From: Klebsiella pneumoniae | GTDB lineage: Bacteria > Desulfobacterota > Binatia > UBA12015 | Assembly (NCBI GenBank): GCA_945872365.1 | Contig: CAMBZJ010000029.1 | Span: 1-37,391, forward strand | Direction: 5' to 3' | Length of the DNA stretch: 37,391 bases | Shown: positions 1 through 37,391 of the stretch, one piece after another | Position numbering within the stretch: position 1 is the stretch's first letter | Layout of the letters: every line of letters starts with the position of its first letter | The notes under the pieces: generated by a model | The model's database searches: none | The model's input: only the letters and a program-made list of their open reading frames with translations | Told to the model about the DNA's origin: nothing | Program-made: the position numbers and the translations under genes

Positions 1-188
1 GGCGCCGACCTTTCGTGCAAGGGGCAGCGGTCGCAACGGCCCGGGGCGGCATCGCCGACCGCGTCCGCCGCGCGCTGCGACGGTATTTCGTACGCCAGGG
101 CTGGCACCGGACCCGCGTCCGATGTACCCGGTCGGGAGATCGACACGAACTGGCTCGTGCGATCCGCATCAACCACCAAGGAGTCGTC

Positions 189-1388
189 ATGCGGAGTCGT
201 AGATCCATCGTCGCTTTGGCAGGCGTCTCGATGCTCGCAGGCGTCGGCTGCATGCATGCGCCCGTCGCCACGCCGCGCGTCGCGGCGCAGGCGCCCGCCG
301 TCGCCGAGGTTCGCCACGTCACGCCGCCGGATCTCTCCGCGGCTCACCTGGGCAAGCACATTCTCTGCGAGCGCCCCATGCGTCACGGTGCGCCCCGCCT
401 GGCCGTCGAGAAGGAAGGCGACAAGGTCGTCGCACACGACTACGGCCACGGCGGCAGCGGCTGGACGCTCGCGCCGGGCAGCGCAGCCTACGTGAACGAC
501 CTACTCGTCTCATCGCCGCTCGCCAAGGACCTGCACAAGGAGACGCCGGTCACGGTCATCGGGGCGGGCGTCATCGGCTTGTTCACCGCCTACGACCTGG
601 TGCAGAGGGGCTACACCGACGTCACCATCGTGGCCGAGCGCTTCGACAACCTCACGTCGCACAACGCGGGCGGACTCCTGGCACCGGTGTCCATGGACAA
701 CGATCCGGCCATGCAGGCCGTGATCGAAAAGATCGGTCTCGACGCCTACCGCTTCTATGCGGAGGTGGCGCGCGGCCAGCACCCGGTCTTCAAGACGGGA
801 GCGATGATCGTCCCCTCCTACTTCGACGACCGTGAGGAGTCCGGCCTCGAGCCCTACGTCGGCAAGGTGATGCAGCCGGCGAAGGACGTCACGCTCGACT
901 TCGGCACGGGAACCACGCGCCGCATGGTCGCCTACGACGACGGGATCTTCATCGACACCGCCGTCATGATGCAGTCGCTCACCGACTGGCTCCGGCCCCG
1001 CGTGACGTTCGTCAAGCGCAAGGTGAAGCGGATCGCCGATCTTCCCGGGCACTACGTTGTCGATTGCGCGGGCATGGGTGCGGGCGCGCTCAACGGCGAC
1101 AAGGCCATGGTGCCGGTGCAGGGTCACCTGATCATGCTGAAGGACCAGGATCCCGAGAAGCTCAAGTATATGATTTTAGTCTACTTCGGCGACGGAAAGA
1201 CCCGGTCGGGCATAAAGGTGAAGCGCTCGTTCTACCAGTTCCCGAAGCACCTGCTGGAGACCGCCGCGAACGACGTCGGCGTCGTGGGTGGCACGTTCAT
1301 CGAGGGAGCGACCTTCGGTACGCCCAACGAGGAAGAGTTCGGCATCCTGCTCGAGAACGGACGAAAGTTCTACGGGCTGAAGGAGTGA
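189..1388 (+). CDS. Secreted FAD-dependent oxidoreductase, D-amino-acid oxidase family, apparently circularly permuted
   Basis: A 399-residue flavoprotein of the D-amino-acid oxidase (DAO) fold. The ATG at 189 has AAGGAG five bases upstream and is followed by a basic, hydrophobic N-terminus (MRSRRSIVALAGVSMLAG), so export is likely; Cys21 could be a lipid site but its lipobox (GVGC) is poor. Residues 122-135 carry the FAD-binding GAGVIG motif, followed by the DAO-like AERFDNLTSHNAGG, VVDCAGMGAGAL (about 290-301) and VPVQGHLIML segments. The family's signature ERxxR...HNYGHGGSG segment, normally C-terminal, lies before the Rossmann motif here (ERPMRHGAPRL at 61-71, HDYGHGGSG at 83-91), and the protein ends soon after the GGTFIEG strand. 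This is the order expected of a circular permutant. The substrate is probably an amine or D-amino acid, not proven. One TTA leucine codon (1176-1178) lies in a locally AT-rich patch. lhr follows after 14 bases. Confidence 0.85.
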   Translation: MRSRRSIVALAGVSMLAGVGCMHAPVATPRVAAQAPAVAEVRHVTPPDLSAAHLGKHILCERPMRHGAPRLAVEKEGDKVVAHDYGHGGSGWTLAPGSAAYVNDLLVSSPLAKDLHKETPVTVIGAGVIGLFTAYDLVQRGYTDVTIVAERFDNLTSHNAGGLLAPVSMDNDPAMQAVIEKIGLDAYRFYAEVARGQHPVFKTGAMIVPSYFDDREESGLEPYVGKVMQPAKDVTLDFGTGTTRRMVAYDDGIFIDTAVMMQSLTDWLRPRVTFVKRKVKRIADLPGHYVVDCAGMGAGALNGDKAMVPVQGHLIMLKDQDPEKLKYMILVYFGDGKTRSGIKVKRSFYQFPKHLLETAANDVGVVGGTFIEGATFGTPNEEEFGILLENGRKFYGLKE

Positions 1389-1402
1389 GGGAGACACCCT
1401 CC

Positions 1403-4400
1403 GTGCCCTTCGATCCGCTCGTCGCGCGTTGGTTCGCCGCTCGCTTCGGCGGACCAACACCCCCGCAGCGCGAGGGCTGGGCCGCGATCGCGGCCGGGCG
1501 CCACGCGCTGATCGCGGCGCCGACCGGGTCGGGAAAGACGCTCGCCGCGTTTCTTTGGGCGATCGACGGACTCGTGCGGGCAGCCCGCGACGGCACGCTC
1601 GAGGACGGGACGCGCGTGGTCTACGTCTCGCCACTCAAGGCGCTCGGCAACGACATCGAGAAGAATCTCGCGCAGCCGCTCGCCGAGATCCGTGAGCTCG
1701 CGGCCACCGAGGGAATCGGCCTCGACCAGATCCGCATCGCGGTGCGCAGCGGCGACACGACCCCGAGCGAGCGACAGGCGATGCTGCGCCGCCCGCCGCA
1801 CGTGCTCATCACGACGCCGGAATCGCTGTACATACTGCTCACCGCCGACAAGAGCCGCCGCATGCTGGCGGGCGCGCGCACCCTGATCGTGGACGAGATC
1901 CACGCGATGGCCAGCGACAAGCGCGGTGCGCACCTGGCCCTCTCGATCGAACGACTCGAAGCGCTGGTGGCCGGGGGCCCGGGCCCGGCCGGCTGGGCCA
2001 CCGCGAACGGCGGTCGCGGTCGCGACACGACCCTGCCCCTGTTCGACGACGAACCCGCCCCGCGTTTCACCGGGTCCGGACGGCGGACGCTCCAGAGGAT
2101 CGGGCTGTCCGCGACCCAGAAGCCGCTCGACGAGATCGCGCGTTGGCTGGTCGGAACCGACGCGGTCGCCTCCTGCGGAACGCCGGACTGCGCCATCGTC
2201 GACACCGGCCACCGCCGCGCGATGGATCTCACGGTCGAGACCATGGCCGACTTCGAACTCGGCCCGATCGCGAGCCATGAACTGCGCGATGCCGTGCACG
2301 ACCGGATCGTCGAACTCGCCGCCATGCACCGAACGACAATCGTGTTCGTGAACACCCGGCGCCTGGTCGAACGCGTCGCGCACGCGCTCGGGGAGAAACT
2401 CGGCGTGGACAAGGTCGCCGCACACCACGGCAGCCTCGACAAGCGCATCCGTCTCGCCGCCGAGCGGAAGCTCAAGTCGGGCGATGTGCCGGTCGTCGTC
2501 GCCACCGCTTCGCTAGAACTCGGCATCGACGTCGGACATGTCGACCTGGTCTGCCACATCGGCGCGCCGCGCGCGCTTGCGACACTCCTGCAGCGGGTGG
2601 GCCGCTCCGGTCACTGGCTCGGGAGCGTGCCCAAGGGCGTGTTCTTCCCGCTGACCCGCGACGAACTCCTGCAGACCGCGGCTGCGGTGCGCGCGATCCG
2701 CGCCGGAGAACTCGATCGCATCCACCCACCCGTGCGACCGCTCGACATTCTCGCGCAGCAGCTGGTCGCGATCGCCGCGGCCGACGAGGTGGCGACCGAG
2801 GATCTCTGGCGGCTCGCGCGACGTGCCTGGCCGTACCGGGATCTCGAGCGCGAGGACTTCGACGAAGTCCTCGAGATGCTCAGTGAAGGTGTCGCGACGC
2901 GACGCGGGCGGCGCTCGGCCCACCTGCACCACGACCGCGTGCAGGGCCGCGTGCGCGGGCGGAGAGGCGCCCGGCTCGCCGCGATCACCAGCGGCGGCGC
3001 GATACCCGACACCGCCGACTTCGACGTCGTCGAGGAACCGACCGAGGCGCGCGTCGGAAAGGTGAACGAGGACTTCGCAATCGAGAGCATGCGAGGTGAC
3101 ATCTTCCTGCTCGGCAACCACTCCTGGCGGATCCGCCGGGTCGAGAACGGCAAGGTACGCGTCGAGGACGCCGGGCAGGCAGCGCCGACGATCCCGTTCT
3201 GGACCGGTGAGGCCCCGGCGCGCACGGCCGAGCTCTCCGAGGCCGTCGGCGACCTGCGCCAGGCCGTCGCCGACCGGATCGACGACCGCACGGCGGCGGC
3301 GTCCTGGCTCCGCACGGAATGCGGAACCGACGCGGGCGGAGCCGCGCAACTCGTCGAGTACGTGGCTGGTACGCTCGCCGTGCTCGGCACCGTACCCACC
3401 CGCTCGCGCGTCGTCGCCGAGCGCTTCTTCGACGAGAGCGGCGGCATGCAGCTCGTGGTGCACGCACCCTTCGGTGGCGCGGTGAACCGCGCGTTCGGCC
3501 TCGCGCTGCGCAAGCGCTTCTGCGTCGGCTTCGACTTCGAACTTCAGGCGGCAGCGACCGACGACGGCATCGTGCTCTCGCTCGGCGAGCAGCACAGTTT
3601 CCCGCTCGAGTCGGTCTTCTCGATGATCCGTCCAGCCACGCTCGAGGACGACCTCGTCCAGGCGGCCCTGCAGGCGCCCATGTTCGCCACGCGTTGGCGC
3701 TGGAACGCGAGCCGGGCGCTTGCCCTCCTGCGCCGCGAGGGCGGACGGCGTGTGCCGATGAATATCCAGCGCATGCGGGCCGAGGATCTGCTCGCGGCGG
3801 TCTTTCCCGCGCAACTCGGCTGTGGCGACAACCGCACGGGGCCGATCGAGCCGGTGGACCACCCGCTGGTCAACGAGACGCTGCGCGACTGCCTGCACGA
3901 GGCGATGGACACCGACGGCCTGCAAGCAATGCTCGAAGGCATCCGCACGGGCAGGATCGAGACCGTCGCGGTGGAGACGGCGGCGCCCTCGCCGATGGCC
4001 CACGAGTTGCTGAACGCCTACCCTTACGCCTTTCTCGACGACGCACCGCTCGAGGAGCGCCGGGCGCGGGCGGTGAACCTGCGGCGCACCGACGCGAGTC
4101 TAGCCGACGGCATCGGCGCACTCGATCGGGAGGCGATCGAGGACGTGCGACGGCAGGCCTGGCCCGACGTGCGCGACGCCGACGAGTTGCACGACGCGTT
4201 GCACGGACTGCTCTGGCTTCCGGTCGAGGACCTCGGTGCGTGGGAGCCTTGGCTCGACGAACTCCTCGCGTGCAGCCGCGCCGGCCTGCTGCACTGGATC
4301 GACCCGCGCGGCGTCGAGCGGCGCGCCGCGGTCGCGGCGGAGCGCGCCGACGCAGCCCGCTTGGCGCTGCCGGGTGCGGATTTCACGCGCGGCGTCGCCG

Positions 4401-5917
4401 TTCCCCCGGGCGTGTCCGTGCTCCTCGATACCGAGGCCGCCGTGCGACTCGCCGTGCACGGCTGGATGGACGCCCTGGGACCGGTCACGACCACGGCGCT
4501 GGCCGCTCGCCTCGGTCTCGGGGAAGGGGCGGTCGCGAGTGCGCTCGCCCGCCTAGAGATGGACGGCACCGTGCTGCGCGGACGATTCGTCGCCGGGACC
4601 TCGGGTGAAGAATGGTGCGAACGCCGGCTTCTCGCCCGAATCCACCGTGCGACCCTGGGACGCCTGCGCCGCGAGATCGAACCGTTGTCGACCGCCGACT
4701 TCACCCGCTTCCTCTTCGAGTGGCAGCATGCGGCGCCCGGAGCCCGGCTGCACGGGCGCGACGGGCTCGCCGCGGTGGTCACCCGCCTGCACGGTTTCGA
4801 GCTTCCCGCACCCGCCTGGGAGCGCCACATCCTGCCGTTGCGGGTGGAGAAGTACTCGGGTGCGCTCCTCGACGAGACCTGCTTTGCGGGCGTCGTCGCG
4901 TGGGGACGGCTCTCGCCGCCGGGTTTCCTGCGCGGGGCGGCGGGCGACGGCGGGGGGGCGGCAGCGGCCGATGCCGGCCACGGGACCGCGCGACGGCGCC
5001 GCAGCACACCGTCGCGCAACGCACCGCTCGCACTCCTGCTGCGCGAGGAACTCGCGACGCTGCGCCAGGCCGCCGACGCGCTCTGGCGCGTTTCGCCGAC
5101 CTCGACTCTCTCGCATCCGGCCCGCGACGTGCTCTCCGCCCTCACGCGCGACGGCGCCTCGTTCCTCTCGGAAATCGCCCGTGCGACCGGCCTGCTGCCC
5201 GCGATGGCGGAGGAGGCGCTGTGGGAACTCGTCTCCTGCGGTCTCGTGAGCGGGGACGGGTTCGCGGGGCTCCGGAGCCTGCTGCTGCCCGACGACAAGC
5301 GCCGCTCGGAGTCGCGACTGCGCGCCATCCCCGGCGGACGGGCGAGGGGGCGGGGTGCGCCCGCGGGGCGCTGGGCCTTGCTGCGCGGACGGGATGCGAC
5401 GACACACGACGACGATGCCGCGTTGCCGGACGGCGGCGACACGGCGGCGCCCAGGCGGACGACGGCACGGCTCGGCGCACGCGAGGCGGAACTCGCACCC
5501 GAGATCGTCGACTCGATGGCACGCGTGCTCCTGCGTCGCTGGGGCGTCGTCCTGCGCGAGGTGATCGCGCGCGAGTCCCTCGCACCACCCTGGGGGCTCC
5601 TTCTCGGCGCGCTCCGCCGCATGGAGGCGCGCGGCGAGATCCGCGGTGGCCGCTTCGTCTCAGGCCCGGTCGGCGAGCAGTTCGCCCTGCCCGAGGCGGT
5701 CGAGGCGCTGCGTGCGATCCGGCGCAAGGCTGATCCGGGCGCGCCGGTGATCGTGTCCGCGGCGGACCCGCTGAACCTGCTCGGGACGCTCCTGCCGGGG
5801 CCGCGCCTGTCGCCGCAGAGCGGACAGGTGATCGCGTTCTCCGCCGGGGTCGCGATCGAGAGCGGCGACCTCGGCGCCGTGCGCAGCCGGCTACAGTCGT
5901 TCCCGTCGCGCGCCTGA
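1403..5917 (+). CDS. lhr: ATP-dependent helicase Lhr (long form)
   Basis: A 1504-residue superfamily 2 DNA helicase, close to the roughly 1500 residues of long Lhr proteins and longer than the Lhr-core type. Visible motifs: Walker A APTGSGKT (39-46), TTPESLY, DEIH box (164-167), GLSAT, and motif VI QRVGRSGH (397-404). Winged-helix and Lhr-specific C-terminal regions follow, and the C-terminus ends in the ADPLNL...GTLLPG segment seen in family members. Lhr translocates 3'-5' on single-stranded DNA and is linked to repair; the C-terminal part of the E. coli protein has reported uracil-DNA glycosylase activity. The GTG at 1403 was chosen because the N-terminus then matches the family and GAGGGAGA lies 8 bases upstream. 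A Gly/Ala/Arg-rich insertion occurs around residues 1176-1208. Probably co-transcribed with the preceding oxidase. Confidence 0.93.
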   Translation: MPFDPLVARWFAARFGGPTPPQREGWAAIAAGRHALIAAPTGSGKTLAAFLWAIDGLVRAARDGTLEDGTRVVYVSPLKALGNDIEKNLAQPLAEIRELAATEGIGLDQIRIAVRSGDTTPSERQAMLRRPPHVLITTPESLYILLTADKSRRMLAGARTLIVDEIHAMASDKRGAHLALSIERLEALVAGGPGPAGWATANGGRGRDTTLPLFDDEPAPRFTGSGRRTLQRIGLSATQKPLDEIARWLVGTDAVASCGTPDCAIVDTGHRRAMDLTVETMADFELGPIASHELRDAVHDRIVELAAMHRTTIVFVNTRRLVERVAHALGEKLGVDKVAAHHGSLDKRIRLAAERKLKSGDVPVVVATASLELGIDVGHVDLVCHIGAPRALATLLQRVGRSGHWLGSVPKGVFFPLTRDELLQTAAAVRAIRAGELDRIHPPVRPLDILAQQLVAIAAADEVATEDLWRLARRAWPYRDLEREDFDEVLEMLSEGVATRRGRRSAHLHHDRVQGRVRGRRGARLAAITSGGAIPDTADFDVVEEPTEARVGKVNEDFAIESMRGDIFLLGNHSWRIRRVENGKVRVEDAGQAAPTIPFWTGEAPARTAELSEAVGDLRQAVADRIDDRTAAASWLRTECGTDAGGAAQLVEYVAGTLAVLGTVPTRSRVVAERFFDESGGMQLVVHAPFGGAVNRAFGLALRKRFCVGFDFELQAAATDDGIVLSLGEQHSFPLESVFSMIRPATLEDDLVQAALQAPMFATRWRWNASRALALLRREGGRRVPMNIQRMRAEDLLAAVFPAQLGCGDNRTGPIEPVDHPLVNETLRDCLHEAMDTDGLQAMLEGIRTGRIETVAVETAAPSPMAHELLNAYPYAFLDDAPLEERRARAVNLRRTDASLADGIGALDREAIEDVRRQAWPDVRDADELHDALHGLLWLPVEDLGAWEPWLDELLACSRAGLLHWIDPRGVERRAAVAAERADAARLALPGADFTRGVAVPPGVSVLLDTEAAVRLAVHGWMDALGPVTTTALAARLGLGEGAVASALARLEMDGTVLRGRFVAGTSGEEWCERRLLARIHRATLGRLRREIEPLSTADFTRFLFEWQHAAPGARLHGRDGLAAVVTRLHGFELPAPAWERHILPLRVEKYSGALLDETCFAGVVAWGRLSPPGFLRGAAGDGGGAAAADAGHGTARRRRSTPSRNAPLALLLREELATLRQAADALWRVSPTSTLSHPARDVLSALTRDGASFLSEIARATGLLPAMAEEALWELVSCGLVSGDGFAGLRSLLLPDDKRRSESRLRAIPGGRARGRGAPAGRWALLRGRDATTHDDDAALPDGGDTAAPRRTTARLGAREAELAPEIVDSMARVLLRRWGVVLREVIARESLAPPWGLLLGALRRMEARGEIRGGRFVSGPVGEQFALPEAVEALRAIRRKADPGAPVIVSAADPLNLLGTLLPGPRLSPQSGQVIAFSAGVAIESGDLGAVRSRLQSFPSRA

Positions 5918-5947
5918 ACGCCCTCTCGGGGCGCGTGCTCGAGAGCC

Positions 5948-5974
5948 GGGGCCGCCGAGTGCAGGCGGGGCCCC
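5948..5974 (+). terminator. Possible hairpin between lhr and selA
   Basis: An imperfect GC-only inverted repeat: 5948-5956 pairs with 5964-5974 around a 7-base loop, with a 2-base bulge. It lies just after the lhr stop and has no U-tract, so it is only a weak terminator candidate. The remainder of the 134-base lhr-selA gap shows no recognisable gene. I looked for a selC-type tRNA there and saw none. Confidence 0.25.
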
Positions 5975-6051
5975 CGGCGAGGTGCGCCGATTCTGCGCAT
6001 GCGCTCGACCGGGGCGGGAGATCGTCGCTGCGGCCTGTTATCCCCCGCCGA

Positions 6052-7428
6052 ATGGAACCGCGCGCGCTGCCCGGCGTCGACGCCGTGCTCTCGAGCGTGG
6101 CGGCCCGACCACTGCTCGATCGCTACCCGCATGCGCTGCTCTCGGGAGCGGTGCGGGGTGCGCTCGACGACGCCCGGCGCGCGATCCTCGACGGTACGCC
6201 TCCGGACGACGTCTCGTGCGAGGCGCTCGTGCGGCGCGCTGCGGGCCGGCTCGATCGGGATCTCACCGGACACCCACCGACGGTCGTCAACGCGACGGGG
6301 ACGGTCCTGCACACGAACCTCGGGCGTGCCTCCCTCGGCCCTGGCGCGATCGCGGCACTGGTGCGGGTCGCCGCTGCTCCGTCGGCCCTCGAGTACGACC
6401 TCGAGACGGGCGGGCGTGGCGAGCGGGACCGCCCAATCGCGGCGCGGCTCCGCGAGCTGACCGGGGCCGAGGACTCGGTCGTCGTGAACAATGCCGCGGC
6501 GGCCCTGCTGCTCGCGGTGGACTCGCTCGCTCGACGCCGGGAGGTCGTGGTCTCGCGCGGGGAGATGATCGAGATCGGTGGTGCGTTTCGTCTACCCGAC
6601 GTCCTCGAGCGGGCGGGTGCGGTCCTGCGCGAGGTCGGCACGACGAATCGGACACGGCTCGAGGACTATGCGGCTGCGATCGGACGGCGCACCGGCTTCG
6701 TGCTGCGGGCGCATCCGAGCAACTACCGGGTCGAGGGGTTCGTCGAACAGCCCGTGCTCGGCGACCTCGCGCGGCTGGCCCACGAGCACGGCGTACCCCT
6801 CGTCGAGGATCTTGGCAGCGGCGCGCTCGTCGACCTCGCGAAGCACGGCCTGCCGCGCGAGCCGATGCCTGCCGATTCGATCCGTGCCGGGGTCGACCTC
6901 GTGACGTTCAGTTGCGACAAACTCCTTGGCGGACCGCAGGCGGGAATCGCGGCAGGACGTGCGGATCTCGTCGATCGGCTGCGGCGCAATCCCCTCAAGC
7001 GCGCGCTGCGCGTCGACAAGCTCGCGATCGCCGCGCTGGCGGCCACCCTCGATGCGCACCGCAGTGCCCGCGACCTCGCGCTCGAGGTGCCGACGCTGGG
7101 CTTCCTGCTGCGCCCGATCGGCGACCTCGAACGCATCGCGCGCGAAGCCTCGGTACTGCTTCGCGCGGCGCTCCCCGCGGGTTTCTCGATCGCGGTCGTG
7201 CCGTCGGAGGCGGAGATCGGGAGCGGCACCCAGCCGGGTGCGCGCCTGCCGAGCCGGGCGCTGCGCGTCGTCCACGAAGACTGGGGCGCGGAGCGCATCG
7301 CCGCGTTCTTCCGCGGCGCACGCCCGTCGATTCTCGGGCGGATCGCCCAGGGGTGCTTCCTGCTCGACCTGAAGGCGGTCGTGCATGCGGCCGACCTGGT
7401 GCCCGCGGCGAGCGGAGCGGAGTCGTGA
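6052..7428 (+). CDS. selA: L-seryl-tRNA(Sec) selenium transferase
   Basis: A 458-residue PLP enzyme that converts Ser-tRNA(Sec) to Sec-tRNA(Sec) with selenophosphate; a cytoplasmic, decameric family of about 460 residues. The SelA N-terminus (LPGVDAVL), the [14 protein letters not shown] segment (80-93), [10 protein letters not shown] and the PLP-lysine segment [13 protein letters not shown] (Lys290) are all present. The ATG at 6052 gives the family-standard N-terminus, although no good Shine-Dalgarno precedes it. Its stop overlaps the selB GTG start in a GTGA overlap, so the two are translationally coupled, as in many Sec-using bacteria. No selD or selC is visible in this window. Confidence 0.95.
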
Positions 7429-9374
7429 ACGACACGACGACGCGGCAGGCCTCCACCGACCGACCGGCGGGGGCGGCCGTGCTCGGCACGGCCGGCCACA
7501 TCGACCACGGCAAGACCGCGCTCGTCCGCCGGTTGACCGGCCAGGACACCGACCGCTTGCCGGAAGAGCGCGAGCGCGGGATCTCGATCGACCTGGGCTT
7601 CGCCCATTACGACCTCGACGGACGACGCTACGGCGTGGTCGACGTGCCGGGCCACGAACGCTTCCTGCGCAACATGCTCGCCGGAGCGCACGGCATCGAC
7701 CTTGTCCTGCTGGTGGTGGCTGCCGACGACGGCATCATGCCGCAGACCGAGGAGCACTTCGACATCGTGCACCTGCTCGGGGTCCGCCGCGCGATCTTCG
7801 TCGTGACGAAAACCGACCTGGTCGACGAGGCTCGGGTGCGATCGGTCCGCGAGGACCTCGCGGTCCTGGCCTGCGGCACACCCTTCGAGACGTCCCCGGT
7901 CGTCGCCGTGTCCAACGTCACCGGGGAGGGCGTCGAGAACCTTCGCGAGGAGATCGACCGCCAGGTCCGGTCGCTGCCGCCGCGCGACTCGCGCGGCCTG
8001 TTCCGCATGCCGATCGACCGAGCCTTCGTGCTGCGCGGGCACGGACTCGTGGTCACCGGGACCGCCATCGCGGGAAGCCTGCGCGAGGGCGACGCGGTCG
8101 CGCTGCGCCCGGGCGACCTCGCCTCCCGGGCGCGCTCGCTGCAGGTGCACGGACAGCGGGTGGCGGAGGTCGTTGCCGGCGAGCGGGTCGCCGTGAACCT
8201 TGCCGGGATCGAGCGGGAGCAGGCCGAGCGGGGCCAGGTCCTGGTGGATGCGCAACTCGACTTCACGACCGACCGTTTCGACTGCTGGTTCGAGGTGCGC
8301 GGGGGAGGGAAGACCGCTTTGCGCAGCTTCGACGAGGTCCGGGTCTACGCCGGCACCGCCGAGGTCGCAGGCCGGGTCGTCGTTCTCGGAGACGCGCGGG
8401 AGATCGCCGGAGGCGAAGGGGGATTCTGCCAGGTCGTGCTCGACGACGAGGTCGTGATCGCGCACGGCGATCGCTTCATCGTCCGCACGGGTAACGCGAC
8501 GCGAACGAGCGGTGGCGGGCTGGTCCTGCACCCATTCGCCCACCGCCACCGGGCGAACGAACCCGGACTGCTCGCGGGACTCGCGGCATTGCGCGACGGC
8601 GATCTCCCAGCCCGCGTGCGCGCATTCCTCGAACTGCTGCACGAGTTCGCCGCACCGACGGACTACGTGGCGCAGGGCCTGAGCCGCACGCCCGAGGAGA
8701 TCCGCACCGCAGCGCTCGCTGCAGCGGGCGTCGTTCCGCTTCCGTCGGCGGCCGAGCCCCAGGCTTGGACCACGCGGGAGAAATGGGGTCGGCTCGCCGG
8801 CCTCGTCGTCGAGGCCCTACAGGCCTTTCACGCCGCGCATCCGCTCGAAGCGGGAATGGAAGCCGAGTCGGTGCGCTCCCGGCTGCGCGTGGCGCTCCCG
8901 CCCCGACTGTTCCGGCCGGTGGTCGATCTCCTCGCGTCCCAGGGACTCGTGATGCGGGAGGATGCGCTGTTGCGCCTGCCGTCGCACCGGCCGCGACTGG
9001 AAGAGGACGACGCGGCGCTCGCCGAGCGACTGCACCGGGCCATCGCCGAGGGCGGTGCCACCCCGCCCGACGTGAAGCAGCTCGAAGCGGCCCTCGGTAT
9101 GCCAGCTCCACGCCTGCTCGCGCTGCTCGCCGTCCTGCTCAAGGAGCGTCGGGTCGTCCGCGTCGCGCCCGACCTCTTTTACGAAACGGCCGCTTTCGAC
9201 CGGATGCGCGCCGCCCTCCTCGACTGGCTGGCCTCCCACCCGGAGATCACGGTCGCCGAGTATCGCAGCCTGGTCTCAGCGAGCCGGAAGTATGCGCTTG
9301 CGCTGCTCGACCACTTCGACCGCGAGGCGCTGACGATCCGCATCGGCGATGCGCGCAAGCTGCGCCGCGGCTGA
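7425..9374 (+). CDS. selB: Selenocysteine-specific elongation factor SelB
   Basis: A 649-residue translational GTPase that delivers Sec-tRNA(Sec) to the ribosome at UGA codons marked by a SECIS element. The G domain is intact: GHIDHGKT (24-31), [10 protein letters not shown] effector region, DVPGH (73-77) and the SelB-type TKTD (128-131) in place of NKxD. EF-Tu-like beta-barrel domains follow, and the C-terminal third has the winged-helix repeats that bind SECIS RNA (for example residues around [19 protein letters not shown] and [22 protein letters not shown]). The GTG start lies in the GTGA overlap with selA; a longer upstream reading in this frame is only the shadow of selA. It ends 17 bases before the convergent parvulin gene. 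Confidence 0.95.
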
Positions 9375-9391
9375 GCCCGGCCCCCGCCGCG

Positions 9392-10354
9392 TCAGTGCGC
9401 CGAGCGGGCGCCACCGTGGGGGCCCATCTCGACGGGCGAGGCGTCGACGCTGCCGACCGTGCTCGCCACCTGCTCGATCAGCCCTTCGTCGAGCGAGTAG
9501 CGGGCGCCTTCCTTCAGTCCCGCGTAGTAGGCGGCGACCCGGGACTGGACGGCCTGGTTGCGCAATAGCATCCGGATCTGCTCCTTCACCTGGTCGAGCG
9601 GCTCGGGCTCGCCCTGCTTGAACTCCTCGACCAGGATGACGTGCCAGCCATAGGCGGTCTTCACCGGATCGCTGACCTGTCCCGGGGGCAGGGCGAAGGC
9701 GACCTCCTCGAACTCCGGGACCATGCGTCCCCGACCGAACCAGCCGAGGTCGCCGCCTTGGCGCGCCGAGGCGAGGTCGGTGGACTTCTCCTTGGCGATT
9801 TCCGGAAAGCGGCTCGGGTCCGCGCGCACCAGGTCGCGGATCGCCCTGGCCTCTTCCTCGCTCTTCGAGAGCACGTGGCGGGCCTTGATGGTCGCGGCGG
9901 AAAAGCGCTCGGGGTGCTCGACGTAGAACTTGCGTACGGTTTCGTCGTCGATGACCGGCATCTCCTGCAGGCCGCGCATCACCTTCTGGAAGACCAGGCG
10001 CTTGCGGAGATCGTCCACCTGGCGGGCGATCTCCGGATCGTCGTCGACGCCCCGCACACGTGCGTCGTCCACGACCAGGTCCGACAGGACCCGGTTCTCG
10101 ACCATGGCCCTTCGGGAGTCGGAGGTCAGGCGAATGCGGGCCCTCTCGGGGATGCGGAGGAGTTCTTCGGCGACGTCGTCCGTCGTCAACGAGCGGTTGC
10201 CATATCGCGCGACGACTTTCCCCGAGAGCGGACCGAGGTCGGACGCCGGCGAGGGCTTTGCGGCCAACGGGCCGGCGGGCTTTCCACCCGACTGGCAACC
10301 GGCGACGAGCGCGACCAGGAGGGCCGAAGCGAGGACTGGGTGGTGGGAGTTCAT
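9392..10354 (-). CDS. Parvulin-type peptidyl-prolyl isomerase lipoprotein
   Basis: A 320-residue PpiC/SurA-like folding factor. The start ATG is preceded by AGAGGAG. Residues 1-20 form a lipoprotein signal ending LVAGC with Cys20 as lipid site, so the protein should be anchored in the periplasm. A helical chaperone-like N-terminal domain contains VARYGNRSLTTDDVAEELL and precedes a parvulin domain at about 135-225. Parvulin hallmarks are KARHVLSKSEEEA, GGDLGWFGRGRMVPEFEEVAF and GWHVILVEE. It probably assists folding of envelope or outer-membrane proteins. It converges on selB and diverges from the regulator at 10479. Confidence 0.9.
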   Translation of the reverse strand: MNSHHPVLASALLVALVAGCQSGGKPAGPLAAKPSPASDLGPLSGKVVARYGNRSLTTDDVAEELLRIPERARIRLTSDSRRAMVENRVLSDLVVDDARVRGVDDDPEIARQVDDLRKRLVFQKVMRGLQEMPVIDDETVRKFYVEHPERFSAATIKARHVLSKSEEEARAIRDLVRADPSRFPEIAKEKSTDLASARQGGDLGWFGRGRMVPEFEEVAFALPPGQVSDPVKTAYGWHVILVEEFKQGEPEPLDQVKEQIRMLLRNQAVQSRVAAYYAGLKEGARYSLDEGLIEQVASTVGSVDASPVEMGPHGGARSAH

Positions 10355-10478
10355 GGCTCCTCTTTATCGAAACCGGGCCGTCCGGGGGAAGCCTGCGGCC
10401 GCCCCGATGGCGCGCCCGCGCCGCCGTTCGATTGACCCTTCTCGTCGCGATGGGCTACGGGTCGGCACCGGACCGCGG

Positions 10479-11903
10479 ATGCGATTCCCCAGCCAAGACC
10501 GCTTCCTGCAGTACGGCGCCAGCCGGCGCGGGACCTATTTTCGGACCCTGCGCGAGCGCGGCGACGGACGCGGCTTCTTCTCGCTCTGGAAGAGCGAGTG
10601 GGACTCCGCCACCAGATCCCTCGCCATCGATGGTCTCACGCCGGGCCAGACGCGCGCCATGGCGCGCGCTGCGCGCTGGCTCCTGCTCCAGGATCTCGTG
10701 CAGCTCGTGCGAGACGTCGCGCCCGACTTTCCCCAGGTGCCCCCGAATGTCGTCGCAGCCCTGCCCGGCGCACTCCACCAGGTGCGCTCGGTGCGTTCGA
10801 TGCTCATCGCCGGCGCGGTTGGCTCGGGCCGCGAGCAGCTCGCGATCCTGCTGCACGTGTTGTCGGGGCGCACAGGCGTCTTGTTGCGCATTTCAGGTGC
10901 GGAGATCGGCCGCGACGCGGGCTTCGACTGTGCACGCGACATGCCCGAGCACGGTTCGGTGCTGATCGCGGAGATCGAGGCGATCCGCCCCGAGGGGCAG
11001 GCGGAACTCGCGCATTTCCTCGCCGGCGACGGACGACCGCGTGATATCTTCACGTTCTCCACGACCAGCGTCGAGCCGCGCGAACTCGGTGCACGGTGGG
11101 GAGTCGCCCGGGAGGTGCTCATGCGCACCGGCCAAGCCGAGGTACGACTGCCGGCTCCCGACGCAACCGAGGCGATCGCGCATTTCGACGACGTCGTGTT
11201 CGACCTCGCCGCGGTCGACAACGAACGGCTGCCGGCCCTGCGCGAGGAAGCCCAGGCGATCGCCTCGACCTCCGGCGGACCGGCAGCGGCCGGGCGCAAT
11301 CCCTTCGAGGAGGCCCTGTCCTGGGTGCTGTGGCGCGAGAAGGCCCGGCTCGCGACCGCGATGCTGGCCGACCCCGCCTGGGAGCGCCTGCGCGCCAGCG
11401 CCGCGTCCGACGATACGCGGGCGCTACGCGCACGACTGGCCGGGGCCTTTGCGGGTCGCGCCGACACACACGGCCCCAAGGCCCCGGTGGCCGTTACCAC
11501 GGGGGCGGTGGCGAGGGCGGGGATACATCGCAAACCCGGCGTCACACCGGGCACACCGGGCACACCGGGCACACCGGGCACGCCGAGCGCACCGAGCCCC
11601 GCGGTCGCTCCGGTCGCCGCCGTCGCAGCATCGGCTGCAGCCGCGGAGGACGCGCAGGCTGCACCCGCCCGCGCACAGGAAACCGACACGTGCGCGCCCC
11701 CGGTCGCCGTTCCGACGTCGATCGAACGGGACGAACTTCTCCGTCTCTACTACGTGGCGCTGCTCGAAGAGGAGGGCGGCGACCTGCGTCGCGTCGCGAC
11801 CCGCGCCGGTCGACGCGTCCGCCCGCTGGCCGAGGAACTCGCGCGGCTCGGGGTGCGCGTCCCGAGGAGCGCCGCCCTCACTCCGGCTTCGCGCACCGGC
11901 TGA
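10479..11903 (+). CDS. Degenerate NtrC/Fis-type regulator-like protein
   Basis: A 474-residue protein whose middle resembles the AAA+ domain of sigma-54 activators but has lost the catalytic motifs. The P-loop position reads GAVGSGREQL instead of GESGTGKE, the Walker B position reads GSVLIAEIEAI (Asp replaced by Ala), and no GAFTGA loop is visible. The C-terminus (YYVALLEEEGGDLRRVATRAG through ARLGV) looks like a Fis-type helix-turn-helix. The two are joined by a linker rich in Thr-Pro-Gly, Ala and Pro. I infer a DNA-binding or scaffold protein that neither hydrolyses ATP nor contacts sigma-54. The start is uncertain: the ATG at 10479 is preferred, with an in-frame ATG at 10407 as the alternative. 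The gene is followed 8 bases later by a small coiled-coil protein. Confidence 0.7.
   Translation: MRFPSQDRFLQYGASRRGTYFRTLRERGDGRGFFSLWKSEWDSATRSLAIDGLTPGQTRAMARAARWLLLQDLVQLVRDVAPDFPQVPPNVVAALPGALHQVRSVRSMLIAGAVGSGREQLAILLHVLSGRTGVLLRISGAEIGRDAGFDCARDMPEHGSVLIAEIEAIRPEGQAELAHFLAGDGRPRDIFTFSTTSVEPRELGARWGVAREVLMRTGQAEVRLPAPDATEAIAHFDDVVFDLAAVDNERLPALREEAQAIASTSGGPAAAGRNPFEEALSWVLWREKARLATAMLADPAWERLRASAASDDTRALRARLAGAFAGRADTHGPKAPVAVTTGAVARAGIHRKPGVTPGTPGTPGTPGTPSAPSPAVAPVAAVAASAAAAEDAQAAPARAQETDTCAPPVAVPTSIERDELLRLYYVALLEEEGGDLRRVATRAGRRVRPLAEELARLGVRVPRSAALTPASRTG
11544..11579 (+). repeat. Four perfect 9-bp tandem repeats (ACACCGGGC)
   Basis: Four exact copies of ACACCGGGC lie head to tail inside the linker of the degenerate regulator, with a degenerate fifth unit at 11580-11588. 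The unit length is a multiple of three, so the repeats encode Thr-Pro-Gly triplets and copy-number change would keep the frame. Confidence 0.95.
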
Positions 11904-11911
11904 GGACGATC

Positions 11912-12175
11912 ATGGACGACCTGCTGCGCCGGACCGAAGCGCTGCTGCACTACGCGGCCGAACTCGAGAGCCGTGCCGCCGCGAGCGGTCCCGGCGACGT
12001 CGACCTGATGCTGGCGCAATGGGATCACCTCCGGGCGGCCCTCGAACCGCTCGATGCGCGCCAACTCGAGGGCGCACGCGAGGAACTCGACGGCTTGATC
12101 GCCGCCCTCGACGAGATGGCGCAGCGCCTCGAGCGCCTGCGCGAACTCAAGCAGAGCCTCACCGGAGAATCTTAA
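11912..12175 (+). CDS. Small hypothetical coiled-coil protein
   Basis: An 87-residue protein that I do not recognise. The ATG at 11912 has GAGGA five bases upstream, overlapping the stop region of the preceding regulator-like gene, so the two are probably one operon. The composition is strongly heptad-like and leucine/alanine/glutamate rich (for example LEGAREELDGLIAALDEMAQ near the C-terminus), with no signal peptide or cysteine, so it is predicted to be cytoplasmic and helical. It may be a partner of the upstream protein; no function can be assigned. Confidence 0.65.
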   Translation: MDDLLRRTEALLHYAAELESRAAASGPGDVDLMLAQWDHLRAALEPLDARQLEGAREELDGLIAALDEMAQRLERLRELKQSLTGES

Positions 12176-12239
12176 GCGAATTCCGGACCCGTCCGCGCCC
12201 CGCCCGCTGGCGATCCTCCTGTAGGCGTCGAGAAGCGCA

Positions 12240-12256
12240 GTTGCACCGAGTGCGAC
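12240..12256. terminator. Hairpin in a convergent gap
   Basis: A 7-bp stem with one G-U pair (12240-12246 against 12250-12256) and a 3-base loop. It lies in the 88-base gap between the convergent coiled-coil gene and the VanZ-like gene. No U-tract is present. The rest of the gap shows nothing recognisable. Confidence 0.25.
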
Positions 12257-12263
12257 CTAAGGA

Positions 12264-12686
12264 TCAGGAGCCGGCGCGGGGTGCGCGACCCACCGGCGCG
12301 CAGGCGGCAACGAGGGCGAGCCCGAGCGCCGCCCCGAAGGCGTCCAACAGGACGTCCGCAACGGAGGCCACACGGCTCGGGACGAACGACTGGTGCCACT
12401 CGTCGAGCATCGCGTGGAACGCGCAGAACGCGAGCGCCGCCGCGAGCACGACGTCGAGGGCGCGGGCGGGTCGCGCGAGCGCCCGGGCGACGAGCAAGGC
12501 CAGGATCGCGTACTCCGTCACATGGGCGAGCTTGCGCAGGGCCGCGTGAGCGAACTCCGGTACCCGCGCAGGCGCCCAGGAAAAGAGCGACTCGAGCAAC
12601 GGCATCAGCACTCCCCGGGTGTGCTCGCCGCTGAACGAGTCCGTCGAGAAGAACACCACCGTCGCCGCCCAGGCGAGCACCGGCAA
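12264..12686 (-). CDS. VanZ-like membrane protein
   Basis: About 140 residues with several hydrophobic helices and the VanZ-family pattern: an N-terminal FFSTDSFSG, then KLAHVTEYAILALL, and the signature FHAMLDEWHQSFVPSR followed by ADVLLDAFGAALG. The family takes its name from a teicoplanin-resistance accessory protein, but most members are integral membrane proteins of unknown role. The start is uncertain: a TTG at 12686 or GTG at 12680 fits the first membrane helix, while a CTG overlapping the upstream stop codon (CTGA at about 12752) would add about 20 residues. It lies directly downstream of the VKOR-DsbA gene and is probably co-transcribed with it. Confidence 0.8.
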   Translation of the reverse strand: MPVLAWAATVVFFSTDSFSGEHTRGVLMPLLESLFSWAPARVPEFAHAALRKLAHVTEYAILALLVARALARPARALDVVLAAALAFCAFHAMLDEWHQSFVPSRVASVADVLLDAFGAALGLALVAACAPVGRAPRAGS

Positions 12687-12748
12687 CCAGCGCGAAACCG
12701 GTCCGGGGCTCGGCGCGACCGCGAGCCGTCCGGCCGGGAAGTCGTCCC

Positions 12749-14014
12749 TCAGGGCTTCGCCGCCTTCGCGCCGGTGCCGGCGTCGACGAGCGCCTCGCGC
12801 TCGATCGCGAGCGCGTACCGGTACTGCTCCGTGCTCTGGAAACCGCCGGGGATCCGCCGATTGTTGATGAAGAAGGTCGGCGTCGACGTGACGCCCGCCG
12901 CGGCTCCCGCCGCGACGTCCGCGGCCACCGCGGCGGCAGCGGCCGGCGAGGCGATGCAGCGCTCGAACTCGGTGGTCTCGAGGCCGGCGCGGCCCGCGTA
13001 GCCCGTGAGACTCGCCGGATCGAGCTGCGACTGGTTCTCGAAGAGCAGGCCCTGGTACTCCTTGAAACGTCCCTGGGCTCCGGCGCAGACGGCCGCGAGC
13101 GCCGCGCGACAGGCACTCCCGTGCACCTCGGTCTGGATCTGCGGATTGCACTGGGAGTTCAGCGGAAAGTTCCGCACGACGACGCGGACGTCCTGCTGTT
13201 CCTTTCCGAGCGCCGTCTTCAGGTCCTGAAAGGCCCGTGCACAGAACGGGCATTCGAAGTCGGTGAACTCCACCACGGTGATCGGCGCCGTGGCGGGGCC
13301 GATCACCTGTCCGCCTTCCGCCGGCGCGGCGGCGACCACCGACTGCGAGACGTAGAACGCGTAGAACCGCGGATCGCGCTCGCGCACGGCGGCGACCGTG
13401 AGCGGGCCGACACTGCCGCCGCCGGCGAGTTGGAGTCCCGAGAGCCCGAGGACAGCGGCCAGGGCCGACGCGCCGAAACCCGCGACGAGGCCGCGCGAGG
13501 GCCAGCCCGCGGGCGCGTGGGGCCGGAGCATGCGGACAATCGCCAGCGCCGTCGCGAAGAGGGCGGTGGTGACAGCGTCGAGCGACAGGCAAAGCGGGCA
13601 GGCGACCTTGATGACGAACGCGGAGATCGAGAGGAAGTAGAGGGCGATCGCCAGCATGATGCCGGCCACGCCCGCCAGCAGGGCCGCCATGTTGAGGCGC
13701 ACCTGCCCGGTCGACCGGCCGAGTGCCCAGGCCAGCACCCCGGTACCGAGGAAGGCCAGGGTTCCCCAGAGCGCGACCGGGAGGCCCAGGAGCGTGGCGT
13801 AGGCACTACCCAGGACCACGTCGCAGGATACCCGGGCTGAAACGTCGCAGAAGCTGGTGTAGGCCCCTTGGCCTGCTGCCATCCGATGGTGGATAAGCAG
13901 AATCCCGGCCGCCACGATGGCGCCTAGGATGGAGAGGATGAGAGCCACCGTGGGAAGAGCCCCGATGCTCGGCGTCGCAGGTGCGATTGATGCCGTACGA
14001 CGCGCGGAATCCAT
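12749..14014 (-). CDS. VKOR-DsbA fusion (vitamin K epoxide reductase / thioredoxin-fold oxidase)
   Basis: A 421-residue disulfide-forming fusion. The N-terminal half is a multi-pass VKOR domain with Cys56 and Cys64 (SFCDVSARVSCDVVLGS) and the quinone-proximal CPLC motif (139-142). The C-terminal half is a periplasmic DsbA-like thioredoxin domain with CPFC (255-258) and a TSTPTFFINNRRIPG cis-proline segment. Such fusions replace the DsbA/DsbB pair: the thioredoxin domain oxidises exported proteins and the VKOR domain passes the electrons to quinone. The ATG at 14014 was chosen, but it overlaps the probable start of the divergent glycosyltransferase. A GTG at 13948 or 14038 is possible. It sits beside a glycosyltransferase that also acts outside the membrane. 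Confidence 0.9.
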   Translation of the reverse strand: MDSARRTASIAPATPSIGALPTVALILSILGAIVAAGILLIHHRMAAGQGAYTSFCDVSARVSCDVVLGSAYATLLGLPVALWGTLAFLGTGVLAWALGRSTGQVRLNMAALLAGVAGIMLAIALYFLSISAFVIKVACPLCLSLDAVTTALFATALAIVRMLRPHAPAGWPSRGLVAGFGASALAAVLGLSGLQLAGGGSVGPLTVAAVRERDPRFYAFYVSQSVVAAAPAEGGQVIGPATAPITVVEFTDFECPFCARAFQDLKTALGKEQQDVRVVVRNFPLNSQCNPQIQTEVHGSACRAALAAVCAGAQGRFKEYQGLLFENQSQLDPASLTGYAGRAGLETTEFERCIASPAAAAAVAADVAAGAAAGVTSTPTFFINNRRIPGGFQSTEQYRYALAIEREALVDAGTGAKAAKP

Positions 14015-17000
14015 CTCCGTCGCGAATCCTAGCCACACCCCCGGTGCAATTCAACGGCGGCGGGGATTCCGGCCGGCGACGGCCGGGCTGGTGCTCCTCG
14101 GCTGCGCACTGCTCGCTCTCGCCCGGCCGGCCGGGGCCCAGTCGATCCTGAAGAACGGGGGCTTCACCGAGGGCGAAGGTACTTCGGCTCCGGGCTGGGC
14201 GACCGCCGGCTGGAGCCAGAACGTGCCGTCGGAATTCTCGGTGCGCCGCGATTCGACCGGACTCGGGTTCGCCGTCGTCCGCAACCCGAAACCCAACGAC
14301 GCGAGCTGGGTTCAGCAGGTGACGGTCCAACCCAACACCTGGTACCGACTCGCCGGCCACGTGCGGGCGGTCGGCGTCGACGAGAGCAGTCCGGCCGGTG
14401 CGAGTCTCTCCCAGACCGACGGCTTCGAGCGCGGACGCGTCGTGAAGGGTGCCGACAGCGGGTGGCAGCGCGTCGAGATGTGGTTCAAGACCGACCCCTC
14501 GCAGCGCACGGCGAACATCGCGTGTCGGCTCGGCAGCTACGGCAGCCTCGCCGCCGGCGAAGCCTGGTGCACCGGGATCGAACTCACGCCCCAGGGCGGG
14601 CCGCCGCTCAACGCCGACTTCGTCTTCGGGCCGGTCGAGGAGTCGACCACGCCGGTCGGTCTGCCCGCTTCGCTCCTGCTGATCGGACTCGTCGGCTACG
14701 GTCTATGGCGCTATGCGCGCCTGCCTGCCGGGGTTCCGCTGCGCGAACGCCTGACCCTCGACGGCATCCTGCTCGCGCTGCTCGTCGCGAAACTGGTCGT
14801 CGCACCGCTCTGGCAGTACCGCATCGACATCGGTGCCTACTCGGCCTGGGCGATGAAGCTCGCGGTCGAGGGGCCGGCCCGCTTCTACGCCCCCGGCTAC
14901 TTCGCCGACTACCCCCCCGGCTACATGTACGTTCTGTGGTGGATCGGGATGGTGGCGAAGGCCTTCTCGCTCGGCACCTCCAGCTTCGTCACGCTGATCA
15001 AGCTGCCGGCGATCCTCGCCGACCTCGCCGTCAGCCGGTTGATCTTCGCGCGGTTGCGCGGCGCGGGGAAACGGCTCGCCTGGCTCGGTGCCATGGCCTT
15101 TGCGCTCAACCCGGCGCTCGTCCTCGACTCCGCGGTCTGGGGCCAGACCGATTCGATCCTGGCCCTGCTCGTCCTGCTCGCCTTCTTCGCCCAGGGCGAG
15201 CGGCGCTTCGAACTCGCCTGGATCTTCGCCGCGGTCGCAGTGCTCACCAAGCCGCAAGCCATGCTGATGGTACCGCTGCTCGTCCTCTGGCCGGTCGGCT
15301 GGTGGAAGAGCGGCCGACCGCTGCTCGCCCTGCTCGCCACGCTCGCGACGGTGTTCGTGATCGCCGATCCGTTCCGCGGCGACCGACCCTGGCGCTGGCT
15401 GATCGACCTCTACGGCGGAACGACCGGCTATTACAGCGAGACCGCCGTCAACGCCATGAACCTGCAGGCGCTGCTCTTCGGCATGCGGCGCCCCGACTCG
15501 ACGATCTTGCTAGGCCTTACCGCTCAGGTCTGGGGCTACGTGATCGGCGGGCTGCTCGGGCTCGCCTTCTTCGTCGCCTACGTGCGGCGGCCCACGCGCT
15601 GGGCACACGCCTCGATGTTCGCGTCGGCGACGCTGGTCGCCTTCTTCTGCCTGTCGCGGATGCACGAGCGCTACCTCTACCCCTTCTTCCCGTTCGCGGC
15701 GCTGCTCGGGGTGACCGGACCGCTCGGCTGGCTCTACGGCGCACTCTCGGCCGTGTTCTTCGCCAACGAGTTCATCGTCTACCTCTTCCAGAAGGACGCG
15801 AGCGCCGGCCCGAACTGGTTGTGGATGACCGTCTCGGCGCTCGGCGTCCTCGGGATGTTGGGCTGGCTCGCAGCCATGTGGCGCAGCTCGACCGGCCGAC
15901 TCGGTGAGACCAGCGAACCCGCCTTCACCGGCGACGACGATGCATGGGTACGCGAGAGCGCGGAGGCCCTCGCGACGAGCACCGCGGTGCGCGAAACCGC
16001 CCGTCGCGTCGGATCCGCGACGGCGGCGGCGCGCGAGCCAGCCTGGGGGTGGCAGGAACTGTTGCTGCTCGCGCTCTTGACGCTCGGCGCGGCGGCGATC
16101 CGCTTCCACGACCTGGGCACCCCGGCGGAGATCGTCTTCGACGAGGTCTACTTCGTCGAACAGGGCCGCAACTACATCAGCGGCAAGGACTTCATGGATC
16201 CCCACCCACCCATCGCCAAGCTCGGCATCGCGGCGGGAATCGAGATGCTGGGCGACAAGCCCGCGGGCTGGCGTCTGGTGAACGCCATGGTCGGCACGGC
16301 TCTCGTCCCGCTCATGTACCTGCTGGCACGCGGCCTGTTCCTCTCGCCGATCGCGGCCGGCATCGCGGGCCTGCTCACCGCGATCGACGGCCTGCTCATC
16401 GTCGACTCGCGCATCGCCGTGATCGACATCCACTACGTGACCTGGGCGGTCGCCGCCTACGCGCTGCTCGTCCGCATGGTGCGGGCGGGCCAGCTCCAGA
16501 ACCTGCCGCGCCTGGTCGCGCTCGGGGTCCTGATCGGGCTCTCGGTCGGCGCGAAGCTCTACATTCCCTTCTTCAGCTTTCTGCTCGTGCTGGCCACGAT
16601 CGCGCTGTGCGGGCGCCATGCGGCGCGGGCCGCCCGGGTACCCGTCCTGCCCTGGATCGCGCGGCCGATTCTCGTCGTGGGTTCGGTCGCGAGCCTGGTC
16701 TACGTGCTCTCCTTCGCCCCGCACTTCCTGTGGGGCTGGTGGCACTCGCCGCTCGACCTCTTCAAGTACATCACGATCAAGGTCCCCGAGTACCAGGCGG
16801 CGGTGAAGACCATGACCCACCCGTACAGTTCGAAGTGGTGGACCTGGCCGCTCATGATGCGACCGGTCTGGTACTTCTGGAAGGATCCCGGCGAGATCCC
16901 CGGAACGGTCTCAGGCATCTGGGGCGCCGGCAACCCGACGATCTGGTGGGCCTCGGTGCCGGCGCTCCTGCTCGCCGCCTGGGTCGCGGTGCGCGAGCGT

Positions 17001-17462
17001 CAGCCCGCGCTCGCCTTCGTCGTCGCCGGATGGCTGATCCACATCGCCCCGTGGGTGTGGATCCCGCGCACGCTCTTCCTCTACCACTACCTGCCGTCGC
17101 TCCTGTTCGCCCTGCTCGCGCTCGCCTGGATGCTCGATCGCCTCTGGCGCGGCGAGGGCACGGCCATCGAGCGCGGTCTCGTGGGCGGCGCGCTGCTCGC
17201 GAGCGTGCTGCCCGCCTGCCTGAACGCCGCCCCCGCCTGGTCGCCGCTCGTCTTCCTGGGCGCGCTCGTGGGCTACGAGGGGATGGTCTTCTCCAAGCGC
17301 GCCGACTCCCGCGTCGGCCCCGTCGCCGTCGCGATCTGGTGCTGCGCCGCGATCGCGGTCACGGCCTACCTCTTCCCGATCTGGATCGGCTCACCGATCG
17401 CCAAGGCCGCATGGCAGGCCCGGATGTGGATCTCCGGGTCGGGGTTCATGAACTGGATATGA
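13965..17462 (+). CDS. Bimodular GT-C/PMT-type glycosyltransferase with N-terminal jelly-roll-like module
   Basis: A 1165-residue membrane protein with four parts. (a) A signal-like segment ends about residue 59 (ALARPAGAQ). (b) A carbohydrate-binding-like module at about 60-210 has NDASWVQQ and NTWYRLAG. (c) After a membrane helix (LLLIGLVGYGLWRY), a first GT-C-like domain carries RIDIGAYSAWA (Asp288) and FADYPPGYMYVLWW. (d) A second domain at about 690-1165 is a protein-O-mannosyltransferase (GT39) type, with the acidic pair FDEVYF (Asp726-Glu727) and the loop DPHPPIAKLG (745 onward). Such enzymes use a lipid-linked sugar donor and act on the outer face of the membrane. Two GT-C units in one chain is unusual. 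The ATG at 13965 has GGAAGAG upstream; 13917 is an alternative. The stop overlaps the next start (ATGA). Confidence 0.85.
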   Translation: MLGVAGAIDAVRRAESISVANPSHTPGAIQRRRGFRPATAGLVLLGCALLALARPAGAQSILKNGGFTEGEGTSAPGWATAGWSQNVPSEFSVRRDSTGLGFAVVRNPKPNDASWVQQVTVQPNTWYRLAGHVRAVGVDESSPAGASLSQTDGFERGRVVKGADSGWQRVEMWFKTDPSQRTANIACRLGSYGSLAAGEAWCTGIELTPQGGPPLNADFVFGPVEESTTPVGLPASLLLIGLVGYGLWRYARLPAGVPLRERLTLDGILLALLVAKLVVAPLWQYRIDIGAYSAWAMKLAVEGPARFYAPGYFADYPPGYMYVLWWIGMVAKAFSLGTSSFVTLIKLPAILADLAVSRLIFARLRGAGKRLAWLGAMAFALNPALVLDSAVWGQTDSILALLVLLAFFAQGERRFELAWIFAAVAVLTKPQAMLMVPLLVLWPVGWWKSGRPLLALLATLATVFVIADPFRGDRPWRWLIDLYGGTTGYYSETAVNAMNLQALLFGMRRPDSTILLGLTAQVWGYVIGGLLGLAFFVAYVRRPTRWAHASMFASATLVAFFCLSRMHERYLYPFFPFAALLGVTGPLGWLYGALSAVFFANEFIVYLFQKDASAGPNWLWMTVSALGVLGMLGWLAAMWRSSTGRLGETSEPAFTGDDDAWVRESAEALATSTAVRETARRVGSATAAAREPAWGWQELLLLALLTLGAAAIRFHDLGTPAEIVFDEVYFVEQGRNYISGKDFMDPHPPIAKLGIAAGIEMLGDKPAGWRLVNAMVGTALVPLMYLLARGLFLSPIAAGIAGLLTAIDGLLIVDSRIAVIDIHYVTWAVAAYALLVRMVRAGQLQNLPRLVALGVLIGLSVGAKLYIPFFSFLLVLATIALCGRHAARAARVPVLPWIARPILVVGSVASLVYVLSFAPHFLWGWWHSPLDLFKYITIKVPEYQAAVKTMTHPYSSKWWTWPLMMRPVWYFWKDPGEIPGTVSGIWGAGNPTIWWASVPALLLAAWVAVRERQPALAFVVAGWLIHIAPWVWIPRTLFLYHYLPSLLFALLALAWMLDRLWRGEGTAIERGLVGGALLASVLPACLNAAPAWSPLVFLGALVGYEGMVFSKRADSRVGPVAVAIWCCAAIAVTAYLFPIWIGSPIAKAAWQARMWISGSGFMNWI

Positions 17463-18685
17463 TGCGTTCGTTTCGCTCCGCCGTCGCGCTCCTCTTGCTG
17501 GGAGCGCTCGCCCTCGCCGCCGTCCCGGCGTTCGCCGTGCAGGAACTCGTGCGCAACGGCGACTTCGTCGAGGCGATGCCGACCGGTCTTCCCGTGGGCT
17601 GGACCAACGAGTCCTGGCTCAAGTCGAAGGAGTCCACGGCGTTCTCCTGGCAGCCCGGAGAGAACGGGATCGGCATCGCGAGCATCGAGAGCCGGGAGTC
17701 CAACGACGCCAGCTGGGTGCAGTCCGCCGGCGTGTCACCCTCGACCTGGTACCGGATCGCGGGCTGGATCCGGGCCGAGAACGTCGGCACCGACCACATG
17801 GGCGCCTACATCTCGGCCATGGACACGTTCTTCTACTCGGTGGACCTGCGTGGCACGCGCCCGTGGACCCCGGTCGAACTCTGGGTCAAGACCGGCAGTC
17901 TCGACACCTCGATCAAGATCGCACTGCGCCTCGGCGGCTACAGTTCGCTCAACGTCGGCAAGGCTGAGTTCGCGATGATCTCCGTCGAACCCGCGGGCAG
18001 CCCGCCGCGCGGCACGAAATACGTCTACGGAGGCAACGCGGAGACACCCGTGGCAGGAAGCATTCCGCTCGCGCGCCTCGCGGCGCTCCTGGTCGCGGCC
18101 GGAGTCGGTTACATCCTCTGGCGATACATGTTCGGCGCCGCTGGCCGCACCCCCGAGCCCGGCAGTCGGAAGGCGAAGAGCGCCGTACCAGACGGACCGC
18201 TGCCCGAGGCGAAGCCCGAACCGGTCGCGGACCGGAATCGACCCGCGAAAGCCGGCGAGGCCGGGAAGCCTGCGTCGCCGGGTGCGTTGCGTCGGCGCAA
18301 GGGCCGGGGTAGGCGGGCCGGGATGGAGAAGGTTCGGTTCTATCACAACCCGGTCTGCGGAAAGTCGCGCGGTGCACTCGAAATCCTCGAGCAAAGGGGC
18401 GTCGAAACCGAGGTGGTCGAGTACCTGAAGACGCCGCCGGATCGCAAGACGCTCGAAGGCTTTCTCGACCTGCTCGGCGGAGAGCCCGGCGACCTGATGC
18501 GCAAGGACAAGCGCTTCAAGGAACTCGGCCTCGACCCCAAGGACTACGTCAGTCGCAAGCAGGTCGTCGACGTTCTTCTGAAATACCCCGAACTGATGGA
18601 GCGGCCGGTGGTCATCCGCGGCGGCCGCGCCGTGATCGCGCGACCGTCGGAACGCGTGCTGGAGCTCTTCGAGAAGAAGCGTTGA
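17459..18685 (+). CDS. Exported module-TM protein fused in frame to an ArsC arsenate reductase-like domain
   Basis: A 408-residue uninterrupted frame. Residues 1-26 are a signal peptide (cleavage after AFA). About 28-190 is the same module as in the preceding glycosyltransferase (NDASWVQ, STWYRIAG, LRLGGYSSLNVGKAEF). About 202-222 is a membrane helix ending GYILWRY, followed by a basic Pro/Lys/Arg linker. Residues 289-408 are a complete ArsC/Spx-family domain: FYHNPVCGKSR with the catalytic cysteine, LMRKDKRFKELGL, ERPVVI and ARPSERVLEL, which hold the arginines used by E. coli-type ArsC. Topology would put the module outside and ArsC inside. ATG 17459 overlaps the upstream stop (ATGA). An internal ATG at 18323 could also start a free 120-residue ArsC, but it has no clear ribosome-binding site and no stop separates the two parts. 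Confidence 0.8.
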   Translation: MMRSFRSAVALLLLGALALAAVPAFAVQELVRNGDFVEAMPTGLPVGWTNESWLKSKESTAFSWQPGENGIGIASIESRESNDASWVQSAGVSPSTWYRIAGWIRAENVGTDHMGAYISAMDTFFYSVDLRGTRPWTPVELWVKTGSLDTSIKIALRLGGYSSLNVGKAEFAMISVEPAGSPPRGTKYVYGGNAETPVAGSIPLARLAALLVAAGVGYILWRYMFGAAGRTPEPGSRKAKSAVPDGPLPEAKPEPVADRNRPAKAGEAGKPASPGALRRRKGRGRRAGMEKVRFYHNPVCGKSRGALEILEQRGVETEVVEYLKTPPDRKTLEGFLDLLGGEPGDLMRKDKRFKELGLDPKDYVSRKQVVDVLLKYPELMERPVVIRGGRAVIARPSERVLELFEKKR

Positions 18686-20070
18686 GCGAAGCGGTGCCCG
18701 GCGAACGAGGGGACGACCGGACACGCTTCCTCTCGCTCGGCGACGCGGAGTTTCCGCTTCACGTCGGCTCCGTCTGGCTCTTCGACGCGGTACCGTCGAT
18801 CGACGTCGTCGAGCGCCGGATCGCCGCACAGCTGGTGACCCATCCCTTCCTCGGTCGCCCCCCGGCCCGCAGTCCGCTCGCCGCGGCCCTGCAACTCGAG
18901 CCTCCGCCGGCACCCGGTCGCATGCGGCGGGTGGAGCGCACGGCCTCGTCCCGGGCGGGCGATGCCTCGGCCTTCGCTTCGATCCTCGCCGAGGTCTGGT
19001 CCCGCCCGCTGCCCCTCGACCTGCCCTGGCACCTGTTGCTCGTCGAAGGGTTGCCCGGCGGACGCGCCGCGCTGGTCGCCAAGGGCCAGCGCAGCCTCGT
19101 CGACGAATGCGGCGGCCTCGATCTGCTCGACCTGCTGCTCGGGCCGGACGAGGTCGCGGCTTCCGACGCGACCGGGCACCGGAACGATGCCCCGTCGGTG
19201 CAGGCCTCGGAAGGCTCCTCGCGCCGGAGCACGGTCCGCCTGCCCACGTTCGCGGAAGTCGCCGGCGCAGCGCGCGGCGCCCTCGACCTGCTGCAGCCCG
19301 ACGTCGCCCGCGCGCGCGCGCTGGAGGTGGCGCGCTGGATCGAGGCGACGACCCGCGTCGTCGCCTCGCCCGCACCCGAAACGCCGGTCAACGGCGCGGT
19401 CGGGCGCGGACGCCGCATCGCCTGGGTGCGACTCTCCCGCGACGCCGTCCTCGGCATCGAGGAATCGATCGGCGCGAGCAGCGAGCAGGTCGTCCTCACC
19501 ATCGTCGCCGATGGTCTCGGCCGCTACCTCGCCGGACGCGGGCGTGCCGTCTCCGCCCTCGAACTCGAGACGGTCGTGCGGTCCTCAGCCGGCTCTGCAC
19601 TGATTTCCCTGCCGGTCGGCGACCTCCCGCTTCGCGATCGCTGCACGGCGATACGCCGCGCCCGTCGGGCACCGGCGGCGCGCGAGCGGTGGGATCGCCT
19701 CGACCGCGTGTTCGACGCCTGCCTCGCCCTGCCCGCACCCTTGCGCGGGGCCGCGGCCAACCTCGCCTGGCAGGCCGTCAACTTCGTTTGCGTGGAGGCC
19801 CGTGTCCCCAAGGCGCGCTCGATCGGCGGATTGCGGCCAGTGCTGGCGGTACCGCTCGCGCCGCTGCCGTGGAACGTCGGCCTGGGACTCGCCTGGTACG
19901 ACGGTGGGGCGGGCGAGATCGTGCTCGGCATCACCTGCGACACGAGGCTCGTGCCCGCACCCGAGGAGGTGGCGAACGCGTTGCGCGCGGCTGCAGCGGA
20001 AGCAGCGGCCGCGGCAGGCGTCCCCGCGATCGACCCCGAGCGACGGCCGAGCCTGCTCGCGACCGGCTGA
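18682..20070 (+). CDS. Wax ester synthase/DGAT-family protein lacking the catalytic histidines
   Basis: A 462-residue member of the WS/DGAT acyltransferase fold. The N-terminus (DAEFPLHVGSVWLFDA) matches the family's opening segment, and LDLPWHLLLVEGLPGGRAAL precedes the active-site position. The family motif HHxxxDG reads GQRSLVDE here (from residue 135), so both histidines are gone while the aspartate remains. The C-terminal half is recognisable (LPWNVGLGLAWYDG, LVPAPEEVANAL). Normal members esterify acyl-CoA with alcohols or diacylglycerol; this one is likely inactive for that or repurposed. The TTG start at 18682 overlaps the upstream stop (TTGA), continuing the coupled operon; a GTG at 18694 is a possible later start. 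Confidence 0.78.
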   Translation: MSEAVPGERGDDRTRFLSLGDAEFPLHVGSVWLFDAVPSIDVVERRIAAQLVTHPFLGRPPARSPLAAALQLEPPPAPGRMRRVERTASSRAGDASAFASILAEVWSRPLPLDLPWHLLLVEGLPGGRAALVAKGQRSLVDECGGLDLLDLLLGPDEVAASDATGHRNDAPSVQASEGSSRRSTVRLPTFAEVAGAARGALDLLQPDVARARALEVARWIEATTRVVASPAPETPVNGAVGRGRRIAWVRLSRDAVLGIEESIGASSEQVVLTIVADGLGRYLAGRGRAVSALELETVVRSSAGSALISLPVGDLPLRDRCTAIRRARRAPAARERWDRLDRVFDACLALPAPLRGAAANLAWQAVNFVCVEARVPKARSIGGLRPVLAVPLAPLPWNVGLGLAWYDGGAGEIVLGITCDTRLVPAPEEVANALRAAAAEAAAAAGVPAIDPERRPSLLATG

Positions 20071-20083
20071 GTCCGCTCTCAGC
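20066..20083. terminator. Hairpin at a convergent junction
   Basis: A perfect 6-bp stem (GCTGAG / CTCAGC) with a 6-base loop spans the 8-base gap and both stop codons of the convergent genes ending at 20070 and 20079. It may act as a shared terminator, although no U-tract is visible. Confidence 0.3.
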
Positions 20084-21425
20084 GGCCGCGGCGACGGGCG
20101 GGCGACGGTGACGCGAGCGGGCCGAGTGCGGCGATCTGCTCGACGGCGTGACGGCGTTGGGTGTCCAGCCGCGGATCACCGACGGTGGCATCGAGATAGG
20201 CCTGGTAGAACGCGACCGCGACGCCGCGCGCACCGCGCCGGGCGCCGCGCTCCATGATCCGCGCGGTCGCCTCGGCATGGTGCAGGGTTTCGACGGTGCG
20301 GCGAAAACTCGCCGAGCCCGTCGGGTTGCCGGTTTGCAGGACGGCGAGCGCATCGGCGAGATCGAGCGCTGCCGCGGGCTCGCGCGGCTTGAGCGCGATC
20401 GCCAGGGCCAGGGCCGGCGCCGCCGCCGCGGCGTCGCCGTTATCGAACTCGAGCCGGCCGAGCAGGCGCCAGGACGTCGTCGCACAGCCGTCGATCGCCA
20501 CCGCGTCCCGCAGCAACGACCGCGCAGTCGCCAGGTCGAGTTCTTCGGCCGCGCGGGTCGCCGCCGCCACGCGCTGCTGCACGCCACGCGTCTGCCAGTT
20601 CGCGATGCCCTGCGATCCGGCCTCGCGGAGTGCGTCCTCGAGCTTCCAACCGAGGCAGCGGAAAGGCTCTTCCTCGCGCCAGCGACCGCCGACCAGGTGC
20701 AGCGATCGTCCGCTCGTGCCGGCGACGCCGGACACCCCGCCGTCGCCGGGCAGATCCGCCTCCCAGATCTCGAAAAGCCTGCGGTCGACGAGCCGGTAGT
20801 GCGACGCTCCGCCGATGGAAGGCGCGCAGACCAGGCGGGAGCGTCGTCTCTCGAACCACCAGCCGCAGGCGACCACCCGCCCTCGCCCCTCGATCTCCGC
20901 GAGCACCAACGGCTCGGCGGCGTCCGACATGGCCTCGAAGGTCGCCGTCACCCGCACCGGAGCACCCGCCGCCTCGCCGGCGGTTCCGAGTTCGTCCGGT
21001 CCGAACTCATGCTCGCCTACGATGACCCCGGGATTCGGTGCGAGGTCGAACAGGTAAAGTCGATCGCGGGCCGCACCGGCCCCTGAGGAGGCGAGTTCGA
21101 CCGCGAAAGCGTAGCGCGAGCCCGGCCCGGCCGGGACGACTTCCGGAAGGGGGCGCGGCGCGGTCCACGCGGCACGCGCCCGGGCGAGACGTTCGGTCGC
21201 ATTGGTCGGCGGCCGGCCCGGGAGCGGTGTCGGCGAAGGCTCTCCAGCGCTGCTCGCGTTCGCACCTGCCTCGCCGCCGGCACGGTCGAGCGACGCGCGC
21301 AGCGCCTCGACACGGGCAACGTCGAGTCCGGGTGTCGCGCGAGCGCACGCAGCGAGGGCGAGCGCGAACATGGTCGCGATCGCCCAGCCGCGTGCCGCGC
21401 CCGGGCGTGCGTTTTTCGAGGCCAA
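20079..21425 (-). CDS. Lipoprotein with C-terminal TPR-like repeats
   Basis: About 448 residues, family not recognised. A TTG at 21425, 13 bases after the upstream gene, gives a proper lipoprotein signal: basic N-terminus (ASKNARPGAARGW), hydrophobic core and LAAC lipobox with Cys27. A later ATG at 21371 would leave no charged N-region. The middle is beta-rich (FAVELASSGAGAARDRLYLF, RGRVVACGWWFERRRSRLVC). From about residue 290, helical pairs such as ATARSLLRDAVAIDG, SWRLLGRLEFDNGDA and ALALAIALKPREPAAALDLA resemble tetratricopeptide repeats, suggesting protein-protein contacts in the periplasm. It is downstream of, and probably co-transcribed with, the FecR/DUF6600 gene. Confidence 0.75.
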   Translation of the reverse strand: MASKNARPGAARGWAIATMFALALAACARATPGLDVARVEALRASLDRAGGEAGANASSAGEPSPTPLPGRPPTNATERLARARAAWTAPRPLPEVVPAGPGSRYAFAVELASSGAGAARDRLYLFDLAPNPGVIVGEHEFGPDELGTAGEAAGAPVRVTATFEAMSDAAEPLVLAEIEGRGRVVACGWWFERRRSRLVCAPSIGGASHYRLVDRRLFEIWEADLPGDGGVSGVAGTSGRSLHLVGGRWREEEPFRCLGWKLEDALREAGSQGIANWQTRGVQQRVAAATRAAEELDLATARSLLRDAVAIDGCATTSWRLLGRLEFDNGDAAAAAPALALAIALKPREPAAALDLADALAVLQTGNPTGSASFRRTVETLHHAEATARIMERGARRGARGVAVAFYQAYLDATVGDPRLDTQRRHAVEQIAALGPLASPSPARRRGR

Positions 21426-21438
21426 TCCGGTCGGTGTT

Positions 21439-24039
21439 CTACCGGCCGATGTGACCCCGCGCACCGCCCATACCACCGCCGCCCATGCCGCCACCGAAGC
21501 CGCCGCCGTAGCCGCCGCCCGACATGCCGCGGCCACCGGAGCCACCATAGCCGCCGCCGCCGCCGTAGCCGCCGCCGTAGCCGCCGCCGCCATAGCCGCC
21601 GAAGCCGCTGCGCCCGATGCCGCCGGAGGAGCCGGCGTCACCGTAGCCTCCGGTCGTCTGACGTCCGATGCCGCCGGCGCCGCCGGCATCGGACCCACCC
21701 GACGGGGCGGGGGCCGATGGCACGCCGGGATTGCCGGACCATCCACGCGCGGCATCACGCGCCGAGAAACCGCTGGGCAAAGTGGAGCGGCCGCTGCCGG
21801 ACTCGGTTGCCGCGCCCGCTTTACCGGGAGCCGTCGGGGGCATCGCACCGCGCGATAGTCCGGAGCGTCCTGGCGAGTAGTTTCCGCCCGATCCGGCGGA
21901 TCCGACGTTGCGCGCACCTGAGCCCCCCGGTTGGGTTGGGCTGGTTCCGCGCCCCGGCGCTCCGACCGTAACGGGGGTCGAACCACGCTGGACCGTCGAA
22001 CCTGCCCGGCCGGAAGGCCCACCGGGGCGCTCGCCGGAGGGAGATCCAGCGGCCCCCGCCGGGTTCGTCGCCCGACTCCAGGGCATGCGCGGCGGGGCCG
22101 CGCCGCCGTCGGTCAAAGTACGCGGCGTGGCCGGGCGCGGCGCCACGTAGGGCGACCGGCCACCCATGCCTGGATCGCTCGACGAGCCCGGGCGCGTCCA
22201 ACTGCGGGTGAGCGGCGGACGGGCTACTTCGTCGCCCGCGACACCGGCTGCACCGCGCGTAACTCCGCCGAACGGCGTGCGGCCGAGCGCGTCCCGGGTT
22301 CCCGGATTCGCCGGTCGTGCGGCGGTCGTCGGGTCGACGGGTGAAGTGGCCCGACCGAGCGGCGAACGACCGCCCTGTGCTGTCGTGTCCGGAACACCCA
22401 CCGGATTCGCAGAGCGGCCGAGCCCGCCGCGACCCGTGCCGGGCGCTGGCGCACCCGCCGTGCCCACCTCGGGCGTCCGGCCGAGCGCCGCGCGACCCGT
22501 GACGGGCGCTTGCGCACCCGCCGTGCCCACTTCGGGCGTGCGGCCGAGTGCCGCGCGCCCCGTCGCCGCGCCACCGACACCTCCACCGAGGGGCACGCGG
22601 GAGAACGCGTTCGACGGCGGCTGCATCCCGCGGGTCAGGCTCGCGCGCTGGGGATCGGCGAGCGTCCGGCTCGCTGCATCGGGGTTCACCGGGATGCGGC
22701 CGTTGATCGGCGTGGCCCGGCTCGGGTCGAAGCGGCCGATCGGGACGCGGCGCTGCTCGCCGTTTGCGAATGAACCGGGGTCGACGGCGTTGAAGCCACC
22801 GGGGTGGCGGGTGTTGCCGTAGCGGATGTCGTGCGGATGCTGGTTCCAATAGTTGAAGTTCTGGTTGCGGATGACGGCGCCATTCACGACCCAGGGGCCG
22901 CCCCAACCGCCCCACCAGGGGTAGCCGGCGTAGATCCCGCCCCAACCGCCCCACCAGGGGATGCAGGGTTCGCCCCAGCCGAGGGGCGCCCAGCCGATCC
23001 ACGGGTTCATGCCCACGCCGATCGACCAGGAGTAGCCGCCGCCCCATCCCGCGCCGTAGAAGCCGACGAGTGCCGGGGCGTAGACAGGGGTGGTCACGAT
23101 CGGACCGGGCGCCCACCACCATCCGGTATCCATGTAGACCCAGCGGCCATAGTGAAACGGGGCCCAGCCCCAGGGCGAGTAGTCGAGCCAGGTCCAGCCC
23201 CAGGGGCCCGACCAGACCCATCGGCCGGAGGTGTACGGCGCCCAACCCGAATCCACGGTCGTCGGCTGCCAGACCTGGCCGTATTCCGGGTTCGAGTCCC
23301 AGCGGCCGTATTCGTCGAGGTCCTCGGTCCCGTAGATGCCGGGGCTCACATAAGCCGCGCTGCGCGAATTGTCGGCGCGCGCGGCGCGCTGCACGTCCCA
23401 GGCATCCAGATCGTCGGTTCCGCCCATGCGAAAGCGTTCGGCCTTGCCCGCCGGGGTCAGAAACGCACCGTTGCCGGCGGAGATGCGCACGGTGCCACGC
23501 TTCGCGCGGGCCTCGATCTCGCCCTCCCGGGCGATGACCTTGGTGCGGCCATCGGTCTCGACCTCGACGCGGTAGACGCCGGGTCCGGCGGGTTCGAGCA
23601 TTCCGCCGGGTGTCTCGAGTTCGAGGCGCGTGGCCCCGTCGCGCACGCGGAAGTTCACCCGTCCCAGCGCGACCCGGAGCCGGGCCTGATCGGGAGCGAG
23701 TTCGACCATGTCGAGTTCGGTCTCGGCACCCAGGCGCGATTCGATGCCGCGCCCCAACTGGATCTCGGCCCGGCTGTCGGCGCCTGCGTAGAACCGGTCG
23801 CCGGTGATCAGGGGGGCATTGACCGAAACGGCCGACCAGTCCTTGGCGTCGCTCGGAAAGGCGGAAGCCTTGCCCTCGATGAAGCTCACGCGGGCGACGC
23901 CTGGTTCCGTTCCATTGGCCGCCTGGGCCCCGGGCGGCGCCTGCCCGTCCGGGGCCTCCTGGGCTCCCGAGGGGCCGTTGAACGCGAGGAGGGTCGCTGC
24001 GCACACGATGGCGGGGATCGATCTCCTGAGACTATTCAT
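21439..24039 (-). CDS. Secreted FecR-domain / DUF6600-type protein with long repetitive Gly-rich tail
   Basis: An 866-residue exported protein. The ATG at 24039 is preceded by a strong purine-rich site (GGAAGAAAAGAAG), and residues 1-27 are a signal peptide (ending SGAQ). A FecR-like beta domain follows (VSFIEGKASAFP, ITGDRFYAGADSRAEIQLG, LETPGGML). About 225-400 is an aromatic region dense in Trp, Tyr and Gly (GRWVWSGPWGWTWLDYSPWG), characteristic of DUF6600. The remaining half is low-complexity Pro/Arg/Gly/Ala sequence with short LGR repeats and ends in a glycine-tyrosine tract (GGYGGGGYGGGYGGGGGYGG). The function of the family is unknown; a cell-surface or matrix role is a guess. Several long frames on the opposite strand here are artefacts of the Gly-rich codons. 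Confidence 0.85.
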   Translation of the reverse strand: MNSLRRSIPAIVCAATLLAFNGPSGAQEAPDGQAPPGAQAANGTEPGVARVSFIEGKASAFPSDAKDWSAVSVNAPLITGDRFYAGADSRAEIQLGRGIESRLGAETELDMVELAPDQARLRVALGRVNFRVRDGATRLELETPGGMLEPAGPGVYRVEVETDGRTKVIAREGEIEARAKRGTVRISAGNGAFLTPAGKAERFRMGGTDDLDAWDVQRAARADNSRSAAYVSPGIYGTEDLDEYGRWDSNPEYGQVWQPTTVDSGWAPYTSGRWVWSGPWGWTWLDYSPWGWAPFHYGRWVYMDTGWWWAPGPIVTTPVYAPALVGFYGAGWGGGYSWSIGVGMNPWIGWAPLGWGEPCIPWWGGWGGIYAGYPWWGGWGGPWVVNGAVIRNQNFNYWNQHPHDIRYGNTRHPGGFNAVDPGSFANGEQRRVPIGRFDPSRATPINGRIPVNPDAASRTLADPQRASLTRGMQPPSNAFSRVPLGGGVGGAATGRAALGRTPEVGTAGAQAPVTGRAALGRTPEVGTAGAPAPGTGRGGLGRSANPVGVPDTTAQGGRSPLGRATSPVDPTTAARPANPGTRDALGRTPFGGVTRGAAGVAGDEVARPPLTRSWTRPGSSSDPGMGGRSPYVAPRPATPRTLTDGGAAPPRMPWSRATNPAGAAGSPSGERPGGPSGRAGSTVQRGSTPVTVGAPGRGTSPTQPGGSGARNVGSAGSGGNYSPGRSGLSRGAMPPTAPGKAGAATESGSGRSTLPSGFSARDAARGWSGNPGVPSAPAPSGGSDAGGAGGIGRQTTGGYGDAGSSGGIGRSGFGGYGGGGYGGGYGGGGGYGGSGGRGMSGGGYGGGFGGGMGGGGMGGARGHIGR
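22438..22563 (-). repeat. Two 63-bp tandem repeats in the DUF6600-type gene
   Basis: Two adjacent 63-base units, identical at 57 of 63 positions by direct comparison. They encode the 21-residue unit TGRAALGRTPEVGTAGAxAP plus one residue. A diverged third unit (TGRGGLGRSAN) follows in the protein. The length keeps the reading frame. Confidence 0.9.
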
Positions 24040-24155
24040 CTTCTTTTCTTCCGGGAGGGGCTGCCGCCGGCACACGGCGTCCTCGCCGTGCAGGGGCAAC
24101 ACGCTCCCGGTGCTTGGAACACCCCCGGGGCCGCCGGGATGCGGCCCCATGTAAA

Positions 24156-24169
24156 TTTCGTCGACGAAA
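24156..24169. promoter_or_regulatory. Perfect 14-bp palindrome in a divergent intergenic region
   Basis: TTTCGTCGACGAAA is an exact palindrome. It sits in the 190-base gap between the divergent starts at 24039 (minus) and 24230 (plus), next to the most AT-rich bases of that gap. Position and symmetry fit an operator for a dimeric regulator controlling one or both genes. No convincing -35/-10 pair was found in the gap. Confidence 0.35.
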
Positions 24170-24229
24170 CCGGAGCGCCGCCTGCGAAATCCGCTGGTGC
24201 TTCGTCGTGGCACCGTGCTAGCCGGAGCC

Positions 24230-25477
24230 ATGCGAAGCCTACTCGAAGCCCACCCGTTCGGTCGGCGCCTGCGCGCCGGCCTGCTGCTCACCGCCTGCGC
24301 CGCGCTCGCCGCCTGCGGCAGCGACTCCGCCCCCGCCCCGACGCTGATCGCCGACGCCGAGTTCAAGACGATCTCCCCGGTCGGCCCGATCGAGTACGAG
24401 GGACGCAACCTGCAGCCGCAGTGCATGGACGGCTCGCCCTACCATTTCTTCGTAAAGCGCGGCTCGGTGAACAAGGTGCTCATGTACTACCAGGGCGGCG
24501 GAGCCTGCTGGGACGAGCAAACCTGCTCGCTGGCGACCTGCGACACGAACGTGAACCCCGACGGCGGCGACAACCCGAACATGCAGAAGACCGGCTTCGG
24601 CGATCGGGACAACCCCGACAACCCGTTCCACGACTGGAGCATCGTCTTCGTCTCGTACTGCAGCTGCGACATCCACTTCGGCGATGCTGCGCAGGACTAC
24701 CCCAAGCACGTCGAGCACCGCGGCTTCGACAACGCGAAGGTCGCCGAGAAGTGGGCGCGAGAGAACCTGCCCTATCCCGACGAGGTCTTCGTCACCGGAT
24801 CGAGCGCCGGCGCCTACGGCGCCTTCTTCCACGGCCCGTTGCTGATACGGGTCTGGCCCAAGGCACGCTTCAACGTGCTCGCCGACGCTGGCAACGGTGT
24901 CATCACCCAGCAGTTCCTCGACGGCAGCTTTCCCAACTGGAACTTCGAGGCGAACCTCCCCGGCGACATCCCCGGCCTGAAGGAAATCCTCCGCGACGGT
25001 TCCGGGATCCCCGGCTACACGAAGCTCGTCGCGAACGAGTTTCCCAAGGCCCACTGGGCCCACTACTCGACCGCCTTCGACGGCGGCTCGGGGGGCCAGA
25101 CGGGCTTCTACAACCTCATGCTCCAGCAGAACCTGCTCGGCGCCGTGAACTGGTGGGAGGGCAGCTGCGCCTTCACCCGCCAGATGACCTACCAGGCGCA
25201 CGAGACCGCCGCCGCGGTCCCGGCGAACTACCGCTACTACATCGGGACGGGCTCCCGGCACACGATGTTCGGCAGCAACAAGGTCTACGACGACACGACC
25301 GGCGGCGTGCCGACGATCGTCGACTGGGTGAACGCGATGCGCGCGGGCAGCCAGGAATGGAAGAACGTCGAATGCGAGGACTGCGGTCTTCTGCTCGACG
25401 ACGACGTGCGCCCGAAGCCGCTTCGCCGGCCGTTCCTGCCCATGGGTGACGAAGTCGTCGTGACCTGCACGCCCTGA
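24230..25477 (+). CDS. Pectinacetylesterase-family lipoprotein (Notum-like serine hydrolase)
   Basis: A 415-residue exported alpha/beta hydrolase. The ATG at 24230 follows GGAG and gives a lipoprotein signal (RRLRAGLLLTACAALAAC) with a LAAC lipobox. Family features are KVLMYYQGGGACWD (oxyanion-side GGGACW), IVFVSYCSCDIHFGD, and the nucleophile elbow VTGSSAGAYGAFFH with the serine between Ser and Ala. A late GTGSRHTMFG segment may carry the catalytic histidine. Multiple cysteines suggest disulfides, in line with export. Plant members deacetylate pectin and animal Notum deacylates Wnt; bacterial substrates are largely unknown. It is divergent from the DUF6600 gene and followed 44 bases later by carbonic anhydrase. 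Confidence 0.85.
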   Translation: MRSLLEAHPFGRRLRAGLLLTACAALAACGSDSAPAPTLIADAEFKTISPVGPIEYEGRNLQPQCMDGSPYHFFVKRGSVNKVLMYYQGGGACWDEQTCSLATCDTNVNPDGGDNPNMQKTGFGDRDNPDNPFHDWSIVFVSYCSCDIHFGDAAQDYPKHVEHRGFDNAKVAEKWARENLPYPDEVFVTGSSAGAYGAFFHGPLLIRVWPKARFNVLADAGNGVITQQFLDGSFPNWNFEANLPGDIPGLKEILRDGSGIPGYTKLVANEFPKAHWAHYSTAFDGGSGGQTGFYNLMLQQNLLGAVNWWEGSCAFTRQMTYQAHETAAAVPANYRYYIGTGSRHTMFGSNKVYDDTTGGVPTIVDWVNAMRAGSQEWKNVECEDCGLLLDDDVRPKPLRRPFLPMGDEVVVTCTP

Positions 25478-25521
25478 GCGTCGGCTCTTTACATCCGGCG
25501 CATTCCGTTCCATAGGGGGGC

Positions 25522-26259
25522 ATGCGCCTACCCAAGCTCGGCCCATTCGCCTCGCTGCTCCCCCTCCTGCTCGCCGCGTGCTCGACGGCCGTGACCCGCC
25601 CGCCGACCGTGGCGCCGGTCACGCCGGCGCAGGTCGCGCCGGCGCCGGTCGCGGCATCACCCGCGCAAACGAGCGGAATCGGGGCACAGGATGCACTGCG
25701 CGAGTTGCTCGAGGGGAACCAGCGCTTCCTGCAAGGCGGCATGGATGCGCACGCCTGGCAGAACGAGCGCGTCATCAAGACCGGCACCTTCGGCCAGAGC
25801 CCCTCGGTCGGCGTGCTGAGTTGTGCCGACTCGCGCGTGCCGCCCGAGATCGTCTTCGACCAGGGGGTCGGCGACCTGTTCGTCGTCCGAGTCGCGGGCA
25901 ACTTCGAGAGCGACGAGGCGACGGGCACCTTCGAGTACGGGGTTGCGGAACTCGGCGTCCACACCATCGTCGTACTCGGCCACACCAAGTGCGGCGCGAT
26001 CGACGCGACGCTCTCCGGCAAGAGCCTGCCCGGTCACATGAACGTCCTCACCGCGGGAATTCGCCCCGCTCTCGCCGGCTTGGCGGCCGGTGCGTCGGGT
26101 ACCGATCTCGCCGAGGCTTCGAGCGCCAACGTGCGCTGGCAGATGAAGCGCCTGCTGCAGAGGAGCGCGATCCTGCGCAAGGCGCAGGCCGAGGGTCGCC
26201 TGAAGGTCCTCAGCGCGATGTACGACGTCGACACCGGCCGCGTGACATTCCTCGACTGA
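25522..26259 (+). CDS. Beta-class carbonic anhydrase, lipoprotein
   Basis: A 245-residue zinc enzyme interconverting CO2 and bicarbonate. It has a lipoprotein signal with an LLAAC lipobox (Cys20), then a Pro/Ala/Val-rich spacer to about residue 50, so the catalytic domain should be tethered in the periplasm. Zinc ligands and the catalytic dyad are intact: CADSR (Cys101, Asp103, Arg105) and HTKCGA (His154, Cys157), with VRVAGNF between. The C-terminus KVLSAMYDVDTGRVTFLD matches the family. The start has a G-rich site (GGGGGG) upstream, closer than usual. The preceding 44 bases hold no obvious promoter, so it may be read through from the esterase gene. Confidence 0.93.
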   Translation: MRLPKLGPFASLLPLLLAACSTAVTRPPTVAPVTPAQVAPAPVAASPAQTSGIGAQDALRELLEGNQRFLQGGMDAHAWQNERVIKTGTFGQSPSVGVLSCADSRVPPEIVFDQGVGDLFVVRVAGNFESDEATGTFEYGVAELGVHTIVVLGHTKCGAIDATLSGKSLPGHMNVLTAGIRPALAGLAAGASGTDLAEASSANVRWQMKRLLQRSAILRKAQAEGRLKVLSAMYDVDTGRVTFLD

Positions 26260-26283
26260 ACACACCGCCGATCGCAGCGCGGC

Positions 26284-26303
26284 GCGGACGACTTCGCGTC
26301 CGC
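26284..26303. terminator. Hairpin 1 in the convergent gap after carbonic anhydrase
   Basis: A perfect 7-bp stem GCGGACG / CGTCCGC with a 6-base loop, in the 82-base gap between convergent genes. With the next hairpin it forms a tandem pair likely to end transcription from both sides. No U-tract is present. Confidence 0.45.
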
Positions 26304-26311
26304 ACACCGGG

Positions 26312-26334
26312 AGTCCGGCCGCAGGGTCCGGACT
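26312..26334. terminator. Hairpin 2 in the convergent gap before mltA
   Basis: A perfect 7-bp stem AGTCCGG / CCGGACT with a 9-base loop, 8 bases after hairpin 1 and 7 bases before the mltA stop. Confidence 0.45.
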
Positions 26335-26341
26335 GGGAGGA

Positions 26342-27448
26342 TCAGGAGCGCGGCGGCCCGAACCAGGTCACTTCGCCGCGCACTCGCAGCTCGCCGGCGA
26401 CCCGCTCCGCCTCATCGCCAGGTCCGAGGAACAGGTCGATGCGACCCGGACCGCGGATCGCGGCGCCGGTGTCCATCGCGAGAACGAATTGCGAGAACTC
26501 GCGACCGTCGGGAAGCCGGATCGCAAGCCAGCCGACGCTGCCGAGCGGCGTGACGGCGGGGTCGACCGCGACCGAGCGCCAAGGCACGAGCGGCGCCCCG
26601 AGCGATCCCGGGGGCCCCTCGTCGCGAGTGCCCGGCAGCACGCGGAAGAACGTGAAGCGCTCATTCTTCTCGGCAAGTTCGGCAGCCTCCCCGGGGTGTG
26701 CACGCATCCACGCCTTGATCGCGGGAGCGGTCGCCTGTTCGGGCGAGGCGAAGACCCCGCTCTTCACGAGCAGCGCCCCGATCGAGGTATAGGGGCGACC
26801 GTTCGTGCCGGCGTAGCCGATGCGCACCCGGGTGCCGTCGTCGAGGACGAGACGTCCGGAGCCCTGTACTTGAAGGAAGTAGAGTTCGACCGGGTCGTCC
26901 ACCCAGAAAAGTTCGAGTCCACGGCCGGCGAGCGCGCCCCGCCCTATCTCCGCCCGCGACGGGAGCGTGCCACCGGTCGGCAGGCCGAGCAGCGGGTGAG
27001 GGAACTTCGCGTCCGCACTCCGTCGCGCGCGAAGCGACGGCTCGTGGTATCCGGTGACCATCACCGGTCGGGTGCCGCTTGCGGAGAGAGCGTGAGCCAT
27101 CCGCCGCTCGTCGAGCGCATCGGCGCCGGAGGAGCGCGACCCGAGCGCTGCCTGCAACCCGGCAAGGGCCGCCTGCGCGTCGCGCGTCTCCGCGGTCGGC
27201 GGGCGCTTCGCCAAGGCCGTGCGTGCCGACGCGATCGCGTCCCGCAGGGAGCCGCGCACGCCGGCGGTGGAAGCCACCGTGCCCGCCTCGGCCGACGACG
27301 ACGACGGGGCCCAGGCGCGGACGTCCGACGACGGCGTCGCGGCGCAGGCCACGAACACGACGGCGGCACCGAGCGCCGCGCGCAGGCTGCGAACCGGGCC
27401 GGCCGCCTCCCTGCGCCCGCGGTGGGAAGGCGCCCCGGGGGTCCGCAT
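26342..27448 (-). CDS. mltA: Membrane-bound lytic murein transglycosylase A
   Basis: A 368-residue peptidoglycan-cleaving enzyme. A basic N-terminus and hydrophobic core end in FVAC (Cys35), a plausible lipobox, so outer-membrane anchoring is likely. MltA features are VTGYHEPSLRARR, ELFWVDDPVELYFLQVQGSG, the IGYAGTNGRPYTSIG segment, and the C-terminal 3D domain with MDTGAAIRGPGRIDLF (Asp326 and Asp338). Asp326 aligns by motif with the E. coli catalytic aspartate. The enzyme cuts the MurNAc-GlcNAc bond to form 1,6-anhydro ends during wall turnover. The ATG at 27448 overlaps the aminotransferase stop by one base (TGATG), so it is the last gene of the leftward unit. Confidence 0.9.
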   Translation of the reverse strand: MRTPGAPSHRGRREAAGPVRSLRAALGAAVVFVACAATPSSDVRAWAPSSSSAEAGTVASTAGVRGSLRDAIASARTALAKRPPTAETRDAQAALAGLQAALGSRSSGADALDERRMAHALSASGTRPVMVTGYHEPSLRARRSADAKFPHPLLGLPTGGTLPSRAEIGRGALAGRGLELFWVDDPVELYFLQVQGSGRLVLDDGTRVRIGYAGTNGRPYTSIGALLVKSGVFASPEQATAPAIKAWMRAHPGEAAELAEKNERFTFFRVLPGTRDEGPPGSLGAPLVPWRSVAVDPAVTPLGSVGWLAIRLPDGREFSQFVLAMDTGAAIRGPGRIDLFLGPGDEAERVAGELRVRGEVTWFGPPRS

Positions 27449-28623
27449 CACGCTCCGGCGAGGACGCGTTCCGCCGCCGTCAACGCATCACCCGTCGTCT
27501 CGGTGCCGATCGCCTCGCCGAGTGCGGCGAGCACGAGCAGGACGTTGGACGGGGTGGAGGATTCGCCCATGAGCCCGATCCGCCAGACGCGCCCCTTCCA
27601 CGGACCGAGCCCCGCGCCGATCTCGATGCCGGATCGTTCGAGCATACGCCGGCGCACCGCCGCCTCGTCGACGCCCTCGGGGACGCGCACGCTGTTGAGC
27701 ATCGGCAGGCGGTGGCCCGGGGCGACCGCCATCTCGAGCCCGAGCGCCTCGAGGCCGGCGACCAGCGCCTCGTGGTTCAGGCGGTGGCGCGCGAAGCGCC
27801 GCTCGAGGCCCTCCTCCTGCACGATCCGCAGCGCCTCGTAGAGCGCGTAGTTCATCGAGATCGGCGCGGTGTGGTGGTAGACCCGCGCGTCGCCCCAGTA
27901 CTGCTCGAGCAGCGACAGGTCGAGATACCAGCTCTGCACCGGGCGGGTGCGCTTGCGGATGCGCTCGACGGCCGCCTCGGAGAAGGTGACCGGCGACAGC
28001 CCGGGCGGGCACGACAGGCACTTCTGCGTGCCGCTGTAGCAGGCGTCGATGCCCCAGGCGTCGACCTCGAGCGGGCGGCCGGCGAGCGACGTCACCGCAT
28101 CGACCACGAAGAGAGCACCGTGCTCGCGCGCAATCCGGCCGATCTCCTCGAGCGGCTGGCAGGCGCCGGTCGAGGTCTCCGCGTGCACCACGGCGACGAG
28201 CCGGGCATGCCGCCCTTGCGCCGCGAGCGAGGCGAGTCCGCTCGCGAAACGCGACGGCTCGATGACCTCGCCCCAGGGCACCTCGACCTGGGTCACCTCC
28301 GCGCCCGCGCGCCGTGCGACCTCGGCCATGCGGCCGCCGAAGACACCGTTCACCCCGACGAGCGCCGCGTCGCCCGGCTCGAGGAGGTTCACCATGACCG
28401 CTTCCATCCCGGCGCTGCCGGTCGCCGAGAGCGGCAGCGTCAGGTGGTTCTTCGTGCGGAAGGTGTCGCGCAGCATCTGCTTCACCCGCTCCATGAGCGC
28501 CACGAACTCGGGGTCGAGGTGGCCGACGAGCGGGGTCGAGAGCGCACGCAGGACGCGCGGGTGCACGTCGCTCGGCCCGGGGCCGAGCAGGATACGACGG
28601 GAGATCTGCAACTCGGGTTCCAT
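27448..28623 (-). CDS. Class V PLP aminotransferase (alanine-glyoxylate / serine-pyruvate type)
   Basis: A 391-residue PLP enzyme of fold type I. The N-terminus [17 protein letters not shown] is typical of the alanine-glyoxylate aminotransferase family. [11 protein letters not shown] forms the phosphate-binding loop, [10 protein letters not shown] holds the aspartate that contacts the pyridine nitrogen (Asp175), and [12 protein letters not shown] carries the PLP lysine (Lys201). It probably moves amino groups between alanine or serine and glyoxylate or pyruvate; sequence alone does not fix the pair. The ATG at 28623 gives the family N-terminus. It lies 44 bases after the M20 peptidase gene and overlaps mltA. 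Confidence 0.92.
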
Positions 28624-28667
28624 GCGTAGGAATGACCTTTCGGGGTGGGCCGGGACGGCGAGTCGGT

Positions 28668-30074
28668 TCAGGCGACGTCGCCCTCGAGGTCGAGGGCGAG
28701 CCGGGCGACGGCATCGAGGTGAACGCGCAATCCCCAGCGATAGCCGTCCACCGGCACGCGTTCGTCGTGGCCGTGGAACATCGTCGTGAAGCTCATGCCT
28801 TCGGGCAGCATGAGCGGCATGAACCCGTAGCACTTCGTGCCCAGGCGCGCGTAGAACTTCGCGTCGGTGAAACCGGGGATGAGCCAGGGCACCGGAACGC
28901 CGGTCGGGTCGTGGCGGCGCAGCACGTCGCAGAGCAGCCGGTATTCGGGCGTGTCGCAGGAGGTCGTGACCGGCTCGAGGTCCTCGAGGATCTCGACCTC
29001 GAAATCCTCGCCGACGACGGCGCGGATTTCCCGCACCAGGCTCGCACTGGTCTGCCCGGGCACCGTGCGCCCGTCGAGTTCGACCGTGGCGATGCCCGGA
29101 ATCACGTTCGTCTTATGCCCGGCACGCAGGACGGTCGGCGAGACGGTGTTGCGCAGGATCGCGTCGAGGCCGCTGCGCTGGCCTGCGTCGCGGACCCCGA
29201 AGTCGAGGACCGAGGCCGCGAGAAGTGGCTGCTTCAGGCCGCGCAGGGCGAGCGCCACCGGCGCCGGCTGGTTCGCCGCGAGCGCCTCGACGAAGCGCAT
29301 GGACTCCGCGCTCAGGTGGATCGGCAGGCGCGTCGTGCCGAGCTTCGCAACCGCGGTCGCGAGCTTGACCGGGGCGCTGTCGGAACGCGGCAGGCTGCCG
29401 TGGCCCGGTGCACCGCGGAAGGTGAGCTTCATCCAGCAGACGCCCTTCTCCGCGACCTGCACCGGGTAGTAGCGAACGCCGAGGAGGTGCATCGTGAAGC
29501 CGCCGACCTCGTTCAGGCAGACCTCCGCCGCGACCAGGTCGGGATGGTTCTCGACCATCCAGCGCGATCCGAGCGTGCAACCGGCCTCCTCGTCGGCGAC
29601 GACGAGCAGTGTCACGTCGCGACGCGGTCGCACGCCGCTGCGGGCGAACGCGAGCATCACCGCGAGATCCATCGCGGTCTTACCCTTCATGTCGATCGTG
29701 CCGCGGCCCCAGAGACAGCCGTCGGCGATCTCGCCGCCGAAGGGGTCGTACCGCCAGCTCTCCGCCTCGGCTTCGACCACATCGGCGTGCGACGCGAGGA
29801 GCAGCGGCCCGCCGGGGCCGCGACCGGCGATGCGGCAGACGAGGTTCGAGCGGCCCGGCGCGACCTCGAAGATGCGCGGTTCGAGCCCGGCCGCGCGCAG
29901 TACACCCGCCACGTATTCGATCGCCTGTGCCTCGTCGCCCGGCGGATTCACCGTGCGCATGCGGACCAGTCGCTGGAGGTGACCGAGGGCCTCGTCGGCC
30001 CAGGCGTCGGTCGCCTGCGCCAGCAACGAACGCGATTGCGCCGAGGCCGTCGTCGGGGTCGCGAGGTCCGCCAT
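28668..30074 (-). CDS. M20-family metallopeptidase / deacylase
   Basis: A 468-residue di-zinc hydrolase of the ArgE/DapE/CPG2/aminoacylase-1 group. Metal and catalytic residues are visible: SHADVV (His96, Asp98), GRGTIDMKG (Asp128), ADEEAG (Glu162-Glu163) and the C-terminal FHGHDERVP histidine segment. A lid/dimerisation domain lies between ([32 protein letters not shown]). The ATG at 30074 has GCGGAG four bases upstream. No signal peptide, so cytoplasmic. It probably releases amino acids from peptides or N-acyl groups; feeding the adjacent aminotransferase is an inference from position. Confidence 0.9.
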
Positions 30075-30149
30075 GCATCTCCGCTTAACAGACCCGCGCG
30101 ACGCAGGCGCGACAGCACGACTCACCCGCGGCGACCGGTCGGCCCGGGG

Positions 30150-31700
30150 TCAACCGCGCGGATCGGCGAACGGAGCCCGGAGCAGCGCGGCAAAGCCGCG
30201 GTGCAGGATCGTGCGCCGGGCGAACTTTTCCACGTCTACGGTCACTCGGACCGCGGGCCAGGTACCGTGCACCGAGAATGGGATCGAGAGGCTGCCGTCG
30301 TCGCCGACCAGGCTCGCACCACCCGGCAGGAGGGCGACCAGTTCATGCGCCGCTCCGGGGGCTACGTGTAGCTCGCCCGCGAAGTCCACTTCGCCGTTGC
30401 CCGAGACCGCCGCGCGCCCGGAAGCCCCGAAGTCGCCGGCGACCGCTTCGAGGGCCGGGCTGGAGAGACGCGAGTCGGCGAGGGCCACCTGGCCGCCGAT
30501 ACGATCGAAGGAGGTGTCGTTCGCCGCGAGCAGGGCCGCGAGTCCGGCGGGTGCCGCAGCTACGCCCTCGGATCCGAGCAGCGGACCGACGACGTCGCGA
30601 ACCAGATTGTGGCCGGCGATCGACCCCGCCGCGACCAGAAGCTCGCCGCGCCCCTGCGCACCACCTGCGATCTCGGCCCAGGAGTCGCCGGCGCCGGCCA
30701 GACTGCCGTCGAAGGAGAGCCCGCCACGCACCGTCCGTCCGACCGGGAGATTGCGCAGCGTGACGCCGTCGAGCGCGACGTGCGAGAACCGGTAGGCGGG
30801 TTTCTGCCCCTGGCCCCACGGCCCGACCTCGCCCTCGAAGGCGGCGTTGTGGCGGGTCGACTCGAGCCCGCCGTGCGCGACGACATGCGTGGGTCCGGGC
30901 TTGGAGATGTCGCTGAGCTGAGCGTCCACTGCGGCCATCCGCACCTCGCGGGAGTCGCCGCCGTAGCGATCCGTCAGACGAACCGTGCCGTTCACGACCT
31001 CGACACGATCGACCGCCTTGCGCCGCGCCCGGGCGAAGAGATCGTCGCTGCTGCGGGATGTCGGCAGCACGCCGTCGACGTTCAGGTGGCCGCCGGAGTC
31101 GCGCACGATGTTGATCGTCGGGTCCTGCAGCCGAAGTGCACCGGTGACGTCGCCGCGGGTCAGCGCCGCGAGGTCGACCGTCCAGCGCGCGGTCGGCACC
31201 GTGATCATCGGCGGACCGCCCGTCGGGTCAGCCACGGCGAGGCCCGCTACGTCCACACCCGGGCCACCGCGCAGCGCGAGCGCCACGCTCCCGACGCTTG
31301 CCTTGTTGCCGAGCAGGTCCCGCAGGGCGGACGCCATGCGCGCCTCGACCCGGCCACTCACCGCGCGGGTCGCGAGCAGGGCGGCAACGAGACCGCCGAG
31401 GACGATCGCTAGGGAGGCCGCGATGCGCCACGCCCAGGCCGTCCTCTCGGGCTCGGGTTCGACGCCGGTGCGGCGAGCGAGGACGAGTTCGTCGGCGCAG
31501 CTTTCGCAGGCCGCGACATGGCGCTCGAAGACTTCCTCCGCACCTGCGGCGAGCGAGCCTTCGAGGTAGCTCGCGAGGGCGTACTCGGTCGGATGATCGC
31601 CGTACTCGCCGCGGGGAGCGGCGCCCATGGCGAGGCGCACGAGGGAGCGGATCTCCTCCTCGCGCGGGACGTCGTTCTTGCCCGTCCGCAGCAGGCGCAT
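30150..31700 (-). CDS. Zinc-finger anti-sigma factor fused to an AsmA-like periplasmic region
   Basis: A 516-residue membrane protein. The cytoplasmic N-terminus is a ZAS-type anti-sigma domain: His36, then 24 residues later HVAACESC (His61, Cys65, Cys68). One membrane helix at about 90-112 (IAASLAIVLGGLVAALLA) leads to about 400 extracytoplasmic residues resembling AsmA-family beta-strand repeats: GVDVAGLAVADPTGG, ALRLQDPTINIVRDSGGHLNVDG, DFAGELHVAPG. ZAS proteins bind and restrain ECF sigma factors until a signal arrives; here the large outer region would be the sensor. The start overlaps the sigma-factor stop by one base (TGATG), strongly implying a cognate pair. M20 follows after 75 bases. 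Confidence 0.8.
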   Translation of the reverse strand: MRLLRTGKNDVPREEEIRSLVRLAMGAAPRGEYGDHPTEYALASYLEGSLAAGAEEVFERHVAACESCADELVLARRTGVEPEPERTAWAWRIAASLAIVLGGLVAALLATRAVSGRVEARMASALRDLLGNKASVGSVALALRGGPGVDVAGLAVADPTGGPPMITVPTARWTVDLAALTRGDVTGALRLQDPTINIVRDSGGHLNVDGVLPTSRSSDDLFARARRKAVDRVEVVNGTVRLTDRYGGDSREVRMAAVDAQLSDISKPGPTHVVAHGGLESTRHNAAFEGEVGPWGQGQKPAYRFSHVALDGVTLRNLPVGRTVRGGLSFDGSLAGAGDSWAEIAGGAQGRGELLVAAGSIAGHNLVRDVVGPLLGSEGVAAAPAGLAALLAANDTSFDRIGGQVALADSRLSSPALEAVAGDFGASGRAAVSGNGEVDFAGELHVAPGAAHELVALLPGGASLVGDDGSLSIPFSVHGTWPAVRVTVDVEKFARRTILHRGFAALLRAPFADPRG

Positions 31701-32359
31701 CAGACGTCGCCTCCGAAGCGATCGCCGGCGATCCGGCGCAACTTGTCGTGCAGCCGCATCTTGCGGACGTAGGCGGCGTTCGTCGTGATCCCGAGCGTCT
31801 GCGCGACTTCCTCGATGGGCAGGCCCTTGAAGTAGAACAGGCGCACGAACAACTGGTCCTTGGGGGGCAGGTCCTCGATCATCGCGCGCACCCTCGCCGC
31901 ACGCATGGCCTCCTCGACCAGCGGTTCGGGCCCCGGCCTGGCGTCGGGGTGGGTTTCGCGGACCATAGAAGTCTCTGCATTTCCGGGATCATCCAAGGAG
32001 ACCGTTCTTCCCTCTCGCCGGAGCCGGTCGATCGTCAGCCGGTTGGCGACGACTCGGATCCAGCTCGCCAGGGAGCACCCGTTGCGCCCCTGGTACTGGC
32101 GGAGCTTGCGGGCGTCCTGATCGAACAGGGCCAGGAAAACCTCCTGGCTCATGTCCTCGATTTCCTCTTTCCTAGATGGACGGCCGAACTGCTGGAAAAT
32201 TACGGAGACGCCGTAGGAAACGATGCCGGAGTACTCCTCGACCAAGCGCTGCCGGGCCGCAGCCTCGCCCCGGATGCAGCCATGGAGGAGTTGCTGCGTC
32301 GGGTCGAGCGGCTCGGAGAGCGAAATCCCGCCCTCGGCGCTCGTGTAGGCTCCGCTCAT
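31700..32359 (-). CDS. ECF-like RNA polymerase sigma factor
   Basis: A 219-residue sigma-70 family protein with regions 2 and 4 only. Region 2 includes EDMSQEVFLALF and SLASWIRVVANRLTIDRLRR; region 4 includes LPPKDQLFVRLFYFKGLPIE and a helix-turn-helix EEVAQTLGITTNAAYVRKMR. A long linker (about 120-150) and a 20-residue N-terminal tail are extra. It should direct RNA polymerase to envelope-response promoters under control of the overlapping anti-sigma gene. The ATG at 32359 has no Shine-Dalgarno sequence, and a candidate promoter lies immediately upstream, so the message may be nearly leaderless. Confidence 0.9.
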   Translation of the reverse strand: MSGAYTSAEGGISLSEPLDPTQQLLHGCIRGEAAARQRLVEEYSGIVSYGVSVIFQQFGRPSRKEEIEDMSQEVFLALFDQDARKLRQYQGRNGCSLASWIRVVANRLTIDRLRREGRTVSLDDPGNAETSMVRETHPDARPGPEPLVEEAMRAARVRAMIEDLPPKDQLFVRLFYFKGLPIEEVAQTLGITTNAAYVRKMRLHDKLRRIAGDRFGGDV

Positions 32360-32371
32360 GGCCGATGCGAT

Positions 32372-32400
32372 CTTCTAAGGCGAACCCGCTGAAAGGGCAA
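32372..32400 (-). promoter_or_regulatory. Candidate sigma-70-like promoter for the sigma-factor operon
   Basis: On the minus strand, TTGCCC (32400-32395) and TAGAAG (32377-32372) are separated by exactly 17 bases, each matching 4 of 6 consensus bases. The implied start site is about 6-7 bases before the ATG at 32359, which has no ribosome-binding site. Confidence 0.3.
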
Positions 32401-32465
32401 GGGAATTTCTCCGCCGACGCAAGGCCCCGGGAAGGAAAGACGGTCAACGGGCGTCGTTTCTGACA

Positions 32466-32897
32466 GTGTTCTGGTTCGTCGGGATGGCGTTCGCGTGGGT
32501 GATGCTGGCATCGCTGGGCCTGACCTGGTCGGTTGCCTACCGGGTAGGCCATGGCGACGGCCGACGCGAACGCGAGGAAATCGCGGTCGCGCATCCCGGC
32601 AGGCGGCCTGCGGAGCCGCTCGCCCGCCAGCCTTCAGTCGACCGGGTGGAATGCCTTGCCGGTCCCGGCGAGCCCGGGCCCGGGCAGGACCATCCGTCGA
32701 TCCGGGTCGTCGACCGCCCGACCGATCACCCTGGCGCGGGTGCCCTCGGCTCCGACGAGTTCGATCGCCCGGGTCGCCTCGGCCTCGGGAACGACCACAC
32801 AGAATCCGACCCCCATGTTGAAGGTCGTGTACATCTCCGCCGCGTCGATCCCGCCGCGCGACGCGACGAGGCGGAAGATCGCCGGTGGCTCGGGTAG
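32466..32897 (+). CDS. Doubtful small single-pass membrane ORF
   Basis: In the largest intergenic gap (32360-32633), a GTG-started frame begins with a convincing membrane helix (VGMAFAWVMLASLGLTWSVA) followed by a charged stretch. Against it: no clear ribosome-binding site, and the frame continues 264 bases antisense into purM with shadow-like composition. If real, only the first 55 or so residues look natural. A small-membrane-protein gene is possible but not established. Confidence 0.2.
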   Translation: MFWFVGMAFAWVMLASLGLTWSVAYRVGHGDGRREREEIAVAHPGRRPAEPLARQPSVDRVECLAGPGEPGPGQDHPSIRVVDRPTDHPGAGALGSDEFDRPGRLGLGNDHTESDPHVEGRVHLRRVDPAARRDEAEDRRWLG

Positions 32898-33746
32898 GGA
32901 GTCGAGCCGGAACCCGATGCCTGGCGCGTCCACGCGCAGCAGGTTCAGCAGGCCGTCGCCGGTGATGTGGGCGAGTCCGCGCACGTCGATGCCCGCGTCG
33001 ACGAGCGCCATCACCTCGCGGACGTAGATGCGGGTCGGCCGCAGCAATTCGTCGCCGACGCTCGCGCCCCCGAGTTCGGTCGGTCGAGCCGCCAGCAGGT
33101 CGAGCGCTTCGCCGGGTGCGAGCAGCCGACGGGCGAGCGTGAGGCCGTTGGAGTGTAGGCCGGACGAGTCGAGTCCGAGGACGACGTCGCCGGGCCGGAT
33201 CGACCGGCCCAGCACCATGCGGTCGAGCGCCACGACACCCACCGCCGCCGCGACCAGGTCGAAACCCTCGCGGCCGTCGGGGCCGTGCGGCCGCAGCAGT
33301 TCGCGCACCTGCGCGATCTCGCCGCCTGGAATGCTGACGCGCGCCTGCCGGGCTCCCTCGGCGAGCCCGATCGCGAGTTGCTCGATGAGATCGGCATCCA
33401 CCGTCGGGATCGCAACGTAGTCCACCAGGGCGATCGGCTCCGCGCCGACGCAGAGGACGTCGTTCACGTTCATCGCGATCACGTCGATCCCGATCGTGTC
33501 GTAGCGCCGGAGCGCGTCGGCGACGAGAACCTTCGTGCCGACGCCGTCTGTGCTGAGCGCGAGACCGAGGCCGTGGCCCAGGTCGAGGACGTTCGCAAAG
33601 AAGCCGTTGGGCAGGACAGGGCGGCCGCGCCGGGGATAGTCGTTCGTCGCGGCGAGACGGCCGAGCAGCCGGCCGAGCCCGCCCTCGAGCCGGGCCACGT
33701 CCACGCCGGACTCCGCGTAACTCGCACCGCGCGACTTCGTGCTCAA
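32634..33746 (-). CDS. purM: Phosphoribosylformylglycinamidine cyclo-ligase (AIR synthetase)
   Basis: A 370-residue enzyme that closes the imidazole ring of AIR from FGAM with ATP in purine synthesis. Family features: SYAESGVDV near the start, LSTDGVGTK (65-72), GIDVIAMNVNDVLCVGAEPI, DGLLNLLRVD and TFNMGVGFCVVV. The TTG start at 33746 is supported by an AAGGGGTGA site a few bases upstream. SelD shares this fold, but the PurM-specific DYPRRGRPVLPNGFF N-terminal segment and the lack of a SelD Cys/Sec active loop exclude it. It lies 94 bases after the CaiB gene on the same strand and 274 bases before the sigma-factor gene. Confidence 0.95.
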   Translation of the reverse strand: MSTKSRGASYAESGVDVARLEGGLGRLLGRLAATNDYPRRGRPVLPNGFFANVLDLGHGLGLALSTDGVGTKVLVADALRRYDTIGIDVIAMNVNDVLCVGAEPIALVDYVAIPTVDADLIEQLAIGLAEGARQARVSIPGGEIAQVRELLRPHGPDGREGFDLVAAAVGVVALDRMVLGRSIRPGDVVLGLDSSGLHSNGLTLARRLLAPGEALDLLAARPTELGGASVGDELLRPTRIYVREVMALVDAGIDVRGLAHITGDGLLNLLRVDAPGIGFRLDSLPEPPAIFRLVASRGGIDAAEMYTTFNMGVGFCVVVPEAEATRAIELVGAEGTRARVIGRAVDDPDRRMVLPGPGLAGTGKAFHPVD

Positions 33747-33771
33747 TCGATCACCCCTTCCCCGGAAGCGG

Positions 33772-33788
33772 GCGCGCCCGGTGCGCGC
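33772..33788. terminator. GC hairpin between the CoA-transferase gene and purM
   Basis: A perfect 6-bp stem GCGCGC / GCGCGC with a 5-base loop in the 94-base gap. No U-tract; a weak terminator candidate that would separate purM from the upstream unit. Confidence 0.25.
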
Positions 33789-33840
33789 GACGCTGCGGAG
33801 CTTCCATCGTCCATGGCGGCAGGATCTTCAACCGTGGCCG

Positions 33841-36354
33841 TCAGTCGACCGAGCCGTCGGCGCGCAGCGCCTCGACCTCTGCGTCCGTGTAACCAGCGAT
33901 CGTCGTCAGGACCGCCGTCGTGTGCTCTCCGAGCAGGGGACCCGGGGCCCGGACGTCACTGCCGAGATCCTCGGGGTGGAAGGCGAGGCCGTCCACGACG
34001 TGGGCGACACCGTCGGGTCCGAGCGGTGCGCGGGCGAAGCCGCGCCAGGCGAGTTGCGGATCGGTCGCAAGATCCTCGCCATCGGCGACCACCGCCGCCG
34101 GTACCCCGACCCCCTGGAGGCGCTCGACGAGGTCCGCTGCCCGACGCGGCCGCACCCACGCGCCGAGGCGCCGGTCGATCGTTGCCGTCTCGGCGAGGCG
34201 GACCGCGAGGCTGTTCAACGCCGGCGACACCGCCCAGGCCTCGCCATCCTCGGCGAGCACGGTCGCGAGCGCGCGCCACGCCATGTCGTCGAGCACTGCG
34301 ATTGCGATCCAGCGGTCGTCGTCGAGGCGCCCGCCCGACCGCGTCTCCGCGGCACAGTGGAACAGGCCGTGCGGCGCGGCCCGGCCCTCCTGGGAGGCGT
34401 TGCCGGGCGACTCGACCGGTGCGCCGCGCAGCGCCTCGATCACCTGCGGCCCGAGCAGGGATACGAGGGTCTCGTACTGTCCCAGGTCGACCATCTGCCC
34501 GCGCCCGGTGCGGCGGCGGTGCTCGAGCGCGACGAGCGTCGCGAAGGCTGCCATCATCCCGCCCGCCATGTCGGACCAGGAGTACCCCCAGCCGGCGGGC
34601 CGACCTCCGGCGTGGCGCATCAAGTAGGGGAAGCCGACCAGCGCCTGCAGGGTCGGCCCGTAGCTCACGTTGTCGCGCCACGGACCGGTTCGCCCGAAGC
34701 CCGACATTCCGACCGAGATCACGCCGGGATGGTTCTCGCGCAGGCTCGCATGGTCGAGGCCGAGGTTGCCCATGACGCGCGCGGAGAAGTTGTCGATCAC
34801 GACGTCGCTGCACGCCGCGAGACGGCGCGCGGCCTCGAGGCCGCCGGGCTTCGCGAGATCGAGGACGATACTCTCCTTGCCGCGGTTCAGGTTGCCGGAG
34901 AGCCCGCCGCGACGGTCGCCGAAGTTCGCGGCGTTGCGGCGCTCGATCTTGATGACGCGCGCGCCGTGGTCGGCGAGGATGCGCGTCGCTACCGGGCCGG
35001 CAACCACCCAGGTGAAGTCGAGTACGGTGACGCCTTCGAGGGGGCGCGGCACGACGGCGCCCCCGGTCGGGTGCACCGCCGCCGCGGCGGATGCAGGCGG
35101 CGTGCCCGGGGCGGGGGCCGGGACCGGGGCCGCGGCGCGGCCACCCGCCCCCGACGCCCATGCGGTCGGTGCGACCGGGCCGGACCAGGCCGGGTCGAGG
35201 CGCACCTCGTCGTCGTGCTCGCCGACACGCGGCGGTCGACGCCCGGTCCGCCATGCCCCCTCAGAGAGGTGGAAGGGCGGGCCCGGACGGCGCAGATCGC
35301 CCGCGTTCGCGCCCGCTCCGGCGACGATGTCGAGGCCGCGCTCGGCGAGTTGCGGATCGTCCGCGAGTTCCCCCGGGCGGCGCACGCGCGCGAACGGCAG
35401 GCGCATCGCCTGGGCGGTGACCGCGGTCTCCTCCGCGCCTCGACTCGACGCCCAGCGGTCGAGCACGTCGAAGATCGCCTCGCAGTCGCCCTTGCGCTCG
35501 TCCACTTCCTCGAAGCGCGGCTCGCGCAGAAGGCCTGGCTCGATCTCGCTCGACACCCACTCGACGAGCGTCGTCCAGTCGCCGAGGATGCATTGCAGGA
35601 GATCGCCGTCGCGGGTGCCCGCGATGCGGAAACTGCGGCTCCAGTGCAGGGTGCCGCGCCGTGTCTCGACCGCGCCGTTCTGCCGGTAGAAGCCGCCGAC
35701 GTGCTCGACCGCGGCCGCGGTCGCCGCGTGTGCGGAGACGTCGACGGTTCCACCGGTGTCGGTGCGTGCCCGGCGCAGCAGCGCGAGCAGCGCAGCGATC
35801 GCCGCGAACAGGCCCGTCGCGTGATGCGACTGGAGGCCGAAGGGCGCGATCGGTGGACCCCCGGGGAAGCCGTTCACGAAGACCATACCCGCCGCGGCGG
35901 CGCAGACCAGGTCCGAACCCACCCAGCGCGCTCGGGGCCCGCGCAGCCCGAAGGGGGTGATCGCGATCCGCACCAGCGCGGGCCGCTCGCGTTGCAGGTC
36001 CGCTGCGTCGATGCCGAGCTGGCCGAACCAGTCGGGCGGCCGAGCGTCGAAGATCACGTCGGCGTGGCGCGCAAGTTCGCGCAGCCGACCGGGCGATGCC
36101 GGGTCGCCGGGATCGACGACGATGCCGCGCTTGCCCGCGTCGTAGAGCCAGTCGGCGGCACTGCGGGCGGGGTCGGGGCGGCCGTCGAGGAACGGGCCGA
36201 GCCTGCGGATCGCGGCCCCGCCGGGCGGCTCGACGCGGACCACGTCGGCGCCGAGATCGCCGAGCAGGCGCGTGCCGAGGGCGCCACGCAGGTCGGTCAG
36301 GTCGAGCACGCGCAAGCCCGCGAGCGGGCCGCCGGCGTCGCGTGGCGCGCTCAT
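33841..36354 (-). CDS. Tandem CaiB/BaiF family III CoA-transferase
   Basis: An 837-residue protein made of two full CaiB/BaiF domains, about 10-390 and 450-837, joined by an Ala/Pro/Gly-rich linker (APVPAPAPGTPPASAAAAVH). Both copies show the opening LDLTD/LDFTWVVAGP, a GAxV(I)R/KxE segment, and the mid-domain GPxxR(W)...SDL/SYGPTLQ pattern. At the catalytic-acid region, copy 2 has QMVDLGQYETLVSLLG, with an acidic residue, while copy 1 has TVDVSAHAATAAAVEH, with none. One active and one structural half is therefore likely. The family moves CoA between carboxylic acids, often in carnitine, bile-acid or aromatic catabolism; the substrate here is unknown. The ATG overlaps the VWA stop (ATGA). 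Confidence 0.88.
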   Translation of the reverse strand: MSAPRDAGGPLAGLRVLDLTDLRGALGTRLLGDLGADVVRVEPPGGAAIRRLGPFLDGRPDPARSAADWLYDAGKRGIVVDPGDPASPGRLRELARHADVIFDARPPDWFGQLGIDAADLQRERPALVRIAITPFGLRGPRARWVGSDLVCAAAAGMVFVNGFPGGPPIAPFGLQSHHATGLFAAIAALLALLRRARTDTGGTVDVSAHAATAAAVEHVGGFYRQNGAVETRRGTLHWSRSFRIAGTRDGDLLQCILGDWTTLVEWVSSEIEPGLLREPRFEEVDERKGDCEAIFDVLDRWASSRGAEETAVTAQAMRLPFARVRRPGELADDPQLAERGLDIVAGAGANAGDLRRPGPPFHLSEGAWRTGRRPPRVGEHDDEVRLDPAWSGPVAPTAWASGAGGRAAAPVPAPAPGTPPASAAAAVHPTGGAVVPRPLEGVTVLDFTWVVAGPVATRILADHGARVIKIERRNAANFGDRRGGLSGNLNRGKESIVLDLAKPGGLEAARRLAACSDVVIDNFSARVMGNLGLDHASLRENHPGVISVGMSGFGRTGPWRDNVSYGPTLQALVGFPYLMRHAGGRPAGWGYSWSDMAGGMMAAFATLVALEHRRRTGRGQMVDLGQYETLVSLLGPQVIEALRGAPVESPGNASQEGRAAPHGLFHCAAETRSGGRLDDDRWIAIAVLDDMAWRALATVLAEDGEAWAVSPALNSLAVRLAETATIDRRLGAWVRPRRAADLVERLQGVGVPAAVVADGEDLATDPQLAWRGFARAPLGPDGVAHVVDGLAFHPEDLGSDVRAPGPLLGEHTTAVLTTIAGYTDAEVEALRADGSVD

Positions 36355-37391
36355 GCCGCGCGCCCCCGCCGCTCGGCGAAGAGCGGCCCCGCATCCGCCG
36401 CCAGGTCGCTCACTCGCGAGATCCGATCGGCGATCGCGGGCAGGGTTTCGTCGCGGCCCCCGGCGACATCGATCAGGATCGCGTAGAGCGCGAACGAGCG
36501 CTTGCGCTTCTCGGCGGCGAAGCGCGTGCGGAACTCCGGGCTGGTCTCGCACTCTCCGTCGGTGACCAGCACGAGGTCTCCGCGACGCATCTCGCGCGTC
36601 GCGAGGATCTCCATCGCGGCCTCGAGCGGAGGCTCCCAGTCCGTGCCCCCGCCGGGGAAGTGCTCGGCGAGATCCAGCGTGCGGTCGAGCGAGATCTCCC
36701 AGGAGGAGCCGGGGTTCAGGTCGAAGCGACGCAGGCCGTCCTCGCCCGAGGAGAAGCACAGGACATGGCAGCGGCGGCGCCGGCGGCGCGCGAGTTCGAT
36801 GAAGGTGAGCGCAACCGCCTTCGACCAGGTCTCCTTCTCGCCGGCCATCGACGAACTCACGTCGAGGCAGATGACGAGCGGCCCGCGGCCGCGCGAGTCG
36901 ACGCCGCGAAGCGCATGGGCCGCGAGACCACCGTCGAGCAGGCGACGCCGGAAGTCGAGGCGCAGGAGCGGGTGCCCTAGCGCGAGCAGTTCGTGCGGGA
37001 GCAGGCGCGCGATGTCGTCGAGCCCCGTCGCGGGACGGACGTCGTGGAGCTCCTCGTCGGCGCGCTCGAACACCTTGCGACGCACGGCGAGCGCGCTCTC
37101 CCGCATGCGGCCGAAGACCTCGGCGAGACGGCGCAGCTTGCGGTTGTCGGCAAGCCGGCGACCGAGGTCGATCGCCTGCCCGGGGTCGCGCCCTCCACCG
37201 GCGCCGAGGCCGCGGCCCCAGGCTGCGAGCGCCTCGGGAAGATCGGCGACGCGGGTCGCCGCCTGCGCTGCGGCCGCGCGCACGTTGCGGTCGAGGTGCC
37301 CGGCGACGCGATCGAGCGAGGCCTCGACCCGTCGGCGCTTCTGCTCGCGCTCGGCGGCGGCCCCGCGCGCCGCCAGTCGCGCCGAACGGGC
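36351..37391 (-). CDS. ViaA/CoxE-like VWA-domain protein (5' end cut by window)
   Basis: The frame is open to the right edge of the window, giving 346 visible residues without the N-terminus; the first 36 visible codons are coding-like. A helical, Arg-rich N-terminal part (RKLRRLAEVFGRMRESAL) resembles ViaA, and the C-terminal VWA domain has the MIDAS motif ICLDVSSSMAG, a threonine segment GGGTDWEPPL and VTDGE. ViaA-type proteins normally work with a MoxR AAA+ ATPase (RavA in E. coli), which should lie upstream if present. The stop overlaps the CoA-transferase start (ATGA), so the two are coupled. Confidence 0.85.
   Translation of the reverse strand, partial: ARSARLAARGAAAEREQKRRRVEASLDRVAGHLDRNVRAAAAQAATRVADLPEALAAWGRGLGAGGGRDPGQAIDLGRRLADNRKLRRLAEVFGRMRESALAVRRKVFERADEELHDVRPATGLDDIARLLPHELLALGHPLLRLDFRRRLLDGGLAAHALRGVDSRGRGPLVICLDVSSSMAGEKETWSKAVALTFIELARRRRRRCHVLCFSSGEDGLRRFDLNPGSSWEISLDRTLDLAEHFPGGGTDWEPPLEAAMEILATREMRRGDLVLVTDGECETSPEFRTRFAAEKRKRSFALYAILIDVAGGRDETLPAIADRISRVSDLAADAGPLFAERRGRAA

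Follow-up and report, generated by a model that had tools for sequence, protein, structure and literature searches.

The first gene of the contig encodes a D-amino-acid oxidase (DAO)-like flavoprotein that is a true circular permutation of DAO. It occupies positions 189..1388 (+) of the window, the whole stretch of 37,391 nucleotides that was analysed, lies 189 bases from the contig end and specifies 399 aa; the assignment is based on the open reading frame (ORF) and on full-length homologues with identical block order. A Shine-Dalgarno-like AAGGAG was read directly 5′ of the ATG (178..183, +). In this ORF a hydrophobic stretch (residues 1-21) is followed by E61RPMRHGAPRL71, H83DYGHGGSG91 and G125AGVIG130, and the positions given in the original prediction, with the first two motifs at 61-91 before GAGVIG at 125-130, were confirmed. 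The FAD-binding GAGVIG (561..578, +), identified by sequence, Pfam DAO and the family profile, usually stands at the very start of the chain in DAO. The blocks downstream of it, AERFDNLT, NAGGLLAP, VVDCAGMGAGAL, VQGHLIML, GGTFIEG (367-373) and the last helix, are in normal order. It had been claimed that the chain ends just after GGTFIEG; the usual end segment is indeed absent from the C-terminus, but the end lies 26 residues beyond 367-373, with the last helix at 381-395 in the predicted model and the chain end matching DAAO residue 272 in structural alignment. We regard the fold and block order as near certain, and the product is very probably an exported FAD enzyme of the DAO family, probably lipid-anchored, with a circularly permuted chain.

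The moved segment, residues 45-115 (321..533, +), was located by profile match and rotation scan; it corresponds to approximately residues 268-340 at the DAAO C-terminus and contains R62 (equivalent to DAAO Arg283) and HDYGHGGSG at 83-91. The junction between the old C-terminal helix and the old N-terminal strand falls at residues 116-120 (534..548, +), according to the rotation scan peak with the cut at 110-120. Pfam DAO (PF01266) was the sole family above cutoff (92.9 bits vs. 27.9; E 3.7e-26), and residues 121-395 of the native protein corresponded to profile positions 2-297. On the genome the profile matched as two pieces in reversed order, positions 249-352 at 165-500 of the window and positions 2-235 at 549-1151. 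The native gene does not have the normal PF01266 block order, and HxYGHGG is found not at the C-terminus, as in DAO, but at residues 83-89, before GxGxxG. When the protein was rotated at residue 115, Pfam DAO matched as a single stretch covering positions 2-352 of 353. The proposal of a permutation and not a loss is thus upheld, since this single stretch appears only after rotation and DAAO 268-334 matches the query N-terminus. All 24 aligned permuted members match PF01266.

To compare the family with human DAAO, a profile was built from 13 relatives. DAAO residues 2-66, 133-216 and 268-334 aligned with profile positions 108-166, 238-321 and 38-101, respectively, with an independent E of 7e-9 for the moved piece and 8.6e-32 for the whole profile; at the level of sequence profiles the moved-segment match is far beyond chance. 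The short motif by itself scores weakly against human DAAO as a single sequence (6.4 bits), as would be expected of a look-alike N-terminal motif arising by chance on a DAO that had lost its C-terminus. This explanation, to which we give a vanishingly small probability, is ruled out by the match of the whole 64-residue segment to DAAO 268-334 (7e-9) and, by single sequence, to 7ct4 320-367 (3.2e-6). In a rotation scan against 42 normal-order bacterial DAO sequences the mean score rose from 106.9 for the native protein to 155.9 at cut 115, the peak covering cuts 110-120 and a shuffled sequence scoring 35 (sd 1.5). Against the permuted profile, canonical DAOs split into two pieces whose order is inverted, while permuted proteins align as one. 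The gain with phmmer was small (best E 2.6e-9 for the rotated single sequence vs. 4.6e-9 for the native one) because phmmer scores local pieces; the informative rotation tests are the Pfam profile and the rotation scan.

The structure predicted by AlphaFold2 with 12 rows (pLDDT 79.6, pTM 0.81) has the overall DAO fold over residues 119-399, and its top Foldseek matches are D-amino-acid and D-aspartate oxidases. VIA-align paired 119-399 with residues 1-272 of human DAAO (2du8; Z 17.6, rmsd 2.9, 247 residues). DAAO 273-340 had no sequential partner in this alignment, and the same part is matched by the N-terminus via the profile; a strand-strand-strand-helix at model residues 60-108 fits the missing part. 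Residues 45-115 would therefore occupy the place of DAAO 273-340, a placement drawn from sequence and complementarity, and the model puts the moved segment inside one compact fold, in line with the original prediction. Profile search found no solved structure of a permuted member; the DAO-family structures are canonical and were matched piecewise. Sequence order alone does not distinguish packing in cis from packing in trans, so that the N-terminal segment could instead complete the site of a neighbouring subunit in a domain-swapped dimer or oligomer. The fragment 36-118 predicted alone gave a pLDDT of 54, too poor for a structure search, and its poor folding could be read in favour of such an exchange, although the same result is accounted for if this part needs the rest of the protein. 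The single-chain model, however, places the segment confidently (pTM 0.81; pLDDT 83-97 for residues 70-110, mean 72 for 60-70), and every permuted member has a short linker from the old C-terminal helix to the old first strand, as packing within one chain would need. We consider segment exchange improbable.

The search for homologues with HxYGHGG before GxGxxG, proposed at the outset, yielded 36 distinct permuted proteins, assigned in their records to Planctomycetota, Verrucomicrobiota, Actinomycetota and Pseudomonadota, alongside 39 normal-order bacterial DAOs. A second HxYGHGG copy at the C-terminus, set beforehand as the observation that would speak against permutation, was looked for in every permuted ORF and was present in none. 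Close relatives with 57-79% identity and the same order came from Phycisphaera/Phycisphaerae, Planctomycetia, Opitutia, Microbacteriaceae and Aestuariivita records, which are mostly MAGs whose taxon labels may be wrong. That the order arose in a single contig, through faulty assembly, a frameshift or a local rearrangement, could be suspected from the position of the window gene, 189 bases from an end, and from the copy in a genome of the same genus, which is cut by a contig end. We attach almost no probability to such an artefact; it is ruled out because 36 distinct proteins share the order and their sources are complete plasmids and many assemblies made independently of each other. The plasmid-borne copies are distant permuted members from Nonomuraea, Rhizobium, Bradyrhizobium, Niveispirillum and Kozakia. 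A Mesorhizobium copy (L017:2914-3977) is split at GAGVMG into two frames annotated as two genes, which reflects a frameshift, a sequencing error or a pseudogene.

The spread of the permuted form is patchy. Only one of 395 genomes in the window's own phylum matched; permuted members, centres included, were found in 15 of 299 genomes around Aestuariivita, 5 of 294 around Phycisphaerae and 4 of 195 around the Opitutia record. The 296 genomes around the Microbacteriaceae record contained no permuted member apart from the centre; the 32 others that matched had normal-order or piecewise matches only. A tree built from the 36 permuted proteins, after rotation, and the 39 canonical ones can be explained by one change of order, on a branch of moderate support (SH-aLRT 70), and one origin is the simplest reading of these sequences. 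The normal order of the superfamily-wide Pfam profile suggests that the permuted order is derived. No match was found among 50,697 phage records that would point to a phage origin. Two IMG/VR contigs (L032, L033) carry a distant permuted DAO without a signal and a resolvase-like frame nearby; they are probably mobile DNA and not virus.

In the reading we favour, the usual end segment of DAO, comprising the carboxylate-binding Arg strand, the HNYGHGG flavin loop and the last helix, stands at the start of the chain. It leads by way of a short linker to the GxGxxG strand, and the chain stops where the segment formerly began. With the old C-terminal helix fused to the old N-terminal strand, the same fold and active site could still form. 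DAO is a textbook flavoenzyme with industrial use and drug-target studies, and its block order has been treated as fixed. As anticipated, we found no description of such a natural, exported DAO permutant in the open journal literature that was searched. A natural permutant common to dozens of bacteria indicates that the DAO fold can accommodate new termini at one specific site, and offers a ready-made engineering scaffold.

Known DAAO and DASPO enzymes (human DAAO 2du8, pig 1kif, Rasamsonia 7ct4, 1c0k, human DASPO 6rkf; PF01266) share with the window protein the fold over 119-399, the GxGxxG FAD site, the HxYGHGG loop and the Arg283 and Tyr228 equivalents. The window protein differs from them in its permuted order, its probable N-terminal export signal, a lid that is longer in its clade and an identity of only about 20-24%. 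Canonical bacterial DAO-like 'FAD-dependent oxidoreductases' (L048-L051, L053, L054 and most of L056-L084), which are common around the Actinomycetota centre, have the same motifs and residues as the permuted proteins, but GxGxxG comes first, HxYGHGG lies about 25-50 residues before the C-terminus and no convincing signal is present. Glycine oxidase ThiO and other PF01266 amine oxidases (MnmC, sarcosine oxidase, L-proline dehydrogenase) have the DAO-type FAD fold in normal order and gave weaker matches; the window protein scored 60.1 bits against the ThiO equivalog (TIGR02352) cutoff of 250.8. DadA-type D-amino-acid dehydrogenases, also of normal order, may have a similar role in amino-acid oxidation feeding respiration, and the score for NF001933 was 31.6 bits against a cutoff of 383.

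The putative signal sequence, residues 1-21 (MRSRRSIVALAGVSMLAGVGC; 189..251, +), is a hydrophobic stretch of Tat-like or Sec type and marks a probable lipoprotein. In the window protein SRRSIV precedes the hydrophobic stretch, and the lipobox is imperfect, with G instead of L/V/I at -3; the same-genus copy (G001, L002) starts MQTSKVGTVLAALSLSLLAGC and has a clean lipobox. Inspection by eye of the 36 permuted N-termini revealed a twin-arginine motif before the hydrophobic stretch in 25, the window protein included, Sec-type signals in five, no signal in five (the Nonomuraea/Rhizobium clade) and one truncation. Signals, Sec or Tat and often with a lipobox, are thus present in about 30 of 36 permuted proteins, while normal-order DAOs lack convincing ones; automated counting under a stringent hydrophobicity threshold gave 19/36 permuted vs. 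2/39 canonical, both of the latter doubtful. The export claimed originally is therefore plausible for the window protein from its hydrophobic N-terminus, SRRSIV and weak lipobox, and is well supported by the relatives: the protein is likely exported and probably lipid-anchored. Since the permuted order probably arose once, the link between signal and order is an association and not independent evidence of cause. It is conceivable, though we hold it only tentatively, that one permutation freed the DAO N-terminus from the buried first Rossmann strand, so that a signal peptide could be added, and gave rise to extracytoplasmic, often lipid-anchored amino-acid dehydrogenases feeding periplasmic electron carriers, with a side branch, likewise permuted, working in the cytoplasm together with a 2-oxoacid decarboxylase.

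In human DAAO, Arg283 and Tyr228 bind the substrate carboxylate (PMC6279847). Sequence alignment identified R62 and Y349 as the equivalents of this DAO-family pair. R62 is present in 36/36 permuted and 39/39 canonical proteins, and Y349 in 9/9 members of the window clade, 17/27 other permuted proteins and 35/39 canonical ones. G125, G127 and G130 of GxGxxG are invariant in the family alignment. Our best reading of the protein is an FAD-dependent amino-acid-type oxidase or dehydrogenase acting outside the cytoplasm. We infer its substrate, electron acceptor and physiological role as follows: the permuted protein would bind FAD and, acting extracytoplasmically on an amino-acid-like carboxylate, would oxidise the C-N (or C-O) bond, with O2 or a respiratory carrier receiving the electrons. 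The permuted proteins point to exported enzymes of amino-acid oxidation that have been overlooked as a group and whose database label is only 'FAD-dependent oxidoreductase'.

The permutation may be real and the enzyme nevertheless act on something other than D-amino acids, namely an L-amino acid, an N-substituted amino acid or a 2-hydroxy acid, or be a non-deaminating redox protein. The window clade sits on a long branch (2.11 changes per column) and has invariant residues of its own. In the family alignment its active-site lid region (residues 328-356; 1170..1256, +) carries a clade-specific insertion of about 16 residues before Y349, and the Tyr228 equivalent is absent from 10 of the 27 other permuted members. 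Against this, R62 is invariant across permuted and canonical proteins and Y349 within the window clade, and neighbours in other permuted clades, RidA-domain proteins and 2-oxoacid decarboxylases, fit amino-acid oxidation. A change of substrate of this kind is rather unlikely in our estimation.

Neighbourhoods of about 30 relatives contained no partner conserved family-wide, and in the window's own clade no conserved neighbour names a substrate. In all four rhizobial/Nonomuraea loci the permuted DAO is followed by a thiamine-diphosphate enzyme whose best match, below cutoff, is indolepyruvate/phenylpyruvate decarboxylase; these decarboxylase-like genes stand directly after the signal-less DAO at L014:4204-5820, L015:4990-6696, L052:5065-6765 and L017:4028-5776 (Nonomuraea and three rhizobia). 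RidA is known elsewhere to hydrolyse imines. In two genomes around the Opitutia record the permuted DAO genes adjoin genes (L122:5401-6675, +; L123:1433-2776, -) whose products begin with a signal-like stretch and contain RidA (Ribonuc_L-PSP) domains, seemingly several in each chain; one of these genomes also has an exported-looking aminotransferase. A cytochrome c gene (L018:4233-4661) directly follows the Kozakia permuted DAO, and its product is a possible electron acceptor. These neighbours, none of them from the window's clade, fit amino-acid oxidation to an imino or keto acid, with electrons possibly passing to cytochrome c. A tRNA search of the window was negative. The downstream neighbour of the window gene reads as an unrelated helicase-like gene, and after it, at 5935-9374, lie frames reading like SelA and SelB of the selenocysteine machinery.
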